DNA from: Bdellovibrionales bacterium
GTDB taxonomy: Bacteria; Bdellovibrionota; Bdellovibrionia; Bdellovibrionales; UBA1609
Direction of reading: 5' to 3'
Assembly: GCA_023301025.1 (NCBI GenBank)
Contig: JALZUR010000046.1
Coordinates: 1 to 59,758, forward strand
Length of the DNA: 59,758 bases
The notes under the pieces were generated by a model. It did no database searches, was not told the origin of the DNA, and saw nothing but the letters and a program-made list of their open reading frames with translations. Shown piece after piece: positions 1 to 59,758 of the stretch. The translations under genes and the position numbers were made by a program. Position 1 is the stretch's first letter; each line of letters starts with the position of its first letter.

Positions 1-740
1 GTTGGCTTTGTCGGCTTAACCGGCTTAGCAGGAACAACTATAGGAGTAACAACTGGTCTTCTTAGCTCAACACAACGTATTGTACCTGCTCTATCGTTTG
101 CTATGAGATGTTGCTCCCCACTTGGGTGATCAGTGTACTGTGTACCTCTTAAACATCCAGCACAGTTGCCATTAAGATACACTCTATTCATATCTATACA
201 TTTTCTTTCTTTATCTGATGTGGGATATGAGTAACTGTCATCCGCAAAAGCCTCCCAAGAAAGTTTTTTAATAAAGTTGTTTATAAAACTTACTTTTTTA
301 TTTCCTTTTACACCCATGATTTCATACATTCGTCTTTTCATGCGCTCATAAACTACAACGTCTTTCCATAGAAGTGGTTTGTTGTTTACAATAAAAGCCA
401 CAGGACCCTTATCAACATACTTTGCAGCAATCACGTGGTCTTTGTACCTAACAATCACTTGGCTTTTACCAAAAGCCACCTTAGTCATACGCTTATCCCA
501 ATAAGGATAGGCATCTTTTCTAAGTCTTTTGAAAATTTTTCTTTTGAATAAAGGTTTCGTAGACTCAATAAAGTCAGAAACTTTAACTCCTTTTTTTTTG
601 CTTTTTTTAACAATATCTAAAACATTTTTGATTCTTTTTTCAGTAACCTTTGGGCCAGATGGTTTTGCCATGACTTGAGGAGAAAATACAAAGGTTGTTA
701 CAATAAACGATAAAAAACTAGATTTTATAAAGTGTTTCAT
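1..740 (-). CDS. Secreted hypothetical protein, C-terminus cut by window edge
   Basis: An open minus-strand frame begins at the ATG at 740-738 and runs off the left edge without a stop, giving about 246 visible codons. The first 25 residues form a signal peptide (MKHFIKSS, hydrophobic core, then QVMA-KP). The mature part is lysine- and arginine-rich. It has a short cysteine cluster in its later half (C in KERKC, then NGNCAGC, then TIRC). The visible end is proline- and lysine-rich with PVKPTKPT spacing, which suggests a flexible linker before whatever lies outside. I recognise no family. The protein is probably periplasmic or exported. It lies downstream of glpK on the same strand, with an 86-base gap. 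Confidence 0.75.
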   Translation of the reverse strand, partial: MKHFIKSSFLSFIVTTFVFSPQVMAKPSGPKVTEKRIKNVLDIVKKSKKKGVKVSDFIESTKPLFKRKIFKRLRKDAYPYWDKRMTKVAFGKSQVIVRYKDHVIAAKYVDKGPVAFIVNNKPLLWKDVVVYERMKRRMYEIMGVKGNKKVSFINNFIKKLSWEAFADDSYSYPTSDKERKCIDMNRVYLNGNCAGCLRGTQYTDHPSGEQHLIANDRAGTIRCVELRRPVVTPIVVPAKPVKPTKP

Positions 741-826
741 ATTAATATTTTCGGACGTCTCAAAAATGAACTTTACCTTATGTGTGGCTTGTTTTTAAAA
801 AAAATAAAATATGGCCAAAAGTGTTG

Positions 827-2320
827 CTACTCTGTTACAAAAGGAGACACTTTTAAACTATCAAAAAGCCGCAGATAAGCTTTAAGACTTTCTTTATCTG
901 TTTTAGAACTTTTTAATTTAAATGTTTTGTCCATTTGATTAAAAAAACCAGATCCAGGAGATTTTTTATAAAGTCCAAGTGATTTACCAGCCAAAAGTCC
1001 AACTCCTAGTGCTGTTGTTTCTATATTCTTAGGCCTAATAAGTGTTTTACTTGAAAATCTAGATTGAACCTTCATAAACGCATCTGATTTCGAAGCACCA
1101 CCATCAACATATATCTTAGAAATTTTTTGTAAAGATTCTTGCTCTAAAACTCTAAAGATCAACTCATTTTGAAAGCTTAAACCTTCAAGCATGGCTTTAC
1201 ACATATGCTCTTTTAGAACGCCTAAATTTAAGCCGACAAAAGCACCCCTACTTTTAGATGACCAGTAAGGAGCTCCAAGACCAGAAAAACTTGGGGCAAA
1301 AAGCACTCCTAATGTGTCTTTAACCTTTTCAGAATATGGTCCAATATCTTCTGCTTTTTTTAATACACCGAGGTTTTGCGTGAACCAGTTTATACAAGAA
1401 GCACAGTTAAAAGCCCCACCCTCTAAAGCAAAAAAAACACCCTCTTTCTCTAAGTCCCAAGCAACTGTGGTTAATAACCCTTTTTTTGAAAATTTCTTGC
1501 TTTTACCAGTGTTCATCAAAATAAAACTACCAGTACCGAATGTGCATTTTACATCTCCAGTTTTTAAAGCACCATTTCCGTAAAGAGAGGACTGCTGATC
1601 CCCTAAAACAGCTTTAATGGGTGTTCCATCTTTTAAGGGTGCAAAAGATTTTACTTTTCCAAAATCACCATTAGATTTTTTAAGTTCAGGTAAATAGCTT
1701 TTTTTGACTTTAAAAAGTTTTAACAGATCCTCATCCCAAGTTAGAGTTTTTAAGTCAAAGAGCATAGTTCTTGAAGCATTACTCGCTTCTGTGTAGAAAG
1801 ATGCACCTCCGGTTAAAGTCCATACTAAAAAAGAATCAATTGTTCCAATTGCCAAATCTTTTTTAGAACCTTTAAAGTTTTTTAAAAACCACTCAATTTT
1901 ACTAGCTGAAAAGTAAGGATCTAACTTTAAACCAGTTTTCTTTTGTATAGATTTTTCTAAACCTACTTTTGTTTTAAGATGTTCCACTCTTTTTTGTGTT
2001 CTTTTACATTGCCAAACCAAAGCATTGCCATAAGTTTGTCCGGTTTTTTTATTCCAGAAAACAACAGTCTCTCTTTGATTAGTAACACCAATGCCTCTAA
2101 TCTTGGATGCATCGATTGAAGCTTTATTCAAAGCTTGCTTTATGGCTTTTTTAACACTCATTAAAATGTCTTTTGGATCATGCTCTACCCAAGAGTCTTT
2201 GGGATAAATTTGTTTAAAGGCTACATTTGAAATAGAGACTTCTTCACCTTTAGAGTTTAAAAGTAAGGCCGTGGACCCAGTAGTGCCCTGATCAATTGAG
2301 AGTATATAATCTGTGTTCAT
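827..2320 (-). CDS. glpK: Glycerol kinase
   Basis: This is a full-length FGGY-family kinase of 497 residues, the usual size for GlpK. It phosphorylates glycerol with ATP to sn-glycerol 3-phosphate in the cytoplasm. The N-terminal phosphate-binding motif DQGTTGS is at residues 10-16. The substrate-binding RET of GVTNQRETVVFW follows near residue 85, and the C-terminal nucleotide-binding lobe contains GTGSFILMNTG and YVDGGASKSDAFM. No glpF (facilitator), glpD (dehydrogenase) or glpR is visible in the window, so the kinase is isolated from the usual glycerol genes. A perfect 18-base palindrome lies just upstream of its start. Confidence 0.97.
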   Translation of the reverse strand: MNTDYILSIDQGTTGSTALLLNSKGEEVSISNVAFKQIYPKDSWVEHDPKDILMSVKKAIKQALNKASIDASKIRGIGVTNQRETVVFWNKKTGQTYGNALVWQCKRTQKRVEHLKTKVGLEKSIQKKTGLKLDPYFSASKIEWFLKNFKGSKKDLAIGTIDSFLVWTLTGGASFYTEASNASRTMLFDLKTLTWDEDLLKLFKVKKSYLPELKKSNGDFGKVKSFAPLKDGTPIKAVLGDQQSSLYGNGALKTGDVKCTFGTGSFILMNTGKSKKFSKKGLLTTVAWDLEKEGVFFALEGGAFNCASCINWFTQNLGVLKKAEDIGPYSEKVKDTLGVLFAPSFSGLGAPYWSSKSRGAFVGLNLGVLKEHMCKAMLEGLSFQNELIFRVLEQESLQKISKIYVDGGASKSDAFMKVQSRFSSKTLIRPKNIETTALGVGLLAGKSLGLYKKSPGSGFFNQMDKTFKLKSSKTDKESLKAYLRLFDSLKVSPFVTE

Positions 2321-2341
2321 GTGCCAACATTATCAGAACTT

Positions 2342-2359
2342 AAGCTTTGATCAAAGCTT
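2342..2359. promoter_or_regulatory. Perfect 18-base palindrome upstream of glpK, candidate operator
   Basis: AAGCTTTGATCAAAGCTT is self-complementary over all 18 bases and sits 22-39 bases upstream of the glpK start. On the minus strand a GATAAT hexamer (2334-2329) could be a -10 element, which would place the palindrome over the -35 region, as for a repressor site. The GATAAT would put the transcript start within a few bases of the ATG, so this promoter reading is uncertain. The palindrome could also be part of the 3' end of the upstream pilin-like gene, but no U-rich run follows it. Confidence 0.4.
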
Positions 2360-2377
2360 GTAAAGTCAGAGTTAACT

Positions 2378-2659
2378 TTAGTTGTTTACTTCAGAGGCAA
2401 TGTCAGAGCCTATAACACTAGTAAAGTTGCAAAAGGCTTGAGACAAAACTGGAGCTGTTTTATTTTGACAGTCTTCCACCGTTCCTCCAATAAGAAGATT
2501 TTTAAAAGTCACTGCCATAGTTACAGATAAGATTAAGAGCAACATGAATTCAATGACAAGTTGCCCCTCTTGACCTTTAAGGCTAGGCTTAAGAGATGAC
2601 TGAGACAGACTCTTGGAAGAATTTTGGTAAAATTTGTGCATCAATTGCTCTATCGGCAC
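2378..2659 (-). CDS. Small pilin-like (TadE/Flp-like) membrane protein
   Basis: The 93-residue protein has a short polar leader, then GQEGQLVIEF (residues 29-38) followed by a hydrophobic stretch to about residue 52. A Gly-x-x-Gly run with Glu five residues into a hydrophobic helix resembles type IV/Flp/TadE prepilins. Two cysteines (C64, C77) lie in the short C-terminal part. The longest start is a GTG at 2659, with an ATG six codons later at 2641. Its 5' end overlaps the divergent thioredoxin-like gene by up to 64 bases, which is unusual. No other pilus genes are nearby. The family assignment is tentative. Confidence 0.5.
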   Translation of the reverse strand: MPIEQLMHKFYQNSSKSLSQSSLKPSLKGQEGQLVIEFMLLLILSVTMAVTFKNLLIGGTVEDCQNKTAPVLSQAFCNFTSVIGSDIASEVNN

Positions 2660-3117
2660 TTCTTGCTTTTTTCTGGATAACTAACACTCAAACCTTTAAA
2701 ATCAGCGAAACTTCAAATAAAACTAAAGCCCCTCAAGCCCAGCCTTTAATGGAGTATCTTGAAAAACCTTTGAACTTAGTTTCCTTTTGGGCAACCTGGT
2801 GTGACAACTGTGAGGTTAGCTTAAAAGACTTTAACAGAATGGCTCCAGATTTAGGTCCAAACTTTCACTTCTTATCTGTGAATTTAGATAAAGATCAAAT
2901 CAAAGCCAAGGCCTTTTGGAACCAATTAGAAATTGTTCAAAGTGATCTTATTTTTGATACTAACAGTATAATAAGTAAGAAAATGAACATCGAAATTCTA
3001 CCAACTTATTTTCTTGTAAATAAAAAAGGGGAACTGCTTTTACGCTTAGAGGGAAAAATTGATTGGCAAGACCCTAAAGTTAAAACTTTAATAAGCTCCT
3101 TTGATACGGACGGCTAA
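2596..3117 (+). CDS. Membrane-anchored thioredoxin-like (TlpA/ResA-type) protein
   Basis: The 173-residue protein has one N-terminal membrane segment (about 12-29) and a thioredoxin fold outside. The active site is WCDNC (W68-C72) inside LVSFWATWCDNC, and the cis-proline loop is ILPTYFLV (P136). TlpA/ResA proteins use such sites for thiol-disulfide exchange in the periplasm, for example in cytochrome c maturation; the actual partner is unknown here. The start ATG at 2596 is inside the 5' end of the divergent pilin-like gene. Its stop overlaps the hutI stop on the other strand (shared CTAA at 3114-3117). Confidence 0.85.
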   Translation: MTETDSWKNFGKICASIALSALLAFFWITNTQTFKISETSNKTKAPQAQPLMEYLEKPLNLVSFWATWCDNCEVSLKDFNRMAPDLGPNFHFLSVNLDKDQIKAKAFWNQLEIVQSDLIFDTNSIISKKMNIEILPTYFLVNKKGELLLRLEGKIDWQDPKVKTLISSFDTDG

Positions 3118-4313
3118 AAATTATAAAGCTTTAAATCAATATCTGCACCAACCTCATAAAAAAAGTCTTCTAGTTCATGAGTAGTTGCAACAAAATCTGC
3201 ACAGTAACTCTTGACCAGTGCTCCTTTATTAAAAACACCTAAGGCACGCGATGCATTAAGGGTATATGCGCAAAAGACTTCAGCTAAAGACATTTTCATA
3301 TGACGTCTTGCAAGAAGACCTACAAAGTTTAAATCTTGTGTGGGAGAGCTTCCAGGGTTGTAGTCTGTTGCCAAAGACACCTTTAAGCCAATATCAATCA
3401 TTTTCCTGGCTTTTGGATACGGGCTATTTAAATAAAAATCTGCAGCAGGTAAAAGATTCATTACAGTATCAAATTTAGAAAGCTCTTTTAGCTCTTTGTC
3501 TTTTAAAAAAACTGAGTGCTCAACAGACTGAGCACCAAGGCGAGCTGCTTTTAAACTTGTACCTAAAGAACTCAATTGATCAGCATGAACACAAAAATCT
3601 AAGCCAAAGGTTTTTATTTTATTTACAAAAAGCTTAAGGTCACTCAAATCAAAAAAAGAAGACTCAATAAAAAGATCTACACGCTTAAGTTTTTTAAACT
3701 CTTGTAATATTTTTGGAAGATCTTTATTTAAAACTTTTTCAACGTATGTGTCTTTATCTCCATTGAAAGAGTGAAGAGCTAAGTATGTTGGTACTATTTT
3801 AAGACCTTTTAAAGAGTTTATAACTTTGAGTTGTTTCATCTCAGTTTTTAGATCTTGTCCATAACCAGATTTTATCTCAAGTAAGCTCACTCCCCTTTTT
3901 TTAAATTGAGTTACTCTTTTTTGAGAAATATTTATAAGCTGAACTATTGATTCTTTTTTTGTATCCTTAACTGTCTTTGAAATACCACCACCAGATTTCT
4001 GAATCTCTAGATAGCTTTTTCCATTTATTTTTTGTTCGAATTCCTTTTTACGATCACCACCAAAAACAAGATGAGTGTGTGACTCTGTAAATGAGGGAAA
4101 AATATTTTGTCCTTTAAGATGAGTGGTTTTAAAGGGGTAGATTTTTGTGTTTAGATTTTTTTCTTTACCAATCCACTCAACTTCACCTTTTTTATTTACG
4201 ACAAGGGCTGCATCTTTTATTAAACCAAAATCAGAAGTGTCAGGTCTTATCCCACTCTTTTTTGCAAAACCTTTAAAGGTATATGCCTTTGAAATTCCAG
4301 TAAAGATTTTCAT
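3114..4313 (-). CDS. hutI: Imidazolonepropionase
   Basis: This 399-residue amidohydrolase hydrolyses 4-imidazolone-5-propanoate to N-formimino-L-glutamate, the third step of histidine degradation. The metal-binding HTH of FTESHTHLVFGG (H79, H81) follows the N-terminal beta-sandwich. Later metal or substrate residues appear in FCVHADQL, SVEHSVFL and LATDYNPGSSP. It is the last gene of the run hutH-hutU-hutI, 34 bases after hutU. No hutG or hutF follows, so the fate of formiminoglutamate cannot be seen here. The start ATG at 4313 has no obvious Shine-Dalgarno sequence. Confidence 0.96.
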   Translation of the reverse strand: MKIFTGISKAYTFKGFAKKSGIRPDTSDFGLIKDAALVVNKKGEVEWIGKEKNLNTKIYPFKTTHLKGQNIFPSFTESHTHLVFGGDRKKEFEQKINGKSYLEIQKSGGGISKTVKDTKKESIVQLINISQKRVTQFKKRGVSLLEIKSGYGQDLKTEMKQLKVINSLKGLKIVPTYLALHSFNGDKDTYVEKVLNKDLPKILQEFKKLKRVDLFIESSFFDLSDLKLFVNKIKTFGLDFCVHADQLSSLGTSLKAARLGAQSVEHSVFLKDKELKELSKFDTVMNLLPAADFYLNSPYPKARKMIDIGLKVSLATDYNPGSSPTQDLNFVGLLARRHMKMSLAEVFCAYTLNASRALGVFNKGALVKSYCADFVATTHELEDFFYEVGADIDLKLYNF

Positions 4314-4347
4314 AATGAAAACTTATATACGTGTTTAAAGATAAGCA

Positions 4348-6024
4348 TCATAACCACAGACTTTTTAAACCGCGTTCTTTTGCAACATCTTTTGCATCAT
4401 CATAACCTGCATCAATATGTCTGAAAAGGCCCATACCAGGATCGTTGTGTAGAACACGCTCTAAACATCTTTTAGCTCTATCTGTTCCATCAGCCACAGT
4501 CACTTGCCCAGCGTGAATAGAATAGCCCATTCCAACCCCACCACCGTGATGAAGACTTACCCAAGTGGCTCCAGCAGCAGTGTTTGATAATAGATTTAAA
4601 AGAGGCCAGTCAGCAACTGCATCAGAGCCGTCTTTCATAGCTTCAGTTTCTCTGTTTGGAGAGGCTACTGAACCGCAATCTAAATGATCTCTACCAATAA
4701 CGATCGGTGCTTTTAACTCTCCACTTTTAACCATCTCGTTAAACTTTAAGCCTGCTTTTTCTCTTTCACCAAATTCTAACCAACAGATACGTGCAGGTAA
4801 GCCTTGAAATGCAATGCGCTCTTTTGCTTGATCCAACCACTTGTGAAGATTTTCTTTATGGGGAAAAAGCTCTTTTAAGGCTTGATCCGTTTTATAAATG
4901 TCTTCTTTATCTCCTGATAAAGCCACCCATCTAAAAGGGCCTGAACCTTTGCAGAAAAGAGGGCGAATAAACTCTGGAACAAAACCTGGAATATTAAATG
5001 AAGCCTCTAACCCAACATCCTGGGCCATTGCTCTTATGTTGTTGCCATAGTCAAAGGTGATAGTTCCTTTTTTTTGATAATCTAGCATAGCTTGGACATG
5101 CTCGCGCATAGAGTTTTTAGACTTTTCAATATAATTTTCAGGATCTTTAGCCCTTAAGTTTTCAGCGTCTTCTAAACTTAAGCCAGCAGGAATGTAGCCT
5201 CGTAAAGGATCATGAGCTGAGGTTTGATCAGTTAAAAGGTCTATTTTTAAATCTCTTTTTAAAAGCTCTGGTAAAACTTCAGCCATGTTTCCAAGATAAC
5301 CAACACTTTTTGCAATACCTTTTTCTTGATACTCTTTAACTTTATTTAGTGCTGTGTCTAAATCTTCATAAGACTCATCTAAGTATCTTGTTTTTAATCT
5401 TTTTTGAATACTCTCAGGATCTACATCTACACAAAAAACAGTTGCTCCCGCAAAAACACCGGCTAAGGGCTGTGCCCCACCCATACCTCCAAGACCTGCT
5501 GTGACTAAAAGTTTTCCCGACAAGTCACCATTGAAGTGCTTCCGGCCAGCTTCGACAAAAGTTTCATAGGTGCCTTGAACAATCCCTTGAGTTCCTATGT
5601 AGATCCAAGAACCTGCAGTCATTTGCCCATACATCATTAAACCTTTTTGATCGAGCTCATCAAAGTGCTTCCATGTAGCCCATTTCGGAACAAGGTTTGA
5701 GTTTGCTATCAAAACTTTTGGAGCCTCTTCATGACTTTTAATTATCCCAATAGGTTTTCCTGATTGAACTAACAAAGACTCATCGTTTTCTAAATTCTTT
5801 AGGGCTTCTAGGATTTTATCATAGGACTCCCAATTTCTTGCAGCTCTGCCAATTCCTCCATAAACAACTAGATCTTCTGGACGCTCTGCCACTTCTGAAT
5901 CTAAATTGTTTTGAATCATTCTATAGGCGGCCTCTTGAGGCCAATCTTTACAAGTGAGTTCACTACCCCTTGGAGATGATACTTTTTTTGATCCACTCAT
6001 TTTATTAGATTTTTTTTCTGACAT
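4348..6024 (-). CDS. hutU: Urocanate hydratase
   Basis: The 558-residue protein matches the usual bacterial urocanase length. It uses tightly bound NAD+ to convert urocanate to 4-imidazolone-5-propanoate. [10 protein letters not shown] (177-186) is the NAD-binding glycine-rich loop. The PARICW motif with C414 corresponds to the family's active-site cysteine region, and [15 protein letters not shown] (447-460) is another hallmark. A good Shine-Dalgarno sequence (GAGGGGT) precedes the ATG at 6024, only six bases after the hutH stop. The first 20 residues are Ser/Lys-rich and poorly conserved. Confidence 0.97.
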
Positions 6025-6030
6025 TTTTAA

Positions 6031-7569
6031 TTACCCCTCTAGCGCACCGATGTTTTCTGCAATCATGTTGTTTAAAGAAAGGTCTTTAATCATGATTTTT
6101 ATTTTTTCTATATCATCAGAAAAGACTCTATCCTTTTTAGCGAAAGGAACCTCTTTACTGATGTAGTCATATACTTTTAACAAAACTCCAGAGGCTTTTA
6201 AAGGCATGAGTAAACCAAGCCCTTGAACGGCACATAAAAGTTCCATTGAAAGAATGTTTTCAGCATTCTCTAAAACCTTTTTTGCCTTTCTTGCGGCAAT
6301 TGTTCCCATAGAAACATGATCCTCTTTGTCTGCAGAGGTAGGAATACTATCTACGCTTGCTGGGTGCGATAGAATCTTATTTTCACTCACAAGTGAAGCT
6401 GCTGCAACTTGAACAATCATTAGGCCTGAGTTTAAGCCCCCTTCAGGCGCTAAAAAAGCAGGAAGCCCACTCATATTTGGATTGATCAATTTTTCTATGC
6501 GGCATTCAGAAATACTGCTTAAAGCACTTAAGGCAATAGCCATAAAATCCATCTGAAAAGCTACAGGCTCGCCATGAAAGTTTCCACAAGATAAAATTTT
6601 ATTTTCTTTTGAGAAAACTAAAGGGTTATCAGTTGAAGAGTTAGATTCGACCTCTAAAACAGAAATCACTCTTCTGATAGTGTCTTTTGATGCCCCGTGA
6701 ACTGCAGGTATACATCTTAAAGAGTACGCATCTTGAACACGACCACAATTTTCATGAGTTTCCGAAATTGGAGAGCTCTCACCTAAAAGCTTTAACATGT
6801 TTCTTGCAGTTTTTCCTTCACCAGGATGAGGCCTTGTTTGCGCAATCAAAGGATCAAATGCTTTTCTTGAGCCTTTTAAGGCTTCTAAAGTCATTGCCCC
6901 TGCCAAGTCATAAAGTTCAATAAGTTTTTTTGCTCGAAAACTTGTAAGTAAACCGATGGCAGTCATAACCTGACAGCCATTGATTAAAGAAAGGCCTTCT
7001 TTAGCTTTTAGCTCAAGCCCTTTAAGATTATTTTCTTTTAATGCCTCTCCTGTTGGTCTTTTAGTCTGTCCGTCCCAAACAGAGCCTTCGCCGATAAGCG
7101 AAAGAGCTAAATGTGAAAGCGGTGCTAAATCACCACTTGCCCCTACACTGCCTTGCGAAGGAATGTAGGGTGTAATGTCAGCATTTATAAAATTCACTAA
7201 AGACTCAATAACAACAGGCCGTATTCCACTGTGCCCCCTAAGAAGTGCATTTGCTCTAAGAAGCATAATGGCTCTCACTTCAACAGGTTCAAAAGGAGAA
7301 CCGATTCCACAAGAGTGTGAGCGAATAAGATTTTTTTGAAGATCTATAAGCTGTTCATTTGAAATCGCCACATCACTAAAATGTCCAAATCCAGTATTAA
7401 CCCCATACATAGTCTCCCCTGCATCAATTCTTTTTTCAATATAGCTTCTAGACTCTACAACTTTTTCTAAAGCTTTTTTACAAATTTCAACTTTAGCTTT
7501 ATGGACAGCGACCTTCCAAACACTGTCACAGTTTAAATCTGATCCATTAAGTAAAACTGTGTCTTTCAT
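6031..7569 (-). CDS. hutH: Histidine ammonia-lyase
   Basis: The 512-residue enzyme deaminates L-histidine to urocanate. The Ala-Ser-Gly triad that cyclises into the MIO cofactor is at A144-S145-G146 in GSVGASGDLAPLSHLA. The N-terminal MYGVNTGFGHF is also conserved in the family. The start ATG overlaps the rpe stop by four bases, so hutH is translationally coupled to a housekeeping gene rather than to a hut regulator. No HutC-like repressor is present in the window. Confidence 0.97.
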   Translation of the reverse strand: MKDTVLLNGSDLNCDSVWKVAVHKAKVEICKKALEKVVESRSYIEKRIDAGETMYGVNTGFGHFSDVAISNEQLIDLQKNLIRSHSCGIGSPFEPVEVRAIMLLRANALLRGHSGIRPVVIESLVNFINADITPYIPSQGSVGASGDLAPLSHLALSLIGEGSVWDGQTKRPTGEALKENNLKGLELKAKEGLSLINGCQVMTAIGLLTSFRAKKLIELYDLAGAMTLEALKGSRKAFDPLIAQTRPHPGEGKTARNMLKLLGESSPISETHENCGRVQDAYSLRCIPAVHGASKDTIRRVISVLEVESNSSTDNPLVFSKENKILSCGNFHGEPVAFQMDFMAIALSALSSISECRIEKLINPNMSGLPAFLAPEGGLNSGLMIVQVAAASLVSENKILSHPASVDSIPTSADKEDHVSMGTIAARKAKKVLENAENILSMELLCAVQGLGLLMPLKASGVLLKVYDYISKEVPFAKKDRVFSDDIEKIKIMIKDLSLNNMIAENIGALEG

Positions 7570-8228
7570 TGGCGCAACCTTTCAATTTGTGTGATGTAGG
7601 GTTTGGTTTTAAAAATATAACTTCCAGAGACTAGAACATCAGCAGAGCTTAAATATTTTAGTGTCTGATCACTAACTCCACCATCAATTTGTATCTTGTA
7701 ATTGTACGAATTTTTTTCTCTTAAGCGTTTTAGTTCTTCAATTTTTAGAACTTGATCTTCCATAAAAGACTGCCCACCAAAACCAGGCTCCACTGTCATA
7801 ACTAAGACTAAATCTAAATCTTTTAAATAAGGTTTTATCGCATCAAGCTTAGTTTTAGGCCTAAGGCTTAAACCTTTTTTTACATTGTGTTTTTTTAAGA
7901 CCTCTAAGATATTTTCAACATCCCCTTTTGACTCAACATGCGTGGTAATAGAGTCAGAGCCTGCATCAATAAAATCTTTTAAGTATTTTAAAGGTTCTTC
8001 AATCATTAAATGAACATCAAAAAAAAGATCAACAGAGGATCTACATTTTTTTATAATCGGGGCGCCAAAGGTTATGTTTGGAACAAAGTGCCCATCCATT
8101 ACATCCCAGTGAACCCAATCAGCACCAGCTTCTTTTAAAGCAATAAGCTCTTCACGCAAGCAACTAAAATCAGATGATAGAATACTTGGAGCCACCAACA
8201 TTTGATTAGATTTTTTTTGTTTAGACAT
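7566..8228 (-). CDS. rpe: Ribulose-phosphate 3-epimerase
   Basis: This 220-residue TIM-barrel enzyme interconverts D-ribulose 5-phosphate and D-xylulose 5-phosphate in the pentose phosphate pathway. APSILSSDFSCL opens the barrel. The metal ligands are in WVHWDVMDGHFVPNITFGAP and FFDVHLMIEEP, and MTVEPGFGGQSFM is the phosphate-side loop. IQIDGGVSDQT carries the late catalytic Asp. It sits four bases after the fmt stop and overlaps hutH by four bases, so it bridges the def-fmt pair and the hut genes. Confidence 0.97.
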   Translation of the reverse strand: MSKQKKSNQMLVAPSILSSDFSCLREELIALKEAGADWVHWDVMDGHFVPNITFGAPIIKKCRSSVDLFFDVHLMIEEPLKYLKDFIDAGSDSITTHVESKGDVENILEVLKKHNVKKGLSLRPKTKLDAIKPYLKDLDLVLVMTVEPGFGGQSFMEDQVLKIEELKRLREKNSYNYKIQIDGGVSDQTLKYLSSADVLVSGSYIFKTKPYITQIERLRQ

Positions 8229-8231
8229 AGA

Positions 8232-9221
8232 TTAAGACTTTAAAAAACTGTCCCCTAAGGTCAAGCCATAACCATTTACAAAAGCCAAAACAGTCATCTT
8301 TGCTTTGCCTTCAGGTTGAACAGAACTAATTTTTAGAAAACCAATTCTTGTGCTTACATAAAACGCATTTTTATCTATTCTACATACACATCCGACTTGA
8401 TCAGGTTCTTCACTCAAATCTTCTAAATCTTTAATCACCTCTGTTTGAGAAATTTTAATTCGTTTTGATTTAAAAAAGCTAAAAGCCCCAGGGCCCCAAG
8501 CTAAGCCTCTAATAGTGTTGTGTATTTCAGAAGCAGAATTTAACCACTCAATCTCACCCTCACTCTTACTGATCTTTTTAGCATAACTTGCCAAAGACTC
8601 ATCTTGTAAAACAGGCGGCTCTAACTTTTTTTCATAGTACCTTAACAAAACCTCTTCTACCAATTCACCAGACATCGTAGAGAGTCTATTCATAAGCTCA
8701 TAAGAGTCTTCATTGTTTAAAATTTTAGTTCTTTTTTCAAAGATAACAGGGCCTGTATCAAGCTTTAACCTCATCAATTGAAAAGAAAGACCTGTCACTA
8801 AATCACCGCTCATCACAGCTCTTTGTATGGGGGCCGCCCCTCGCCACTTAGGTAAAAGACTTGCATGAATGTTTATAAAAGCATCAGGCATAAGATCTAA
8901 CAAAGTCTGTTTTAAAATTTGTCCGTAAGCTAAAACCACAATAAGATCAAATTTTTTAGCTTTTATTTTTTTTATGGATTCAGCTGAAGAGACACTATCT
9001 GGCGTCCACACTTTGATTTCATTATCAATACAAAACGATTTTACAGGACTGCTTTTTAATTCAAGTCTTCTACCTCTTTTAGAGTCAGGCTGTGTAATAA
9101 CCAAATCTAAACTTAGTTTATCTGAATCTTTTAAAGCCCTAAGAGTTGGCAAGCAAAACTCAGGAGTTCCCATAAATAAAACTTTAGGTTTTGAGTCCTT
9201 GATGGATGTTACTGCTGGCAT
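8232..9221 (-). CDS. fmt: Methionyl-tRNA formyltransferase
   Basis: The enzyme transfers a formyl group from 10-formyltetrahydrofolate to initiator Met-tRNA. The Rossmann start KVLFMGTPEFCLPTL and the catalytic block INIHASLLPKWRGAAPIQ (Asn-x-His) with KLDTGPV are diagnostic. I chose the ATG at 9221 (329 residues), because the longer frame starts with a TTG at 9242 and family members have only a few residues before the first strand. Neither start has a clear ribosome-binding site. It lies after def, the usual partner that later removes the formyl group. Confidence 0.95.
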   Translation of the reverse strand: MPAVTSIKDSKPKVLFMGTPEFCLPTLRALKDSDKLSLDLVITQPDSKRGRRLELKSSPVKSFCIDNEIKVWTPDSVSSAESIKKIKAKKFDLIVVLAYGQILKQTLLDLMPDAFINIHASLLPKWRGAAPIQRAVMSGDLVTGLSFQLMRLKLDTGPVIFEKRTKILNNEDSYELMNRLSTMSGELVEEVLLRYYEKKLEPPVLQDESLASYAKKISKSEGEIEWLNSASEIHNTIRGLAWGPGAFSFFKSKRIKISQTEVIKDLEDLSEEPDQVGCVCRIDKNAFYVSTRIGFLKISSVQPEGKAKMTVLAFVNGYGLTLGDSFLKS

Positions 9222-9268
9222 TTGATTGATTGAAGTCGTCAATTGAAGTTTTACTCTGATTCTTTAAC

Positions 9269-9874
9269 TTAAGTGGATTCTTCAGAAGGATTAATTGCTA
9301 TCTCTGAGTCATCTCTTTTTACCCTTTCAGGGTAGCCTAGTTTTTTAATCTTCGCTTTTATGCGATTAGACTTAATCAAACTCAAATGATCAATAAAAAG
9401 TTTTCCATCAAGATGATCAATTTCATGTTGAATGCAAATTGAAGTGAGACCATCAACTTCAAAAACGACTTCTTTTTTATTTTGATCAAGAGCTTTTACT
9501 TTAACCCAGTCATAACGCTTTACCCTTTCAAAGTATCCAGGAACACTTAAACATCCCTCATCATAAGAGGTCTCACCTTCACGCTCTAAAACTTCTGGGT
9601 TAAATAAAACTAGAGGATACTCAAGCATCTGCTCAAGTTCTGTCATTTCTCTAATTTCATAGCGCCCTTCTTTGTCTTTAGGACGTGTGTCTACAGTAAT
9701 AATACGCCGTAAACTGTTCACCTGAGGAGCTGAAAGACCAATCCCTTTTTCAGAATACATAGTGTCTAGTAAGTCCTTAGAAAATTGAATCATTTCATCA
9801 TTTACATCTAAAATGGATTCAGACATCTTTCTAAGTCTTGGATCTGGAAATTTAAGTACTTCTAATAGCGCCAT
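9269..9874 (-). CDS. def: Peptide deformylase
   Basis: This metalloenzyme of 201 residues removes N-formyl groups from nascent proteins. All three signature motifs are present: GIGLSAPQ (44-51), EGCLS (106-110, metal ligand C108) and QHEIDH (149-154, ligands H150 and H154, catalytic E151). A charged insertion of about 20 residues (near 64-85) and a short polar C-terminal tail make it longer than the roughly 170-residue E. coli enzyme. It is the first gene of the def-fmt-rpe-hutHUI run and is divergent from the secreted-protein gene at 9987. Confidence 0.97.
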   Translation of the reverse strand: MALLEVLKFPDPRLRKMSESILDVNDEMIQFSKDLLDTMYSEKGIGLSAPQVNSLRRIITVDTRPKDKEGRYEIREMTELEQMLEYPLVLFNPEVLEREGETSYDEGCLSVPGYFERVKRYDWVKVKALDQNKKEVVFEVDGLTSICIQHEIDHLDGKLFIDHLSLIKSNRIKAKIKKLGYPERVKRDDSEIAINPSEEST

Positions 9875-9986
9875 AGCCTAAAATTGTATCTTAATTGTGG
9901 TTAGGTCAAGGATTGGGCTGTTAGCTTTTGACCTTCACACTCTTTTTTGAAAAACTAAACCCACTGATAATTTAAAGGGGTCACTT

Positions 9987-10712
9987 GTGAAAAAAATACT
10001 TTTAAGTCTTATGTTACTATTCTTTAGTTTTCCAGCTGGAGCCAAACTCTTTAAGAGCAGCTACGTAAGCTTTGAACTTCCACCCAACTGGTCATGTAAA
10101 CAAGAGGGCTTTGAAAATGTTTGTGTAAATTCTTTTAGCAAAAAAGCAAAAGAGGCCATTATAATTCTTACAGCTAAAAAAAGAGGCCCTGTAGACACTC
10201 TAAAAAACTATCAAGCTCATATGAAAAAAGAGCACGAAATGGTAGACAGCCAAGGAATGTCTTATAAATCAAAAGTAAAGTCTTTAAAGCTTAGAAAAAT
10301 CAATGGAGTTGATTGGATTGACAGCTTAAAACTAGGAAGTGAGGTTAAGACCTATTACACAAGATATACAGCAACTGTAAAAGACAGCTTGGGAATATTA
10401 GTGACCTTTTCAGCTCATAAAGATCACTTCTCTAAGTACAGTGGAGACTTTATAAAAGCTGTACAAAGTTTAAAAGTGATTGCCCCAAAAGAGCTTTCTC
10501 AGTTAGGTGGAAACTTTAAGCTTAGAAATAAAAGCGCAAATATTTTTACAGCAGCATCGATCAACAGTATGCCTGACGGAATTTCAGCTGATCTTATTGG
10601 CAATGAGTCTAAATCTGGCTTAATGGCTGCTCTTGGTAAAAAAGGACTCATCGGAATTCTTCTACTTTTGATTGTAGCTTTAGGTGCTTTCATCTACCTT
10701 AAATCTAGATAA
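9987..10712 (+). CDS. Exported hypothetical protein with C-terminal membrane anchor
   Basis: The 241-residue protein has a clear signal peptide (MKKILLSLMLLFFSFPAGA-K). A soluble domain follows with a cysteine pair near residues 36-45 (WSCKQEGFENVC). A hydrophobic segment of about 17 residues (GLIGILLLLIVALGAF) and a KSR tail end the protein, so it is probably tethered to the inner membrane with its body in the periplasm. I recognise no family. The start at 9987 is a GTG preceded by AAAGGGG. It is transcribed alone, divergent from def. Confidence 0.8.
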   Translation: MKKILLSLMLLFFSFPAGAKLFKSSYVSFELPPNWSCKQEGFENVCVNSFSKKAKEAIIILTAKKRGPVDTLKNYQAHMKKEHEMVDSQGMSYKSKVKSLKLRKINGVDWIDSLKLGSEVKTYYTRYTATVKDSLGILVTFSAHKDHFSKYSGDFIKAVQSLKVIAPKELSQLGGNFKLRNKSANIFTAASINSMPDGISADLIGNESKSGLMAALGKKGLIGILLLLIVALGAFIYLKSR

Positions 10713-10749
10713 AATTAGAGTAGAATTTTAAATAAAAGGCTTCTTTAGT

Positions 10750-11259
10750 TTATTTAGAGGCCTTACATTTATAAAGAACATAACTTTTTCGCATATTTGA
10801 AGACTGTATAGCACAGCTATGCTCCGGTCTTTTTTTACCAGCTTTTGCCATCTGTTTAAAACGAAAAGCATCAGTGTACTTTTTGCCATCTACACCTACA
10901 GCTTCAACTGAAACTTCATATTCAGCATACTTTTTGTTGTACTTAACTTTTGTAACTCCAACGGTTTTTACAAAAACAATCTCTTTAGTGTAGTCATCTT
11001 CACCTTTTAATTTATAAACATAACTCACTTTAGCTTTTTTATAACAGCTATCTTTAGCTTGAGCTAAGGCACGTCTGCCCATACTTTCTAAAAGAACCAT
11101 CTCTTTAGCTAAAGCTTTGCCACCACTTGGACAAAGTACATTACCCTTTTTATAATCCGGAGCAATTGGATATCTTGAGGCCTGTCCTTTTAAAGCCTGC
11201 GCTTCAACGCTTAAAATAAAAAAAGCCGGCACAAATAAAAATATAAAACGTCTATTCAT
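10750..11259 (-). CDS. Secreted basic hypothetical protein
   Basis: The frame is open further upstream, but the likely start is the ATG at 11259. It has a strong Shine-Dalgarno sequence (AAGGGAGA) and opens a signal peptide (MNRRFIFLFVPAFFILSVEAQA). The resulting 169-residue product is lysine- and tyrosine-rich, with paired cysteines in the mature part (C in NVLCPSGG, DSCYKK, HSCAIQ and YKCKASK). Its ATG overlaps the stop of the preceding gene (TAG within ATGAATAG), so the two are translationally coupled. No family recognised. Confidence 0.75.
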   Translation of the reverse strand: MNRRFIFLFVPAFFILSVEAQALKGQASRYPIAPDYKKGNVLCPSGGKALAKEMVLLESMGRRALAQAKDSCYKKAKVSYVYKLKGEDDYTKEIVFVKTVGVTKVKYNKKYAEYEVSVEAVGVDGKKYTDAFRFKQMAKAGKKRPEHSCAIQSSNMRKSYVLYKCKASK

Positions 11260-12640
11260 AACTTGTCTCCCTTGGCATCTTGCAGACATCATTTGCACAC
11301 TCATCACCAACAACTCTTGGACACTCTTGTTCATTCATCTTACAGGCTTCAGTGTCTTTATGCCTAACATAGTGATGAATCTCTTTATTCTTATCATTCA
11401 CTTCAGCTCTAAACTGAGGAAGCGTTGTTCCATCTTGAATAGAGCTACATATATCTTTGGCCCTAAAGAAAAGCTGCCAAAGTGGAAATGGAAGATCATA
11501 ATCCCCTGCTCTATCACAATTCTTATTCTCATTTAAATGCTGATTTCTATTATAAAAACATATAAACTCTTTTGCAGTCATTTTTGATGGGCCTAAGTTT
11601 GCATTAGTTGTGCTTTGTGAGATTGAAAAATTAAAATCTCTATAGGTGAGATCATCACAACTTTTATTTGGATCTTGAAGGATCTTTTGAATACCAAAAG
11701 GATCTATAGGATCAACATCTGTTGCAATTATTGCATGATTTGGCGCTTCTGAACCAAAAAGAAGATCTCCTTCTTTTAAAAAATTGGCGCTGTCCATTTT
11801 CACTGGTTCAAAACAAGAGTCTTTTTGTTTTAAAGTCCCTGCAAGAATTTGGTTACCAATTTCATATTTGTTACCTAAAAATCTAGCTTGTGAGTTTTTA
11901 AAGTTGTCATTTGTTGTAAACTTTAAACATGATGAGGCCATGGCCATTGTCACAAACTCCATGCAATCAAGAGCTATAGCATCGTGAGATTGTGGATCCA
12001 TATTGCAAAGCCCGTTTGCCACACTTTGAGAGCAAATATAAGGATTTAGTCGACCACTTTTTTTATCAAAAGTCATTGAAGACCCATTTTGGAAAATTAC
12101 AGGGGTTTTATTCATATCAATTGTTTTTGATCCAATTTTTGGATTGTTGCACTGACCATTTTTTGTAAATGGATAGTATGGACTGTTTTGAGTAGCTAGT
12201 GCTCCATCCATAACGCGTCTTTTTGTATCAATAGAGCCTTCAAAGTAATTTGCAACTAAACCAGCTCCTCTTTTTCCTTCATTAAAAGATAACTCAACAT
12301 AGGGACCATCTTGATAAATAAGACCTTGTAAAGGCTCATTAGCGTCGCAAGATCTAAAAAGATTTACTAATGTTTTATCAACACCTAAAGAAAGACCTGA
12401 TTTTTGAGAAATAGGCTTTAATTTGGATGTTAATGTGTTTGTTGCACACTTTCCATTAAAGCAAGTTCCTGAGCCAGCATGAGTATCTGTAGGTTTTGCT
12501 AGTTGGTTGTGACTAACTCCATGAACTTGTTCGGTCTTGGTGCTTCCAAATCCAAAAAGTTTTAAAATGGACCTAAAACTTAAGGCATGGGCATTAAAGG
12601 AGTATAAAAGTATTACAGCGATAAATATTTGTTTTTTCAC
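11252..12640 (-). CDS. Secreted cysteine-rich protein, possible NlpC/P60-like peptidase
   Basis: The 462-residue protein has a signal peptide (MKKQIFIAVILLYSFNAHA-L) and many cysteines, typical of a disulfide-stabilised exported protein. LDCMEFVTMAM (C226) followed by EGDLLFGSEAPNHAIIATD (H302) has the order and spacing of the Cys and His of NlpC/P60-type papain-like hydrolases (DCxxFV ... GDLxF ... H-x-x-I), which cut peptidoglycan peptides. The rest of the sequence is unlike known members, so this is a motif-level guess. It is coupled to the next gene (10750-11259), which may encode its partner. Confidence 0.6.
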   Translation of the reverse strand: MKKQIFIAVILLYSFNAHALSFRSILKLFGFGSTKTEQVHGVSHNQLAKPTDTHAGSGTCFNGKCATNTLTSKLKPISQKSGLSLGVDKTLVNLFRSCDANEPLQGLIYQDGPYVELSFNEGKRGAGLVANYFEGSIDTKRRVMDGALATQNSPYYPFTKNGQCNNPKIGSKTIDMNKTPVIFQNGSSMTFDKKSGRLNPYICSQSVANGLCNMDPQSHDAIALDCMEFVTMAMASSCLKFTTNDNFKNSQARFLGNKYEIGNQILAGTLKQKDSCFEPVKMDSANFLKEGDLLFGSEAPNHAIIATDVDPIDPFGIQKILQDPNKSCDDLTYRDFNFSISQSTTNANLGPSKMTAKEFICFYNRNQHLNENKNCDRAGDYDLPFPLWQLFFRAKDICSSIQDGTTLPQFRAEVNDKNKEIHHYVRHKDTEACKMNEQECPRVVGDECANDVCKMPRETSYE

Positions 12641-12739
12641 AGTTTAAATTATGCCTAGAGCAAAAGTTAATGTCATTTAAACAGACTTATTTAAAGTCAA
12701 AAAACAAGACTTTTAAATAGGAATTAGAGCTGAATGCAC

Positions 12740-14866
12740 TTAGAGGTCTCTAAATGAAAGGCTCGACTCATCAGGAAACATAAGCACAGGCCCAAGTTCT
12801 GTGCTCCAGTTAAGCCTCAGACTCTCTTGATCCATATTTTTAGAGAAAAAACTTAAATTTAACTTTTTATTTCTGAAGCTAAGCTCAGCTTTGTTTGATG
12901 CTCCATTTCTAAAATCGGCCATTTGCTCTTCGTGCTCTTTTAAAAGCTTCAAACCTAAATTTCCTTGAGCAAAGACCTTATCGAAACTCACTTTACAGGT
13001 TAAAGCTTTAAGTTTGGTACAATCAAAATTTGGACTCTCTAAAACCCAGTACTTATGTTGAAGTTTTGAAGTAGAAATTTTAAAATTTGAAGGCTTAGTC
13101 GCATCACTAAAACTTACTGAAACAGTTTTATTTTTAGAAAACTTATCTTTAAAGCTTTTAAGTTCAATATCCCCAAAAAAAGTAATTGCCCCAACACTTT
13201 TAAGTTCAAAAACATCCTTCCATAAATCAGGGTTAAATTTTAACTCTAAGATTGAGGGCTTTATTACTGCTTTGTCACCGTCTTTGATAAAAACAATTTT
13301 TCCTTTAAACTCACCATCTTCAAGCTCTACTTGATCTAGAGTTAGAGTAAATTCTTTTGATGTATTAAAACTAAACTGCCCCTTTGATGATGTGATGTTT
13401 TGCACCCCAACTCGCCCCTGAGATCTCAAAAAAACACTCTGCTTTTTTGAGGTAAAAACTCCGTCGAAACTAAAATCCTTTTTAATATTCAAGAAGACAT
13501 CAAACTCACCAAAGTCATTAAAGACTTTTTTTAATTCTTTTTTCACTTTAGAGTTTAATAGGTCCAAGGCTTTAAATTTCTTTAAGTTAACTTTTGCAGG
13601 CTCATTAACAGACCAAGACTTGTCTTTAATTGACCAAGAGGCTTTTAAATCTTTGTTGTCTAATTGGGCTTTTCCGTCTTCAGTTTCTACACCAAAAAGT
13701 GCGGTTTCAAGTAGTAAACCCTCATCTTGAAAAGTTATTTTTTGTTCAGATGTAAGCCAACTTGATCTTAAAAAGTCTTTAGAAACCATAGCATCTAAAT
13801 CAAATGCAGATATAATAATGGACAGTGGAAAGTGCTCCACTGAAATTTTTAATTCAGGCTTTTGACCTTTGCCGTAAAAGTTATTTATAAATAACGAGCC
13901 TTCTTTGTATTTTACCTCTGATGCAAGTGAAATATTGTCTTCAAAAACAGCCAGATCAGCATGAAACCCAACTTTATCTTTTTTAAAATAAAGGCGTCCT
14001 TTAACTTCACTTTTAAAATTAAGCTCTTCTTTGAAGCTGTAAACCTTGAGTCGTTCTATGAAAAGTTTAACACTTTTTTCTTTATCTATAGACTTAAATG
14101 AATAACTCCAGTCATAAACAAGAGCACCAGTGATTTTATTAAAAAAATTATCTTTTGAATTTACAGTTTCAAAAAACTCTTTAAAATTTTCATTAAAATC
14201 TATGAGTTTTTCCGCTAAATGATAATTCTCTTTTCCACTGGTGTTTTTTAAAAGCTTTCCACCCTTTTTAGCATCATCTTTAACTACTGTTAACTTTGTG
14301 TCTTGTAGTCCATTATTAACAGTAGCTTTAAGGTCAACAGGTTTAGTTTCTTCTATTTTTGATATGGCTTTAGCGGCACTGTTTTTGAACTCAACTTTTG
14401 GTGCTCGTGAAGTGACACTAGTATCTTTTTTAAAATCAGAGCAACTATCAGTGAGTGTTGTATGCCCCTTATTAAACCTAAGGCTTCCGATTTTAAACTT
14501 GCCTTTAATAAGCTGAACAATGCCAAAAGGAACAACAACACTTTTAAAATCTGTCTGATAACTTTTACAACCTCGATCTGCACTGAACTGTGTGTCTGTA
14601 AGCCTAATACCTATAGGATATAAAAGAGATCCCGTTAAAGTTGTCTGAGCTTTTTCAAATTCAATGTTTATTTTAGCTTCTCTTAATTTGTCTTTAAGCC
14701 CTGTGTCTTCAAGACTTTTTTTGACCCAAGATGTTACTTTTTGTGGAGAAAAGACCAGCTGTGTTCCCACAGCTAAAATTATTATAACAAATATTAAAGA
14801 AATAAAACCTAAAGAAAGGTACTTAAGAGATTCTGACTCACTCGCTTTCTTACTCTCAACAGTCAT
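12740..14866 (-). CDS. AsmA-like large periplasmic protein with N-terminal anchor
   Basis: The 708-residue protein has a short cytoplasmic N-terminus, one membrane helix (about 18-38) and a long, beta-strand-rich, Lys/Asp/Phe-rich periplasmic body without catalytic motifs. The pattern of repeated short strands after an anchor, with phrases such as GSLLYPIGIRLTD and IVQLIKGKFKIGSLRFNKG near the start, resembles AsmA/TamB-type or GspN-type proteins. AsmA-clan proteins are linked to lipid transport between the membranes. Assignment to the clan is by general architecture only. It precedes the secreted pair at 10.7-12.6 kb by 99 bases. Confidence 0.5.
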   Translation of the reverse strand: MTVESKKASESESLKYLSLGFISLIFVIIILAVGTQLVFSPQKVTSWVKKSLEDTGLKDKLREAKINIEFEKAQTTLTGSLLYPIGIRLTDTQFSADRGCKSYQTDFKSVVVPFGIVQLIKGKFKIGSLRFNKGHTTLTDSCSDFKKDTSVTSRAPKVEFKNSAAKAISKIEETKPVDLKATVNNGLQDTKLTVVKDDAKKGGKLLKNTSGKENYHLAEKLIDFNENFKEFFETVNSKDNFFNKITGALVYDWSYSFKSIDKEKSVKLFIERLKVYSFKEELNFKSEVKGRLYFKKDKVGFHADLAVFEDNISLASEVKYKEGSLFINNFYGKGQKPELKISVEHFPLSIIISAFDLDAMVSKDFLRSSWLTSEQKITFQDEGLLLETALFGVETEDGKAQLDNKDLKASWSIKDKSWSVNEPAKVNLKKFKALDLLNSKVKKELKKVFNDFGEFDVFLNIKKDFSFDGVFTSKKQSVFLRSQGRVGVQNITSSKGQFSFNTSKEFTLTLDQVELEDGEFKGKIVFIKDGDKAVIKPSILELKFNPDLWKDVFELKSVGAITFFGDIELKSFKDKFSKNKTVSVSFSDATKPSNFKISTSKLQHKYWVLESPNFDCTKLKALTCKVSFDKVFAQGNLGLKLLKEHEEQMADFRNGASNKAELSFRNKKLNLSFFSKNMDQESLRLNWSTELGPVLMFPDESSLSFRDL

Positions 14867-14926
14867 AGCTTTTGATTTGCCTCATTGTAATATTGCCGGT
14901 CTTTAATTTTGTCTTTTTTGGCAATT

Positions 14927-15400
14927 TTATTGGAATTTGAAGTTTACAACTTCGTATTCTTTATCACCTTTCGGAGAATGAAACTCCACAAGGTCTCCTG
15001 ATTTTTTACCGATCATTGCTCGTCCAAGAGGCGAAAAGATTGAAATACGCCCCTCTTTTATATTAGCTTCATCCACTCCAACAATTTGATATGTGCTTTT
15101 CTTATCCACATCCAAATCCATAAGTGTAACAGTCGCACCGAAGACTATTGTCTTTGATTTGATCTCTTTAGGATCGACAACTTCTGCAGTCGCAAGTTTA
15201 CCTTGAATCTCAGCGATTCTAGATTCTATAAAAGCCTGTCTTTCTTTTGCAGCATCATAGTCTGCATTCTCACTAAGATCACCATGACTTCTAGCCTCTT
15301 CAATGGCTTTAATCACAGACGGTCTTTCAACCTGAAGAAGCTTTTTAAGCTCTTCGTCTAATTTTGCTTTTCCGGACTTGGTCATAGGCTGCTTGTCCAT
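14927..15400 (-). CDS. greA: Transcription elongation factor GreA
   Basis: GreA stimulates the RNA cleavage activity of stalled RNA polymerase. The product is 157 residues, as usual. The N-terminal coiled coil carries the acidic tip region (EARSHGDLSENADYDAAKERQ). The C-terminal FKBP-like domain includes ISIFSPLGRAMIGKKSGD. The ATG at 15400 is chosen because GGAGG lies seven bases upstream; the GTG four codons earlier overlaps that Shine-Dalgarno sequence. It is divergent from mgtE. Confidence 0.97.
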   Translation of the reverse strand: MDKQPMTKSGKAKLDEELKKLLQVERPSVIKAIEEARSHGDLSENADYDAAKERQAFIESRIAEIQGKLATAEVVDPKEIKSKTIVFGATVTLMDLDVDKKSTYQIVGVDEANIKEGRISIFSPLGRAMIGKKSGDLVEFHSPKGDKEYEVVNFKFQ

Positions 15401-15488
15401 TGCACCCTCCACTTTAAATATGTAAAATCTTATGTATACTACAAACTAGTACATCTAACAACAGCAATGAAAAGTAGAGCTAAAATTT

Positions 15489-16808
15489 ATGTTTCCTCGC
15501 CCCACCAAATCAAAGCTTAAAAATATTGCAGATATTTCTTCAAAAAGTGATGAATTTGCTCTTTTAACAAGCTTAGAGCTTGGGCAGTGGCTAGTGAAAC
15601 AAAGTCCTCAGGGTTTAAGTGATTCATTTGAGCAGCTTAAAACCCAAGAAAACTTTCAAAACTCACTTAACGATCTACCAGAAGCCACTCTATCAGAAAT
15701 ATTCAAAAATTTAGAAGATGAAGATCTTGTACGAATAATTAATGATGCAAAGTTAGATGACGCCACTTCTTTTCTTGAAGTTTTAGGTGAAGATAGACAA
15801 GAAGAACTAGTTGATCAGCTTAAAAGAAAGGCGAAAATAAAACTCTACCTCACCTACCCAAAAGACTCATGTGGTCGATCTATGGAGACTGATTTTTTCA
15901 CCTTACCCATCGAACTGACTGCAGCTCAAGCTCTAGATCATATTAGGAATAATGCTGGTGAGTCCCAACTCTTTTATCTTTACTGCCAAACAACAACTGG
16001 AAAACTTATAGGAGTCGTCTCTTTGAAAGAACTGGCAACTTCTCCAAAAGAATGTCCACTTGATGAACTTGTAAGACGTGATGTTCTTTTTGTTGAACCT
16101 AAACAAGATATTGGTGAGGCTGTGAAGATTGTTAAAAGAGCTGATCTAGTTGCTTTGCCCGTTTTAAACGAGCGTATGAGACTTTTAGGAATCATTTCTA
16201 TTGATGATCTTTTGGATGAAGTTGAAGAACAGGCAACTGCAGAGATCTATAAAAATGCAGGTCTTCAAGAGATGGATTCAGTTACAATGAAGGCTCACCT
16301 GTCATACATGAGTAGAGCCCCATGGGTTGTTTTAAATCTTTTTTTAGCTGTTTTAGGCAGTGCTGTTATTGCAGTCTATGAACCTACAATTGCAAGACTT
16401 CCTATACTTGCCGCTCTAATGCCTATCGCTGCAGGTCTTGGCGGAAACACGGCTATTCAAAGTTTAACAATAGTAACAAGGGGTCTTGCTATTGGAGATT
16501 TTGATTACATCAGCTATACAAAAGCAACACTAAAAGAAATAAGCGTAGGCGTAGCTCTTGGTGCAACAGCAGCCTTGGTTGCACTACTCATTGTCTACAC
16601 CTGGAAAAAAGCCTTTTTTATTGGAAGTGTCTTAGGATTATCAATTGTTATCAATTCTTTTGTAGCGGCAGTTTTAGGAACACTTGTTCCTATAGTGATG
16701 AAGACCTTAAATAAGGACCCTGCTGTGGGAAGTGGAGTTTTAGTGACAACACTTTCTGATCTTTTCTGCTTTTTTTCATTCTTAACTCTAGCCAATCTTT
16801 TTTTGTAA
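15489..16808 (+). CDS. mgtE: Magnesium transporter MgtE
   Basis: The 439-residue protein has the MgtE order. An N-terminal helical domain (to about 120) includes LPEATLSEIFKNLEDEDLVRI. A CBS pair (about 130-250) contains LFVEPKQDIGEAVKIVKRADLVALPV. The connecting helix and five membrane helices (about 280-439) include the pore signature PILAALMPIAAGLGGNTAIQS. MgtE is a magnesium channel gated by cytoplasmic Mg2+ through the N and CBS domains. The 88-base divergent spacer to greA is too short for a typical M-box riboswitch, and I see none. Confidence 0.96.
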   Translation: MFPRPTKSKLKNIADISSKSDEFALLTSLELGQWLVKQSPQGLSDSFEQLKTQENFQNSLNDLPEATLSEIFKNLEDEDLVRIINDAKLDDATSFLEVLGEDRQEELVDQLKRKAKIKLYLTYPKDSCGRSMETDFFTLPIELTAAQALDHIRNNAGESQLFYLYCQTTTGKLIGVVSLKELATSPKECPLDELVRRDVLFVEPKQDIGEAVKIVKRADLVALPVLNERMRLLGIISIDDLLDEVEEQATAEIYKNAGLQEMDSVTMKAHLSYMSRAPWVVLNLFLAVLGSAVIAVYEPTIARLPILAALMPIAAGLGGNTAIQSLTIVTRGLAIGDFDYISYTKATLKEISVGVALGATAALVALLIVYTWKKAFFIGSVLGLSIVINSFVAAVLGTLVPIVMKTLNKDPAVGSGVLVTTLSDLFCFFSFLTLANLFL

Positions 16809-16840
16809 AAACTTAAATCTCATAAAAAATAAATTACCAG

Positions 16841-16860
16841 TTTAATTTTACAAAATTAAA
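16841..16860. terminator. AT-only inverted repeat between mgtE and the kinase gene
   Basis: TTTAATTTT-AC-AAAATTAAA is a perfect 9-base stem with a two-base spacer at the convergent ends of mgtE and the histidine kinase; it overlaps the kinase stop region. On the minus strand it is followed by a T-rich run. The absence of any G:C pair in the stem makes it a weak terminator candidate. Confidence 0.3.
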
Positions 16861-18265
16861 TTGAAGAGTAAATCTTTTCATTGTTCTTTTTAAAAGTGCA
16901 CCTAAACACAGAGCCATTCATAGAATCAGTATTTTTAGCTTCTAAAGAAACCTCTCCACCATGTAAAGCAACAATATGCTTTACAATAGAAAGTCCTATA
17001 CCTGACCCACCAAGCACACGTGAGCGACTTTTATCCAGCCTGTAAAACCTTTCAAAAATTCGATCCGATAAATGCTCAGGAACACCAGCTCCCTGATCCT
17101 TAACATATAAAACAAGGTCATCATCTTCTAAAACCCATTCTACATTAACCTTCGTTTTTTCTGGGGTATGAATAAGAGCATTTTTAATCAAGTTTGTAAC
17201 AACTTGTTTAACCTTACTTTCATCTAACCAAAAGGTTTCAACTGAAGTTGCAATTTCAACAGAGTTTTTATCAGGGTGAGAGAGTAAGTTTAAAGCATCT
17301 AAACTTAACTTCTTTAAATCACAAAGTTCATAATTAAGCTCCTCTTTAGACTGCCCCTCAAGCTTTGATAAATCTAGAAGCTCTCTTGTAAGCTTCATCA
17401 ATCTATCAGAGTTAGAGCTTAAGGATTTCACAATCTCTTTTTGATCTTTTGGATCAGAGATTTTTTCAAGAAGTGAAGCTGATGTACAAATGGCAGTGAT
17501 TGGTGTTCTAAGTTCATGAGAAGCATTAGCAACAAAATCCATTCTCTTTTGATCCAATTGAATCTTTTGAGTTTCATCACTAAATGAAGCCACTAATCCA
17601 TAAACCGAAGAATCAGCTTGTCGCTTCAAAGGGGCCATAGAGATTAAAAATCTTCTTTCACGACCCTCAATAGTAAGAGTTTCGTGAGTCTTTTCAAAGT
17701 TCTCTTCTTCAAAGACATTTTCAAAAGAGGCAATTAAAGATTCACTAGACACTAGGTCTTTAAATTTTGCTGTTTTTAGCGTCTTTAACTTTTCTTGATC
17801 CAAGTCAAACAAAACAGCAAAAGCTGAGTTCATAAATGAAACATCCATTTGATTTGTAACAGAGACAATAGGTGTTGTTAAAGAGTTCATAACAGCAGAA
17901 AGCTCAGTAGCTTCTCTTAAGTAGGCTTTTGTTCGTCTTCTTAATTTTCCTTCTAACTGTATAAAAAGCTCTCCTAATTCAACCCACTCCCCTTTTCTAA
18001 AAACCTGTTGATAACTGTCAACGTCTTCGACTTTTAGATTTTCTATACGAGGCATATCAAGAAGCTTAGTTAAATAACTTCTAGCTTTTACAATTGGGGT
18101 TAAGGACCAGTACGCTGAAAAAACAAAGGCGAAAAAACCAAATACAAAAACACAAAACACCTGTAGAGTTTGTGAAATATCGAAGGCTAAAGTTAATAAC
18201 AAGACTACACTCACGATAAGTGTGTAGAAAAACGTCATTCTAAAAAAAAGTTTTACTGGAAACAT
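16856..18265 (-). CDS. PhoR-like sensor histidine kinase
   Basis: The 469-residue protein has two N-terminal membrane helices (about 10-29 and 34-53) with almost no periplasmic loop. A HAMP-like linker, a PAS-like domain (about 125-235, PIVSVTNQMDVSFMNSAF), the HisKA box with phospho-accepting H250 (ASHELRTPITAI), and an ATPase domain with DQGAGVPEH and GGSGIGLSIVKHIV follow. The lack of a periplasmic sensor domain suggests sensing in the membrane or through partners, as in PhoR. It lies 40 bases after its response regulator. No pst or phoU genes are nearby, so the signal is unknown. Confidence 0.92.
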   Translation of the reverse strand: MFPVKLFFRMTFFYTLIVSVVLLLTLAFDISQTLQVFCVFVFGFFAFVFSAYWSLTPIVKARSYLTKLLDMPRIENLKVEDVDSYQQVFRKGEWVELGELFIQLEGKLRRRTKAYLREATELSAVMNSLTTPIVSVTNQMDVSFMNSAFAVLFDLDQEKLKTLKTAKFKDLVSSESLIASFENVFEEENFEKTHETLTIEGRERRFLISMAPLKRQADSSVYGLVASFSDETQKIQLDQKRMDFVANASHELRTPITAICTSASLLEKISDPKDQKEIVKSLSSNSDRLMKLTRELLDLSKLEGQSKEELNYELCDLKKLSLDALNLLSHPDKNSVEIATSVETFWLDESKVKQVVTNLIKNALIHTPEKTKVNVEWVLEDDDLVLYVKDQGAGVPEHLSDRIFERFYRLDKSRSRVLGGSGIGLSIVKHIVALHGGEVSLEAKNTDSMNGSVFRCTFKKNNEKIYSSI

Positions 18266-18305
18266 CGTTTACCTAGCTACCTTTAAAAACAGACTACTGC
18301 ATTTA

Positions 18306-19103
18306 TCAGTCAACAGAAGTATCAGTGGCAGAACCAATTGAAGATTCTGTTGTAGGGTTAAGAGTAGCAGAATTTGTCGAAGATGTGCTCACAGGAGAAT
18401 TAAATCTATAACCCACACCCCTAATTGTTTCTATAACGTGAGAGTATTCTTTTAGTTTTTTTCTAAGTCCAAAAATATGAGTGTCAACGGTTCTTCCAGT
18501 AACATTAATTTCAGTCCCTTGCACTTTAGAAATAAGTGTTTCTCTTGTTAAAACACAACCAAGCTCACTCATAAGATGTTTCAAAAGCAAAAACTCAGAG
18601 CGTGTAAGGTTTAACCTTTCATCTTTTAAATAAACTTCAAAAGCTTTTGGATCTAACTTTAGATCACCAACATTTAAAAAGCCTGATTTATCAGGTTTGT
18701 AAAAAGCCCCTGAGTTTTTCTTTTGAGACCTTCTCATCACAGCATTGATTCTTGCAACTAAAACAGACTCTTCAAAAGGTTTCGTTACGTAATCGTCTGC
18801 CCCTAACTCTAAGGCTTGAATGATATGAACTGGGGTTGTCAGCGCCGTTACGAAAATAACAGGCTTAGTTTTAATGTCTAAATCACTTGAAGATTTCATC
18901 CACCTTAAAAAATCTACACCATTTTCATCAGGCAGCATCCAGTCTAGAAGAATTAAGTCAAACTCTTCATTGCAAATAGAGTCTCTTGCCTCAGTGGTGT
19001 TGGTAGCCACTTTGACTTTATGCCCGTAGGTTTTTAACTGTATACTCACCAGATGGGCTAAACTTGCCTCATCCTCTACTAATAAAAGCTTATATCCTAT
19101 CAT
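18306..19103 (-). CDS. OmpR/PhoB-family response regulator
   Basis: The receiver domain starts YKLLLVEDEASL, with acidic pocket E10-D11, phospho-acceptor D54 in LILLDWMLPDENG, and the switch Lys in DYVTKPFEES. A winged-helix DNA-binding domain follows (LNLTRSEFLLLKHLM and GRTVDTHIFGLRKKLKE, then IETIRGVGYRF). A Ser/Thr-rich tail of about 30 residues is added after the canonical end. The ATG at 19103 is preferred over the TTG at 19109. It is transcribed with the histidine kinase downstream and is divergent from pdxJ. Confidence 0.94.
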   Translation of the reverse strand: MIGYKLLLVEDEASLAHLVSIQLKTYGHKVKVATNTTEARDSICNEEFDLILLDWMLPDENGVDFLRWMKSSSDLDIKTKPVIFVTALTTPVHIIQALELGADDYVTKPFEESVLVARINAVMRRSQKKNSGAFYKPDKSGFLNVGDLKLDPKAFEVYLKDERLNLTRSEFLLLKHLMSELGCVLTRETLISKVQGTEINVTGRTVDTHIFGLRKKLKEYSHVIETIRGVGYRFNSPVSTSSTNSATLNPTTESSIGSATDTSVD

Positions 19104-19164
19104 AATCAATGTAGACCACCTTCACACATTGGCTTCAAGATTTTTCTTTGATACAAACACAATT

Positions 19165-19950
19165 ATGACAAAACTAAGTGTAAATATTAACAAGCTAGCC
19201 ACTCTTCGAAATGCCAGGGGGAAAAACAACCCAAACATCATAAATTGGGCCTCAAAAATTGAATCTTTTGGCGCTCACGGCATAACTGTGCACCCAAGGC
19301 CTGATGAAAGACACATAAGAAAAACTGATGTTTTTGACTTAAAAACAGCCGTTTCCACTGAACTTAATATTGAAGGCTACCCTTCACCAGATTTTTTAGA
19401 TCTAATTAAAAAGATTCGACCGGACCAATGCACTTTGGTTCCAGATCCTCCGGAGGTTTTAACTTCAAATGCAGGTTGGCAAGTTAAAACCTCAAAAGAA
19501 ACTATTAAAAACTCTGCAAAATTTATAAAAGACTTAGGAGTCCGTTTGTCTTTGTTTGTTGAACCTAAGACATGTGACACAGAAGATTTAGAGTACTTAA
19601 AATACTCAGGAGTTGATCGCATTGAGATGTACACTGAAGATTTTGCGCAAAAAAACTCTGTCGTCAGTGAGTATAAAAAACTCGCAAGCATTGCTATATC
19701 AGCTGGTCTAAATCTTAATGCAGGCCATGATCTAAACTTAAAAAATCTTTCTCAATTTATTACTACGATCCCAGAAGTTAAAGAAGTCTCTATTGGACAT
19801 GCTCTTATTTGTGAAGCCCTTGAATTTGGTATGGAAGATACCATTAAAGCATACTTAAAAATTCTTAACGACTGCAAATCACAAACAGATACTTTTAAAC
19901 AAAATCAACACACAAAACTAAACCAAAAAGAAGAAGAGATACGCTCTTAG
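19165..19950 (+). CDS. pdxJ: Pyridoxine 5'-phosphate synthase
   Basis: PdxJ condenses 1-deoxy-D-xylulose 5-phosphate with 3-amino-1-hydroxyacetone phosphate to make pyridoxine 5'-phosphate, the last ring-forming step of vitamin B6 synthesis. The start LSVNINKLATLRNARG matches the family N-terminus, so the ATG at 19165 (261 residues) is used rather than a TTG 36 bases upstream. GAHGITVHPRPDERHI and NAGHDLNLKN are hallmarks. The last 25 residues are polar and extend beyond the usual end. The stop overlaps the next gene's GTG by one base. Confidence 0.96.
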   Translation: MTKLSVNINKLATLRNARGKNNPNIINWASKIESFGAHGITVHPRPDERHIRKTDVFDLKTAVSTELNIEGYPSPDFLDLIKKIRPDQCTLVPDPPEVLTSNAGWQVKTSKETIKNSAKFIKDLGVRLSLFVEPKTCDTEDLEYLKYSGVDRIEMYTEDFAQKNSVVSEYKKLASIAISAGLNLNAGHDLNLKNLSQFITTIPEVKEVSIGHALICEALEFGMEDTIKAYLKILNDCKSQTDTFKQNQHTKLNQKEEEIRS

Positions 19951-20738
19951 TGATTTTTTTAAAGAAACCATCTGAAGCTTATTTTATAGATTCAACAAAG
20001 CATCTTAAAGTTGTTGTCATCCCCTGTCTAAAAGACAACTATACCTATCTAGTGCTCTCAGCTAATGAAGATGAAGCTCTACTCTTTGACTGTGCCGATT
20101 ATAAAAAAACTTTAAACACCCTTAAGGTTTTGAACCTTAAGTTAAATTCAATATTTATCACTCACCATCACTATGACCATGTTGATGGTATTGATGAACT
20201 TATAAAACAGCATCCAAAAGCTAAGATATATTGCAGTCAGGTGGACATTGATAGAAAGCTCTTTAAAGCCAAAGCTCAGAGTGTTAAAAATGGCCAGACA
20301 ATTGATGTCTTTGATGAGAAAATTAAAGTCTTTTTTAGCCCGGGACACACGAAATCTTTAATGAACTACTTTTTAGAAAAAAGCGAAGTTTTATTTTGTG
20401 GAGATCACATATTTTCTCTTGGCTGTGGGCGAGTTTTTGAAGCCTATGAGCATGTGTATCAAGATTTTTATAAATCCCTTCAAAAGCTAAAAGACTTACC
20501 ACCAGAAGCTCTCATTTACTGTGCCCATGAATACACACTTAAAAACCTAGATTTTCATCAAAAACAGGGTCTACTTAAAGAAAACACCATAACCCAGCTT
20601 AAGATACGAACAAATAAGCTTAAAAACACACGCACAATACCCTCTACAATAGCTTTTGAGCTTGAGCATAACTTCTTTTTAAAGGCAAAAACTGCCTTAG
20701 AATTCGAAAAACTTAGGTGTTTAAAAGACTCTTTTTAG
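19950..20738 (+). CDS. gloB: Hydroxyacylglutathione hydrolase-like (glyoxalase II)
   Basis: This metallo-beta-lactamase-fold hydrolase of 262 residues contains THHHYDHVDG (71-80), which gives the H-x-H-x-D-H binuclear metal site. A second metal block FSPGHTKSLMNYF, FCGDHIFSLGCGR and a late YCAHEYTLKNLDF are in the arrangement of GloB, which hydrolyses S-lactoylglutathione in methylglyoxal detoxification. The start is a GTG at 19950 overlapping the pdxJ stop and preceded by AAGAAGAGA. No glyoxalase I is seen in the window, so a related thioester substrate is possible. Confidence 0.87.
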   Translation: MIFLKKPSEAYFIDSTKHLKVVVIPCLKDNYTYLVLSANEDEALLFDCADYKKTLNTLKVLNLKLNSIFITHHHYDHVDGIDELIKQHPKAKIYCSQVDIDRKLFKAKAQSVKNGQTIDVFDEKIKVFFSPGHTKSLMNYFLEKSEVLFCGDHIFSLGCGRVFEAYEHVYQDFYKSLQKLKDLPPEALIYCAHEYTLKNLDFHQKQGLLKENTITQLKIRTNKLKNTRTIPSTIAFELEHNFFLKAKTALEFEKLRCLKDSF

Positions 20739-20748
20739 CGCATATACG

Positions 20749-20777
20749 TTGACTTAAAGACCTAATTTTACTAGAAA
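20749..20777 (+). promoter_or_regulatory. Sigma70-type promoter before rpmG
   Basis: TTGACT (20749-20754), a 17-base spacer and TAGAAA (20772-20777) fit a housekeeping promoter. It lies between the gloB stop and rpmG, with a Shine-Dalgarno ACGGAGT (20784-20790) before the ATG. It could drive rpmG together with the exbB/exbD pair that follows closely. Confidence 0.45.
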
Positions 20778-20796
20778 ACCTAAACGGAGTATCAAT

Positions 20797-20979
20797 ATGG
20801 CTAAGAAAAAAGGCAAAGTTCGTATCATTACATTAGAATGTACAGTAGCTAGAAAAGAAGGAAAACCACCTTCACGCTACACAACTAAAAAGAACTTTCA
20901 AACTCATCCCGAAAGATTAGAGAAGAAAAAGTACAACCCTTTCTTAAGAAAGCACACTCTTCATAAAGAAATTAAATAG
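20797..20979 (+). CDS. rpmG: 50S ribosomal protein bL33, cysteine-poor form
   Basis: The 60-residue basic protein ends with [23 protein letters not shown]-type sequence, matching the conserved C-terminus of bL33 (here residues 38-60). The zinc-ribbon cysteines of the Zn-binding form are absent: the first pair is reduced to one Cys ([10 protein letters not shown]) and the second pair is replaced by NPFLRK. It is therefore a zinc-independent (C-minus) type, with a slightly extended middle loop. It leads a short run with exbB and exbD. Confidence 0.93.
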
Positions 20980-20993
20980 GTTTTAAACAAATA

Positions 20994-21584
20994 ATGCTAA
21001 AAGACTTTATTTCTGCGGGTGGCCCTTTGGTGCTGCCTCTTATTTTATGCTCCATCATTGGTTTTACAATTGTTCTTGAGCGCATTTTTTATTGGATAAA
21101 CTATAAAAGCCAGTTTGATTCTGTACTTGTTGAAAAGATTTATTTTTTAATGTCTCAAAATCATGTTACGGATGCTTTAAACAAAATTGGCGATTCAAAA
21201 GACCCAAGTCTACTCTGCGTAAAAAGGTGTATTGAAACCCACCAAAAAATAAAACCTCTTTCACTCGAATCTATGGCTTCACAAACTCTCAAGCCTACTA
21301 AAAAATTTGAAAGAGCATTAGAGACAATAATAACAATTACTCCGCTTATTGGAATATTAGGTACAGTACTTGGAATTATTGTATCTTTTCAAAGTGCGGG
21401 CCCTGACGGTATGACAAATCCTGCAGCTATGATGTCTGGTTTATCACAAGCCCTTATCACAACAGCACTTGGTCTTGGTATCTCAATTGTTTTACTTGTG
21501 TTTCACAATCACTTTATGAAACTAGCAGACTCAACTAAAGAAAAACTTGAAGAAGAACTCACTCTATTTGAAGAGCTTAGTTAA
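20994..21584 (+). CDS. MotA/TolQ/ExbB proton-channel family protein
   Basis: The 196-residue membrane protein has an N-terminal helix (GGPLVLPLILCSIIGFTIVLER), a cytoplasmic stretch, and two further helices (TIITITPLIGILGTVLGIIVSF and SGLSQALITTALGLGISIVLLVF). The glycine/threonine-rich third helix is the proton-path signature of ExbB/TolQ. With the ExbD-like protein it should form an inner-membrane motor that powers TonB- or Tol-type outer-membrane functions. Which one cannot be told: no tonB, tolA, tolB or pal adjoins it. Confidence 0.92.
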   Translation: MLKDFISAGGPLVLPLILCSIIGFTIVLERIFYWINYKSQFDSVLVEKIYFLMSQNHVTDALNKIGDSKDPSLLCVKRCIETHQKIKPLSLESMASQTLKPTKKFERALETIITITPLIGILGTVLGIIVSFQSAGPDGMTNPAAMMSGLSQALITTALGLGISIVLLVFHNHFMKLADSTKEKLEEELTLFEELS

Positions 21585-21586
21585 AA

Positions 21587-21991
21587 ATGAAAATCTCTTC
21601 TGGCCGATTAGTTAGAAAAAAAGTTGAAATAAACCTTATTCCACTTTTAGACAGTATATTTATACTCATTTTTTTCTTTATGTTCGCTCTGACAACTATG
21701 GTTAAAAGAAGCGGTTTATCTGTTGCACTCCCAACTGCAAGCACCGGAAATAAGGTGCAAGAAAAAACAACTCTAACAGTCAGTAAAGATGGAGCTCTTT
21801 TTTGGAATAAAGAGCCATTGCTTCAAGAAAACTTAAAAGCACAGCTTAAAAGCTTTAAAGATTCAAAACCTGATGCCAACCTAATTATTCGCGGAGATAA
21901 AAACACACCCTTTTCAAGTGTTGTAGAGATTCTTGATATGGCTGAGTCTATTCAGCTAAGACGCGTAACAATTGAGACCGAAAGAAAGTAA
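21587..21991 (+). CDS. ExbD/TolR-family biopolymer transport protein
   Basis: The 134-residue protein has a short cytoplasmic N-terminus, one membrane helix containing the conserved Asp (INLIPLLDSIFILIFFFMFAL, D24) and a periplasmic domain ending IRGDKNTPFSSVVEILDMAES. The Asp is the proton-carrying residue of ExbD/TolR. It starts two bases after the ExbB-like stop, so the two are co-translated. Its stop lies five bases from the convergent acyltransferase gene with no terminator between. Confidence 0.93.
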   Translation: MKISSGRLVRKKVEINLIPLLDSIFILIFFFMFALTTMVKRSGLSVALPTASTGNKVQEKTTLTVSKDGALFWNKEPLLQENLKAQLKSFKDSKPDANLIIRGDKNTPFSSVVEILDMAESIQLRRVTIETERK

Positions 21992-21995
21992 GAGA

Positions 21996-22823
21996 CTAAA
22001 GATACTTCTTTACTAAATTGTCAGGAAGGTTTGTAAGTTTGCATGCTGCAAAAAAATCAAAAGAAGAAAGCTTATGATCTCTAGATGGTTCAAAACCAAA
22101 TTTTGCACCTGCTTTTATATAAGATTTTACAAGCGGCGGTAAGTTTTTCTTTATTCCTTTAAACTCTTCATCTAAAGGCTTATCAGTATTAGCGAGTCCA
22201 CTCCAATTGTCTATCTTGCTGCTATCATGCGGAGACGTTTCAATTTTAAGTAAAGCATCAACAAAATTAAAGTAGTGCCATGCTTTTAAAGTGTCCGAAG
22301 GATCATTCCCCCAAAATGTTGCACAACCAATAAGGTAATCAGCCTCTACAGTTTTTATGTAATCCCCAATACCTCGCCACAAGAGGTTTATAACAGCTCC
22401 AGACCTGGCATTTGGAACAACTGTTGCTCGTCCCATCTCTGCAATTCGTCCTGAGGTCTTTTTAAACTCACTTAAATCAAAAGCTCTTTCAGTATAAAAA
22501 TGCTCAACATTATCTGTAAGAAGTGCCCGGTACGTACCTAACACTTCTGCCGTTTCTTTGTGAACGACAATTATATGATCCGCATACTTATCGTACTCAT
22601 CAATATCTAAAGAGACCGGTGGTTTAACGGTGTAGTGCTGGCCATAAACCTGATATCGAATTTCAAAAGTCTTAATAAGCTCTTCAAGAGTGTCTGCTGT
22701 TTTTATAATGTAATCATTTTTATCAATTAAGACTTTGTGATAAGGCTCAACTCGAGTGATTCCTTTTTCGATTAAAAAGTCTTTTTCTAAGCCAGACATA
22801 AAGTGTTCTTCATTTGTTAACAT
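21996..22823 (-). CDS. GNAT-fold N-acyltransferase-like protein
   Basis: The 275-residue protein contains FEIRYQVYGQHY near residue 55, VLGTYRALL and IAEMGRATVVPNARSG (about 130-145). These resemble the GNAT-like acyltransferases of the OlsB/autoinducer-synthase-like group, which use acyl-ACP or acyl-CoA. The order of the motifs (R-x-x-V-Y, T-x-R, E-x-GR) supports that group, but the substrate is unknown. ATG at 22823 is used; an in-frame ATG at 22799 has a better upstream AGAA. It follows the photolyase gene by 12 bases. Confidence 0.65.
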   Translation of the reverse strand: MLTNEEHFMSGLEKDFLIEKGITRVEPYHKVLIDKNDYIIKTADTLEELIKTFEIRYQVYGQHYTVKPPVSLDIDEYDKYADHIIVVHKETAEVLGTYRALLTDNVEHFYTERAFDLSEFKKTSGRIAEMGRATVVPNARSGAVINLLWRGIGDYIKTVEADYLIGCATFWGNDPSDTLKAWHYFNFVDALLKIETSPHDSSKIDNWSGLANTDKPLDEEFKGIKKNLPPLVKSYIKAGAKFGFEPSRDHKLSSFDFFAACKLTNLPDNLVKKYL

Positions 22824-22835
22824 ATAAATATATAG

Positions 22836-24275
22836 TTATTTTAAGCTTTTATAGAGATCCAATGCAAGATTTCTTTGAACTGAATGATCAACAATTGGGC
22901 GTGGATATGTGGCGTGATCTAATATAGGTGAGTGAAGTCTTTTTGCATCAAGGTCTTTAAGTTCAGGTATAAATTTTTTGATATACACTCCGTCTTTATC
23001 AAACTTCTTACTTTGACTCCACGGGTTAAAAATCCTGAAATAAGGTTGAGCATCACATCCCGTAGAAGCCGCCCACTGCCAACCTCCATTGTTCGGAGCA
23101 AGATCACCGTCTAAAAGCTCTTTCATAAAGTGCTTCTCCCCTAATCTCCAATCTACTAAGAGGTCTTTCACTAAAAAAGAGGCTACAATCATACGAACCC
23201 TGTTGTGCATAAAACCCGTGTTTTTTAATTCTCTCATCCCTGCATCAATTATTGGAAACCCGGTGAGTCCCTCACACCAAGATGAAAACCACGTTTTATT
23301 ATTCTCCCACTTTAAAGCTTCATAAGCAGGCTTAAAGGCTTTCTTTTCTACTGCAGGCTTTCTGTATAAAATATGATAGTAAAACTCTCGCCAGATAAGT
23401 TCATTTAAAAATGTATTTTCACCAGTACTTAGAGTATTAAAGCTATCAAGTCCCAAGCTATACGCAATTTGAGCTGTTGTGATACTTCCATTTTTTAAAA
23501 AGTGAGAAAGCCTTGATGTTCCATTAATTGAGGGAATATCTCTATCTGTTTTATAGTTTTTTATTTTATCTTTAAAATTTAAGAGTGAGGTTTGTGCAGC
23601 CTTTGTACCCGCCTCTGGTATATCAATTGTCACAGACTTTTTATTTTCTTTTAAATATGAATCTAAGTAATCTTTTTCTGAAGTCAGATCTCTCCATTCA
23701 AGGGAGAAGACTTTTTTCTTAGGTCCTTTGTAATACTTTTCAGAAAGACTTTGAGAGCTTATTCTGTTCTTCATATCTCCTTCTGAATAAACGACTCTCC
23801 ATCTTCTTGAAAATGGACTATACACTTGATAACCCTCATCAGAGTCTTTTTTTGTAAGCTCCCACGGTTCAACAATAAGATGATCTCTAAAGGACTGAGT
23901 CTCTATTTCATGAGTTTTAAAAAACTCACTCATAGCTTTATCTCTTTTTACAGCAAAAGGTTCATAGTCTCTAGAAAAAGTGATCAAATTAGGTTTATGT
24001 TCAAGTTTTTTTAAAAGCTTTGGAAAAGCCTCTTCAGGGCCAACATCCAAAACCAAAAGATCAGAACCAATACTATTTAGTTCTTCTTTTAAACTTTTCA
24101 TCGTTTCTAAAAAAAATTGAAATCTGTTGTTAGAAAAATCATCTCTTCCTAAAAATTTTTTATCAAAAACAAAAATGCCAACCACTCGACCTTTGTTTTT
24201 TAAACAGTTGTGCCTCAATGCTTCGTTGCCGGCTACCCTAAGATCTCTTCTAAACCAATGTATTCCGTAATCCAT
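22836..24275 (-). CDS. phrB: Deoxyribodipyrimidine photolyase (cryptochrome/photolyase family)
   Basis: The 479-residue protein splits UV-induced pyrimidine dimers with blue light. The N-terminal antenna domain starts with GIHWFRRDLRVAGNEAL. The C-terminal FAD domain carries LNELIWREFYYHIL, PIIDAGMREL, GFMHNRVRMIVASFL, and DLAPNNGGWQWAASTGCDAQPYFRIFNP, the class I CPD photolyase signature with the W-W electron path. It is the first gene of a pair with the acyltransferase. UvrA and an SPL-family protein elsewhere in the window also concern UV damage. Confidence 0.95.
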   Translation of the reverse strand: MDYGIHWFRRDLRVAGNEALRHNCLKNKGRVVGIFVFDKKFLGRDDFSNNRFQFFLETMKSLKEELNSIGSDLLVLDVGPEEAFPKLLKKLEHKPNLITFSRDYEPFAVKRDKAMSEFFKTHEIETQSFRDHLIVEPWELTKKDSDEGYQVYSPFSRRWRVVYSEGDMKNRISSQSLSEKYYKGPKKKVFSLEWRDLTSEKDYLDSYLKENKKSVTIDIPEAGTKAAQTSLLNFKDKIKNYKTDRDIPSINGTSRLSHFLKNGSITTAQIAYSLGLDSFNTLSTGENTFLNELIWREFYYHILYRKPAVEKKAFKPAYEALKWENNKTWFSSWCEGLTGFPIIDAGMRELKNTGFMHNRVRMIVASFLVKDLLVDWRLGEKHFMKELLDGDLAPNNGGWQWAASTGCDAQPYFRIFNPWSQSKKFDKDGVYIKKFIPELKDLDAKRLHSPILDHATYPRPIVDHSVQRNLALDLYKSLK

Positions 24276-24387
24276 TGTTAAGAACTAACACATTTTTTAG
24301 CTACAGAGCAGCCTCTCTAAGGGCAAGTCTCTTTTTTATCTATAGGGTAAAATTATTATTTCATTTGCCTATCAATTAAATATATTT

Positions 24388-24403
24388 AGGAGTAATGACT
24401 CCT
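24388..24403. promoter_or_regulatory. Inverted repeat upstream of feoB
   Basis: AGGAGT-AATG-ACTCCT is a perfect 6-base-arm inverted repeat 32-47 bases upstream of the feoB GTG. It could be a regulator site or a leader hairpin. It does not look like a canonical Fur box. Confidence 0.3.
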
Positions 24404-24434
24404 ATTATTTATACAAAAGGTATAGCTTAAACTA

Positions 24435-26279
24435 GTGAAAAAAAGTGTATATATAATTGGCAAAACTAATGTTGGAAAAACTAGTCTTTTTAATGAACTT
24501 ACTGGTATGGACAAAAAAGTGGCCAACTACCATGGAGCTACAACTACTCTTTCAAAAGCATCTCTTAAAACAGATAAAAGTATTGAACTTAATGATCTAC
24601 CGGGCGTTTATAATTTAAAAGAAAAGGGGCAAGATGAAGCCCTTACACTTCAGACCTTAGCAAATACTTTTAACAGTTCAGAAGATCACAATACAACTTT
24701 ATGGCTTGTTGTATTAGATGCTGTTGAACTTTTAAAAGGCCTCGTTGACCTTGAAAAGCTGCTTGGTAAATTTTCTAACAAGAGTGGACGAGTGGTTGTT
24801 GCAATCAATATGATTGATGAAGCTGATTTTAATAACATAACAATTAAATTTAAAAATTTAAAAGATTTAGAAAAAATTAGTTTTATTAAAACCTCAGTTT
24901 CAAAAAAAATTAATTTAGATGTACTGTCACAGAACATTCAAGAAAGTTTTTCTAAAAACACTCACTCTTTTACTGAAATTTTAAAAGATCTAAAATCTAT
25001 TGATACATCAGAACTTGTAACTAAAGCCTCTCAGCAAAAAAACTTAAAACGCCTAGACTCAGTCGATAAAGTTCTATTATCAAAATTTTGGGGCAAGGTC
25101 TTTTTTTGCATTATCATGCTGATTCTGTTTCAGTCTGTGTTCAGTTGGGCCACACCTTTCATGGACCTTATAGAGTATATTATTTTAAGACTTGGAGGGT
25201 TTCTAAGCCAAAATATTTCGAACTCGATATTAAAAAGCTTTGTAGAGGATGCTTTATTTGGAGGCCTTGGGTCTTTTTTAGTTTTTTTTCCACAAATTTT
25301 TATTTTAACATTTCTAATTAAAATTCTTGAAGATTCTGGTTATTTGACAAGAGCTGCAATAATTTGCAATCGCTTTTTAGCTTATTTTGGCTTATCGGGT
25401 GAAAGCTTCATACCACTTCTTGCAAGTCATGCCTGTGCTATTCCTGGAATTTATGCAGCACGAAGTATAAAATCAGTAAAGGTAAGAGTGCTCACTCTTT
25501 TGAGTCTACCTCTAACACTCTGTTCAGCACGTCTACCTGTTTACGCTCTATTGATAACTCTAACTCTGCCTGACTCTAAAATTCTTGGGGGACTTTTTGG
25601 CCTTAGAGGTCTTTGCTTATTTGTTCTGTACCTTTTTGGGCTGACACTTGCTTTAATTCTTAGCTCCACTCTATCAAGATTAAAAACCGTAAACTCAAAG
25701 ACTATGGAAAATAGCACTGTGCCGGACACAGCTTTTGAGCTTTCGCGCTATAGACTACCAAGCTTTACAAAATCTTTAAAGATAGCTCTTCAAACTAGCT
25801 ATAGATTTGTTAAAGATGCAGGTTTTATTATATTTTTGACTAACTCATTTATATGGTTACTTGCCACATTTCCAAATGGACCAGGACATATGAGTGAGTC
25901 TTATCTTAGCCGTCTAGGAAAAGCTCTTCACTTTGTATTTATTCCCCTAGGTTTAAATTGGCAGGAGTCAGTAGCTCTTATAACTTCATTTTTAGCCAGA
26001 GAAACTTTTGTAAGCACTTTAGGAACTCTATATAACCTCGATTCAGAAGAAATTTTACCACTAGCTCAATTGATCTCACAAAGTGAAGCTCCCTACAGAA
26101 TAGCTTCATCAGTTTCACTTATCATCTTTTTTGCTATTGCGCTTCAATGTGTCTCGACTCTAGCACTTTTAAAATCAGAGCTTCCTAAAAAAATATGGAC
26201 CTTGTATTTGTTTATAGGTTATTTTGCTTTTGCCTATGTTCTATCTTTTATTGCATATCGCTTAATGCTTACATTTTAA
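24435..26279 (+). CDS. feoB: Ferrous iron transporter FeoB, short form
   Basis: The cytoplasmic G domain has G1 GKTNVGKT (9-16), G3 DLPG (54-57) and G4 NMID, followed by a membrane domain with the two Gate motifs: CAIPGIYAARSIKSVKVRVLT-type sequence with LCSARLPVYALLI, and later LARETFVSTLGTLYNL. FeoB moves Fe2+ across the inner membrane. At 614 residues it is well below the roughly 700-770 of many FeoB proteins; the linker and C-terminal cytoplasmic part are short. No feoA or feoC adjoins. The start is a GTG at 24435 read through to VKKSVYIIG. Confidence 0.92.
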   Translation: MKKSVYIIGKTNVGKTSLFNELTGMDKKVANYHGATTTLSKASLKTDKSIELNDLPGVYNLKEKGQDEALTLQTLANTFNSSEDHNTTLWLVVLDAVELLKGLVDLEKLLGKFSNKSGRVVVAINMIDEADFNNITIKFKNLKDLEKISFIKTSVSKKINLDVLSQNIQESFSKNTHSFTEILKDLKSIDTSELVTKASQQKNLKRLDSVDKVLLSKFWGKVFFCIIMLILFQSVFSWATPFMDLIEYIILRLGGFLSQNISNSILKSFVEDALFGGLGSFLVFFPQIFILTFLIKILEDSGYLTRAAIICNRFLAYFGLSGESFIPLLASHACAIPGIYAARSIKSVKVRVLTLLSLPLTLCSARLPVYALLITLTLPDSKILGGLFGLRGLCLFVLYLFGLTLALILSSTLSRLKTVNSKTMENSTVPDTAFELSRYRLPSFTKSLKIALQTSYRFVKDAGFIIFLTNSFIWLLATFPNGPGHMSESYLSRLGKALHFVFIPLGLNWQESVALITSFLARETFVSTLGTLYNLDSEEILPLAQLISQSEAPYRIASSVSLIIFFAIALQCVSTLALLKSELPKKIWTLYLFIGYFAFAYVLSFIAYRLMLTF

Positions 26280-26365
26280 AAGTCCTGATTTTACAACCTA
26301 TGAATTGACCAAAGATGCTCTAATTAGAGAAAATAGATTATAGAAACTTACTAAAGGTCAGGAAC

Positions 26366-26728
26366 ATGGTTAAAAAAATATCTGTAGCTATAATCTTATT
26401 TGCTTTAGTTTTAGTTAGTGCTAGGTACTTTTTAAGCCCTATAGACTCGTCTCAAATAAGTTTAAAAAGACGCAAAACATGTATTAAAAAAATCACTCCA
26501 AGTCTAACAGAAAACATCATGAAAGATTCAAAGACAGATGATATTGACAGTGTTGCTGATGAGTTTTGTAAATGCTCTGAAGAAGAGCTTGTACGCTTTT
26601 TTGAAAATCAAAACTTAGACAATTTCACCTCGATAGATAAAGCACTAAAAGAAGTCATGGAAGAGAATGAAATTCTAAAGCTACAAGAACAGTGCTTAGA
26701 AACAGCGGTATCTATAGTTTTTTACTAG
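26366..26728 (+). CDS. Small exported or anchored hypothetical protein
   Basis: The 120-residue protein begins with a signal or anchor segment (VKKISVAIILFALVLVSARYF). A helical, acidic body with four cysteines follows: CIKK near 39, CKCSEEEL near 68-70, and EQCLE near 111. The Shine-Dalgarno AGGAAC precedes the ATG at 26366. The CKC pair resembles small periplasmic proteins seen in this kind of genome, but I do not recognise a family. It stands alone, convergent with the next gene. Confidence 0.65.
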   Translation: MVKKISVAIILFALVLVSARYFLSPIDSSQISLKRRKTCIKKITPSLTENIMKDSKTDDIDSVADEFCKCSEEELVRFFENQNLDNFTSIDKALKEVMEENEILKLQEQCLETAVSIVFY

Positions 26729-26772
26729 AGAGTTATGAATCAAAATTATTTTTTATTTTGTTAAATTGTAAC

Positions 26773-27660
26773 TCAAGGTTTCAATGAACTAAGTGACTCA
26801 AATAATAAATTATAATCCGCCCAAGAAAGAGGATATAAAGCCTCAACTTGATTAAGGTCAAAGTTTTTAGCTTCAGTTAAGAGTATATGCCCGTTTTCAT
26901 CTGCAGTTTCAGGATCTGGTACAATAGTATCATCTAAATCTGATGTATTTTTAAAAACAACAATCACACCTTTAAATCTCATTAGAGTTTTAATTTTTTC
27001 GGAGAACTCATCATCTTCATAAGGTCCAATAATAGACTTCACATACTCAAAAGCTTCTCTGTCAGAACCCGTGCTGTTCTGAAACTCTGCTAAGAAGTCG
27101 CTGTACTCCTCCTCACCATAAGGAAAAACCAAATCCTTAATAAAACTTTGTACATTATGTGTAATTAAATCTTGGCTTAAACCAAAATGATCAAAAAAAG
27201 TAGATTCATCTGCATTTATTCCTGCATATATAATGGAGCTTTGTATCGTATCTTCAAGTAAAGAAGCATCACTATTTAATAACACATCTTCTGTTATAAA
27301 GTAGGTATACAAAACTCTTGTTTTTTTCTCTAAAAGCTCCGGATAAGCATCTGTAGCAGCAGGAAAATAAACGACCTCTCTGCCCCTAATACCAGATTTT
27401 TTAATTGCATCAACCATTGTATGACTACTTGTTCCGTGCAGCAAAAGATGTCTTTTTCTACTCTTCAAAGCGTTTTTTAAAGAGACATCAGGAGTATTCA
27501 AAATAATTTTTGATAGACTTAGAGGTGTTTCTGACAGCAGTTTTTTACAGCTTAAAACGGCAAAAGACTTTGACTCAAAGCTTAAAAAAACAAAAAGATA
27601 AAATAAAAAATTTATACAGTTAAGTTTAAAAAGATAGTTGTTAATTTTAAGCTTACCCAT
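26773..27660 (-). CDS. Secreted protein with possible ADP-ribosyltransferase-like motif
   Basis: The 295-residue product (ATG at 27660; a GTG 33 bases upstream is also in frame) starts with a signal peptide-like region (KLNCINFLFYLFVFLSFESKSFA). HLLLHGTSSHTMVDAIKKSG (71-90) resembles the first strand and helix of the PARP-like ADP-ribosyltransferase fold, where His-Gly-Thr contacts NAD. VVYFP follows at about the place of the second motif and DLNQVEALYPL (268-278, E273) could be the third. The assignment is from motif shape only. It is next to, but not in operon with, the helicase gene. Confidence 0.5.
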   Translation of the reverse strand: MGKLKINNYLFKLNCINFLFYLFVFLSFESKSFAVLSCKKLLSETPLSLSKIILNTPDVSLKNALKSRKRHLLLHGTSSHTMVDAIKKSGIRGREVVYFPAATDAYPELLEKKTRVLYTYFITEDVLLNSDASLLEDTIQSSIIYAGINADESTFFDHFGLSQDLITHNVQSFIKDLVFPYGEEEYSDFLAEFQNSTGSDREAFEYVKSIIGPYEDDEFSEKIKTLMRFKGVIVVFKNTSDLDDTIVPDPETADENGHILLTEAKNFDLNQVEALYPLSWADYNLLFESLSSLKP

Positions 27661-27808
27661 ATGAACATATATTACATTAAAATCTCTACTCACTCAAAAT
27701 TAGGACTAAGTCTTCAAATTTAGTAAAAAAAATACATATGAGTGTAAAAATTATGATCACAAAAAAAGGCATAAAAGCTTTTAAATGTAGGAGCTGCACT
27801 GCTGTAAT

Positions 27809-29830
27809 TTACATGCTTTTTCCAAGTATTTTTTTATCTAAAGACTTATAAAGATCTTTTAACATATCTTTTCTCTCAACTTCAGATACAGGCTTAAAAC
27901 CATTTTTATAGGTAAGATACAAATCATCTGCCACATTGACTAAAAATCTAGTGGCTGAGGTTTGTCTTCTTTTCCCGTAGCGTTTTCTAGTATTTGCACG
28001 TGTCATAATCAAACTTGTTTTAGCCCTAGTAACTCCAACATAAAACAGACGTCTTTCTTCACTTATGTTGTGCCCTAACTTTTCATGGGGGATTAAACCC
28101 TCATCAACTCCCATTAGAATAACCACTGGAAACTCTAAACCTTTACTGGCATGAAGAGTTAGCATCTGAAGCTTATCTTCTTCATCATCTCTAGAGTCAC
28201 TTTCACGTAGCATCATACTCTCTAAAAAGTCTTTAACTACTGAGGCTCTATTTTTTCTGTCATCAGCTTTTGATAAAAATATATCAAGAATACGACCAAG
28301 TATTTCTATAAGCTCCCATTTCTTTTGACCTGTCTTATTGTCTTTGTAAGAGGAAAAAATAAGATCTTTAAGACCCACATTTGTAAAAAAAGTTTTAAAG
28401 CGATCCTCATAACTGGTGTCATCATTTTTTATAAGTGCATCTCTTAAATCTTTTAAAGAGTTTAGAAAATCCTCAATGCTTAAACCAACTTTTTCTTTCA
28501 GTTCAGCCTCACGCCACTTACGTAGGGCACTTAAAAATCCTGAGTTTTTAATCTCTTGTAGGTCTAAAAGCTTTCTAACACTTACATCTCCAACGCCTCG
28601 CGGGGGAAGATTCACAATTCGTCTTAAAGACAAGTCATCAGGGCTTATCGCAGCTTTTATAAATGATAAAGCGTCTCTTACCTCTTTTCTGTCCATTAAA
28701 TTTGGTCCACCAGTAAGATCATAGGGGATTCTGCTCTGTTTAAGTAAGCCTTCTAAAAACCCTCCTTGAGCATTAGATCTGTATAAAATAGCTATGTCTT
28801 TTAGTTTTGTACCTCTTGAGATGTTTCTGACTAAGTTTACAACTTCTTCACACTCTTTGGCTTCATCTTCAAAAACATATACCTCTGGCTTTTCACCACT
28901 TACAGAATCTACATGGGGCTTTAATACTTTAGAGTGACGATTTTCATTTTTACTAATTACAGCGTTTGCAAGGTTGATGATTTCTGGGCTTGATCTGTAA
29001 TTGATCTCTAATCTAATCACCTGACAGTTTTTAAATTGTTTAGGAAAAGATAAAATATTTTTAATCTCTGCCCCACGCCAACCATAAATAGACTGATCAT
29101 CATCACCAACAACAGCTATATTTTCTGCCGGCCCTATAAGTTGTTTTACCAAATCCATTTGCATAGCACTTGTGTCTTGAAACTCATCAACCATCAAATA
29201 CTTAATCTTTTTATGATACTCTTCCTTTAACTCCGGATATTCTTTTAATAGTTTTGTCGGTGTTAAAATAAGCCCATCAAAATCAACAACACCAAGGGTT
29301 GATAAGCGTGTCATATAATCATCTATCAACCATGAGCCCATTTCTTGATAGCTCTCTTCAATTGATGGAGAGTGATTTCTTTTAAGCCTAATATCTTGAA
29401 TAACCTTTAAAAGAATTTCAGGATCATAGTCAGATTTTGAATCATGTTTTTTATCGCGTAAAAGATCTTTTATGATAAATCTAGAGTCCGCATCATCAAT
29501 AATACCGAAGCGCTCTGGAAGCCCTGCAAGTTTGTGATGTTTTTTTAAAAATTTTAACCCAAAGGCATGAAAGGTTCCCGTTAAAAGTTTTTTACCTTGA
29601 GGCAAAACTTTTAAAACTCGTTCTTTTAATTCTTTTGCAGCTTTGTTTGTAAATGTAAGAACTAAGACTTCTTCAGGTTTAGCATCTGTTTCTTCTAAAA
29701 TTTTTTTTGTTCTCGACACAAGAACTGTAGTTTTCCCCGATCCTGCACCCGCAAGAATTAAGAGTGGCCCTTTAATGCAATTTACAGCCTTCATTTGATC
29801 GGGATTTAGATTTGAAGAGCGCTGTGTCAT
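27809..29830 (-). CDS. UvrD/Rep/PcrA-family DNA helicase
   Basis: The 673-residue superfamily 1A helicase shows, in order, LNPDQMKAV (Q motif), GAGSGKT (Walker A), LVLTFTNKAAKELKER (Ia), YLMVDEFQDTS (Walker B), VVGDDDQSIYGWRGA (III), INYRSSPEIINLANAV (IV), LHASKGLEFPVVILMG (V) and EERRLFYVGVTRAK (VI). Such 3'-5' helicases act in nucleotide excision repair, mismatch repair or replication restart. The short C-terminal tail suggests a Rep-like member. The ATG at 29830 is chosen over a TTG one codon earlier. It is divergent from menB. Confidence 0.95.
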   Translation of the reverse strand: MTQRSSNLNPDQMKAVNCIKGPLLILAGAGSGKTTVLVSRTKKILEETDAKPEEVLVLTFTNKAAKELKERVLKVLPQGKKLLTGTFHAFGLKFLKKHHKLAGLPERFGIIDDADSRFIIKDLLRDKKHDSKSDYDPEILLKVIQDIRLKRNHSPSIEESYQEMGSWLIDDYMTRLSTLGVVDFDGLILTPTKLLKEYPELKEEYHKKIKYLMVDEFQDTSAMQMDLVKQLIGPAENIAVVGDDDQSIYGWRGAEIKNILSFPKQFKNCQVIRLEINYRSSPEIINLANAVISKNENRHSKVLKPHVDSVSGEKPEVYVFEDEAKECEEVVNLVRNISRGTKLKDIAILYRSNAQGGFLEGLLKQSRIPYDLTGGPNLMDRKEVRDALSFIKAAISPDDLSLRRIVNLPPRGVGDVSVRKLLDLQEIKNSGFLSALRKWREAELKEKVGLSIEDFLNSLKDLRDALIKNDDTSYEDRFKTFFTNVGLKDLIFSSYKDNKTGQKKWELIEILGRILDIFLSKADDRKNRASVVKDFLESMMLRESDSRDDEEDKLQMLTLHASKGLEFPVVILMGVDEGLIPHEKLGHNISEERRLFYVGVTRAKTSLIMTRANTRKRYGKRRQTSATRFLVNVADDLYLTYKNGFKPVSEVERKDMLKDLYKSLDKKILGKSM

Positions 29831-29915
29831 CAAAGCAGACTAGCATTTAGACCTAAAAAGCCTAATCAAGTATATACTGCATTATAAACTTTTTTTGCTG
29901 AATTGGAGATTTAAA

Positions 29916-30791
29916 ATGAGCACTAACCCTTTCAAACCTGAAGACTGGAATAAAGTTGATGCCTTTAACTTTGAGGACATAACCTATCATAGGGCTAAAA
30001 ACCAAGGGACAGTTAGAGTTGCTTTTAACAGGCCAGAAAAAAGAAATGCCTTTAGACCACGAACAGTTGATGAACTTTACCAAGCTCTAGATCACGCAAG
30101 ACAAAGTCATGATATAGGAAGTGTTATACTTACCGGCAACGGCCCTTCTGAAAAGGATGGAGGATGGTCTTTTTGTTCTGGAGGAGATCAAACAGTTAGG
30201 GGTAAAAGTGGTTACCAATACGATCCAAAAAATCCAGCCGGACGCCTTCATATATTAGAAGTGCAACGCCTCATTAGGTTTATGCCAAAAGCAGTTGTTT
30301 GTGTTGTTCCAGGATGGGCTGTCGGAGGCGGACATTCTCTTCACGTAGTGTGTGACTTAACTCTTGCAAGTCGTGAGCATGCAATTTTTAAACAAACTGA
30401 TGCGGATGTTGCAAGTTTTGACGGGGGCTACGGGTCAGCTTACTTAGCCAAAATTGTGGGACAAAAAAAAGCGCGTGAAATCTTTTTTCTTGGGCGCAAC
30501 TACTCCGCTGATGAGGCTAAAGAGATGGGTATGGTAAATGATGTCTTTTCACATGAGACTTTAGAAACAGAGGCTTTAAAGTGGTGTAAAGAGATCAACT
30601 CAAAAAGTCCAACAGCTATTAGGATGCTTAAGTTTTCATTCAACTTGATAGATGACGGCCTTGTTGGACAACAGGTCTTTGCAGGCGAGGCCACGCGTTT
30701 GGCATATGCAACGGATGAGGCCAAAGAAGGGCGAGATGCTTTCTTAGAAAAAAGAGATCAGGACTACTCTAAGTTTCCTTACCACTACTAA
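29916..30791 (+). CDS. menB: 1,4-dihydroxy-2-naphthoyl-CoA synthase
   Basis: This crotonase-fold enzyme of 291 residues closes the naphthoate ring in menaquinone synthesis, acting on o-succinylbenzoyl-CoA. RVAFNRPEKRNAFRPRTVDELYQAL opens the fold (in parts). WSFCSGGDQTVRG is the oxyanion region, PGWAVGGGHSLHVVCDLT and TDADVASFDGGYGSAYLA are MenB-specific. The ATG at 29916 follows GGAG; an in-frame upstream TTG lacks one. No other men gene is in the window. A hairpin follows the stop. Confidence 0.96.
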   Translation: MSTNPFKPEDWNKVDAFNFEDITYHRAKNQGTVRVAFNRPEKRNAFRPRTVDELYQALDHARQSHDIGSVILTGNGPSEKDGGWSFCSGGDQTVRGKSGYQYDPKNPAGRLHILEVQRLIRFMPKAVVCVVPGWAVGGGHSLHVVCDLTLASREHAIFKQTDADVASFDGGYGSAYLAKIVGQKKAREIFFLGRNYSADEAKEMGMVNDVFSHETLETEALKWCKEINSKSPTAIRMLKFSFNLIDDGLVGQQVFAGEATRLAYATDEAKEGRDAFLEKRDQDYSKFPYHY

Positions 30792-30799
30792 GACTAAGT

Positions 30800-30822
30800 G
30801 AATCGAGTGACTCGATTCTTTA
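30800..30822 (+). terminator. Terminator after menB
   Basis: GAATCGAG-TGA-CTCGATTC (30800-30818) is a perfect 8-base stem with a three-base loop, followed by TTTA. The short T run makes it a moderate candidate. It separates menB from the convergent small gene at 30873. Confidence 0.5.
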
Positions 30823-30872
30823 GGGCTTAAAGTATTTTTAACATTGAATCTTACACACTATTTAATTTTAAA

Positions 30873-31061
30873 TTAAAAGGATTTTGAGATGTCTTCTACT
30901 GTTACAGTTCTTTTATTTTCACTTGAATCTTTTAACTCAGAAACCTTACTTTGAACTTCGTTTTCATCAATCACGTTCATTCTTTTAAGAATTTCAGTGA
31001 GCCTTTTGTCTGTTTTGATTTCATCTCTTACATGAAAATCAATATTTTTTGAATCTGCCAT
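30873..31061 (-). CDS. Small charged cytoplasmic hypothetical protein
   Basis: The 62-residue protein is highly charged with no membrane segment or signal. Its middle part (DKRLTEILKRMNVIDENEVQ) is likely helical. A good Shine-Dalgarno AAAGGATAAAT precedes the ATG at 31061, and the gene follows the rhomboid gene by 20 bases on the same strand, so it is probably the last gene of the HIT-rhomboid run. No family recognised. Confidence 0.6.
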   Translation of the reverse strand: MADSKNIDFHVRDEIKTDKRLTEILKRMNVIDENEVQSKVSELKDSSENKRTVTVEDISKSF

Positions 31062-31081
31062 ATTTATCCTTTACTTTTGTT

Positions 31082-31852
31082 TTAGTGATAGGTTGGGCCT
31101 TTTGGCTCAGTGTCTTTCGATTTGTTATTGTCTACAACTAATTTTAGTTTTCTGCCAGGCTTTTTAAAAAATCTATTCTGAAGCCTTTTTTGGTTAAACT
31201 TTGCAAACTCTAAATAAACAAGAGCCATTATAAATCCACCAATATGAGCAAGGTTGTTTACCTTTGATCCCAGGCCTGACATTAGAAGAGAGAAGACTTC
31301 AATTGCAGCTAAGATCATAACAAAATGTTTAGCCTTCATTGGTAAAAACATCATAAAATAAATGATCTTTTCTCCAAAAATCCTGCCGTAAGCGAGCATC
31401 AAACCAAATATAGCCCCAGAGGCCCCTACTGTTGGCACAGACAAGACTACAGGATTAAAGGCAAAGAATTTAACAAGAAACAAAGTAACAAGTGCGTAAA
31501 CAAGCCCTGCACCAACTCCACAAAAAAGGTAGAATTTTAAAAACTCACGGCTTCCCCAAATTTTTTCTAACTCTGAGCCGACAAACCAAAGCATGAGTGA
31601 ATTAAAAAGTATGTGCATAACCCCTTCGCCATGAAGAAACATATAGGTAAATGGCTGCCACACTTTCAAATCATAAATAAAACTTATTGGAGAAAGCCCT
31701 AATTCTAAAAATATAGACCCATCTTTAAAGAAAAACTGCTGTAAGATAAATACTGTTAAGACCCACAAAAGTCCGTTAATTATAAGTAACGCCTTTACCA
31801 TAGGTGTTAACGACACTGTCATTTGTATTTGATAGTTTTTATAACCTTTCAA
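31082..31852 (-). CDS. Rhomboid-family intramembrane serine protease
   Basis: The 256-residue membrane protein has a conserved six-helix rhomboid core: VWQPFTYMFLHGEGVMHILFN (L1 loop and helix 2), VGASGAIFG with nucleophile S145, and NNLAHIGGFIMALVY with catalytic H203. The catalytic dyad is therefore intact. Substrate unknown. The ATG at 31852 overlaps the HIT stop by four bases. A basic cytoplasmic tail of about 40 residues follows the last helix. Confidence 0.94.
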   Translation of the reverse strand: MKGYKNYQIQMTVSLTPMVKALLIINGLLWVLTVFILQQFFFKDGSIFLELGLSPISFIYDLKVWQPFTYMFLHGEGVMHILFNSLMLWFVGSELEKIWGSREFLKFYLFCGVGAGLVYALVTLFLVKFFAFNPVVLSVPTVGASGAIFGLMLAYGRIFGEKIIYFMMFLPMKAKHFVMILAAIEVFSLLMSGLGSKVNNLAHIGGFIMALVYLEFAKFNQKRLQNRFFKKPGRKLKLVVDNNKSKDTEPKGPTYH

Positions 31853-32403
31853 TTTTTGTCCTTACTGTCTAAAATAGTTTTCAATCCTTTAGACAATTTC
31901 TCATAGCTTTGCTCCAAAGTCTCTGGCAAAACTTTAGTCTCTGCAATGATAGGGAAAAAATTGGTATCTCCGAACCACCTTGGGATAACATGCCAATGTA
32001 AATGATCTGGAATCCCTGCTCCTGCGGCTTTTTCATGGTTTATGCCAATATTTAGACCTTGGGCTGGATAAACAGACTTTACAAGTTTTGATGAGAGCCT
32101 AACTAGCTTCATTAAATCCATGTACTCTTCATCAGTTAAATCAAAAATAGATCCCCCATGCTTTAAAGGACAAACAATAAGGTGACCATTGTTGTAGGGA
32201 TATTTGTTAAGTACAATCTGTGAGTGTTCAGTTTTGTAAATCAACAGTCTATCAAAACAAGGCTCCTTTTCTTTAGCTGATAAACAGAACACACAGGTCT
32301 CAGAATTTTTAAGACGCCTCACGTATTTAAGTCTATCAGGCCTAAAAATAAAATCTCGTTCTTGGGGCCAAATCTCATCTAAATTAATTTTTTCATCAGA
32401 CAT
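31849..32403 (-). CDS. HIT-family nucleotide hydrolase/transferase
   Basis: The 184-residue protein contains the histidine triad HLHWHVIPRW (H134, H136, H138), preceded by a CVFC pair (37-40) that can bind zinc with later residues, and by VLNKYPYNNGHLIVCP. Bacterial members of this length resemble AP4A-phosphorylase-like HIT proteins that act on dinucleoside polyphosphates or nucleoside phosphoramidates. It is coupled to the rhomboid gene downstream by a four-base overlap; a functional link is not obvious. Confidence 0.93.
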   Translation of the reverse strand: MSDEKINLDEIWPQERDFIFRPDRLKYVRRLKNSETCVFCLSAKEKEPCFDRLLIYKTEHSQIVLNKYPYNNGHLIVCPLKHGGSIFDLTDEEYMDLMKLVRLSSKLVKSVYPAQGLNIGINHEKAAGAGIPDHLHWHVIPRWFGDTNFFPIIAETKVLPETLEQSYEKLSKGLKTILDSKDKN

Positions 32404-32530
32404 ATAATAAATACATAATGGACATTGAAAGAATTGTGCAAATGCCTTGCGTTAAATCTCTGCACTTGAGTAAATCTAAAAATACGTATTAATTAATGAA
32501 ACTAATTTAATTTTAAATTACGGAGAACAT

Positions 32531-33385
32531 ATGAAATATCTATTACTATTCCTATTTTTACTTCCAGCAGCAGCTCAGGCAGACACATATTTTGTCAGCA
32601 TGACCAAATTTGATCTAGAAAACGGAGAAGAGCTTCAAAAAACTATGGAAGTGCTCATCCGTACCGAAATTTTAAAACAAGGCCAAGATGTAACTGAAAA
32701 TAGCAATAGAGCAGACTGGACACTTAGACCACGTCTTCTTAAAATCAATGATAAATACATACTTAGTCTTACTAAGCTTAAAAGAGAGAACAATGCTTTC
32801 TCTGATCGCTTAAAAATGAACAGCCTTCTTGATTTAGACACTCAAACACAACGCTTAGTTGAAGCTGCAATAAAAGAGATACCTGTTGATAAAACAAAGC
32901 GCTTAAGCAACCTCTCTTCTGAAGACAGATCTGCGAATAGAAGAAAGCTTGAACGTGGCAATAAGTACTATGCTGGTTTTGGACCAGGCTTTGGCAGACG
33001 CTTAAGCAAAAGCAGAAGTGGGGTTTCTTTTGTTGGTGGCAGGCTATGGTCTTTAGATGACTCTTTTAGCCTTAGAGTTAACGTGGATGCACTTTTTGTA
33101 AATCAGGGTGGTGGCTTTCTAATTAGCGGTGCTGTTGGAACTCAGTACCTCTTTTTTGATAGAGTTCATAGCCCATACGCTTTTGCAGCAATGGGTTTTG
33201 CAGGTGCTAGATCTGAAGACGATAACCATGACACAGGTTGGACTGTACAATCAGGACTTGGTTATATGTTTTTTAGAAGCAGCCCTATCAGTTTAGGTAC
33301 AGAGCTTTCTTACACACAGGGTTTATTTAACCTAGACGGCACTCACCCAAATGCACTAGCTGCACGAGTAGTTGTTTACTGGTAA
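32531..33385 (+). CDS. Exported outer-membrane beta-barrel-like protein
   Basis: The 284-residue protein has a signal peptide (MKYLLLFLFLLPAAAQA-D). The first half (about 20-130) is soluble and may be a CsgG-like or periplasmic domain, given LRPRLLKINDKYILSLTKL. The second half shows alternating aromatic/glycine strands (GGRLWSLDDSFSLRVNVDALF, YAFAAMGFAGARS, GLGYMFFRSSPISLGTELSY) ending in VVVYW, with the terminal aromatic residue typical of barrel proteins. Shine-Dalgarno CGGAGA precedes the ATG. An AT-rich inverted repeat (32503-32520) lies just before it. A strong terminator follows. Confidence 0.7.
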   Translation: MKYLLLFLFLLPAAAQADTYFVSMTKFDLENGEELQKTMEVLIRTEILKQGQDVTENSNRADWTLRPRLLKINDKYILSLTKLKRENNAFSDRLKMNSLLDLDTQTQRLVEAAIKEIPVDKTKRLSNLSSEDRSANRRKLERGNKYYAGFGPGFGRRLSKSRSGVSFVGGRLWSLDDSFSLRVNVDALFVNQGGGFLISGAVGTQYLFFDRVHSPYAFAAMGFAGARSEDDNHDTGWTVQSGLGYMFFRSSPISLGTELSYTQGLFNLDGTHPNALAARVVVYW

Positions 33386-33420
33386 ATAGCTAACCTTCAC
33401 TTAAAATTTTAAGATGAAAC

Positions 33421-33455
33421 AAAAAGCCTTACTCTAGCAGAGTAAGGCTTTTTTT
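33421..33455 (+). terminator. Strong intrinsic terminator after the barrel-like gene
   Basis: AAAAAGCCTTACTC (33421-33434) pairs perfectly with GAGTAAGGCTTTTT (33440-33453) around a TAGCA loop, and the stem runs into a T tract. It should end transcription of the gene at 32531. Confidence 0.9.
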
Positions 33456-33509
33456 ATGTCTTTAAAATCATGGACTGAGCTAAAACATATCTTTCTGCTA
33501 ATAAAATGA

Positions 33510-33899
33510 GAGATTAATATTTTAAAATTATGTGTATATACGTCTAGAACTGTTAACTCTTACTCACATATAGATACAGAAATTTCTCGATCAGATAGTC
33601 CTTATACTCATTTGGTAGAACAGCTTTATTATATTCCTGGCGTATCACGTCCTTACAAAAGGAAAGATGGCAGCACTACTAGCGTTGAAGACTTTTACGA
33701 AATTCATTTTTCTGTTCTTGGCCCGGGCTAGATACATCACCTTTTGTACAATTGCAAAATTGTAACTAACGAAGAAATTGACTATCTCTTAATGACCTCT
33801 TGTGACGTAGAAATTGATAGCGACAGAGATTCTAGAGGTACAGGTTTAGGTTTTAAAACAAAGCATAGTGTTCCAATAGCTATTGGAGAAGTGAATTAA
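33510..33899 (+). pseudogene. Decayed protein-coding remnant with in-frame TAG
   Basis: One reading frame stays open from just after a TGA (33507-33509) to TAA (33897-33899), apart from a single TAG at 33729-33731. It has codon use like a real gene. The product would read ...SRTVNSYSHIDTEIS..., SPYTHLVEQLYYIPGV and SVEDFYEIHFSVLGPG before the TAG, and IHHLLYNCKIVTNEEIDYLL and GTGLGFKTKHSVPIAIGEVN after it. The frame has no ATG, GTG or TTG at its beginning; an ATG at 33529 is in another frame and stops at once. Frameshift loss of the start plus a nonsense codon indicate a broken gene of unknown family. Confidence 0.55.
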
Positions 33900-34003
33900 A
33901 ACACTTACTTAAAATTGATTTTATTTTTTATAAATTGCCCTGCTTAACACCGGAATCAAACTCAAGCTGCAATCCAAAACAGGCAATAAAAAGCCTTAAA
34001 ATA

Positions 34004-34034
34004 AAAAAGCCTTCTTAAATAGAAGGCTTTTTAA
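34004..34034 (-). terminator. Intrinsic terminator after rpsA
   Basis: AAAAAGCCTTCT (34004-34015) and AGAAGGCTTTTT (34021-34032) form a perfect 12-base stem with a TAAAT loop. Read on the minus strand it follows rpsA by about 30 bases and ends in a T run. Its GCCTT core is similar to that of the terminator at 33421. Confidence 0.85.
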
Positions 34035-34061
34035 AAAAAACATTTAACTGAACTTAATTAA

Positions 34062-35846
34062 TTAGTTTTCAGATTTCATGTCCTTAAGAGCATCTCCGAA
34101 GATGTCACCCATAGTGGTTTTTGAAGTGGCTGTTGCCTTCTTAACATAATCATCTACGTTTGCTTTTTGACTTCTAAGTTGAACAAGTTTTGCACTAAGG
34201 CCAATTTTTCTTGCATCTTGATCGATTGAAATGATCTCTGCTTTAACTTCATCACCGGCTTTAATGATCTCTTCTATGTTCTCAACACGCTTTGTATCAA
34301 GCTCAGAGATGTGAATAAGACCTTCAATGTTTTCTTCAATCTCGACAAAAACACCGTAATCAGCAACTTTAGTAACTTTAGTGTCTACTTGCGTTCCAAT
34401 TGGATATTTAGATTCAACCTGAGTCCAAGGATCAGAGTCTAATTGTTTCATACCGAGGCTGAATCTTTCGTTTTCAATATCAACACCCAAAACAACGGCT
34501 CTTACCTTATCTCCAACTGTAACAACTTCTGAGGGGTGATTTACACGCTTTGTCCATGAGAAGTCAGAAATGTGAACAAGTCCATCAATTCCGTCAGCCA
34601 CTCCAATAAAAGCACCAAAATCAGTTAGTGATTTAACTTCACCTTCAATGATCGTACCTGGCTCATAAGAGTCTTTAAGTTCAACCCAAGGGTTTTCCTC
34701 TAAGGCTTTAAGGCTTAGACTTATGCGTCTGTTTTCAGTGTCTATCTCTAGAACTTTAACTTCTAACTCATCACCAACTTTAACCATTTGAGATGGGTGT
34801 TTAACCTTTTTAGTCCAACTCATCTCATTTACGTGAATCAAACCTTCAACACCGTCAGCGATCTCAACAAAAACACCGTAATCTGCAAGGCTTACAACTT
34901 TACCTGTTAACTTAGTAGATACAGGGTATGTTTCTTTTACCTTGTTCCAAGGGTCCTCAGAAAGCTGTTTTAAACCAAGGCTCACACGCTCTTTTTCCGT
35001 ATCGTATTTAAGAATCTTAAGCTCAAGCTCTTGCCCAGCTTCAATTAATTCAGATGGGCTTTTTAAGCGGCCCCAGCTCATGTCAGTGATGTGCAGTAAG
35101 CCGTCTAGGCCACCAAGATCAATAAAAGCACCATAATCTGTGATATTTTTAACAATACCTTTTACGATGTTTCCTTCTTCCATAGCACCAAGAGTTTCAC
35201 TTCTCATTTCTTCACGTTGCTCTTCAAGAAGTGATCTTCTCGAGAGTACAATGTTTCCGCGTTTCTTATTAAATTTTATGACTTTAAACTTAAACTTTTT
35301 GCCTACGAACTGATCTAAATCTTTAATAGGTCTTAGATCAATCTGACTTCCTGGTAAAAAGGCTTTAACACCAATATCAACGCTTAAGCCACCTTTAACT
35401 TTAGCAATGACTGTGCCTTCAATCTCTTCTTCATTTTCGGCAGCTTTAGAGATGTCATTCCAAGCATTAAGCATATCAGCTTTGTCTTTGGATAGAACAA
35501 CCATGCCATTGTCGTTTTCAATTTTTTCAACGTATACCTGAACCTCTTGACCAGGCTCTAAAGGCTTTTGACCTTCAATAATTCTGAATTCCGAAAGTGG
35601 GATCATACCTTCAGACTTGTAGTTGATGTCTACTAAAACGTAATCGGATTGAACTTCAACCACAGAACCACTTACAACATCACCAACTTTAACCTCTTGA
35701 CCAGCAGACTCTTCACTAAAAAGTTTAGCGAAATCAGAATCATTTCTTTTACCGCTTGAACCTAGAATTTCTTCATCTGCTTGATCCAATGCCGCAAGAG
35801 CATCAGACAGGTTGCGACCTTGCGCACCAGTGCTTTGACTAACCAT
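34062..35846 (-). CDS. rpsA: 30S ribosomal protein S1
   Basis: The 594-residue protein contains six S1 RNA-binding repeats. The first two (about 55-130 and 140-210) are divergent and would contact the ribosome. The last four have the clear GxxxG-x-V-x-x-x-x-x-D-YGAFI/VF pattern (DYGAFIDLGGLDGLLHITD, DYGVFVEIADGVEGLIHV, DFGAFIGVADGIDGLVHIS, DYGVFVEIEENIEGLIHIS) ending near 560. S1 brings mRNA to the ribosome. It follows cmk, as in many proteobacteria. A strong Shine-Dalgarno AAGGAGG precedes the ATG at 35846. Confidence 0.98.
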   Translation of the reverse strand: MVSQSTGAQGRNLSDALAALDQADEEILGSSGKRNDSDFAKLFSEESAGQEVKVGDVVSGSVVEVQSDYVLVDINYKSEGMIPLSEFRIIEGQKPLEPGQEVQVYVEKIENDNGMVVLSKDKADMLNAWNDISKAAENEEEIEGTVIAKVKGGLSVDIGVKAFLPGSQIDLRPIKDLDQFVGKKFKFKVIKFNKKRGNIVLSRRSLLEEQREEMRSETLGAMEEGNIVKGIVKNITDYGAFIDLGGLDGLLHITDMSWGRLKSPSELIEAGQELELKILKYDTEKERVSLGLKQLSEDPWNKVKETYPVSTKLTGKVVSLADYGVFVEIADGVEGLIHVNEMSWTKKVKHPSQMVKVGDELEVKVLEIDTENRRISLSLKALEENPWVELKDSYEPGTIIEGEVKSLTDFGAFIGVADGIDGLVHISDFSWTKRVNHPSEVVTVGDKVRAVVLGVDIENERFSLGMKQLDSDPWTQVESKYPIGTQVDTKVTKVADYGVFVEIEENIEGLIHISELDTKRVENIEEIIKAGDEVKAEIISIDQDARKIGLSAKLVQLRSQKANVDDYVKKATATSKTTMGDIFGDALKDMKSEN

Positions 35847-35871
35847 ATTTTTATTTCCTCCTTAAAACCCC

Positions 35872-35925
35872 TCCTCTGTCTGAGGACTAAGGGCCGTAGG
35901 CCTAAAGAATTGATATGTGGCCTAC
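35872..35925 (-). promoter_or_regulatory. Structured 5' leader of rpsA
   Basis: Two neighbouring inverted repeats lie in the 134-base cmk-rpsA gap. GTAGGCC (35896-35902) pairs with GGCCTAC (35919-35925) around a 16-base loop, and TCCTC (35872-35876) pairs with GAGGA (35882-35886). They end about 15 bases upstream of the Shine-Dalgarno sequence. In other bacteria the rpsA leader mediates S1 autoregulation; a similar role here is inference. A terminator role is unlikely because there is no T run. Confidence 0.4.
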
Positions 35926-35980
35926 TAATGAGCTATTATTTATAAAGGAGTTCAGTTGGATGTCAAAGAGAAAAAAGGCT

Positions 35981-36664
35981 CTAAAAAACAGACTCAACCT
36001 TTGCAAGAACAAGTTTTACAACATCTTCTAAAGACAGATTTGATGTATCGAGGCTCCAAGCATCTTTTGCCTTAACCATAGGGGCTGCCTTTCTGGTCGA
36101 ATCCCTGAGATCTCTTTTTTCAATGTCTTTAGCTAAGCTCTTTTGATCAGCTGTTTGCTGCTGTTCTTTTGAAACTTTAGACTCTTGCTCACTTCTTCTC
36201 ATTACTCGTGACTGCTTAGAGGCCTCTAAAAAAATTTTTAGCTGTGCTTCGGGAAAAATCACTGTACCGCAGTCTCTACCTTCAGCAATCAACCCAGGTT
36301 CTTTGTAGCAGTCGCGTTGCATATTTAAAACAGCATCACGTACCTCTTGATGTTTGCTAAGTGTACTTGCACGTCCACCGTTAGCCTCAGAGTAGACCTC
36401 TTCAAATGTGCGCTGTTTATTATTTATGTAAACTTCTGTTTGCATCGAGTGGGGCCTTACTTCAATTCTATTAGATACAAAAAGATTCACCAAAGCTTTT
36501 GGATCCTCTAAGCTTGTTCCAGACTCTTCAGCAGCTATGGCAAGTGCACGATAAAAAGCACCTGTAGATACCCAAAGCCAACCTAACTTTCTAGCTAAAC
36601 TTCTAGATAAAGAGGATTTACCAGAAGCTGATGGACCATCAATTGTTATCATCTTTTTTTCCAT
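35981..36664 (-). CDS. cmk: Cytidylate kinase
   Basis: The 227-residue enzyme phosphorylates CMP and dCMP with ATP. The P-loop GPSASGKSSLSR (9-20), STGAFYRALAIAAEE, RDCGTVIFPEAQLKIFLEAS and the LID-like RDLRDSTRKAAPMVKAKDAWSLDTS-type block (in parts) match Cmk. It precedes rpsA on the same strand, an arrangement shared with E. coli (cmk-rpsA). Confidence 0.97.
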   Translation of the reverse strand: MEKKMITIDGPSASGKSSLSRSLARKLGWLWVSTGAFYRALAIAAEESGTSLEDPKALVNLFVSNRIEVRPHSMQTEVYINNKQRTFEEVYSEANGGRASTLSKHQEVRDAVLNMQRDCYKEPGLIAEGRDCGTVIFPEAQLKIFLEASKQSRVMRRSEQESKVSKEQQQTADQKSLAKDIEKRDLRDSTRKAAPMVKAKDAWSLDTSNLSLEDVVKLVLAKVESVF

Positions 36665-36865
36665 GATCTTTGCCTAAAACTCCTAAAAAGTGATTAAAAA
36701 TAAACGTTTTGTGAGATTAGACTATACACTAGAAACTTAAAGCTTCTACATTCAAAGTAAAAGTGTCTAAACTTTTGATAGTCAGTAAAAGCTTTACAAA
36801 CTAAGTACAAAAAACCGTTAAAAGTGCCTAAATAACATATAATGAGATATGCAGGAGTGTAATAA

Positions 36866-37486
36866 ATGTCCAAATATCTTTTTATTCTAGTCGTTTTGTT
36901 TAATTTCAATATTAAAGAATCACATGCTGAGTCCTTAAGAGAGGACTTTCCCATGACAGTCACCAGTAGAGAGTTAATAGAGCTAAGTTCGCTTTTAAAG
37001 CAGCTTTCTGATTTTTCAAGCATGAAAAAAGATGCACATCTTTTGCTTTCAGGCTCTTCTGAGGTGGACACTATAACACTTTATCGTATCGAAGCTTTAC
37101 TAGATCTTATAAACAATCGAGACAATGGCTGGAATCTAGAAAACATTGTTTCTAAATATAGTGCTGCCAATACAACTATAAAAACGCACTACAGCTTAGA
37201 GGAGTACACTCTTTTTGAAGCTATGTCAGAGAAAGTGCATATTATTCAAAATATTCTTCACGCTAGAGAAAATACAGAAAGTGCTAAAAGAGATTTATCA
37301 GTAAACAATGTGTACCACATTTGTGATGAAGGTCTAAGAATGAAAGGCTCTACAAGGAAAAAAGCCTGTGGCTATAAAAGACCACCAAAATTTATAAATG
37401 TTTACACATGTAAAGATAATGGTGGAACTTTAAAAGTTAATCAGGTGTACGGCTATTCAAAAGCTGAAGCTTGTGGACAAAACTAA
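36866..37486 (+). CDS. Secreted hypothetical protein with cysteine-rich C-terminus
   Basis: The 206-residue protein has a signal peptide (MSKYLFILVVLFNFNIKESHA-E) and a helical body (about 25-145). A C-terminal module of about 55 residues contains four cysteines: YHICDEG, KKACGYK, VYTCKDNG and AEACGQN. These could form two disulfides. The protein is probably periplasmic or released. No family recognised. It is followed 40 bases later by another secreted protein gene, suggesting an exported pair. Confidence 0.75.
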   Translation: MSKYLFILVVLFNFNIKESHAESLREDFPMTVTSRELIELSSLLKQLSDFSSMKKDAHLLLSGSSEVDTITLYRIEALLDLINNRDNGWNLENIVSKYSAANTTIKTHYSLEEYTLFEAMSEKVHIIQNILHARENTESAKRDLSVNNVYHICDEGLRMKGSTRKKACGYKRPPKFINVYTCKDNGGTLKVNQVYGYSKAEACGQN

Positions 37487-37526
37487 AAAATTCTAAAAAA
37501 TTAATAAATACTATATTAGGAGAATC

Positions 37527-38891
37527 GTGAAACGATATTTAGTTATTTTAAGCTTGATATTTTCTTTAGTCTGCACGCAATCATTCGCTAATGATACATG
37601 TTTAGATGTACTAAACCCTCAAGCTCAGCAGCAGATTATTAAGACCGCAAAAAAAATCTCATCTCGCTACCAAACTGACGAGATGGAGCAGCTTTTGATG
37701 GACACTGCCCATCAAAGAAAATCACCTGATATTTTTGATTCAAAAGATGCTGTAGCTCTTGGAAGGGCTCTTGAACTGTTTGGACGCTCTGAACTTCTTA
37801 GGCGTGCAATATCTTACCCCTACGATGCTGAATCAGCTAGACGCCAAGGAAGAAGCTACCCCTCAGATAAAGACTTTTCTCTACTTTCTAAGGACCTAGT
37901 TCCAACACCACCCAGTGAATCTGAACTCTCTGCTTTAGATGAATTGGAGCTGTTCTATGGCACACATGGTGTAATAGAAAGCCATACATACTTTTGGGAG
38001 CAAATTGGTCAACATTTTATCATACCTTTTAAACCCACAGCTGTACTTGAAAGAATGGAATCAACTCAAGAAAATAACGGAACACTAGATCTTTTAAAAC
38101 AGTCTGCGGGAATTTTTTCTCCTGGTGGAAACTTAAACACTGTTAAGGTACATTGGATCTTTAATAGTCTTGTCAGAGCCAAATTAGTAAGAGATTTAGT
38201 TGAAAAAAAAATAACAAACAATACCCTAAACTGGTCGAGATTTAGCTCCACTGATATTGACCGCGCGGTAGTACTAGCAAGTGCCCACCCTGAACTTATA
38301 AGTTTTCTAGATTTATTTCCTAAAATGCACTGGATGCTTTCTGATTGGGAAATTGACAGCTCTGATGGCAGTGTTTCAACGGCTTCTAAAAAAATTAAAG
38401 GTTTAAGCGATCACATTGCAGAGTTTTACATTGAGAAAGACTTAAATATTGTTGAAACAGTAGATAAGGCTTCAGAGTCTAACATAAGTGAAAATGTAGT
38501 TCGTTTTCCAACACAAGACTCTGTCAGTTATTCTAAAGCTCTTAGCGAAGCTGCTGAGGCTAGAATAACAGTTTCCCCTATCACCACAGATGACAATAAA
38601 ATACCGACAATGTCTGATGATGAAGAGCTGCAATCTATGTGGAGTGTAAAAGCCGCTTGGAGAAAATTTTGTAGAGAGAATGCCATTGATTTTGAAGCGG
38701 CTTTAATAACAACAACCGCTGACCAACTTGGTAATTACACTGAAACGGTCCATATCTCTGAGGATACAGAAACGATCAGTATCTCTATTAATCCAAATCA
38801 CCCAAGACCGATCACTATGCGACAACTCGCTTTGTTTTACATAGACCTTACTGAGGGCCCTGCAACTTCATACAAAGGTGAGGCTCTTTAA
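37527..38891 (+). CDS. Secreted hypothetical protein
   Basis: The 454-residue protein starts with a GTG (Shine-Dalgarno AGGAG) and has a signal peptide (KRYLVILSLIFSLVCTQSFA-N). The mature protein is mixed and mostly helical, with few cysteines. The last 100 residues (from about DDEELQSMWSVKAAWRKFC) look like a separate domain with beta strands (ETVHISEDTETISISINPNHPRP). I see no catalytic motif. It may be co-transcribed with the secreted gene upstream. A hairpin follows the stop. Confidence 0.75.
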   Translation: MKRYLVILSLIFSLVCTQSFANDTCLDVLNPQAQQQIIKTAKKISSRYQTDEMEQLLMDTAHQRKSPDIFDSKDAVALGRALELFGRSELLRRAISYPYDAESARRQGRSYPSDKDFSLLSKDLVPTPPSESELSALDELELFYGTHGVIESHTYFWEQIGQHFIIPFKPTAVLERMESTQENNGTLDLLKQSAGIFSPGGNLNTVKVHWIFNSLVRAKLVRDLVEKKITNNTLNWSRFSSTDIDRAVVLASAHPELISFLDLFPKMHWMLSDWEIDSSDGSVSTASKKIKGLSDHIAEFYIEKDLNIVETVDKASESNISENVVRFPTQDSVSYSKALSEAAEARITVSPITTDDNKIPTMSDDEELQSMWSVKAAWRKFCRENAIDFEAALITTTADQLGNYTETVHISEDTETISISINPNHPRPITMRQLALFYIDLTEGPATSYKGEAL

Positions 38892-38905
38892 TGTATTAAA
38901 ATTTT

Positions 38906-38933
38906 AAGTACTTTTTAAACAAGTACTTTTTTT
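38906..38933. terminator. Hairpin between convergent genes, bidirectional terminator candidate
   Basis: Two copies of the self-complementary AAGTACTT (38906-38913 and 38921-38928) can pair around TTTAAAC and are followed by a T run on the plus strand. They lie between the secreted-protein gene and the end of hisC; the second copy overlaps the hisC 3' end. Low G+C in the stem limits confidence. Confidence 0.45.
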
Positions 38934-40027
38934 AACACATCTTTTGCAAAAGACATCTGCTCAACATCACCAATTGTAATCCTTAAATGACTTTTAAACC
39001 CGTAAGGAATTAAAGGTCTTAAAATCAAACCCTCACTTAAAAGCTTATCGTGAACAATCAACGCATCTTTTTTAGTGTCAAAAAACACAAAATTTGCCTG
39101 CGATGGGGTGTATTCAATTTTTATGTCTTTAAAAAAAGACTCTAAATCTTCTCTTCCAGAAATTATAAGTTTTTTAATATTTTCAATTGATTCTGTGTCA
39201 TTTAAAGCACAAGCTCCTGCAACTTGCGCTAATGTGTTAACGTTAAAAGGATTTCTAATTCTATGCACCAAACTCAAAAGGTTTGGATCCGCTATCATAA
39301 AGCCAAGTCTTAGCCCAGCAAGTCCAAAAACCTTACTCATAGTTTTAAGGAGCACTACGTTCTTAAATTTTAAAAACTCTGAACCTTCACAAAAATCAGA
39401 AGCAGAGACAAATTCGTTATAAGCCTCATCAATGATAAGAATAAGATCTTCTCTATCGCCCCACTTTTCTACAAAGGGTTTTAGCTCTTCTTTAGAAATA
39501 TAAGATCCTGTTGGGTTGTTCGGATTTGGGATAAAAACAATCTTTGGAAGTTCGTTTTGTTGATCCAGCTGTGTGAGTGTTTTATCATACTCTTTTAAAC
39601 TTAAAGAGTAGTTTTCATTTAAAGGAACTTCTATAAGTTTTGCTCTATTAGACCCAGAACAGACCTTATAAGCAATAAAAGCACCTTTTGATGTTAAAAC
39701 ACTATCGTTTGGTTCACAAAAAAGTCGGATGATTAAATCAATAAGTTCATTAGACCCATTTCCTGCAAGAATTGAGTCTTCTGGAACTGAATAGTATTTT
39801 GAAGCAACTTTAATAAGGCCTCTTGCTGAAGGATCTGGATAAATATTTAAGCTCTCAATGTTTTCTTTAAGAGCTAAGATAACAGAGTCAAAGGGCTTTA
39901 AAGGGCTTTCGTTACTTGCAAGTTTAACAAAAAAATCTCTGTTGTACTTTTCTTTTACATCTTTTTCAGATTGGCCAGGCTGGTAAGCTTTTAAAGATTT
40001 TAAACTATTTGATACTCTATAATTCAT
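38915..40027 (-). CDS. hisC: Histidinol-phosphate aminotransferase
   Basis: This PLP-dependent class I/II aminotransferase (370 residues from the ATG at 40027) converts histidinol phosphate to imidazole acetol-phosphate or the reverse in histidine synthesis. KLASNESPLKPFDSV is the N-terminal substrate region. FIPNPNNPTGSYI, LIIDEAYNEFV and LLKTMSKVFGLAGLRLGF (PLP lysine after TMS) are diagnostic. The longer upstream frame would overlap ilvA. The true start overlaps the ilvA stop by 11 bases. No other his gene is nearby, so related aminotransferase activity is possible. Confidence 0.88.
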   Translation of the reverse strand: MNYRVSNSLKSLKAYQPGQSEKDVKEKYNRDFFVKLASNESPLKPFDSVILALKENIESLNIYPDPSARGLIKVASKYYSVPEDSILAGNGSNELIDLIIRLFCEPNDSVLTSKGAFIAYKVCSGSNRAKLIEVPLNENYSLSLKEYDKTLTQLDQQNELPKIVFIPNPNNPTGSYISKEELKPFVEKWGDREDLILIIDEAYNEFVSASDFCEGSEFLKFKNVVLLKTMSKVFGLAGLRLGFMIADPNLLSLVHRIRNPFNVNTLAQVAGACALNDTESIENIKKLIISGREDLESFFKDIKIEYTPSQANFVFFDTKKDALIVHDKLLSEGLILRPLIPYGFKSHLRITIGDVEQMSFAKDVLKKVLV

Positions 40028-41249
40028 CTGAGTTCTCCCAAACTTTACTGCCAATCTTAGAAAAGGCCTCAACAATTTGACTTATATGCTCACGGCTTCT
40101 GGTCATCAAAACAAACTCCACTAAGGTTTGTTTTAAACCTAAGCGTGAGTTTACTCTGTCATGCCTTACATCAATAACATTTGTCGAAAGTTTTGAAAGC
40201 TCACTGGTGAGACGATTCAACTGACCAGGCACGTCTTCAATTAAAACTTTAAGCCTAACCATTCTATCTTGAATTGTGAGCCCTTTTTCAATAACTCTTG
40301 AAACTAGGTTTAAATCAATGTTGCCTCCACACAAAATAACGGCACACTTTTTACCTAAATTCCAACCAGCTTTTTTAGCTCCAGCTAAACCTGCTGCCCC
40401 CGCCCCTTCAACAACAGCTTTTGCTCGCTCTAAAAGATAAATCATAGAAAGAGCAATCTCTTCATCAGTAACAGTCACTATGTCATCTACATATTTTGAA
40501 ATATAATTTTCATAGATGTACTTTGATGGTTTTTTTATAGCAATACCATCAGCTATCGTGGGTTTTGCTTTAAAATTATCTTCATTAAAAAGTTTTGGAT
40601 TTTTAAAAACATCTCTCATACCAGGAGCCGCTTCAGTAACAGCCCCATAAATTTTTATTTTAGGATTAAGAGCTCTAAGGGCGACAGCTGTACCACTAAT
40701 TAACCCACCACCACCAAGACCAATAACTACAGAGTCTAAATCTTTAACTTGGTTAAAAAGCTCAATACCTAGTGTGCCTTGCCCTGCTATCACTAAAGGA
40801 TCTTCGTAAGGGTGAATAAACGTATAACCCTCTTTTTCACTAAGTTCTAAACAGTAATCTTTAGACTCATCTACAAACTCACCTCTTTGATAGACTTTTG
40901 CACCATAATCTAAAGTGGCCTGAACCTTTGCAACCGGTGCTTGTGTGGGCATAACAATATGTGCTTGCGTCCCCAAAGCACTAGCACTGTAAGCCACACC
41001 TTGAGCATGGTTTCCAGCAGAACAGGCACTAACGCCTTTTTTAAGTTCATCTTTACTGAGGTGTGACATTTTATTGTAAGCACCTCTTATCTTAAAGCTT
41101 CCAGTTCTTTGTTGGTTTTCAAATTTTAAGTAGGTTTCTGTTCCTAAAAAATTAGTGGCACTTCTGGATCGTTCAACAAGAGTTTTTAAAGCCACACGCG
41201 AAACCACATCTTGGGCTTTTTTTATATCTTCAAAATCTACAACTTTCAT
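40017..41249 (-). CDS. ilvA: Threonine ammonia-lyase (threonine dehydratase) with ACT domain
   Basis: The 410-residue protein has a PLP-binding catalytic domain (RTGSFKIRGAYNKM with the PLP lysine, SAGNHAQGVAYSA, VIGLGGGGLISGTAVALRA) and a C-terminal ACT-type regulatory domain (about 325-410, RLKVLIEDVPGQLNRLTSEL). It deaminates threonine to 2-oxobutanoate, feeding isoleucine synthesis or catabolism. With a single ACT domain it resembles the shorter TdcB/IlvA-type enzymes. The ATG at 41249 follows GGGGGGT; a GTG four codons earlier overlaps this Shine-Dalgarno sequence. Confidence 0.93.
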   Translation of the reverse strand: MKVVDFEDIKKAQDVVSRVALKTLVERSRSATNFLGTETYLKFENQQRTGSFKIRGAYNKMSHLSKDELKKGVSACSAGNHAQGVAYSASALGTQAHIVMPTQAPVAKVQATLDYGAKVYQRGEFVDESKDYCLELSEKEGYTFIHPYEDPLVIAGQGTLGIELFNQVKDLDSVVIGLGGGGLISGTAVALRALNPKIKIYGAVTEAAPGMRDVFKNPKLFNEDNFKAKPTIADGIAIKKPSKYIYENYISKYVDDIVTVTDEEIALSMIYLLERAKAVVEGAGAAGLAGAKKAGWNLGKKCAVILCGGNIDLNLVSRVIEKGLTIQDRMVRLKVLIEDVPGQLNRLTSELSKLSTNVIDVRHDRVNSRLGLKQTLVEFVLMTRSREHISQIVEAFSKIGSKVWENSDEL

Positions 41250-41339
41250 TAGACCCCCCACGTTCTTAGAAAAAACTTAAGAGTAGCAATTGACTCAAAA
41301 ATTATTTAAATAAGCAACTCAACCGTGCTTCGTAAGAAA

Positions 41340-42056
41340 CTAGCTGCTTATCATGTTCTTGTAAATTTCATAAAAGCTTAAAGGCTTTAAACTTGCTCCA
41401 CCCACTAAAAATCCATTTACGTCCTTTATACTGTATAGATCTTTAGCATTTTCTGGTTTTACGCTTCCACCATAAAGCAGAGGTGTTTTAGGATTTGAAA
41501 TTTTACCCCTTAGCCAGTCATGAACCTCTTCAACTTCATTAGGGCTAGCTGTCTTACCAGTTCCAATAGCCCACACAGGCTCATAAGCAATTATAATTTG
41601 ATCTAGATTTACATTTAAAAGACCTTCATCAAGCTGTTTTTCAAGTGTTTTAAATACAGCATCAGATTCACGTTCTTCTAAAGTTTCTCCAATACAGACA
41701 ATAGGAGTAAGACTCAGATCAAGAGCATGTTTTACTTTTAGGTTTACAGTTTTGTCTACTTCGTTAAAAAGACTCCGTCTTTCACTGTGACCAACAAGTG
41801 TAAATTTAGCACCCATTTCTTTTAAAACTTCAGCTGAGTTCTCACCTGTAAATGCGCCGGATTTTTCAAAGTAAATATTTTGAGCTCCCCACTCCAAACC
41901 ACTATTTTCAAAGCGGTATGCTGATAAGGCTTGTGGAAAAAAAACAAAAGCTTTTTTATATTTATCATCAATAAAATCATTAAACTCTTTTAAAAAAATT
42001 TCTGTTTCATTTGGGCTTTTATTAAGCTTCCAATTGCCAAAGCATAAAGGCGACAT
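41340..42056 (-). CDS. tpiA: Triose-phosphate isomerase
   Basis: The 238-residue TIM barrel interconverts dihydroxyacetone phosphate and glyceraldehyde 3-phosphate. Residues FGNWKLNK (catalytic Lys), FTLVGHSERRSLF (catalytic His), IAYEPVWAIGTGKTAS (catalytic Glu) and PLLYGGSVKPENA are all present. It starts at the base after the pgk stop, so gap-pgk-tpiA is one tightly packed unit in glycolytic order. Confidence 0.97.
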   Translation of the reverse strand: MSPLCFGNWKLNKSPNETEIFLKEFNDFIDDKYKKAFVFFPQALSAYRFENSGLEWGAQNIYFEKSGAFTGENSAEVLKEMGAKFTLVGHSERRSLFNEVDKTVNLKVKHALDLSLTPIVCIGETLEERESDAVFKTLEKQLDEGLLNVNLDQIIIAYEPVWAIGTGKTASPNEVEEVHDWLRGKISNPKTPLLYGGSVKPENAKDLYSIKDVNGFLVGGASLKPLSFYEIYKNMISS

Positions 42057-43565
42057 TTAACTCTCCTCTGGGGGTTTTTTAACAGCTGATCTTCTTATAG
42101 TGGTTTTATTGATTATAGTTTGAGTTGTTTGAGGAGGCTTTGGTTGAGTTGATTCAGTGCTAGAGCCAAAGTTACTTTCATCTCTTTTTTGACCATAACC
42201 TGTCTCTTTGGCGTTGAAAGTTTGATTGCTACCAAAGGATTTTTTTGAATCATAAGGCTTTTTAACATCACTTTTTAAATTATAAGGGGAGTTCTTATCA
42301 AACGGTCTACCTTCAGCTTCACTTTGTTCAAGTTCTTCATCCGAAAGAGTTTCTAACGTGTATCTTGTTTTTTCTAAAAGTTCTTTTCTTTTAATTCTTA
42401 AGGCCTCTAAACCAGGAAGATTTCGTCCTTCTAAAAAAGCAAGAGACGCTCCACCACCTGTTGATACATGATCAAATTCACCTTTAAACTTTACAGCCGC
42501 AGCCGCACTGTCGCCACCGCCAACTATTCTTTTAGATGACATTTTTGAAAGACCTTCACAAAGACTTTTTGTTCCAGATTCAAATGCAGGGTTTTCAAAA
42601 ACACCCATAGGGCCATTCCATAAAACAGTTTCACATTCACCTAAAGCTTTTAAATAGGTATCAATAGTTCTAGGCCCTACATCAAGACCCATTTTAGATT
42701 CTGGGACAAAACCACTTAAAGTGGCTTTTGTATCTTCAATACTATCAGCCACGTAAAAGTCTTCAGGAAGAAAAAGTTTTTTACCTCTTTGTTCTAATCG
42801 TTTGATTATACTCTTACATGCGTGCACTAAATCATCTTCAACTAATGAAGATCCAACAGGCACCGACTTTGCTTTTAAAAACGTAAATGCCATGGCTCCA
42901 CCGATAACAAAAACATCTGTCTTCTCCATCAATGTATCAATCATTGGGAGTTTATCAGAAACTTTGGCTCCACCAAGTATAAGACCAAAAGGACGTTTAG
43001 GTTCTTCTTTAACTTGGCTTAAAGCTTGAATTTCTTTTTCTATTAGAAAGCCCGCTGCTCTTTCTTTTACAACTTCTGGAAAAGCCACAACACTCGAATC
43101 ACTTCTATGACATACGCCAAAAGCGTCATTTATGTATATATCAGTGTAGCTTCCAATTTTTGAAGCTAGCTTTCCAGTTTTTTCTTTTTCATCTGTAGAA
43201 AACCTTAAGTTTTCTAAAAGCAAAACCTTACTTTCATTAAGAGTTTTAACTAAAGCACTAGGAGCATCTGAAAGAGGATCATCGACAAAAATAACATCTA
43301 GATCAGTAAGCTTTTGTAAAGTCTCAGCCACTGGAGCTAAAGAGAATTGAATATCTTTCCTGTTTTTTGGTCTTCCTAAATGACTGCCAAGTACAACTTT
43401 AGCACCTTCTTGTAAAAGATAGTTTAGTGTTGGAAGGGCTGCTTTAATACGCGTATCATCACTGACCTCTCCGTCTTTCAAAGGACAGTTAAAATCGACT
43501 CTTAAAAAAACTCTTTTGTTCTTAAACTCTATGTCTTTAAGAGTCTGAATATTGTTCAGAAGCAT
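42057..43565 (-). CDS. pgk: Phosphoglycerate kinase with extra C-terminal tail
   Basis: The catalytic part (about 1-392) is normal: FLRVDFNCPLKDGEV, GSHLGRP, LLLENLRF, LILGGAKVSDKLPMI, NGPMGVFENPAFESGT and GGGDSAAAAVKF. It makes ATP from 1,3-bisphosphoglycerate. A further 110 residues follow where the enzyme usually ends: a short acidic helix (TLETLSDEELEQSEAEG), then a long Ser/Lys/Asn/Gln/Pro-rich stretch without hydrophobic core, ending with basic residues (TTIRRSAVKKPPEES). The tail is probably disordered. Total length is 502 instead of about 390-400. It sits one base after gap. Confidence 0.96.
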   Translation of the reverse strand: MLLNNIQTLKDIEFKNKRVFLRVDFNCPLKDGEVSDDTRIKAALPTLNYLLQEGAKVVLGSHLGRPKNRKDIQFSLAPVAETLQKLTDLDVIFVDDPLSDAPSALVKTLNESKVLLLENLRFSTDEKEKTGKLASKIGSYTDIYINDAFGVCHRSDSSVVAFPEVVKERAAGFLIEKEIQALSQVKEEPKRPFGLILGGAKVSDKLPMIDTLMEKTDVFVIGGAMAFTFLKAKSVPVGSSLVEDDLVHACKSIIKRLEQRGKKLFLPEDFYVADSIEDTKATLSGFVPESKMGLDVGPRTIDTYLKALGECETVLWNGPMGVFENPAFESGTKSLCEGLSKMSSKRIVGGGDSAAAAVKFKGEFDHVSTGGGASLAFLEGRNLPGLEALRIKRKELLEKTRYTLETLSDEELEQSEAEGRPFDKNSPYNLKSDVKKPYDSKKSFGSNQTFNAKETGYGQKRDESNFGSSTESTQPKPPQTTQTIINKTTIRRSAVKKPPEES

Positions 43566-43566
43566 A

Positions 43567-44562
43567 TTATAATTTAGCCCAAAAATTAGCTAAATCTACC
43601 ATGCGTTTTGAAAAGCCAAACTCGTTGTCATACCAAGATACAACTTTGATCATGTTCGTTCCAATAACCATAGTTGACGCTAAATCAACAATAGAGCTTT
43701 CAGATCTTCCCATAAAATCACGACTCACTAATGGGGCCTCTTCTACAGCCAAAACACCTTTTAATTCACCTCTTGAAGCCTCTGTTAAAAGCTGATTGAC
43801 GTCTTTAACGCTAGCGGATTTTTTAGAAGTAAAAGTAAAATCAACTAATGAAACATTTGGGGTCGGAACTCTAACAGAAAAGCCATCAATTTTACCTTCT
43901 AATTCTGGAAGAATCTTACCAACAGTCTTAGCTGCACCTGTTGTAGTAGGAATAATTGATTCGGCAGCTGCACGTGCTCTTCTTAAGTCTTTGTGATTGC
44001 TGTCTAAAATTCTTTGGTCATTGGTGTATGAGTGAATAGTTGTCATTAAACCACTTTCAATCCCAAGACTGTTATTTAAAACTTTAGCCAGTGGAGCCAA
44101 ACAGTTGGTTGTGCAAGAGGCATTACTTAAAATTTTCTGTTCTTTTGTAATACCTTTATGGTTAATGCCATAAACAACGGTAAAATCTGCACCCTCTGCA
44201 GGGGCAGAGACAACAACTTTTTTAGCACCTGCTTTTAAATGCTTTTCAATATCTTCACGCTTCTTAAAAGCACCTGTACATTCAAAAACTACATCAACAC
44301 CCCATTCACCCCATGGGATGTTTTCAGGGTTTTTATCACCAAATAGCTTTACACTTTTATCGCCAACTTGGATTGCATTTTCAGTGTGCGACACCTCTTT
44401 TCCAAAGGGTCCTAAAACACTGTCCCACTTAAGTAAGTGTGCAGAAGTTTTTGGAGACATGAGTGCATTAAGACCAACAAAATCAAGTTCATCAAAACCT
44501 GCTCTAAAAACTGTTCGTCCAATTCTACCAAACCCATTTACACCCACTCTTAACTTAGACAT
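43567..44562 (-). CDS. gap: Glyceraldehyde-3-phosphate dehydrogenase
   Basis: The 331-residue enzyme oxidises glyceraldehyde 3-phosphate with NAD+ and phosphate. NGFGRIGRTVFRAG is the NAD fold, SNASCTTNCLAPLAKVL contains the catalytic Cys, and RRARAAAESIIPTTTGAAKTVGK and WYDNEFGFSKRMVDL complete the signature. It opens the gap-pgk-tpiA unit. AAGGAG precedes the ATG at 44562. A promoter that overlaps a palindrome lies directly upstream. Confidence 0.98.
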   Translation of the reverse strand: MSKLRVGVNGFGRIGRTVFRAGFDELDFVGLNALMSPKTSAHLLKWDSVLGPFGKEVSHTENAIQVGDKSVKLFGDKNPENIPWGEWGVDVVFECTGAFKKREDIEKHLKAGAKKVVVSAPAEGADFTVVYGINHKGITKEQKILSNASCTTNCLAPLAKVLNNSLGIESGLMTTIHSYTNDQRILDSNHKDLRRARAAAESIIPTTTGAAKTVGKILPELEGKIDGFSVRVPTPNVSLVDFTFTSKKSASVKDVNQLLTEASRGELKGVLAVEEAPLVSRDFMGRSESSIVDLASTMVIGTNMIKVVSWYDNEFGFSKRMVDLANFWAKL

Positions 44563-44584
44563 CTATTCAGGTCTCCTTCATATT

Positions 44585-44608
44585 TTGTGTATAGAAATCT
44601 ATACACAA
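44585..44608. promoter_or_regulatory. Palindromic operator over the gap promoter
   Basis: The arms TTGTGTATAGA (44585-44595) and TCTATACACAA (44598-44608) are perfect inverted repeats of 11 bases with a two-base spacer. The site lies 23-46 bases upstream of gap and covers its -10 hexamer. That is the usual place for a dimeric repressor. No transcription regulator gene adjoins, so the protein is unknown. Confidence 0.7.
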
Positions 44609-44626
44609 CATGAAGGGCACACTCAA
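44598..44626 (-). promoter_or_regulatory. Sigma70-type promoter of gap-pgk-tpiA
   Basis: On the minus strand TTGAGT (44626-44621), a 17-base spacer and TATAGA (44603-44598) form a good housekeeping promoter. The start point would fall near 44591, within the palindromic operator, leaving a leader of about 29 bases with the AAGGAG ribosome-binding site. Confidence 0.6.
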
Positions 44627-44643
44627 GAGCTGCTTAAGATTTA

Positions 44644-45426
44644 CTAGGACTTGGATTTAATCTTTGAAAAAAGGCTTTCGGTGTTCTTTTGACTGAGCTC
44701 ACCTATCTTCTCAACTGAAAGCTCTTTTAAGTCTGCCAAAACAGCTGCTGTATGAATCATCAAGGCTGAGTGGTTCTCTTTTCCTCTAAAAGGTACTGGG
44801 GCCAAGTAAGGCGCATCAGTCTCCACATGAAAACGATCAACAGGCACAACCTCTTTAAAGGTTTGTCTTAAGTCTTTAGCAGATTTAAATGTGACAATTC
44901 CACTAAAAGATAGATTAAAACCTAAGGACAAAGCCTCTTCTGCCAATTTTCTTGAACCTGAAAAGCAGTGGAGAATACCCTTAACTTTACCAGAAAAGCT
45001 CTTTAAAATCTCTATGGTCTCAGGCTCAGCGTCTCTTGTATGAATCTGCACGGGAAGCTTTAACTCTGAAGCCTTCTCCATTTGCTCAATAAATACTGAT
45101 TTTTGCACCTCTTTTGGGGAGCTCTCATAATAAAAGTCCAAGCCAATCTCTCCAACAGCTACAACTTTTTCTTCTTTTAAATGGGCCCACATAAAATCCT
45201 TAGCTAAAATAAAATCTTTAGCCTCATGGGGATGAACCCCTAAGGTGCAAAAAACCTCAGGGTGCGTGTTTGCCAAGTCTAAAACTACAGGATGATCTTC
45301 TGAGTTGGTCCCAATATTTATGAATCTTTCAACACCTTGCTCTTTAGCCTTAGCAATAGCCTCAGCTGGAGTTTGATTTTTTAAAAAATTTAAGTGTGTG
45401 TGAGTATCAATCCAGCCTTTAAACAT
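44644..45426 (-). CDS. tatD: TatD-family deoxyribonuclease
   Basis: The 260-residue metal-dependent hydrolase has the TatD metal ligands: WIDTHTHLNF near the start, VAVGEIGLDFYYESS, PVQIHTRDAEPETIEIL, GILHCFSGS and RFHVETDAPYLAPVPFRGKEN. Members act as 3'-5' DNases and have been tied to DNA repair and to D-aminoacyl-type hydrolysis. It lies downstream of tmk and holB, the same order found in E. coli (tmk-holB-ycfH). Spacing after holB is 73 bases. Confidence 0.96.
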   Translation of the reverse strand: MFKGWIDTHTHLNFLKNQTPAEAIAKAKEQGVERFINIGTNSEDHPVVLDLANTHPEVFCTLGVHPHEAKDFILAKDFMWAHLKEEKVVAVGEIGLDFYYESSPKEVQKSVFIEQMEKASELKLPVQIHTRDAEPETIEILKSFSGKVKGILHCFSGSRKLAEEALSLGFNLSFSGIVTFKSAKDLRQTFKEVVPVDRFHVETDAPYLAPVPFRGKENHSALMIHTAAVLADLKELSVEKIGELSQKNTESLFSKIKSKS

Positions 45427-45499
45427 TTAGTCTCCATATTACATCATACGTTTTCTTTATTTTTCTAACGCATATTTAGTTGTGATGTATGTCTTAAAG

Positions 45500-46210
45500 T
45501 TACGCATACCTTAATATATAAGATGCCACCCACTTTATGTCCATATGATGATGAAGTCGCCTTCCAACACCTTCAATCAATTCTATATGCTTTTGAGGGT
45601 TTTTAACCTTGTCTAAATACACCGACTTTAAAGTGGAGTTGTAAAAGGCTTCAAAACTTTTTGAGGCTTCATTTTTTTTAAGCTTTTTAAGTGCAGTTAC
45701 ATCTGAGCGATAAATAGCCTGAAAAAAAGGGTTTTCACTTAAAGTCCCAGTTTCTTCAGTGTCTTTGCCTAGTAGACTTGGCATAGAGACAAGCATTGAT
45801 CTTGAAAGAAGAGTTTTTAAAACCTGCTGCCTAGATGAGGACATTAATAAAAATATAGTTTTTTCTGGTGGCTCTTCTATTGCTTTTAAAAGAGCATTTG
45901 ATGAAGAGGCCCCAAGTTTTTCAGCGTAGGGTATGAGAACATATCTGTAGCTTTCAGAGTCCCAAACACTTAAAGAAAGTTTTTCTAAAAGCGCTCTAAC
46001 ATCATCAACTTTAATACTTGATTGAAAAAGTTCGTCTTTAGGAGTTAAAAGTAGAGCCGATCCTCTAGCTTCAGTGACTGTGCCCTCATTGATAAGGCTT
46101 GCCCACTCAAACAAACGCTCTACTCTTAAGTCTCTTCCACCTTCTTGGATGAATAAAAGAGATGATAAAGCACTTCGTTTTTTACTTAAAGCCTTTAATC
46201 TTTGGTCCAT
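45500..46210 (-). CDS. holB: DNA polymerase III delta' subunit-like protein
   Basis: The 236-residue protein looks like a short, degenerate clamp-loader AAA+ subunit: KVDDVRALLEKLSLS, RYVLIPYAEKLGASSSNALLKAIEEPPEKTIFLLMSS in pieces, and LLSRSMLVSMP. The delta' subunit, unlike gamma/tau, does not need a working Walker A, and here the N-terminal P-loop and zinc module are not seen. It overlaps the tmk stop by 16 bases; the tmk-holB-tatD order supports the call. It is shorter than E. coli HolB (334 residues). Confidence 0.8.
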   Translation of the reverse strand: MDQRLKALSKKRSALSSLLFIQEGGRDLRVERLFEWASLINEGTVTEARGSALLLTPKDELFQSSIKVDDVRALLEKLSLSVWDSESYRYVLIPYAEKLGASSSNALLKAIEEPPEKTIFLLMSSSRQQVLKTLLSRSMLVSMPSLLGKDTEETGTLSENPFFQAIYRSDVTALKKLKKNEASKSFEAFYNSTLKSVYLDKVKNPQKHIELIEGVGRRLHHHMDIKWVASYILRYA

Positions 46211-46824
46211 AGGGCGCCTAATTTATCACTAAAATTCTTAAATAAAGCTTCTGGCTCTTGATTGCCATCAAGCACAATCCATTGGGAGTTTTTATCTAAT
46301 AAAGATTGAGCTTTGTATCCTTCATAAACCTTTTCATGAAAAGCTACTTTTTCTTCATCTAAACGATTTAAAGTCTCACCATCAGAAAGTCGCTTTTGAA
46401 GTCTTTCTTGGCAGACCTCTATGGATGTATCAACCCATACAACAAAGTTAGGTTTGCATTTATCAGTTACTAAATTATTGAGCCAATTGACCTTGGCTAC
46501 ATCAATGCCCCTGGCATAGCCCTGAAAACTAAGAGTACTTGGGTAAAAGCGATCAGAAACAACCCATTTTTTTTCTTTTAAAGAAGGTAGAATAACTTTT
46601 TTTACAAGCTCAGCTCTTGAGGATTGATAAAGCAGAAGCTCTGTTAAAGGGTCTGGTGTAAACTCTTTATTTAAGAGAACCTCTCTAACAGCTCTCCCTA
46701 AATCTGTGCCACCTGGATCAGAGGTCTCAACGTATTCAATTTTTTGATTTTTAAGCTCTTCAAAAAAGCGCTTCATGAGCGTTGACTTACCAGAACCATC
46801 TAAACCTTCAAAGACTATAAACAT
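46195..46824 (-). CDS. tmk: Thymidylate kinase
   Basis: The 209-residue enzyme phosphorylates dTMP. FEGLDGSGKSTLMKRF is the P-loop, ETSDPGGTDLGRAVREVLL the substrate-binding DRX-like block, VVSDRFYPSTLSFQGYARG the DR(Y/F) motif, and RLSDGETLNRLDEEKVAFH the LID region. It heads the tmk-holB-tatD run and is divergent from secG. Confidence 0.97.
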   Translation of the reverse strand: MFIVFEGLDGSGKSTLMKRFFEELKNQKIEYVETSDPGGTDLGRAVREVLLNKEFTPDPLTELLLYQSSRAELVKKVILPSLKEKKWVVSDRFYPSTLSFQGYARGIDVAKVNWLNNLVTDKCKPNFVVWVDTSIEVCQERLQKRLSDGETLNRLDEEKVAFHEKVYEGYKAQSLLDKNSQWIVLDGNQEPEALFKNFSDKLGALWTKD

Positions 46825-46964
46825 AGCTGTTCATTAGGACACAGCCATGGATTAATATCAAGCTAGATCAAACTGCTAGAGACAGACTTAGAATATAATG
46901 CAAAGCAATATGTATCCTTTCTTAAATACACTAAGGGTATAAGCATTATTAAACCGGAGTTTGT

Positions 46965-47357
46965 ATGATATCAGCACTTATAGTTTTTTATTTTGTAATA
47001 GCCGTCCTTCTTATTGCCTTAGTTTTGCTACAGGATCCAAAGGGCGATGGTGCAATCTTTGGCGGAGGTGGGAGTCAAAGTTTGTTTGGAGCCACAGGTG
47101 CAACAAGCTTCACAGTAAAAGCCACAAGACTTGTTGCTATACTTTTTGCTGTTTCTGTAATTGGAATCAACTATATGCTTATGTCCGGCAACAATAAAAG
47201 CGCTGTTTATGACAACAATGCTGAAATTACGGCGCCTGTTTTAGAGGAAGAAACTAAAACCCCTTTAGATAGTGAAGAGGTTCTTGAAGTTTCCCCATCT
47301 GATTCTAACACAGAGACTAGTAAATCTTTGAATAAAGACGCTGAAGCCTCTAAATAA
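46965..47357 (+). CDS. secG: Preprotein translocase subunit SecG
   Basis: The 130-residue inner-membrane protein has two helices (about 3-20 and 55-70) joined by the conserved loop LVLLQDPKGDGAIFGGGGSQSLFG, given here in pieces: LLQDPKGDG then GGGGSQSLFGATG. SecG assists SecYE-driven export. The C-terminal 55 residues (NNKSAVYDNNAEITAPVLEE onward) are an acidic, Ser/Thr-rich extension. CGGAG precedes the ATG. An overlapping 78-residue frame is not a gene. Confidence 0.95.
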   Translation: MISALIVFYFVIAVLLIALVLLQDPKGDGAIFGGGGSQSLFGATGATSFTVKATRLVAILFAVSVIGINYMLMSGNNKSAVYDNNAEITAPVLEEETKTPLDSEEVLEVSPSDSNTETSKSLNKDAEASK

Positions 47358-47368
47358 TTTTAAATATA

Positions 47369-48196
47369 ATGAAAAAAAACTGGCTTGCTCTAACCCTTGG
47401 GATTTTATTATTTTTTACAGGCTGCCTTATGGTGGTTTTTGGACTGAATAAACATTGGTTAGGTCAAAAGTTTTACTACTCCATTGGTAAGGTCATAGAT
47501 TTTAAAGGTGAAGTTTTAAAACAAACGGACTTAGATACAAAGAAGTCTCAAGTTACTTTCAACGACAAAATCTACTCCAATCATAAGTACTACTTAAAAA
47601 AAGACTCTTACGTAGAGATGGAGATAAACACTCAAACTTTAAACATTGTTGGACCTGCAGTGTTTACTTTTAATGTCTTAAGTTCAAAGTCAAAAACCGT
47701 TTTTATAAACTTTAATGAATTTACAGAAATTCTTCCTAAAGATTTTAAATCTGAAAACATCAACCTAACTTATAAAGGTTGGACGATTGAGGCTTTTTTT
47801 GATCCCGTTAAAGATCTTGAAAACAGTGAGAAAAGAAACTTAAAAGGTCTTAATAGCTTTGAAGAGTTAGGAGACGAGGTTGTTAGTGAAGAGCCTCTAC
47901 CTCTGCTTGAAGAAGAAAAGAGTTCTTACATTGAAGAGATTATCTCTATTAAAAGACCTCTGCTTAAAAAATGCTACGAAAACTATTTACAAGACAATCC
48001 CATGTCTACTGGAAGCTTGATGGTAGAGTTCACTTTAAGCACAAGTGGACGAGTGAGCTCTGCAAAAGTTAAAGACAGTTCGTTCTTTAGAAGTGAATCT
48101 TTTAAGCTCTGTATTGTTAATGTATTTAAGCAAATCAGATCGCGTCCATTTTCAGGGGACCATATTCAAGTCACATATCCAATTGAGTTTATGTGA
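47369..48196 (+). CDS. Membrane-anchored protein with FecR-like and AgmX/PglI-like C-terminal domains
   Basis: The 275-residue protein has one N-terminal helix (about 5-27, ending in GLNKHW). A FecR-like stretch follows (KVIDFKGEVLKQ and later YVEMEINTQTLNIVGPAVFTFNVL). A short acidic linker (LPLLEEEKSS) leads to a C-terminal domain (about 190-275) of the AgmX/PglI or TonB-C type: LLKKCYENYLQDNPMSTGSL, VEFTLSTSGRVSSAKVKDSS and IRSRPFSGDHIQVTYPIEF. Such domains occur in motility and transport machines of predatory and social deltaproteobacteria. It is 11 bases after secG. Confidence 0.7.
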   Translation: MKKNWLALTLGILLFFTGCLMVVFGLNKHWLGQKFYYSIGKVIDFKGEVLKQTDLDTKKSQVTFNDKIYSNHKYYLKKDSYVEMEINTQTLNIVGPAVFTFNVLSSKSKTVFINFNEFTEILPKDFKSENINLTYKGWTIEAFFDPVKDLENSEKRNLKGLNSFEELGDEVVSEEPLPLLEEEKSSYIEEIISIKRPLLKKCYENYLQDNPMSTGSLMVEFTLSTSGRVSSAKVKDSSFFRSESFKLCIVNVFKQIRSRPFSGDHIQVTYPIEFM

Positions 48197-48211
48197 CCTA
48201 ACTTAAATTTT

Positions 48212-48236
48212 ACGTGATCAATTTTTTAGATCACGT
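48212..48236. terminator. Stem-loop at convergent gene ends
   Basis: ACGTGATC (48212-48219) pairs with GATCACGT (48229-48236) around a nine-base loop with a T run inside. It lies 16 bases after the FecR/AgmX-like gene. There is no T tract after the stem, so it may be an RNA 3' stabiliser or a weak terminator. Confidence 0.4.
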
Positions 48237-48276
48237 GAAGTTACAATCTAAACTCAATATACAAATTTATAATGCC

Positions 48277-49464
48277 TTAGTTGTTTGGAGCTCCGCGCTC
48301 AATCCAAAGTCTTAAATCAGCTTTTTCTTGTGCTGATAATGGCTGTTCTACAGCACCAAGCGGTGGCATGCTGTTATTATTTGTTCTGACAAATAAACTA
48401 CTGTTTAAAGGTTGATTTGGCACAACTTCTGTTATGGTTTCAGCATAGTTATTCATTGCATAGCCACCAGAGTTATTCCCATTCATATGGCATCTTGCAC
48501 ATTTTGGATCAAAAACTGTTGTTTTTAAAGTAGCAAAACTTGGTGTTGCTCTTTCAACAGTTAGAGTAACATCATCAAAAGTAGTGGCACCTAAATTATC
48601 TGTTACTGTAACCCTAAAGCTATAAACATCATTAACAAGACCTGACAATTGTAATGTGTCTGTATCCGCACCTGCTAAAACTGCGGTAAGTGGTCCTGTA
48701 AGCTGTGTCCAAGCAAAACTTGCGACAGCGCCATCTGGATCAGATGCTGTTGCTACAAAGGTCGCTGTGTTTGTTGGCAAGATAACTGTTTGATCAAAGC
48801 CCGCATCTACAACCGGCGGCATATTAGCAGCACTGGATGTAACAATAAGGTTTACTGTATCTATTATTTCAACTCCTGCTGTATCAGTAGCAGAAAGTAT
48901 GAACTCATAAGTACCTGCAACATAGTTTGTTACTGTCAGTTGAGCTGTGTTTTCACCTGCAAGCACATGAGGTAGAGTTGAGTCTGTTGTCCAGGCGTAA
49001 GATTCAATTGTAACACCATCTGCAGCAACAGCATTAAAAACTGCTGAAGCTACGTTTTCAAGTATAATGTTTTGATCAGCACCTGCATCAACAGCTGAAC
49101 CGGTATCTGAGATACCAGCACCATTTAAAATCCACAGTCTAATTCTTTCGATTTCTAATGGTGTAAGAGGATCATCGGGGTGAGGCACTTCAACACTAGC
49201 AACCGTTGTGTAAAAACTACTTTCATTCGGTTGGTTTGGAACAACTGTTCCAGAAGCAGTAATACTTTGAAGGCTTGAAAGATCATAAGCATTCGTCGGA
49301 CCATGACACTCCAAACACTGTGGCTGAATAATATCAGTATCAATAGATAAATAAGTTGTGAGTTCAGGGTCGACTAAAGATCTTGAAGAGTTCTCCGCTG
49401 AATCACATGCATTAAGAAGTGTTAAACTTGCCAATAAAACTAATAAAAACTTTAAATTTTTCAT
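48277..49464 (-). CDS. Lipoprotein with two c-type haem motifs and PKD-like domains
   Basis: The 395-residue protein has a lipoprotein signal (MKNLKFLLVLLASLTLLNAC, C20 lipidated). A CxxCH motif (QPQCLECHG, C50-C53-H54) and a second near the end (DPKCARCHM, C322-C325-H326) frame two PKD/K319-like immunoglobulin repeats of about 85-95 residues. Each haem segment is followed by an Asn/Met-rich stretch and an LRLWI(L/E) helix, as in predicted PSCyt1-like cytochromes. It may be an outer-membrane-attached electron-transfer or surface protein. The haem motifs are seen; the function is inference. Confidence 0.75.
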   Translation of the reverse strand: MKNLKFLLVLLASLTLLNACDSAENSSRSLVDPELTTYLSIDTDIIQPQCLECHGPTNAYDLSSLQSITASGTVVPNQPNESSFYTTVASVEVPHPDDPLTPLEIERIRLWILNGAGISDTGSAVDAGADQNIILENVASAVFNAVAADGVTIESYAWTTDSTLPHVLAGENTAQLTVTNYVAGTYEFILSATDTAGVEIIDTVNLIVTSSAANMPPVVDAGFDQTVILPTNTATFVATASDPDGAVASFAWTQLTGPLTAVLAGADTDTLQLSGLVNDVYSFRVTVTDNLGATTFDDVTLTVERATPSFATLKTTVFDPKCARCHMNGNNSGGYAMNNYAETITEVVPNQPLNSSLFVRTNNNSMPPLGAVEQPLSAQEKADLRLWIERGAPNN

Positions 49465-49557
49465 GTTAATATGATCGGTAAATATATTTTAAAGTTCAAC
49501 TAAACCTTAGGCTAAATGTAGGTTTTAAGACAACGTGTCTCAAGTTGAAACAACCAA

Positions 49558-50640
49558 CTAGTAATCTGAAAGATAATCAATACGTTCAGGTATCCAAGGT
49601 CTTACAACACTTGAAAAGTCTTTTTCAAGTGGAAACTCACCTTCGGGTACAAGCCCTACCGAAGGTTTATAGTCTTTTTGAATAAGCTTCATATCAATCA
49701 AAAGAGGACGCAATAGTTCATCAGCAGTATTAGACAATCGACTTCTTTTTGCTAGTAAATCATAGGCTTTTTCTAACTGAAAAGGTTTAAAATTATAAAA
49801 ATCAACTAGACTTTTGGCGACGTCTTTAACACCTTCTAAGTTTAAAAAGCCCCTTTGAAAAAGATCCAATGCAACTTCAAAACTTGTCTCAACGGCCATA
49901 AAACGACGACCGTATTTTCTATAGTATTCAGGATCTGTATCGACAGCTAAGTTTATGTAAACCCTGTGAACAGGATCAAAACAATCTCTTTGATCTCTTA
50001 ACTCTAAGATTAAATCAATCTGATCTTCTAAAATGGAAAACTCTTTTAATAAACATCTTGTTTCTTTATCTGTTAATTTATGCGAACAAATATCTGAGAA
50101 CAAAGAGTAGATAGTAGCATCTGACTCGCTGTCATCTCCCCAACAGATCATTTTTGTGTTTTTAGAGATTAACAGTCTGAGTTCCATCAAAGCTTGAATC
50201 TTGAAACCTATATGATTTGTTAACCTTGACCATCTTCCAAAATTTAAATTTTTTAAATTGTCTTTCGTGTAAAAACCATAAGGTAGAATTCGATCATGAG
50301 TCCATTTCTCAAAGATTTTCTCCTGCAATTGCGGCGGAGAGGCTGAGATAAAAAAAATAGGGAATGGGTTATTACATTTAGCTAAACTTCTTACAAGCTG
50401 ATCAGTACCTGGTACATTTCGCTTTTTTACCCCTTGTTCAAAAATAATCTTAATCATTTTTCTAAATCCACTAAAATCAGTATCTAGATAAGTCTTATCT
50501 AGATCCCAAACAAATATATAATCCGAATCTTTAATCTCATCTAAAGATCTATATAAAAAGGTCACAACATCTTTTCTTGTGCTTTTAATAGGTTTTTGTA
50601 GCTGTTTTTTTCTGGCGAACATAGAAATATAATTTATCAT
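49558..50640 (-). CDS. APP1-like (DUF2183) phosphatase-domain protein
   Basis: The 360-residue protein has a HAD-type catalytic motif, YIFVWDLDKTYLDTDF (D46, D48), and FPIFFISASPPQLQEKIFEKW as motif II, then MICWGDDSESD as the late acidic motif. That set and spacing match APP1-type phosphatidate phosphatases (DUF2183), which act on phosphatidate or similar lipids, though the family is variable. The C-terminal 150 residues are helical and unrecognised. No signal peptide. It is divergent from the DUF3047-like gene (71 bases between starts). Confidence 0.65.
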   Translation of the reverse strand: MINYISMFARKKQLQKPIKSTRKDVVTFLYRSLDEIKDSDYIFVWDLDKTYLDTDFSGFRKMIKIIFEQGVKKRNVPGTDQLVRSLAKCNNPFPIFFISASPPQLQEKIFEKWTHDRILPYGFYTKDNLKNLNFGRWSRLTNHIGFKIQALMELRLLISKNTKMICWGDDSESDATIYSLFSDICSHKLTDKETRCLLKEFSILEDQIDLILELRDQRDCFDPVHRVYINLAVDTDPEYYRKYGRRFMAVETSFEVALDLFQRGFLNLEGVKDVAKSLVDFYNFKPFQLEKAYDLLAKRSRLSNTADELLRPLLIDMKLIQKDYKPSVGLVPEGEFPLEKDFSSVVRPWIPERIDYLSDY

Positions 50641-50711
50641 ATTTTCATTTAAGAATCTACTTTACAAAGAAGTCTTTAGCATTAAAACTAGATTCTTAAA
50701 AAAGGGAGTTC

Positions 50712-51440
50712 ATGATGATCAATTTGAAATCGGGTATTACATCTTTTGGCAAAAATACAGGAAAGACTTTTAGTGGCGTCTTTAGAGGTTTTAAACTTAA
50801 AAAAAACGCTCTTTTATTTATGGCCGCTGCCAGTGTTCCACTTGATGCAAGCAACTGGGAAATGCTAGAGTTTTCTAGTCTTAAACCAAGTACTTTTGTG
50901 GCTACGCCAAACAACCTAACCATAAAAGTAAGAGAGTCCTCATCTCCATTAATTCAAAAGCTAAAAAAGCCCATCACATTTACAAGAGTTGTTGCAAAGG
51001 GTGAAATAAAGAATGGCTCTATAAATCTTAAAGACGGTCAAAAACAAGGTGTTTTTAAAAAGAAGTCTATTACTGATGATTACGCTCTAAGACTTGGTCT
51101 TGTGTTAGAAGGTAAAAATAAAAAACCAAAGTACCTTCCAAAGTTTATGCTTCCTAGCTGGATCAAAAGACTTTTTAGCTTAGCGCCTAAAGATAAAGGT
51201 GTTGATAAAATCTATTTTTTAAAAGTTGTTAACAATGCCAGTGATGTTGGAAAATCACGTGCACATCCACTTAACAAACTAATTTTTGAAGAAGGTGCTG
51301 TACAAGCTAAAACTGGCACATTTACCATTGATAAAACGTTTGATACTCCAAAAACAGTTTATGGCATTTGGTTAAGTGCTAATGGTGAAGGAACACAGAG
51401 TCAATTTGATACAAGTTTAGACAGTATCGAGTTTTACTAA
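50712..51440 (+). CDS. DUF3047-like exported protein
   Basis: The 242-residue protein starts after AGGGAG with MMINLKSGITSFG and a hydrophobic segment (about 31-43) that could act as a signal or anchor. The rest resembles DUF3047: NWEMLEFSSLKPSTF, an Arg/Lys-rich first part, SITDDYALRLGLVLEG, a WI-rich middle and a C-terminal FDTPKTVYGIWLSANGEGTQSQ with DTSLDSIEFY. Function is unknown. Prediction of family is by recall, not search. A terminator follows. Confidence 0.55.
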   Translation: MMINLKSGITSFGKNTGKTFSGVFRGFKLKKNALLFMAAASVPLDASNWEMLEFSSLKPSTFVATPNNLTIKVRESSSPLIQKLKKPITFTRVVAKGEIKNGSINLKDGQKQGVFKKKSITDDYALRLGLVLEGKNKKPKYLPKFMLPSWIKRLFSLAPKDKGVDKIYFLKVVNNASDVGKSRAHPLNKLIFEEGAVQAKTGTFTIDKTFDTPKTVYGIWLSANGEGTQSQFDTSLDSIEFY

Positions 51441-51464
51441 GGTTTTGCATCAAATTCCTGATTT

Positions 51465-51486
51465 AAAGCCCTAGACGGGCTTTTTG
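51465..51486 (+). terminator. Intrinsic terminator after the DUF3047-like gene
   Basis: AAAGCCC (51465-51471) and GGGCTTT (51477-51483) form a 7-base stem with a TAGAC loop, followed by TT. Confidence 0.7.
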
Positions 51487-51642
51487 TCTGGTTTTATATA
51501 GAATAAACGTAAAGTTTATAAACAAATTTTTAGAAATGCCTGTCTTGATTTATCTCACTTCACACAAAATATTTAGTAAGCTTAAGTTGCCTTAACAAAA
51601 CTACCGATTGTTATGTGTGAAATTAAATAAGGTGAAACTATT

Positions 51643-52308
51643 GTGAGTTGGAACGACATACCTGATTGGTCATCTAGGGTGACCAAAGCTATTTTAAACT
51701 CTTTAAAAGCAAAGGACTCTCACACCTATTTTCATTGCTTAAGGGTGGGAAAAAGCGCTCGTTTGCTTGGTAGATCTGCGGGTCTTAACGATTATGAGCA
51801 AAAAGTTTTAGAGTATTCTGGAATATTTCATGACATTGGAAAAATTGGAATTCCTGATGATGTTTTGTTCAAACCAGCAAAACTCACTAGAGATGAGTAC
51901 CGTTTAATGAAAAACCACACTCTTAAAAGTGTTGAAATTTTAGATCCTTTAAAAGAAGTTCCTTTTTTTAAAGACATTATTCCTGCTGTTGAGCTTCACC
52001 ATGAAAGATTAGATGGCACAGGCTACCCTCATGGTTTAGACGCAAAAGATATTCCTTTGATTACAAGAATTGTAAGTATTGTAGATTCAATTGATGCAAT
52101 GGTCTCTACTCGCCCCTATTGCAAAAGCATGCCCATGGATAAAGTGATCAGTGAACTTAAAAAAAACTCGGGCTCTCAGTTTGATGAAGACTTAGTTAAA
52201 GTTTACATTGAAGCACATAAATTCTGGAATAAAGAATCTAAAGAAGATCAAAAAAAATCAGGTGACGGTATTTTAGTAGCAGACCTTCTTCTTAAATCTG
52301 CAGGCTAA
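51643..52308 (+). CDS. HD-GYP domain protein, likely cyclic di-GMP phosphodiesterase
   Basis: The 221-residue protein is almost only an HD-GYP domain: HCLRVGKSARLLGRSAGL (first metal His), SGIFHDIGKIGIPDDVLFKP (HD), LMKNHTLKSVEIL, VELHHERLDGTGYPHGL (GYP block with HHE), and VSIVDSIDAMVSTRPYC. These hydrolyse cyclic di-GMP to GMP. There is no receiver or sensor domain, so regulation must come from partners. The start is a GTG (GGTGAAACTATT before it). The last 30 residues are polar. Confidence 0.93.
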   Translation: MSWNDIPDWSSRVTKAILNSLKAKDSHTYFHCLRVGKSARLLGRSAGLNDYEQKVLEYSGIFHDIGKIGIPDDVLFKPAKLTRDEYRLMKNHTLKSVEILDPLKEVPFFKDIIPAVELHHERLDGTGYPHGLDAKDIPLITRIVSIVDSIDAMVSTRPYCKSMPMDKVISELKKNSGSQFDEDLVKVYIEAHKFWNKESKEDQKKSGDGILVADLLLKSAG

Positions 52309-52318
52309 TTTTACAAAA

Positions 52319-52918
52319 CTACCTTTTTAAACCCAAAAGCTCAAACTCTTTGCTTAGCCTCATTAGAGGAAGACCTTCAATCGCAGTTGGATCTGTTGTT
52401 TTGATGTATTCAAACAATAAAGCTCCAGATTTCTCTATCTTAAAACTCCCCGCACAATCGTAAGGCTCATCTTTTAGAAGATACCACTCTATCAACTCTA
52501 AACTTAGTTTTTTAAACTTAAGCTGAGTTGTATTTGTAAAAGAAGCTAGGTTTTTATCATTTAGCCTGTTTGAAGAGTTTGTGTGTTTTACTAAAGAGAC
52601 AGAAGTGACTAACTCAACTTCTTTACCGCTGAGTTCTAAAAGCTGCGCCTTTGCCCCTTCAAAGTTATGAGACTTTCCAATAACTCTGGATTTATAAATC
52701 AAAGCTTGATCGGCACCAATAACAACACAGTCGTTATGCTTTTGAGCAATAGACTCTGCCTTTTTAAAAGACAAATACGCTATCAATTCTTTTGGGCTAC
52801 CTTTGTATTCTTTTTTCAAGAGCTCTTCATCTACCAAAGGGGCTTCGGTTTTAAATGCAAATCCTAATTTTTCAAGTAGGTTTTTTCTATAAGGGCTTAA
52901 ACTTGCTAAAATAATCAT
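52319..52918 (-). CDS. maf: Maf-family nucleotide pyrophosphatase
   Basis: The 199-residue protein is of the Maf/HAM1-like fold: ILASLSPYRKNLLEKLGF, VIGADQALIY, GKSHNFEGAKAQLLELSG and LEGLPLMRLSKEFELLG. Maf proteins hydrolyse dTTP, UTP or modified nucleotides and are linked to septum control. The phrase GADQ matches the YceF-like subgroup more than the dTTPase GADT. It is divergent from lgt with a 36-base spacer. Confidence 0.92.
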   Translation of the reverse strand: MIILASLSPYRKNLLEKLGFAFKTEAPLVDEELLKKEYKGSPKELIAYLSFKKAESIAQKHNDCVVIGADQALIYKSRVIGKSHNFEGAKAQLLELSGKEVELVTSVSLVKHTNSSNRLNDKNLASFTNTTQLKFKKLSLELIEWYLLKDEPYDCAGSFKIEKSGALLFEYIKTTDPTAIEGLPLMRLSKEFELLGLKR

Positions 52919-52954
52919 TTTGACATTTTATACTTTGCCTTTGATGATTTGGGT

Positions 52955-54013
52955 ATGGAAAATTATGTACATAATATAAGCCCAATTGCTTTACAACTTT
53001 TTGGCGATCTTGCTATTCGCTGGTACGGACTTGCCTACTTGGCAGGACTACTCTTAGGACTTCTTTTGATGAGAAGCATGTCAAAAAGGGGCGGCAACCT
53101 TTTAAACTTTGAAGAGCTCTCGGATTTAGTAACCTGGTCAGCTCTTGGGGTTATGATTGGTGGACGCTTTGGCTACTGCCTCTTCTATTCGCCAGACCTA
53201 CTTATAGACTTTTCTTCATCTTTTCCTTTTTGGGGCGCTTTAAAAGTTTGGGAAGGGGGCATGTCTAGCCACGGTGGCTTTATTGGTGTTTTAACCTCTT
53301 CTTATCTTTTTAGCAGAAGGTACAAAAAACCTTTTTTACACATCAATGACTTAACAGTGCTTGGTGGGACTTTGGGTTTTCTTTTTGGACGAATCGCTAA
53401 CTTTATCAATGGAGAGCTTTACGGAAGGCTCGTTACAAAACCTCTAGCGTGGGCAGTTAAATTTCCGCAAGAGATGAGTTCATGGATAAACTACAATACT
53501 GAAAAACTTTTAGATCTTACACCATTAGTAAAGACCTTTGGAAAGCTTCCAGAACTTAGCGTTGATGCTGACAACTGGGTGAATTATGTGCAAACTATGT
53601 CAAATAGCCCTGAGTCTAAATATAAAGTGACACGCTTTGTAGCTTGGCTACAAGAGCAGGCTCAAGAGCACAACACGGAAGTTCTTACAGCTTTAGCTCA
53701 AGTCCTACCGGCCCGTTACCCGTCTCAACTCATTCAAGCTTTACTCGAAGGCCTTGTGGTTTTTATAATTTTAAATTTAATTTGGTTAAAAGCACAAAAG
53801 CCTGGAGTTATAACTGCATGCTTTGGTGTGTTATATGCAACTACTCGAATTGTAGGAGAGCAGTTTAGAATGCCCGACAATCAAATTGGCTTTCAAGCAT
53901 TAGGTTTAACAAGGGGTCAGTGGTTAAGCCTTGCCATGTTTGTAGGTGGTCTTGTGCTTTTAGTATTAAGCACTAGATCAAACTCTAAAAAGATTAAGGG
54001 TTGGTCTAGATAA
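52955..54013 (+). CDS. lgt: Prolipoprotein diacylglyceryl transferase
   Basis: Lgt moves a diacylglyceryl group from phosphatidylglycerol to the lipobox Cys. The 352-residue product (ATG at 52955; a TTG two codons earlier is also possible) has the family motifs MSSHGGFIGVL and GRIANFINGELYGR. It is longer than E. coli Lgt (291) because of an insertion of about 70 residues (about 170-245, charged and helical) before YPSQLIQALLEG. The insertion is in a periplasmic or loop region by position. The lipoprotein at 48.3 kb would be a client. Confidence 0.95.
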   Translation: MENYVHNISPIALQLFGDLAIRWYGLAYLAGLLLGLLLMRSMSKRGGNLLNFEELSDLVTWSALGVMIGGRFGYCLFYSPDLLIDFSSSFPFWGALKVWEGGMSSHGGFIGVLTSSYLFSRRYKKPFLHINDLTVLGGTLGFLFGRIANFINGELYGRLVTKPLAWAVKFPQEMSSWINYNTEKLLDLTPLVKTFGKLPELSVDADNWVNYVQTMSNSPESKYKVTRFVAWLQEQAQEHNTEVLTALAQVLPARYPSQLIQALLEGLVVFIILNLIWLKAQKPGVITACFGVLYATTRIVGEQFRMPDNQIGFQALGLTRGQWLSLAMFVGGLVLLVLSTRSNSKKIKGWSR

Positions 54014-54059
54014 TACGCAACCCTAAAACTGATCTTATAAAATAAAAGTTTTGTATAAT

Positions 54060-55475
54060 CTATTTCTTTAAACTATCAAACTTATAGGACCCCTGTGAGC
54101 TTGTAATACCAATATACGGATAGTGGCCACAAACAAAAGACTTAGCTTTAAGAGATCTAGATTCTGTAACAATCTCAGAAGTTGTGTGAAAAACAGAAGC
54201 AAAAAGCTGAACTTCTGGATCAAGGCTTTTGTTAAAATCTTTTTCAATTCTCTTAATTTGAGAAAGTAAAAGCTCTTCTGAAGCAATACTTTTACTTTTT
54301 ATAGACTTTTTAATTTCAAGAATTTCATTTCTTACCCATAGAATTTCATCTTCTAAAAGAAGAAAAACATTTTTAAACTCATCGTCAAACTTTTCAACAT
54401 TTTCATTTAACAGTAACGTATCAAAAACATCATCAAAAATTAAGTCATGGCTTATGGGCCTAAGGGTGCCTTGCGTGTCTGTAGTGCATAAAAAATTTTG
54501 CCTCTCAAGAACTTGTAATTTTTTTGAAAGACTGATGGACACATCATTAATCTTAAATATTTTAACACTCACAAGCTCAGAAAAAAGTGTAATTAGATCT
54601 TGAATCTTATTGTGCACATTTATTTGTTCTACATTATTACTAGATACACTTTTAGTTTCAAAAAGATCTTTTTTTCTAAATCGTAAATACTCTTTTAATT
54701 TTTTAGTAACAAAAAAGTCATCTTCTAAAGATTGCTCAGATCTAACACTAATATTAGATCTTTCACCGGAAAAAATATTATATACAAACAGATTTTTTTT
54801 CTTAAAGTCTTCGTACTCTTCACTTCTATTTTCATTGATCACATCATTAAGATAGTTTTGAATGGCATAAATACTATAAGCTGAAACCACAAAAGCACCC
54901 AACTGAGAACCTATAAATGTAAAGTGATTTTTTCCATTTTTTCTAATAAAGCGCATGACTTTTCTAAATTTTGGTCCAAAACGTTTAGCCCTTATAGACT
55001 TTTCAAAAATCTTTAAATTAAGTCCTGCCAAGGCTAGAGTTAAACTTTTACTAAAAACATTTTCTGATAGAACACCCACACCAACCCCACCAAATAAAAA
55101 AGCAAAAATTTGCGCAAAGATGTCCTCTGTTAAGTAGTCAAAACTCAAACTCTTCTCACTCGATTGACCAAAGTTGTACTCATGATTAAGATTTTCTTCT
55201 GCATCTTGAGCACTCCTCCATTCGACAAAAGGAGGAGCTATTGAGTAGTAGAGTGAATCATTATTAAGTGTTATTTGCGAGTCATCATCACTTCCTACCT
55301 CTGATCCAGTTTCACGAACTCCAGCTTTTGCACCTTGAGATGCCATAGCTCCTTTACTATTCTTAGTTAAGTTAGAGATCACACGCCTTACACGCGAGTC
55401 TTTGTAAAGATTTGCCCCACCCTTACGAGCTTTAGACCTAAAGCGTTTAGAAACAACAGAGGCTCCAACAATCAC
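54060..55475 (-). CDS. Hypothetical membrane protein with long coiled-coil-like tail
   Basis: The 471-residue frame starts with a GTG at 55475 (a stop is 22 bases further upstream). Two hydrophobic segments (about 112-140, FAQIFAFLFGGVGVGVLSENV, and about 190-210, FIGSQLGAFVVSAYSIYAIQ) divide a basic, Ser-rich N-terminus from a charged helical C-terminus. The tail has phrases such as VSIKIFKINDVSISLSKKLQVLE-like heptads (in sequence near 310-330). No family recognised. It is the fourth and last gene of the run 57888-54060, 21 bases after the previous gene. Confidence 0.65.
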   Translation of the reverse strand: MIVGASVVSKRFRSKARKGGANLYKDSRVRRVISNLTKNSKGAMASQGAKAGVRETGSEVGSDDDSQITLNNDSLYYSIAPPFVEWRSAQDAEENLNHEYNFGQSSEKSLSFDYLTEDIFAQIFAFLFGGVGVGVLSENVFSKSLTLALAGLNLKIFEKSIRAKRFGPKFRKVMRFIRKNGKNHFTFIGSQLGAFVVSAYSIYAIQNYLNDVINENRSEEYEDFKKKNLFVYNIFSGERSNISVRSEQSLEDDFFVTKKLKEYLRFRKKDLFETKSVSSNNVEQINVHNKIQDLITLFSELVSVKIFKINDVSISLSKKLQVLERQNFLCTTDTQGTLRPISHDLIFDDVFDTLLLNENVEKFDDEFKNVFLLLEDEILWVRNEILEIKKSIKSKSIASEELLLSQIKRIEKDFNKSLDPEVQLFASVFHTTSEIVTESRSLKAKSFVCGHYPYIGITSSQGSYKFDSLKK

Positions 55476-55496
55476 AGAAGAGAGAACACCTATACT

Positions 55497-55985
55497 TTAA
55501 AAAGAGTTTTGAACCTTTTCATCCCAAGACCAGTCACTATTGAATTTTGAGTGCCAATAGCTATCGATTATACTGAGTAGTCCAACATAGAGAGTAAGTT
55601 TTAAGACTTCAGGCTTTGTAAAAGACCCACCAAAAAAGCTATTAACTTTAATGCTAAACTCTTTATGTAGTGAAACCTTTTTTGTAACCAAGTAATCAAT
55701 AACGTTTAATCTTAAAATTTGATCACTATCATTTAAAGTTTCAGGGTAAATGATATCACCTAAGACCCAACCATACTCAATAAGACAGTAGGCCATTTCA
55801 TCTGCATTTAGTTTTTCGGGCCAAAACTCTAGTACATTAAAAATAGAAACGTCATTACTAATCTGTCTTAAGTTTGAAGCTCTTAGTTCTTCTAAACCTG
55901 GACATACTTCTTGAGCATTCGCTTGCATACACCATATGTAAAAACTGAAAAAATAAAATATAATTTTAAATAAAAAGGGTTTCAC
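55497..55985 (-). CDS. Small secreted hypothetical protein
   Basis: The 162-residue protein has a signal peptide (FKIIFYFFSFYIWCMQANA-Q) and a helical mature domain with cysteines at EVCPGLEE and AYCLIEYGW. No known motif. The ATG at 55985 overlaps the stop of the radical SAM gene by four bases, so it is translationally coupled to it. It could be the periplasmic partner of the membrane protein that follows. Confidence 0.7.
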   Translation of the reverse strand: MKPFLFKIIFYFFSFYIWCMQANAQEVCPGLEELRASNLRQISNDVSIFNVLEFWPEKLNADEMAYCLIEYGWVLGDIIYPETLNDSDQILRLNVIDYLVTKKVSLHKEFSIKVNSFFGGSFTKPEVLKLTLYVGLLSIIDSYWHSKFNSDWSWDEKVQNSF

Positions 55986-57127
55986 AGCGTCTCGGTGTTA
56001 ACTAATGGCTTTGGCACAAAAAGTTCATCAAGACCTTCTACGCGCCTTGGTGAATCTCCATAAGTTTGAAGCCATGTTTCCGGAGACTCCATACATAGAA
56101 AAACACGCCAAGATCTGCTATAACTTTTAAACTCATCAATAATAGTTTTAAACATTTTTGATCGAAGTCTTGAGTCATATCTTAGCTTTTTGTCTTTTGA
56201 TACAAACATCTCACCTGAATTTACAAAAGAGGTTCTTGAAAAACGCTCTTTCATTATTTGAGCCTGCTCAGTTTGAAATCTTAAAGCTCCTAGAGAAACA
56301 TAAGGCACCTCATTTGGCTTAAAACTACTGCAAATACGTTTCACTAATCTTTTATAATTTTTCTCCCAATCAGGATGCCAAATTACAGGATCAATATGAA
56401 AAGCCACTGAAAAATTTTTATCAAGAACTTTTCTTGCAGCTTCTAATCTTTGATCAAGTGTAGCTGTTTCATGCTCTTCACTTTCAACAACTTCTTCAGG
56501 GTTTACAGACCAGCTCACTGTCACCTGATTGTAGTGATTCATGTCTAGTAGATGATCTACAAAATTGCTTTTTGTTTTAAGTTCAAGCTGAATATTAGAG
56601 TTATCTTTTAAAGCCTTTACAAGTTCACTAGTATAGTTTGTTAGTGGGTCTAACCCCAAACTATCAATTGTCTCTCCAGTCCCTACCCTAATCCTGTGAT
56701 CTTTCATACTCTTAGCAACTTTAGAAAGCTCAAATCTTGCCTCATCAATATTTGAGTATATCACCATAAAAGGACTGTTTAAAAAACTTTGCAGGTAGCA
56801 GTAAGAGCAGTTGAAATGACATTGCGAACCGAGGTTTAAAACAAAGTAATTACAACATGCTGAGTTTTGATTTCCACCAGGGCACTGTTTAAAAAATTTG
56901 CCTTTATATGGCATAACTAAGATCTCTTTTTTACTTTGATCAAAGTCCTCAGGACTAAGTGTTTGAGCTCTTATTTTTTTTCTACTATCAAAGTCTTTTA
57001 TCTTTTTAGGAAACAAAGATCGCAAATTGATTGCAACCTTAGAATCCATAGATTCGGGATGAATGTAAATGGATTCAAAAGCTTCATTGTAGTGTTTGAA
57101 TAGCTCTTTATTCACGAAATGCTCCAT
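55982..57127 (-). CDS. Spore photoproduct lyase-family radical SAM protein
   Basis: The 381-residue protein carries the radical SAM cluster CHFNCSYC (C103, C107, C110; CxxxCxxC) followed by YLQSF, after KGKFFKQCPG and SACCNYFVLNLGS. IRVGTGETIDSLGLDP and the late FLCMES with W-rich end match the SPL (SplB-like) family, whose B. subtilis member reverses the 5-thyminyl-5,6-dihydrothymine UV lesion. This bacterium does not appear to be a spore former, so a related but different substrate is possible. Its start overlaps the upstream stop by 16 bases. Confidence 0.85.
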   Translation of the reverse strand: MEHFVNKELFKHYNEAFESIYIHPESMDSKVAINLRSLFPKKIKDFDSRKKIRAQTLSPEDFDQSKKEILVMPYKGKFFKQCPGGNQNSACCNYFVLNLGSQCHFNCSYCYLQSFLNSPFMVIYSNIDEARFELSKVAKSMKDHRIRVGTGETIDSLGLDPLTNYTSELVKALKDNSNIQLELKTKSNFVDHLLDMNHYNQVTVSWSVNPEEVVESEEHETATLDQRLEAARKVLDKNFSVAFHIDPVIWHPDWEKNYKRLVKRICSSFKPNEVPYVSLGALRFQTEQAQIMKERFSRTSFVNSGEMFVSKDKKLRYDSRLRSKMFKTIIDEFKSYSRSWRVFLCMESPETWLQTYGDSPRRVEGLDELFVPKPLVNTETL

Positions 57128-57888
57128 GCATTCTTAATCTCTTTAATTTTTTTTTGAACAGACTCCATCTGCTTTAAAAGATCTGCTGGCCCCCAAGCCC
57201 TAATGTTAAGTTCAATTTTATTCATATCGCCTTCTCTAATAACTTTTAGCTTTACGTTTTTTAAAAGATCAATTTTAGAAAAATGTAGATCAAGTTGTTC
57301 ATCTCTTTTAAAAGCCTCTTTAAATTTAAGCTTATGAAGGTGCTTTAAAAGTGATTGGTCTGTTTTAAACTCTTTAATCAAAGACTCATCTATCATATTG
57401 TAGGCTTTAAGATCTAAGTAAAGATCAATGATTTTTAATCCATTCATCTTAGATGGCTTAAGCATAGACACTTTATCTAGTATAAAATTTAAATCTGCTT
57501 CATCATCTGCATAAATAAAAGTTCTACAGTCTTTTGGATTTAGATCTTTTTCTTTAACCCATTGTAAGAATTCATTTGACCATTTTAACTTTACTTTTGC
57601 GATCCTATTATACAGATTCAAATCAAGATAAAAAGAAAAACACGCAAAGTACTTTTTTACATCGACATCATATTCTTTTTGAACTTCATCTAAAAGCTCT
57701 AACTTTGAGAAAAAGCTTAAGGTTTTACTAAAATATGCCAAAGACTCTTCTAAGCTGTATTCTAAAGATAAATCAAAACTACCTAACCCACCCTTTATGG
57801 ATTCACTTAAAATAAGGTTTTTCCACGCATAAGATCTTGGTGTTTTTAATGTGAGATAAGAGTTTAGAAGGACCTTGTTCATAAACAC
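57112..57888 (-). CDS. Hypothetical protein upstream of the radical SAM gene
   Basis: The 258-residue protein is rich in Lys, Leu, Phe and Asp, without signal or membrane segment. It is mostly helical in appearance (DVKKYFACFSFYLDLNLY, KVKLKWSNEFLQWVKEKDL). It contains few cysteines and no catalytic motif I can name. It starts 61 bases after the uvrA stop and overlaps the radical SAM gene by 16 bases, so it is coupled to it and may be its partner or substrate-binding factor. No family recognised. Confidence 0.65.
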   Translation of the reverse strand: MFMNKVLLNSYLTLKTPRSYAWKNLILSESIKGGLGSFDLSLEYSLEESLAYFSKTLSFFSKLELLDEVQKEYDVDVKKYFACFSFYLDLNLYNRIAKVKLKWSNEFLQWVKEKDLNPKDCRTFIYADDEADLNFILDKVSMLKPSKMNGLKIIDLYLDLKAYNMIDESLIKEFKTDQSLLKHLHKLKFKEAFKRDEQLDLHFSKIDLLKNVKLKVIREGDMNKIELNIRAWGPADLLKQMESVQKKIKEIKNAWSIS

Positions 57889-57949
57889 GTGCTATCAAAT
57901 TATAGGCTATGCAGCAAATGCAGTTCTTACAAAAATCTCTATAAAATAA

Positions 57950-59758
57950 TCAAGATGCGTAGTGTGCTTTTAGGCACTGGCCCGTTGGACCTTTTGCTCT
58001 TTTAGCCACTTCTTTTGGGGTACCCTGATCTACTAGCTCACCACCAGCCTTACCTCCGTAAGGACCAAGATCTAATAAGAAATCACACTCAGCTAAAAGG
58101 TCTAACTGGTGCTCAATAACAATGACGGTATGTCCTTTTTCAACAAGCTTTGAAAGAAGGTTTAAAAGCCTTTCTACATCTTGAAAATGAAGCCCCGTGG
58201 TTGGCTCATCAAGTATGTAGAGAACATCACCTTTATAAGTTTTTGAAAGTTCTTTACCTAATTTGACTCTTTGGGCTTCCCCACCTGATAGTGTTGTTGA
58301 ATCTTGCCCAATTTTTAAATAGCCTAACCCCACATCCAATAGGGTCTGAAGCTTACGCCTTATGGGAGTTTGATTCTCAAAAAAAGTGTAGGCTTCACTG
58401 ATAGACAGATTTAAAACATCGGAGATGTTTTTTTCTTTAAACCTAACTGTTAAAATTTCAGGTTTATAGCGTGCACCAGAGCAGTCTAAGCAGTCCACTG
58501 AAACATTTGATAAAAAACCAGAGTTTATTCGCTTTACGCCCATACCTTGACAACTTGAGCACCTGCCAAGTTCAGAGTTGAAACTAAAATGCCCTAAACT
58601 AAAACCTCTAACCTGAGACTCAGGCATTCTAGCAAACAAAGCCCTGATCAAATTAAAAGCACCAACATAGGTTGCAGGAATAGATCTTGGAGTTTTTCCA
58701 ATTGGTTTTTGATCAATGGTGTTGATCACTTTAAAGGTCTCAAAATTTTTAAATTTAAGACCTTGAGACTCTTTGCTGTGCAGTTCATTTTTACCAAAAG
58801 CCAAAGTGTCCATGATAAGCGAACTTTTACCACTGCCCGAAACCCCAGAAACTCCAATAAGTGAATTAAGTGGCAGGTCTACGCTTAGATTTTTTAAGTT
58901 GTTAAGCGTAACACCTTCTGCACCAAAGGTTTTTATACACTTACTATTATCTTTAGTCTTAAGAGTTTTTTCTAATGGATCTCTAAGGTTGCGTTTTATT
59001 TGCTTTTCACGTTTTAGATAAGCACCAGTCAAGGTCGACTCTTTTCTATTTACAAAATCTTTATATGTCTCTTGAGCTAAAACCTCACCACCCATATGCC
59101 CAGCACCTGGTCCCACTTCAATAATATAATCAGCCTGTCTCATAGTCTCTTCATCATGCTCTACAACAACAACCGTATTTCCTTGATCTTTAATACGCTC
59201 AATAACCTTTAGAAGTTTTTTATGATCATGGGCATGAAGGCCAATTGAGGGTTCATCTAAAACATAAAGAACACCACTCATGGGATTACCTAATTGAGAG
59301 GCTAATCTTAAGCGCTGCCTCTCTCCTCCAGAAAGTGTTTCTGAACCACGATCTAAAGACAGGTACGATAAGCCCACTTCAAAAAGATAACTTAAACGAC
59401 TTATAAGCTCTTTTAGAATAGGCTCAGATACTTGAGGTCTGTTTAGTTTAAAGGATTTTAACTTTTCTAAGAGCTCCTCAATACTTAAACTACAAAGTTG
59501 ATCAAGACTAAAACCATTGACTAAAACTGATCTTGAACGTTCGTTAAGGCGTGTTCCCATACAATCCACACAGGCAATATAAGAATTAGATAGGCTTTTA
59601 TACTGTTTGGTTGAGACATTCATGTACATTCCGCCAGAGCCAATTCTGTCTTCTTGTTCATACTCTTCTAAATCAATTCGACCAAGACCACCACAAGCTG
59701 CACAAGCCCCTTGATTATTGTTAAAGCTAAAATGTCTAGGTTCTAGATCAGGAAAAGA
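57950..59758 (-). CDS. uvrA: UvrA excinuclease ATPase subunit, N-terminus beyond window edge
   Basis: The frame is open at the right edge; about 602 codons are visible. It continues upstream of the first in-window ATG with FPDLEPRHFSFNNNQGACAAC-type sequence (in parts), matching the first UvrA zinc module. The two ABC signatures LSGGERQRLRLASQLG and LSGGEAQRVKLGKELS, the Walker A GVSGSGKSS and the two DEPS/DEPT loops with GLH are all present. The second zinc module is CSSCQGMG and CLDCSGARY. UvrA recognises bulky DNA lesions with UvrB. The spacing between the first two CxxC pairs looks unusually short. Confidence 0.95.
   Translation of the reverse strand, partial: SFPDLEPRHFSFNNNQGACAACGGLGRIDLEEYEQEDRIGSGGMYMNVSTKQYKSLSNSYIACVDCMGTRLNERSRSVLVNGFSLDQLCSLSIEELLEKLKSFKLNRPQVSEPILKELISRLSYLFEVGLSYLSLDRGSETLSGGERQRLRLASQLGNPMSGVLYVLDEPSIGLHAHDHKKLLKVIERIKDQGNTVVVVEHDEETMRQADYIIEVGPGAGHMGGEVLAQETYKDFVNRKESTLTGAYLKREKQIKRNLRDPLEKTLKTKDNSKCIKTFGAEGVTLNNLKNLSVDLPLNSLIGVSGVSGSGKSSLIMDTLAFGKNELHSKESQGLKFKNFETFKVINTIDQKPIGKTPRSIPATYVGAFNLIRALFARMPESQVRGFSLGHFSFNSELGRCSSCQGMGVKRINSGFLSNVSVDCLDCSGARYKPEILTVRFKEKNISDVLNLSISEAYTFFENQTPIRRKLQTLLDVGLGYLKIGQDSTTLSGGEAQRVKLGKELSKTYKGDVLYILDEPTTGLHFQDVERLLNLLSKLVEKGHTVIVIEHQLDLLAECDFLLDLGPYGGKAGGELVDQGTPKEVAKRAKGPTGQCLKAHYAS

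What the first reader, a model, noticed from the sequence alone, without database searches (positions are those of the whole stretch)
44585..44626. Promoter with overlapping palindromic operator controls gap-pgk-tpiA
A TTGAGT-N17-TATAGA promoter and a palindrome with 11-base perfect arms and a 2-base spacer overlap at the -10 and the predicted start. This is a clear design for repression of glycolysis. The cognate regulator is not in the window and the palindrome does not match a motif I recognise such as CggR.
Basis: partly seen in the sequence, partly recalled or inferred. Interest (0 to 1): 0.55.

Follow-up and report, generated by a model that had tools for sequence, protein, structure and literature searches.

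The report
RNA hairpin masking gap ribosome site
The palindrome in front of a glycolysis operon of a Bdellovibrio relative is better read as the tip of a longer RNA hairpin, which would hide the ribosome-binding site on messages running in from the gene before it, than as a docking site for an unknown repressor.

Summary
The palindrome is real: TTGTGTATAGA-N2-TCTATACACAA, 44585-44608, just before gap-pgk-tpiA, over a weak promoter match. The genome has no GntR, Crp or Rex match; its single TetR gene has a different palindrome near its likely start.

As RNA it is an 18-bp hairpin (44575-44616) masking AAGGAG, the strongest fold of 55 gene starts in the window (z -5.2). The -10 lies in the left arm. 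RNA reading through from tatD would hide the ribosome site; RNA from the local promoter would expose it. That is the published phage T4 gene e/I-TevI arrangement. Masking hairpins of unrelated sequence lie before gap in most of one related genus and in one genome of another family, but not in most relatives.

The promoter match is no better than chance and there are no transcript data. Best reading: promoter-nested, SD-masking hairpin insulating gap from read-through (0.5). Operator: 0.2.

The parts
44585..44608 (.). 24-bp palindrome TTGTGTATAGA-N2-TCTATACACAA, upper part of the hairpin
44575..44616 (-). RNA hairpin, 18 bp with a 2-nt bulge: left arm 44616-44599, loop 44598-44595, right arm 44594-44586, bulge 44585-44584, right arm 44583-44575
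44573..44578 (-). gap Shine-Dalgarno AAGGAG, 4 of 6 bases in the right arm and the rest mostly paired further out
44598..44603 (-). -10-like TATAGA (4 of 6), in the left arm and first loop base
   Evidence: chance-level match
44621..44626 (-). -35-like TTGAGT (4 of 6), outside the hairpin
   Evidence: chance-level match
44590..44592 (-). transcription start expected from the -10 position (inferred by spacing)
   Evidence: inference; folds of RNAs from here
43567..44562 (-). gap, glyceraldehyde-3-phosphate dehydrogenase, ATG at 44560-44562
42057..43565 (-). pgk
41340..42056 (-). tpiA
44644..45426 (-). tatD-type gene, same strand, source of possible read-through; no terminator-like site found between it and gap

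Best explanation
The palindrome is the upper part of an 18-bp RNA hairpin that masks the gap Shine-Dalgarno. RNA reading in from tatD (and the tmk and holB genes before it) contains both arms and would be translated poorly at gap. The local promoter has its -10 in the left arm, so RNA started there lacks that arm, leaves the ribosome site open and is translated well. The hairpin thus ties gap-pgk-tpiA expression to its own promoter, whatever flows in from upstream. Shown by computation only: the hairpin, its masking of the SD, and release of the SD when the left arm is missing. Inferred: that the promoter is used, that read-through occurs, and that translation responds.
For: Fold -32.6 kcal/mol, z -5.72; lowest z of 55 gene starts in the window; none of 190 SD starts in 370 kb of the same genome is as stable. 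The outer arm, complementary to the SD, is matched by 10 of 4000 random and 53 of 4000 shuffled left flanks. SD AGGAG mean unpaired probability 0.08 in RNA from the tatD stop, 0.60-0.63 in RNAs starting at 44603-44590; truncated RNA -5.0 kcal/mol, z 0.49. tatD lies upstream on the same strand with no terminator-like site between. SD-masking hairpins with other sequence before gap in genus g37 (mean z -2.9 of 23 loci; 88.6% of cells paired) and in G052 (z -5.5). The same arrangement is described for T4 e, soc, 49 and I-TevI (PMC3014915, PMC2988022, passages).
Against: The promoter match is at chance level and no transcript data exist. The SD-side complementarity is only p about 0.003-0.013. No homologous hairpin with covariation exists for this sequence; outside g37 and this genome 84 gap starts show no clear tendency (mean z -0.21, 6 below -2; controls +0.08). 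In g37 129 of 500 shuffles reach the number of double-changed pairs. In that genus the outermost pairs fall in the -10 and start codon, so their conservation has other causes. The last two SD bases remain mostly paired even in short RNAs. A perfect 11-base inner repeat is also what an operator would look like.
Confidence: 0.5

Rival explanations
1. DNA operator: a dimeric repressor binds the 24-bp palindrome over -10/+1 and blocks gap-pgk-tpiA transcription, through a single-target regulator outside the families tested.
For: Perfect 11-2-11 symmetry, placed over the -10 and the expected start. Core matches 27 against 16 for the reversed control at up to 3 mismatches, a slight excess.
Against: Single copy in the genome, no match in 46 other family genomes, chance-level in the phylum (3 of 367 others against 3 genomes with the reversed control). 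No GntR, Rex or Crp match; one TetR gene with a different palindrome. No dedicated regulator next to the operon among 57 window ORFs scanned; the only DNA-binding regulator domain is an OmpR-type response regulator 25 kb away. The repeat extends asymmetrically into the SD. MarR, LysR, RpiR, Rrf2, LacI and other families were not searched genome-wide.
Confidence: 0.2
2. Another RNA role of the same hairpin: an RNase processing or stabilising site between tatD and gap, or a leader element opened by a protein, ligand or heat.
For: Stable hairpin between two co-directional genes; two other starts of this genome with z near -5 also mask the SD, an AhpC-type and a pilin-like gene, classes that are usually strongly expressed (recalled).
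Against: No Rfam family reaches its cut-off. 18 continuous pairs are very stable for a thermometer (inference). No conserved loop or bulge sequence among relatives.
Confidence: 0.18
3. Chance: an accidental inverted repeat without function.
For: Perfect repeats with arms of 11 or more are common in this AT-rich genome (0.37 per simulated window; 18 in 370 kb). No relative shares it.
Against: Position in an 81-base gap plus extension into the SD; lowest z of 55 starts; comparable hairpins before gap in g37 and G052.
Confidence: 0.09
4. Inverted pair of DnaA boxes by which DnaA represses gap.
For: Each arm's CTATACACA differs from TTWTNCACA only at its first base (consensus quoted in PMC5124646); TATACACAA also occurs in the sequence between dnaA and dnaN (read).
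Against: The B. bacteriovorus box is NN(A/T)TCCACA (PMC5124646, passages); the arms read TACACA where that asks for TCCACA. The likeness was found after the fact among many possible motifs.
Confidence: 0.03

Closest known systems
Phage T4 gene e, soc, 49 and I-TevI leaders (PMC3014915, PMC2988022, passages seen)
   Same: Hairpin masks the SD in long transcripts; a promoter in the 5' strand of the hairpin gives RNA that cannot form it.
   Different: Chromosomal housekeeping operon instead of phage late gene; sigma-70-like, unproven promoter instead of T4 late promoter; read-through and effect not measured; no common descent claimed.
   Same: SD-masking hairpin with a -10-like GATATT in the left arm before gap.
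   Different: Sequence unrelated; right arm reaches the start codon; a terminator-like repeat lies just upstream there, none here.
CggR-type operator of the gapA operon of Firmicutes (recalled)
   Same: Proposed repression of a gap-pgk-tpi operon.
Rex operator (TTGTGA-like inverted repeat, recalled)
   Same: Ends TTGTG...CACAA.
   Different: 24 bp instead of about 18; no Rex DNA-binding domain in the genome.

Membership tests
T4 gene e-type promoter-nested SD-masking hairpin | SD held in a stable helix in the long transcript | tested here: met
   computed only:
T4 gene e-type promoter-nested SD-masking hairpin | A promoter whose start removes the 5' strand of the helix | tested here: inconclusive
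   -10-like TATAGA in the left arm, but 8-of-12 matches occur 1.5 times per 81 bases
T4 gene e-type promoter-nested SD-masking hairpin | Short transcript leaves the SD open | tested here: met
   computed only; last two SD bases stay mostly paired
T4 gene e-type promoter-nested SD-masking hairpin | Long transcript exists and is poorly translated | not testable with these tools
   no transcript data for this genome
DNA operator of a regulon | Further copies at other genes of the genome | tested here: not met
   one copy at up to 3 mismatches
DNA operator of a regulon | Conserved before the same gene in relatives | tested here: not met
   0 of 46 other family genomes; no same-genus genome held
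DNA operator of a regulon | Candidate regulator gene present | tested here: inconclusive
   0 GntR, 0 Rex, 0 Crp, 1 TetR with other palindrome; other families not searched genome-wide
Rex regulon | Rex DNA-binding domain (PF06971) in the genome | tested here: not met
   control found in 7 of 14 genomes
CggR operator | CggR gene or its operator motif | not tested
   no search made
Intrinsic terminator | Hairpin followed by a T run | tested here: not met
   not listed on either strand; sequence
DnaA box pair | Match to the B. bacteriovorus box NN(A/T)TCCACA | tested here: not met
   arms carry TACACA (box from PMC5124646)
Known RNA family (Rfam 15) | Match at the family's gathering score | tested here: not met
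   two hits to animal RNA families, both far below cut-off

The most novel reading that the evidence does not exclude
Bdellovibrionales lineages have repeatedly evolved, with unrelated sequences, a hairpin before gap that nests the promoter and masks the ribosome site, so that central glycolysis is translated only from its own promoter: the T4 lysozyme arrangement as a recurrent design for a housekeeping operon. The AhpC-type and pilin-like genes of this genome would be further cases.
Probability: 0.25. Interest if true: 0.6.

Novelty: new member of a known kind. Interest (0 to 1): 0.36.

Why it matters
If true, gap-pgk-tpiA here is governed by which promoter makes the message rather than by a repressor, an arrangement I found described for T4-type phages. 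It would also warn that palindromes at promoters close to a start codon can be RNA elements rather than operators. The test is simple: one reporter with two transcript lengths.

Tried and rejected
Operator regulon: searched the site and a shorter core in the own genome, family, phylum and viral contigs; rejected as main reading. Candidate regulators: GntR, TetR, Rex and Crp searched; the TetR gene has its own different palindrome. Terminator: no T run. Known RNA family: two sub-threshold hits only. DnaA: see rivals. A general SD-masking hairpin before gap in all relatives: rejected, since outside g37 and this genome 6 of 84 regions are below z -2.

Literature: no paper held all of Bdellovibrio, transcription factor, glyceraldehyde-3-phosphate dehydrogenase and operator. 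Searches for read-through/SD/internal promoter, gapA with an SD hairpin and poorly translated bacterial mRNA isoforms gave none; one search gave one review on small RNAs, not read; one search listed papers by title and abstract only, none followed. These are word searches of open papers only, so they do not show that the arrangement is unreported in bacteria. Of PMC3627812 (Bdellovibrio starts mapped in attack phase only; the word glyceraldehyde does not occur in its main text), PMC3014915, PMC2988022 and PMC5124646 I saw passages, not whole texts.

Rows dropped: two loci whose gap start the script did not find (L094, L178; 108 of 110 used). In the g37 alignment of 18 sequences, four loci identical in that stretch (L149, L150, L152, L157) and L104, which has a different leader; leaving out L104 favours the structure. 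One search used 25 shuffles and one search used 40 per start, so those z values are rough. The phrase '70 of 73' printed mixes denominators; the correct count of loci with tatD within 400 nt upstream is 70 of 108, a lower bound because some loci hold little upstream DNA.

Full report
WHAT IS THERE. The window belongs to a 2.03-Mb genome in 55 contigs; the nearest named relatives of its gap protein are Bdellovibrionales or Bdellovibrionaceae MAGs at 60-63% identity. On the minus strand lie tatD (44644-45426), an 81-base gap, gap, pgk and tpiA. The palindrome TTGTGTATAGA-N2-TCTATACACAA is at 44585-44608 as stated.

IS IT MORE THAN CHANCE. The word is unique in the window at up to 3 mismatches, but perfect repeats with arms of 11 or more are not rare here: 0.37 per simulated window and 4 in the real one, of which two are terminator-like and one is inside a gene, and 18 in 370 kb sampled from the same genome. 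Its place in an 81-base gap next to a start codon makes it notable. The promoter hexamers match 8 of 12, which this window offers about 1.5 times per 81 bases of strand.

THE OPERATOR READING. The whole genome holds one copy at up to 3 mismatches. A 16-position core gives 27 sites at up to 3 mismatches against 16 for the reversed control. Of the four next-best sites three are inside genes and one has no long ORF over it. None of 46 other family genomes has the site. In the phylum 3 of 367 other genomes match, each at 3 mismatches, as many genomes as match the reversed control. The genome lacks GntR, Rex and Crp matches and has one TetR gene; near that gene's likely start is TATCTTGAC-N6-GTCAAGATA, a different palindrome. 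Of 57 window ORFs scanned against Pfam, one carries a DNA-binding regulator domain, an OmpR-type response regulator at 18306-19109.

THE HAIRPIN. Folding 44550-44650 as RNA gave the lead: the palindrome is the upper part of an 18-bp stem, CCUUCAUGUUGUGUAUAG-AUUU-CUAUACACA-(AA)-AUAUGAAGG, at 44575-44616, whose outer right arm runs into AAGGAG, the gap Shine-Dalgarno. The 2-nt bulge breaks the two-fold symmetry that a DNA-binding dimer would need (inference); RNA tolerates it. With core and right flank fixed, 10 of 4000 random left flanks and 53 of 4000 shuffled ones fold as well, so the extension is significant at about 0.003-0.013, not overwhelming. Among 55 gene starts of the window gap is the extreme, z -5.2. 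Among 190 Shine-Dalgarno starts in 370 kb of the same genome none is as stable, and one comes level in z.

HOW IT WOULD WORK. The -10-like hexamer is in the left arm and the start expected from it lies near 44591 (inference by spacing). RNA beginning at the tatD stop codon masks the Shine-Dalgarno (mean unpaired 0.08); RNA starting anywhere from 44603 to 44590 exposes it (0.60-0.63; the last two bases stay mostly paired). RNA beginning at 44591 has no notable structure (-5.0 kcal/mol, z 0.49). This is the design described for T4 genes e, soc, 49 and I-TevI, where long RNAs are masked and, for e and I-TevI, local late promoters give RNA lacking the 5' strand (passages). Not shown: promoter use, read-through, and effect on translation.

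RELATIVES. I saw no shared sequence at gap starts outside single genera, but structure partly recurs. The typical leader there is GATATT-GAGTGGGTTT-loop-GAGCTCACTC-ATG. Pair counts on 18 distinct sequences: 88.6% of cells paired (4 of 500 shuffles as high; slid controls 36-56%), two pairs with double changes in three cells, and several G-U variants, which suit RNA better than a DNA site. But 129 of 500 shuffles reach the two double-changed pairs, 22 of 500 the covariation score, and relatedness inflates the rest. Genome G052 of another family has a hairpin with 13-base arms spanning the Shine-Dalgarno and ATG, z -5.5. Outside g37 and this genome there is no clear general tendency: mean z -0.21, 6 of 84 below -2, against 4.5% of controls. 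tatD lies within 400 nt upstream of gap on the same strand in 70 of 108 loci (distances listed there).

OTHER GENES OF THIS GENOME. Three of 190 sampled starts reach z -4; two of them mask the Shine-Dalgarno, an AhpC/TSA-family gene (L208) and a gene with a weak Flp-pilin match below the Pfam cut-off (L222; there the hairpin also resembles a terminator).

VERDICT. Observation confirmed; interpretation partly supported at most. Most likely a promoter-nested hairpin that hides the gap ribosome site on read-through RNA (0.5). Rivals: an operator of a single-target regulator (0.2), another RNA role (0.18), chance (0.09), DnaA (0.03). A new member of a known kind if true, interesting mainly because it would sit on central glycolysis of a bacterial chromosome.

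Noticed in passing
42057-43565 (-): The pgk frame is 502 aa but the PGK domain covers residues 9-381; about 120 residues of Ser/Thr/Lys/Pro-rich tail follow.
   Followed up: no
50482-50504: Perfect 11-base-arm palindrome ATCTAGATAAG-T-CTTATCTAGAT inside the coding frame 49558-50640.
   Followed up: no
L095, L108, L110, L147-L165: In genus g37 a conserved terminator-like repeat AAAGCCAGTCTA...TAGACTGGCTTTTT stands directly upstream of the gap promoter region.
   Followed up: partly
L208:10090-10215: AhpC/TSA-family gene with a bulged hairpin (AAAACTCC/GGAGTTTT plus an inner stem) that masks its Shine-Dalgarno, z about -5.2.
   Followed up: partly
L222:14540-14600: Ribosome site of a small pilin-like gene lies inside a terminator-like hairpin followed by a T run.
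   Followed up: partly
L145:1684-1707: The only TetR gene found in the genome has TATCTTGAC-N6-GTCAAGATA near its likely start, a candidate own operator.
   Followed up: partly
L226:2861-2890: 30-bp perfect palindrome TCAAAACTGTTCCACGTGGAACAGTTTTGA, whose centre resembles a parS site (likeness recalled), near other start-region hairpins with TGTTCCA.
   Followed up: no
44561-44629 and 43493-43548 (-): Sub-threshold Rfam hits to animal mir-1912 and SNORD112, chance likenesses driven by hairpin shape or composition.
   Followed up: no
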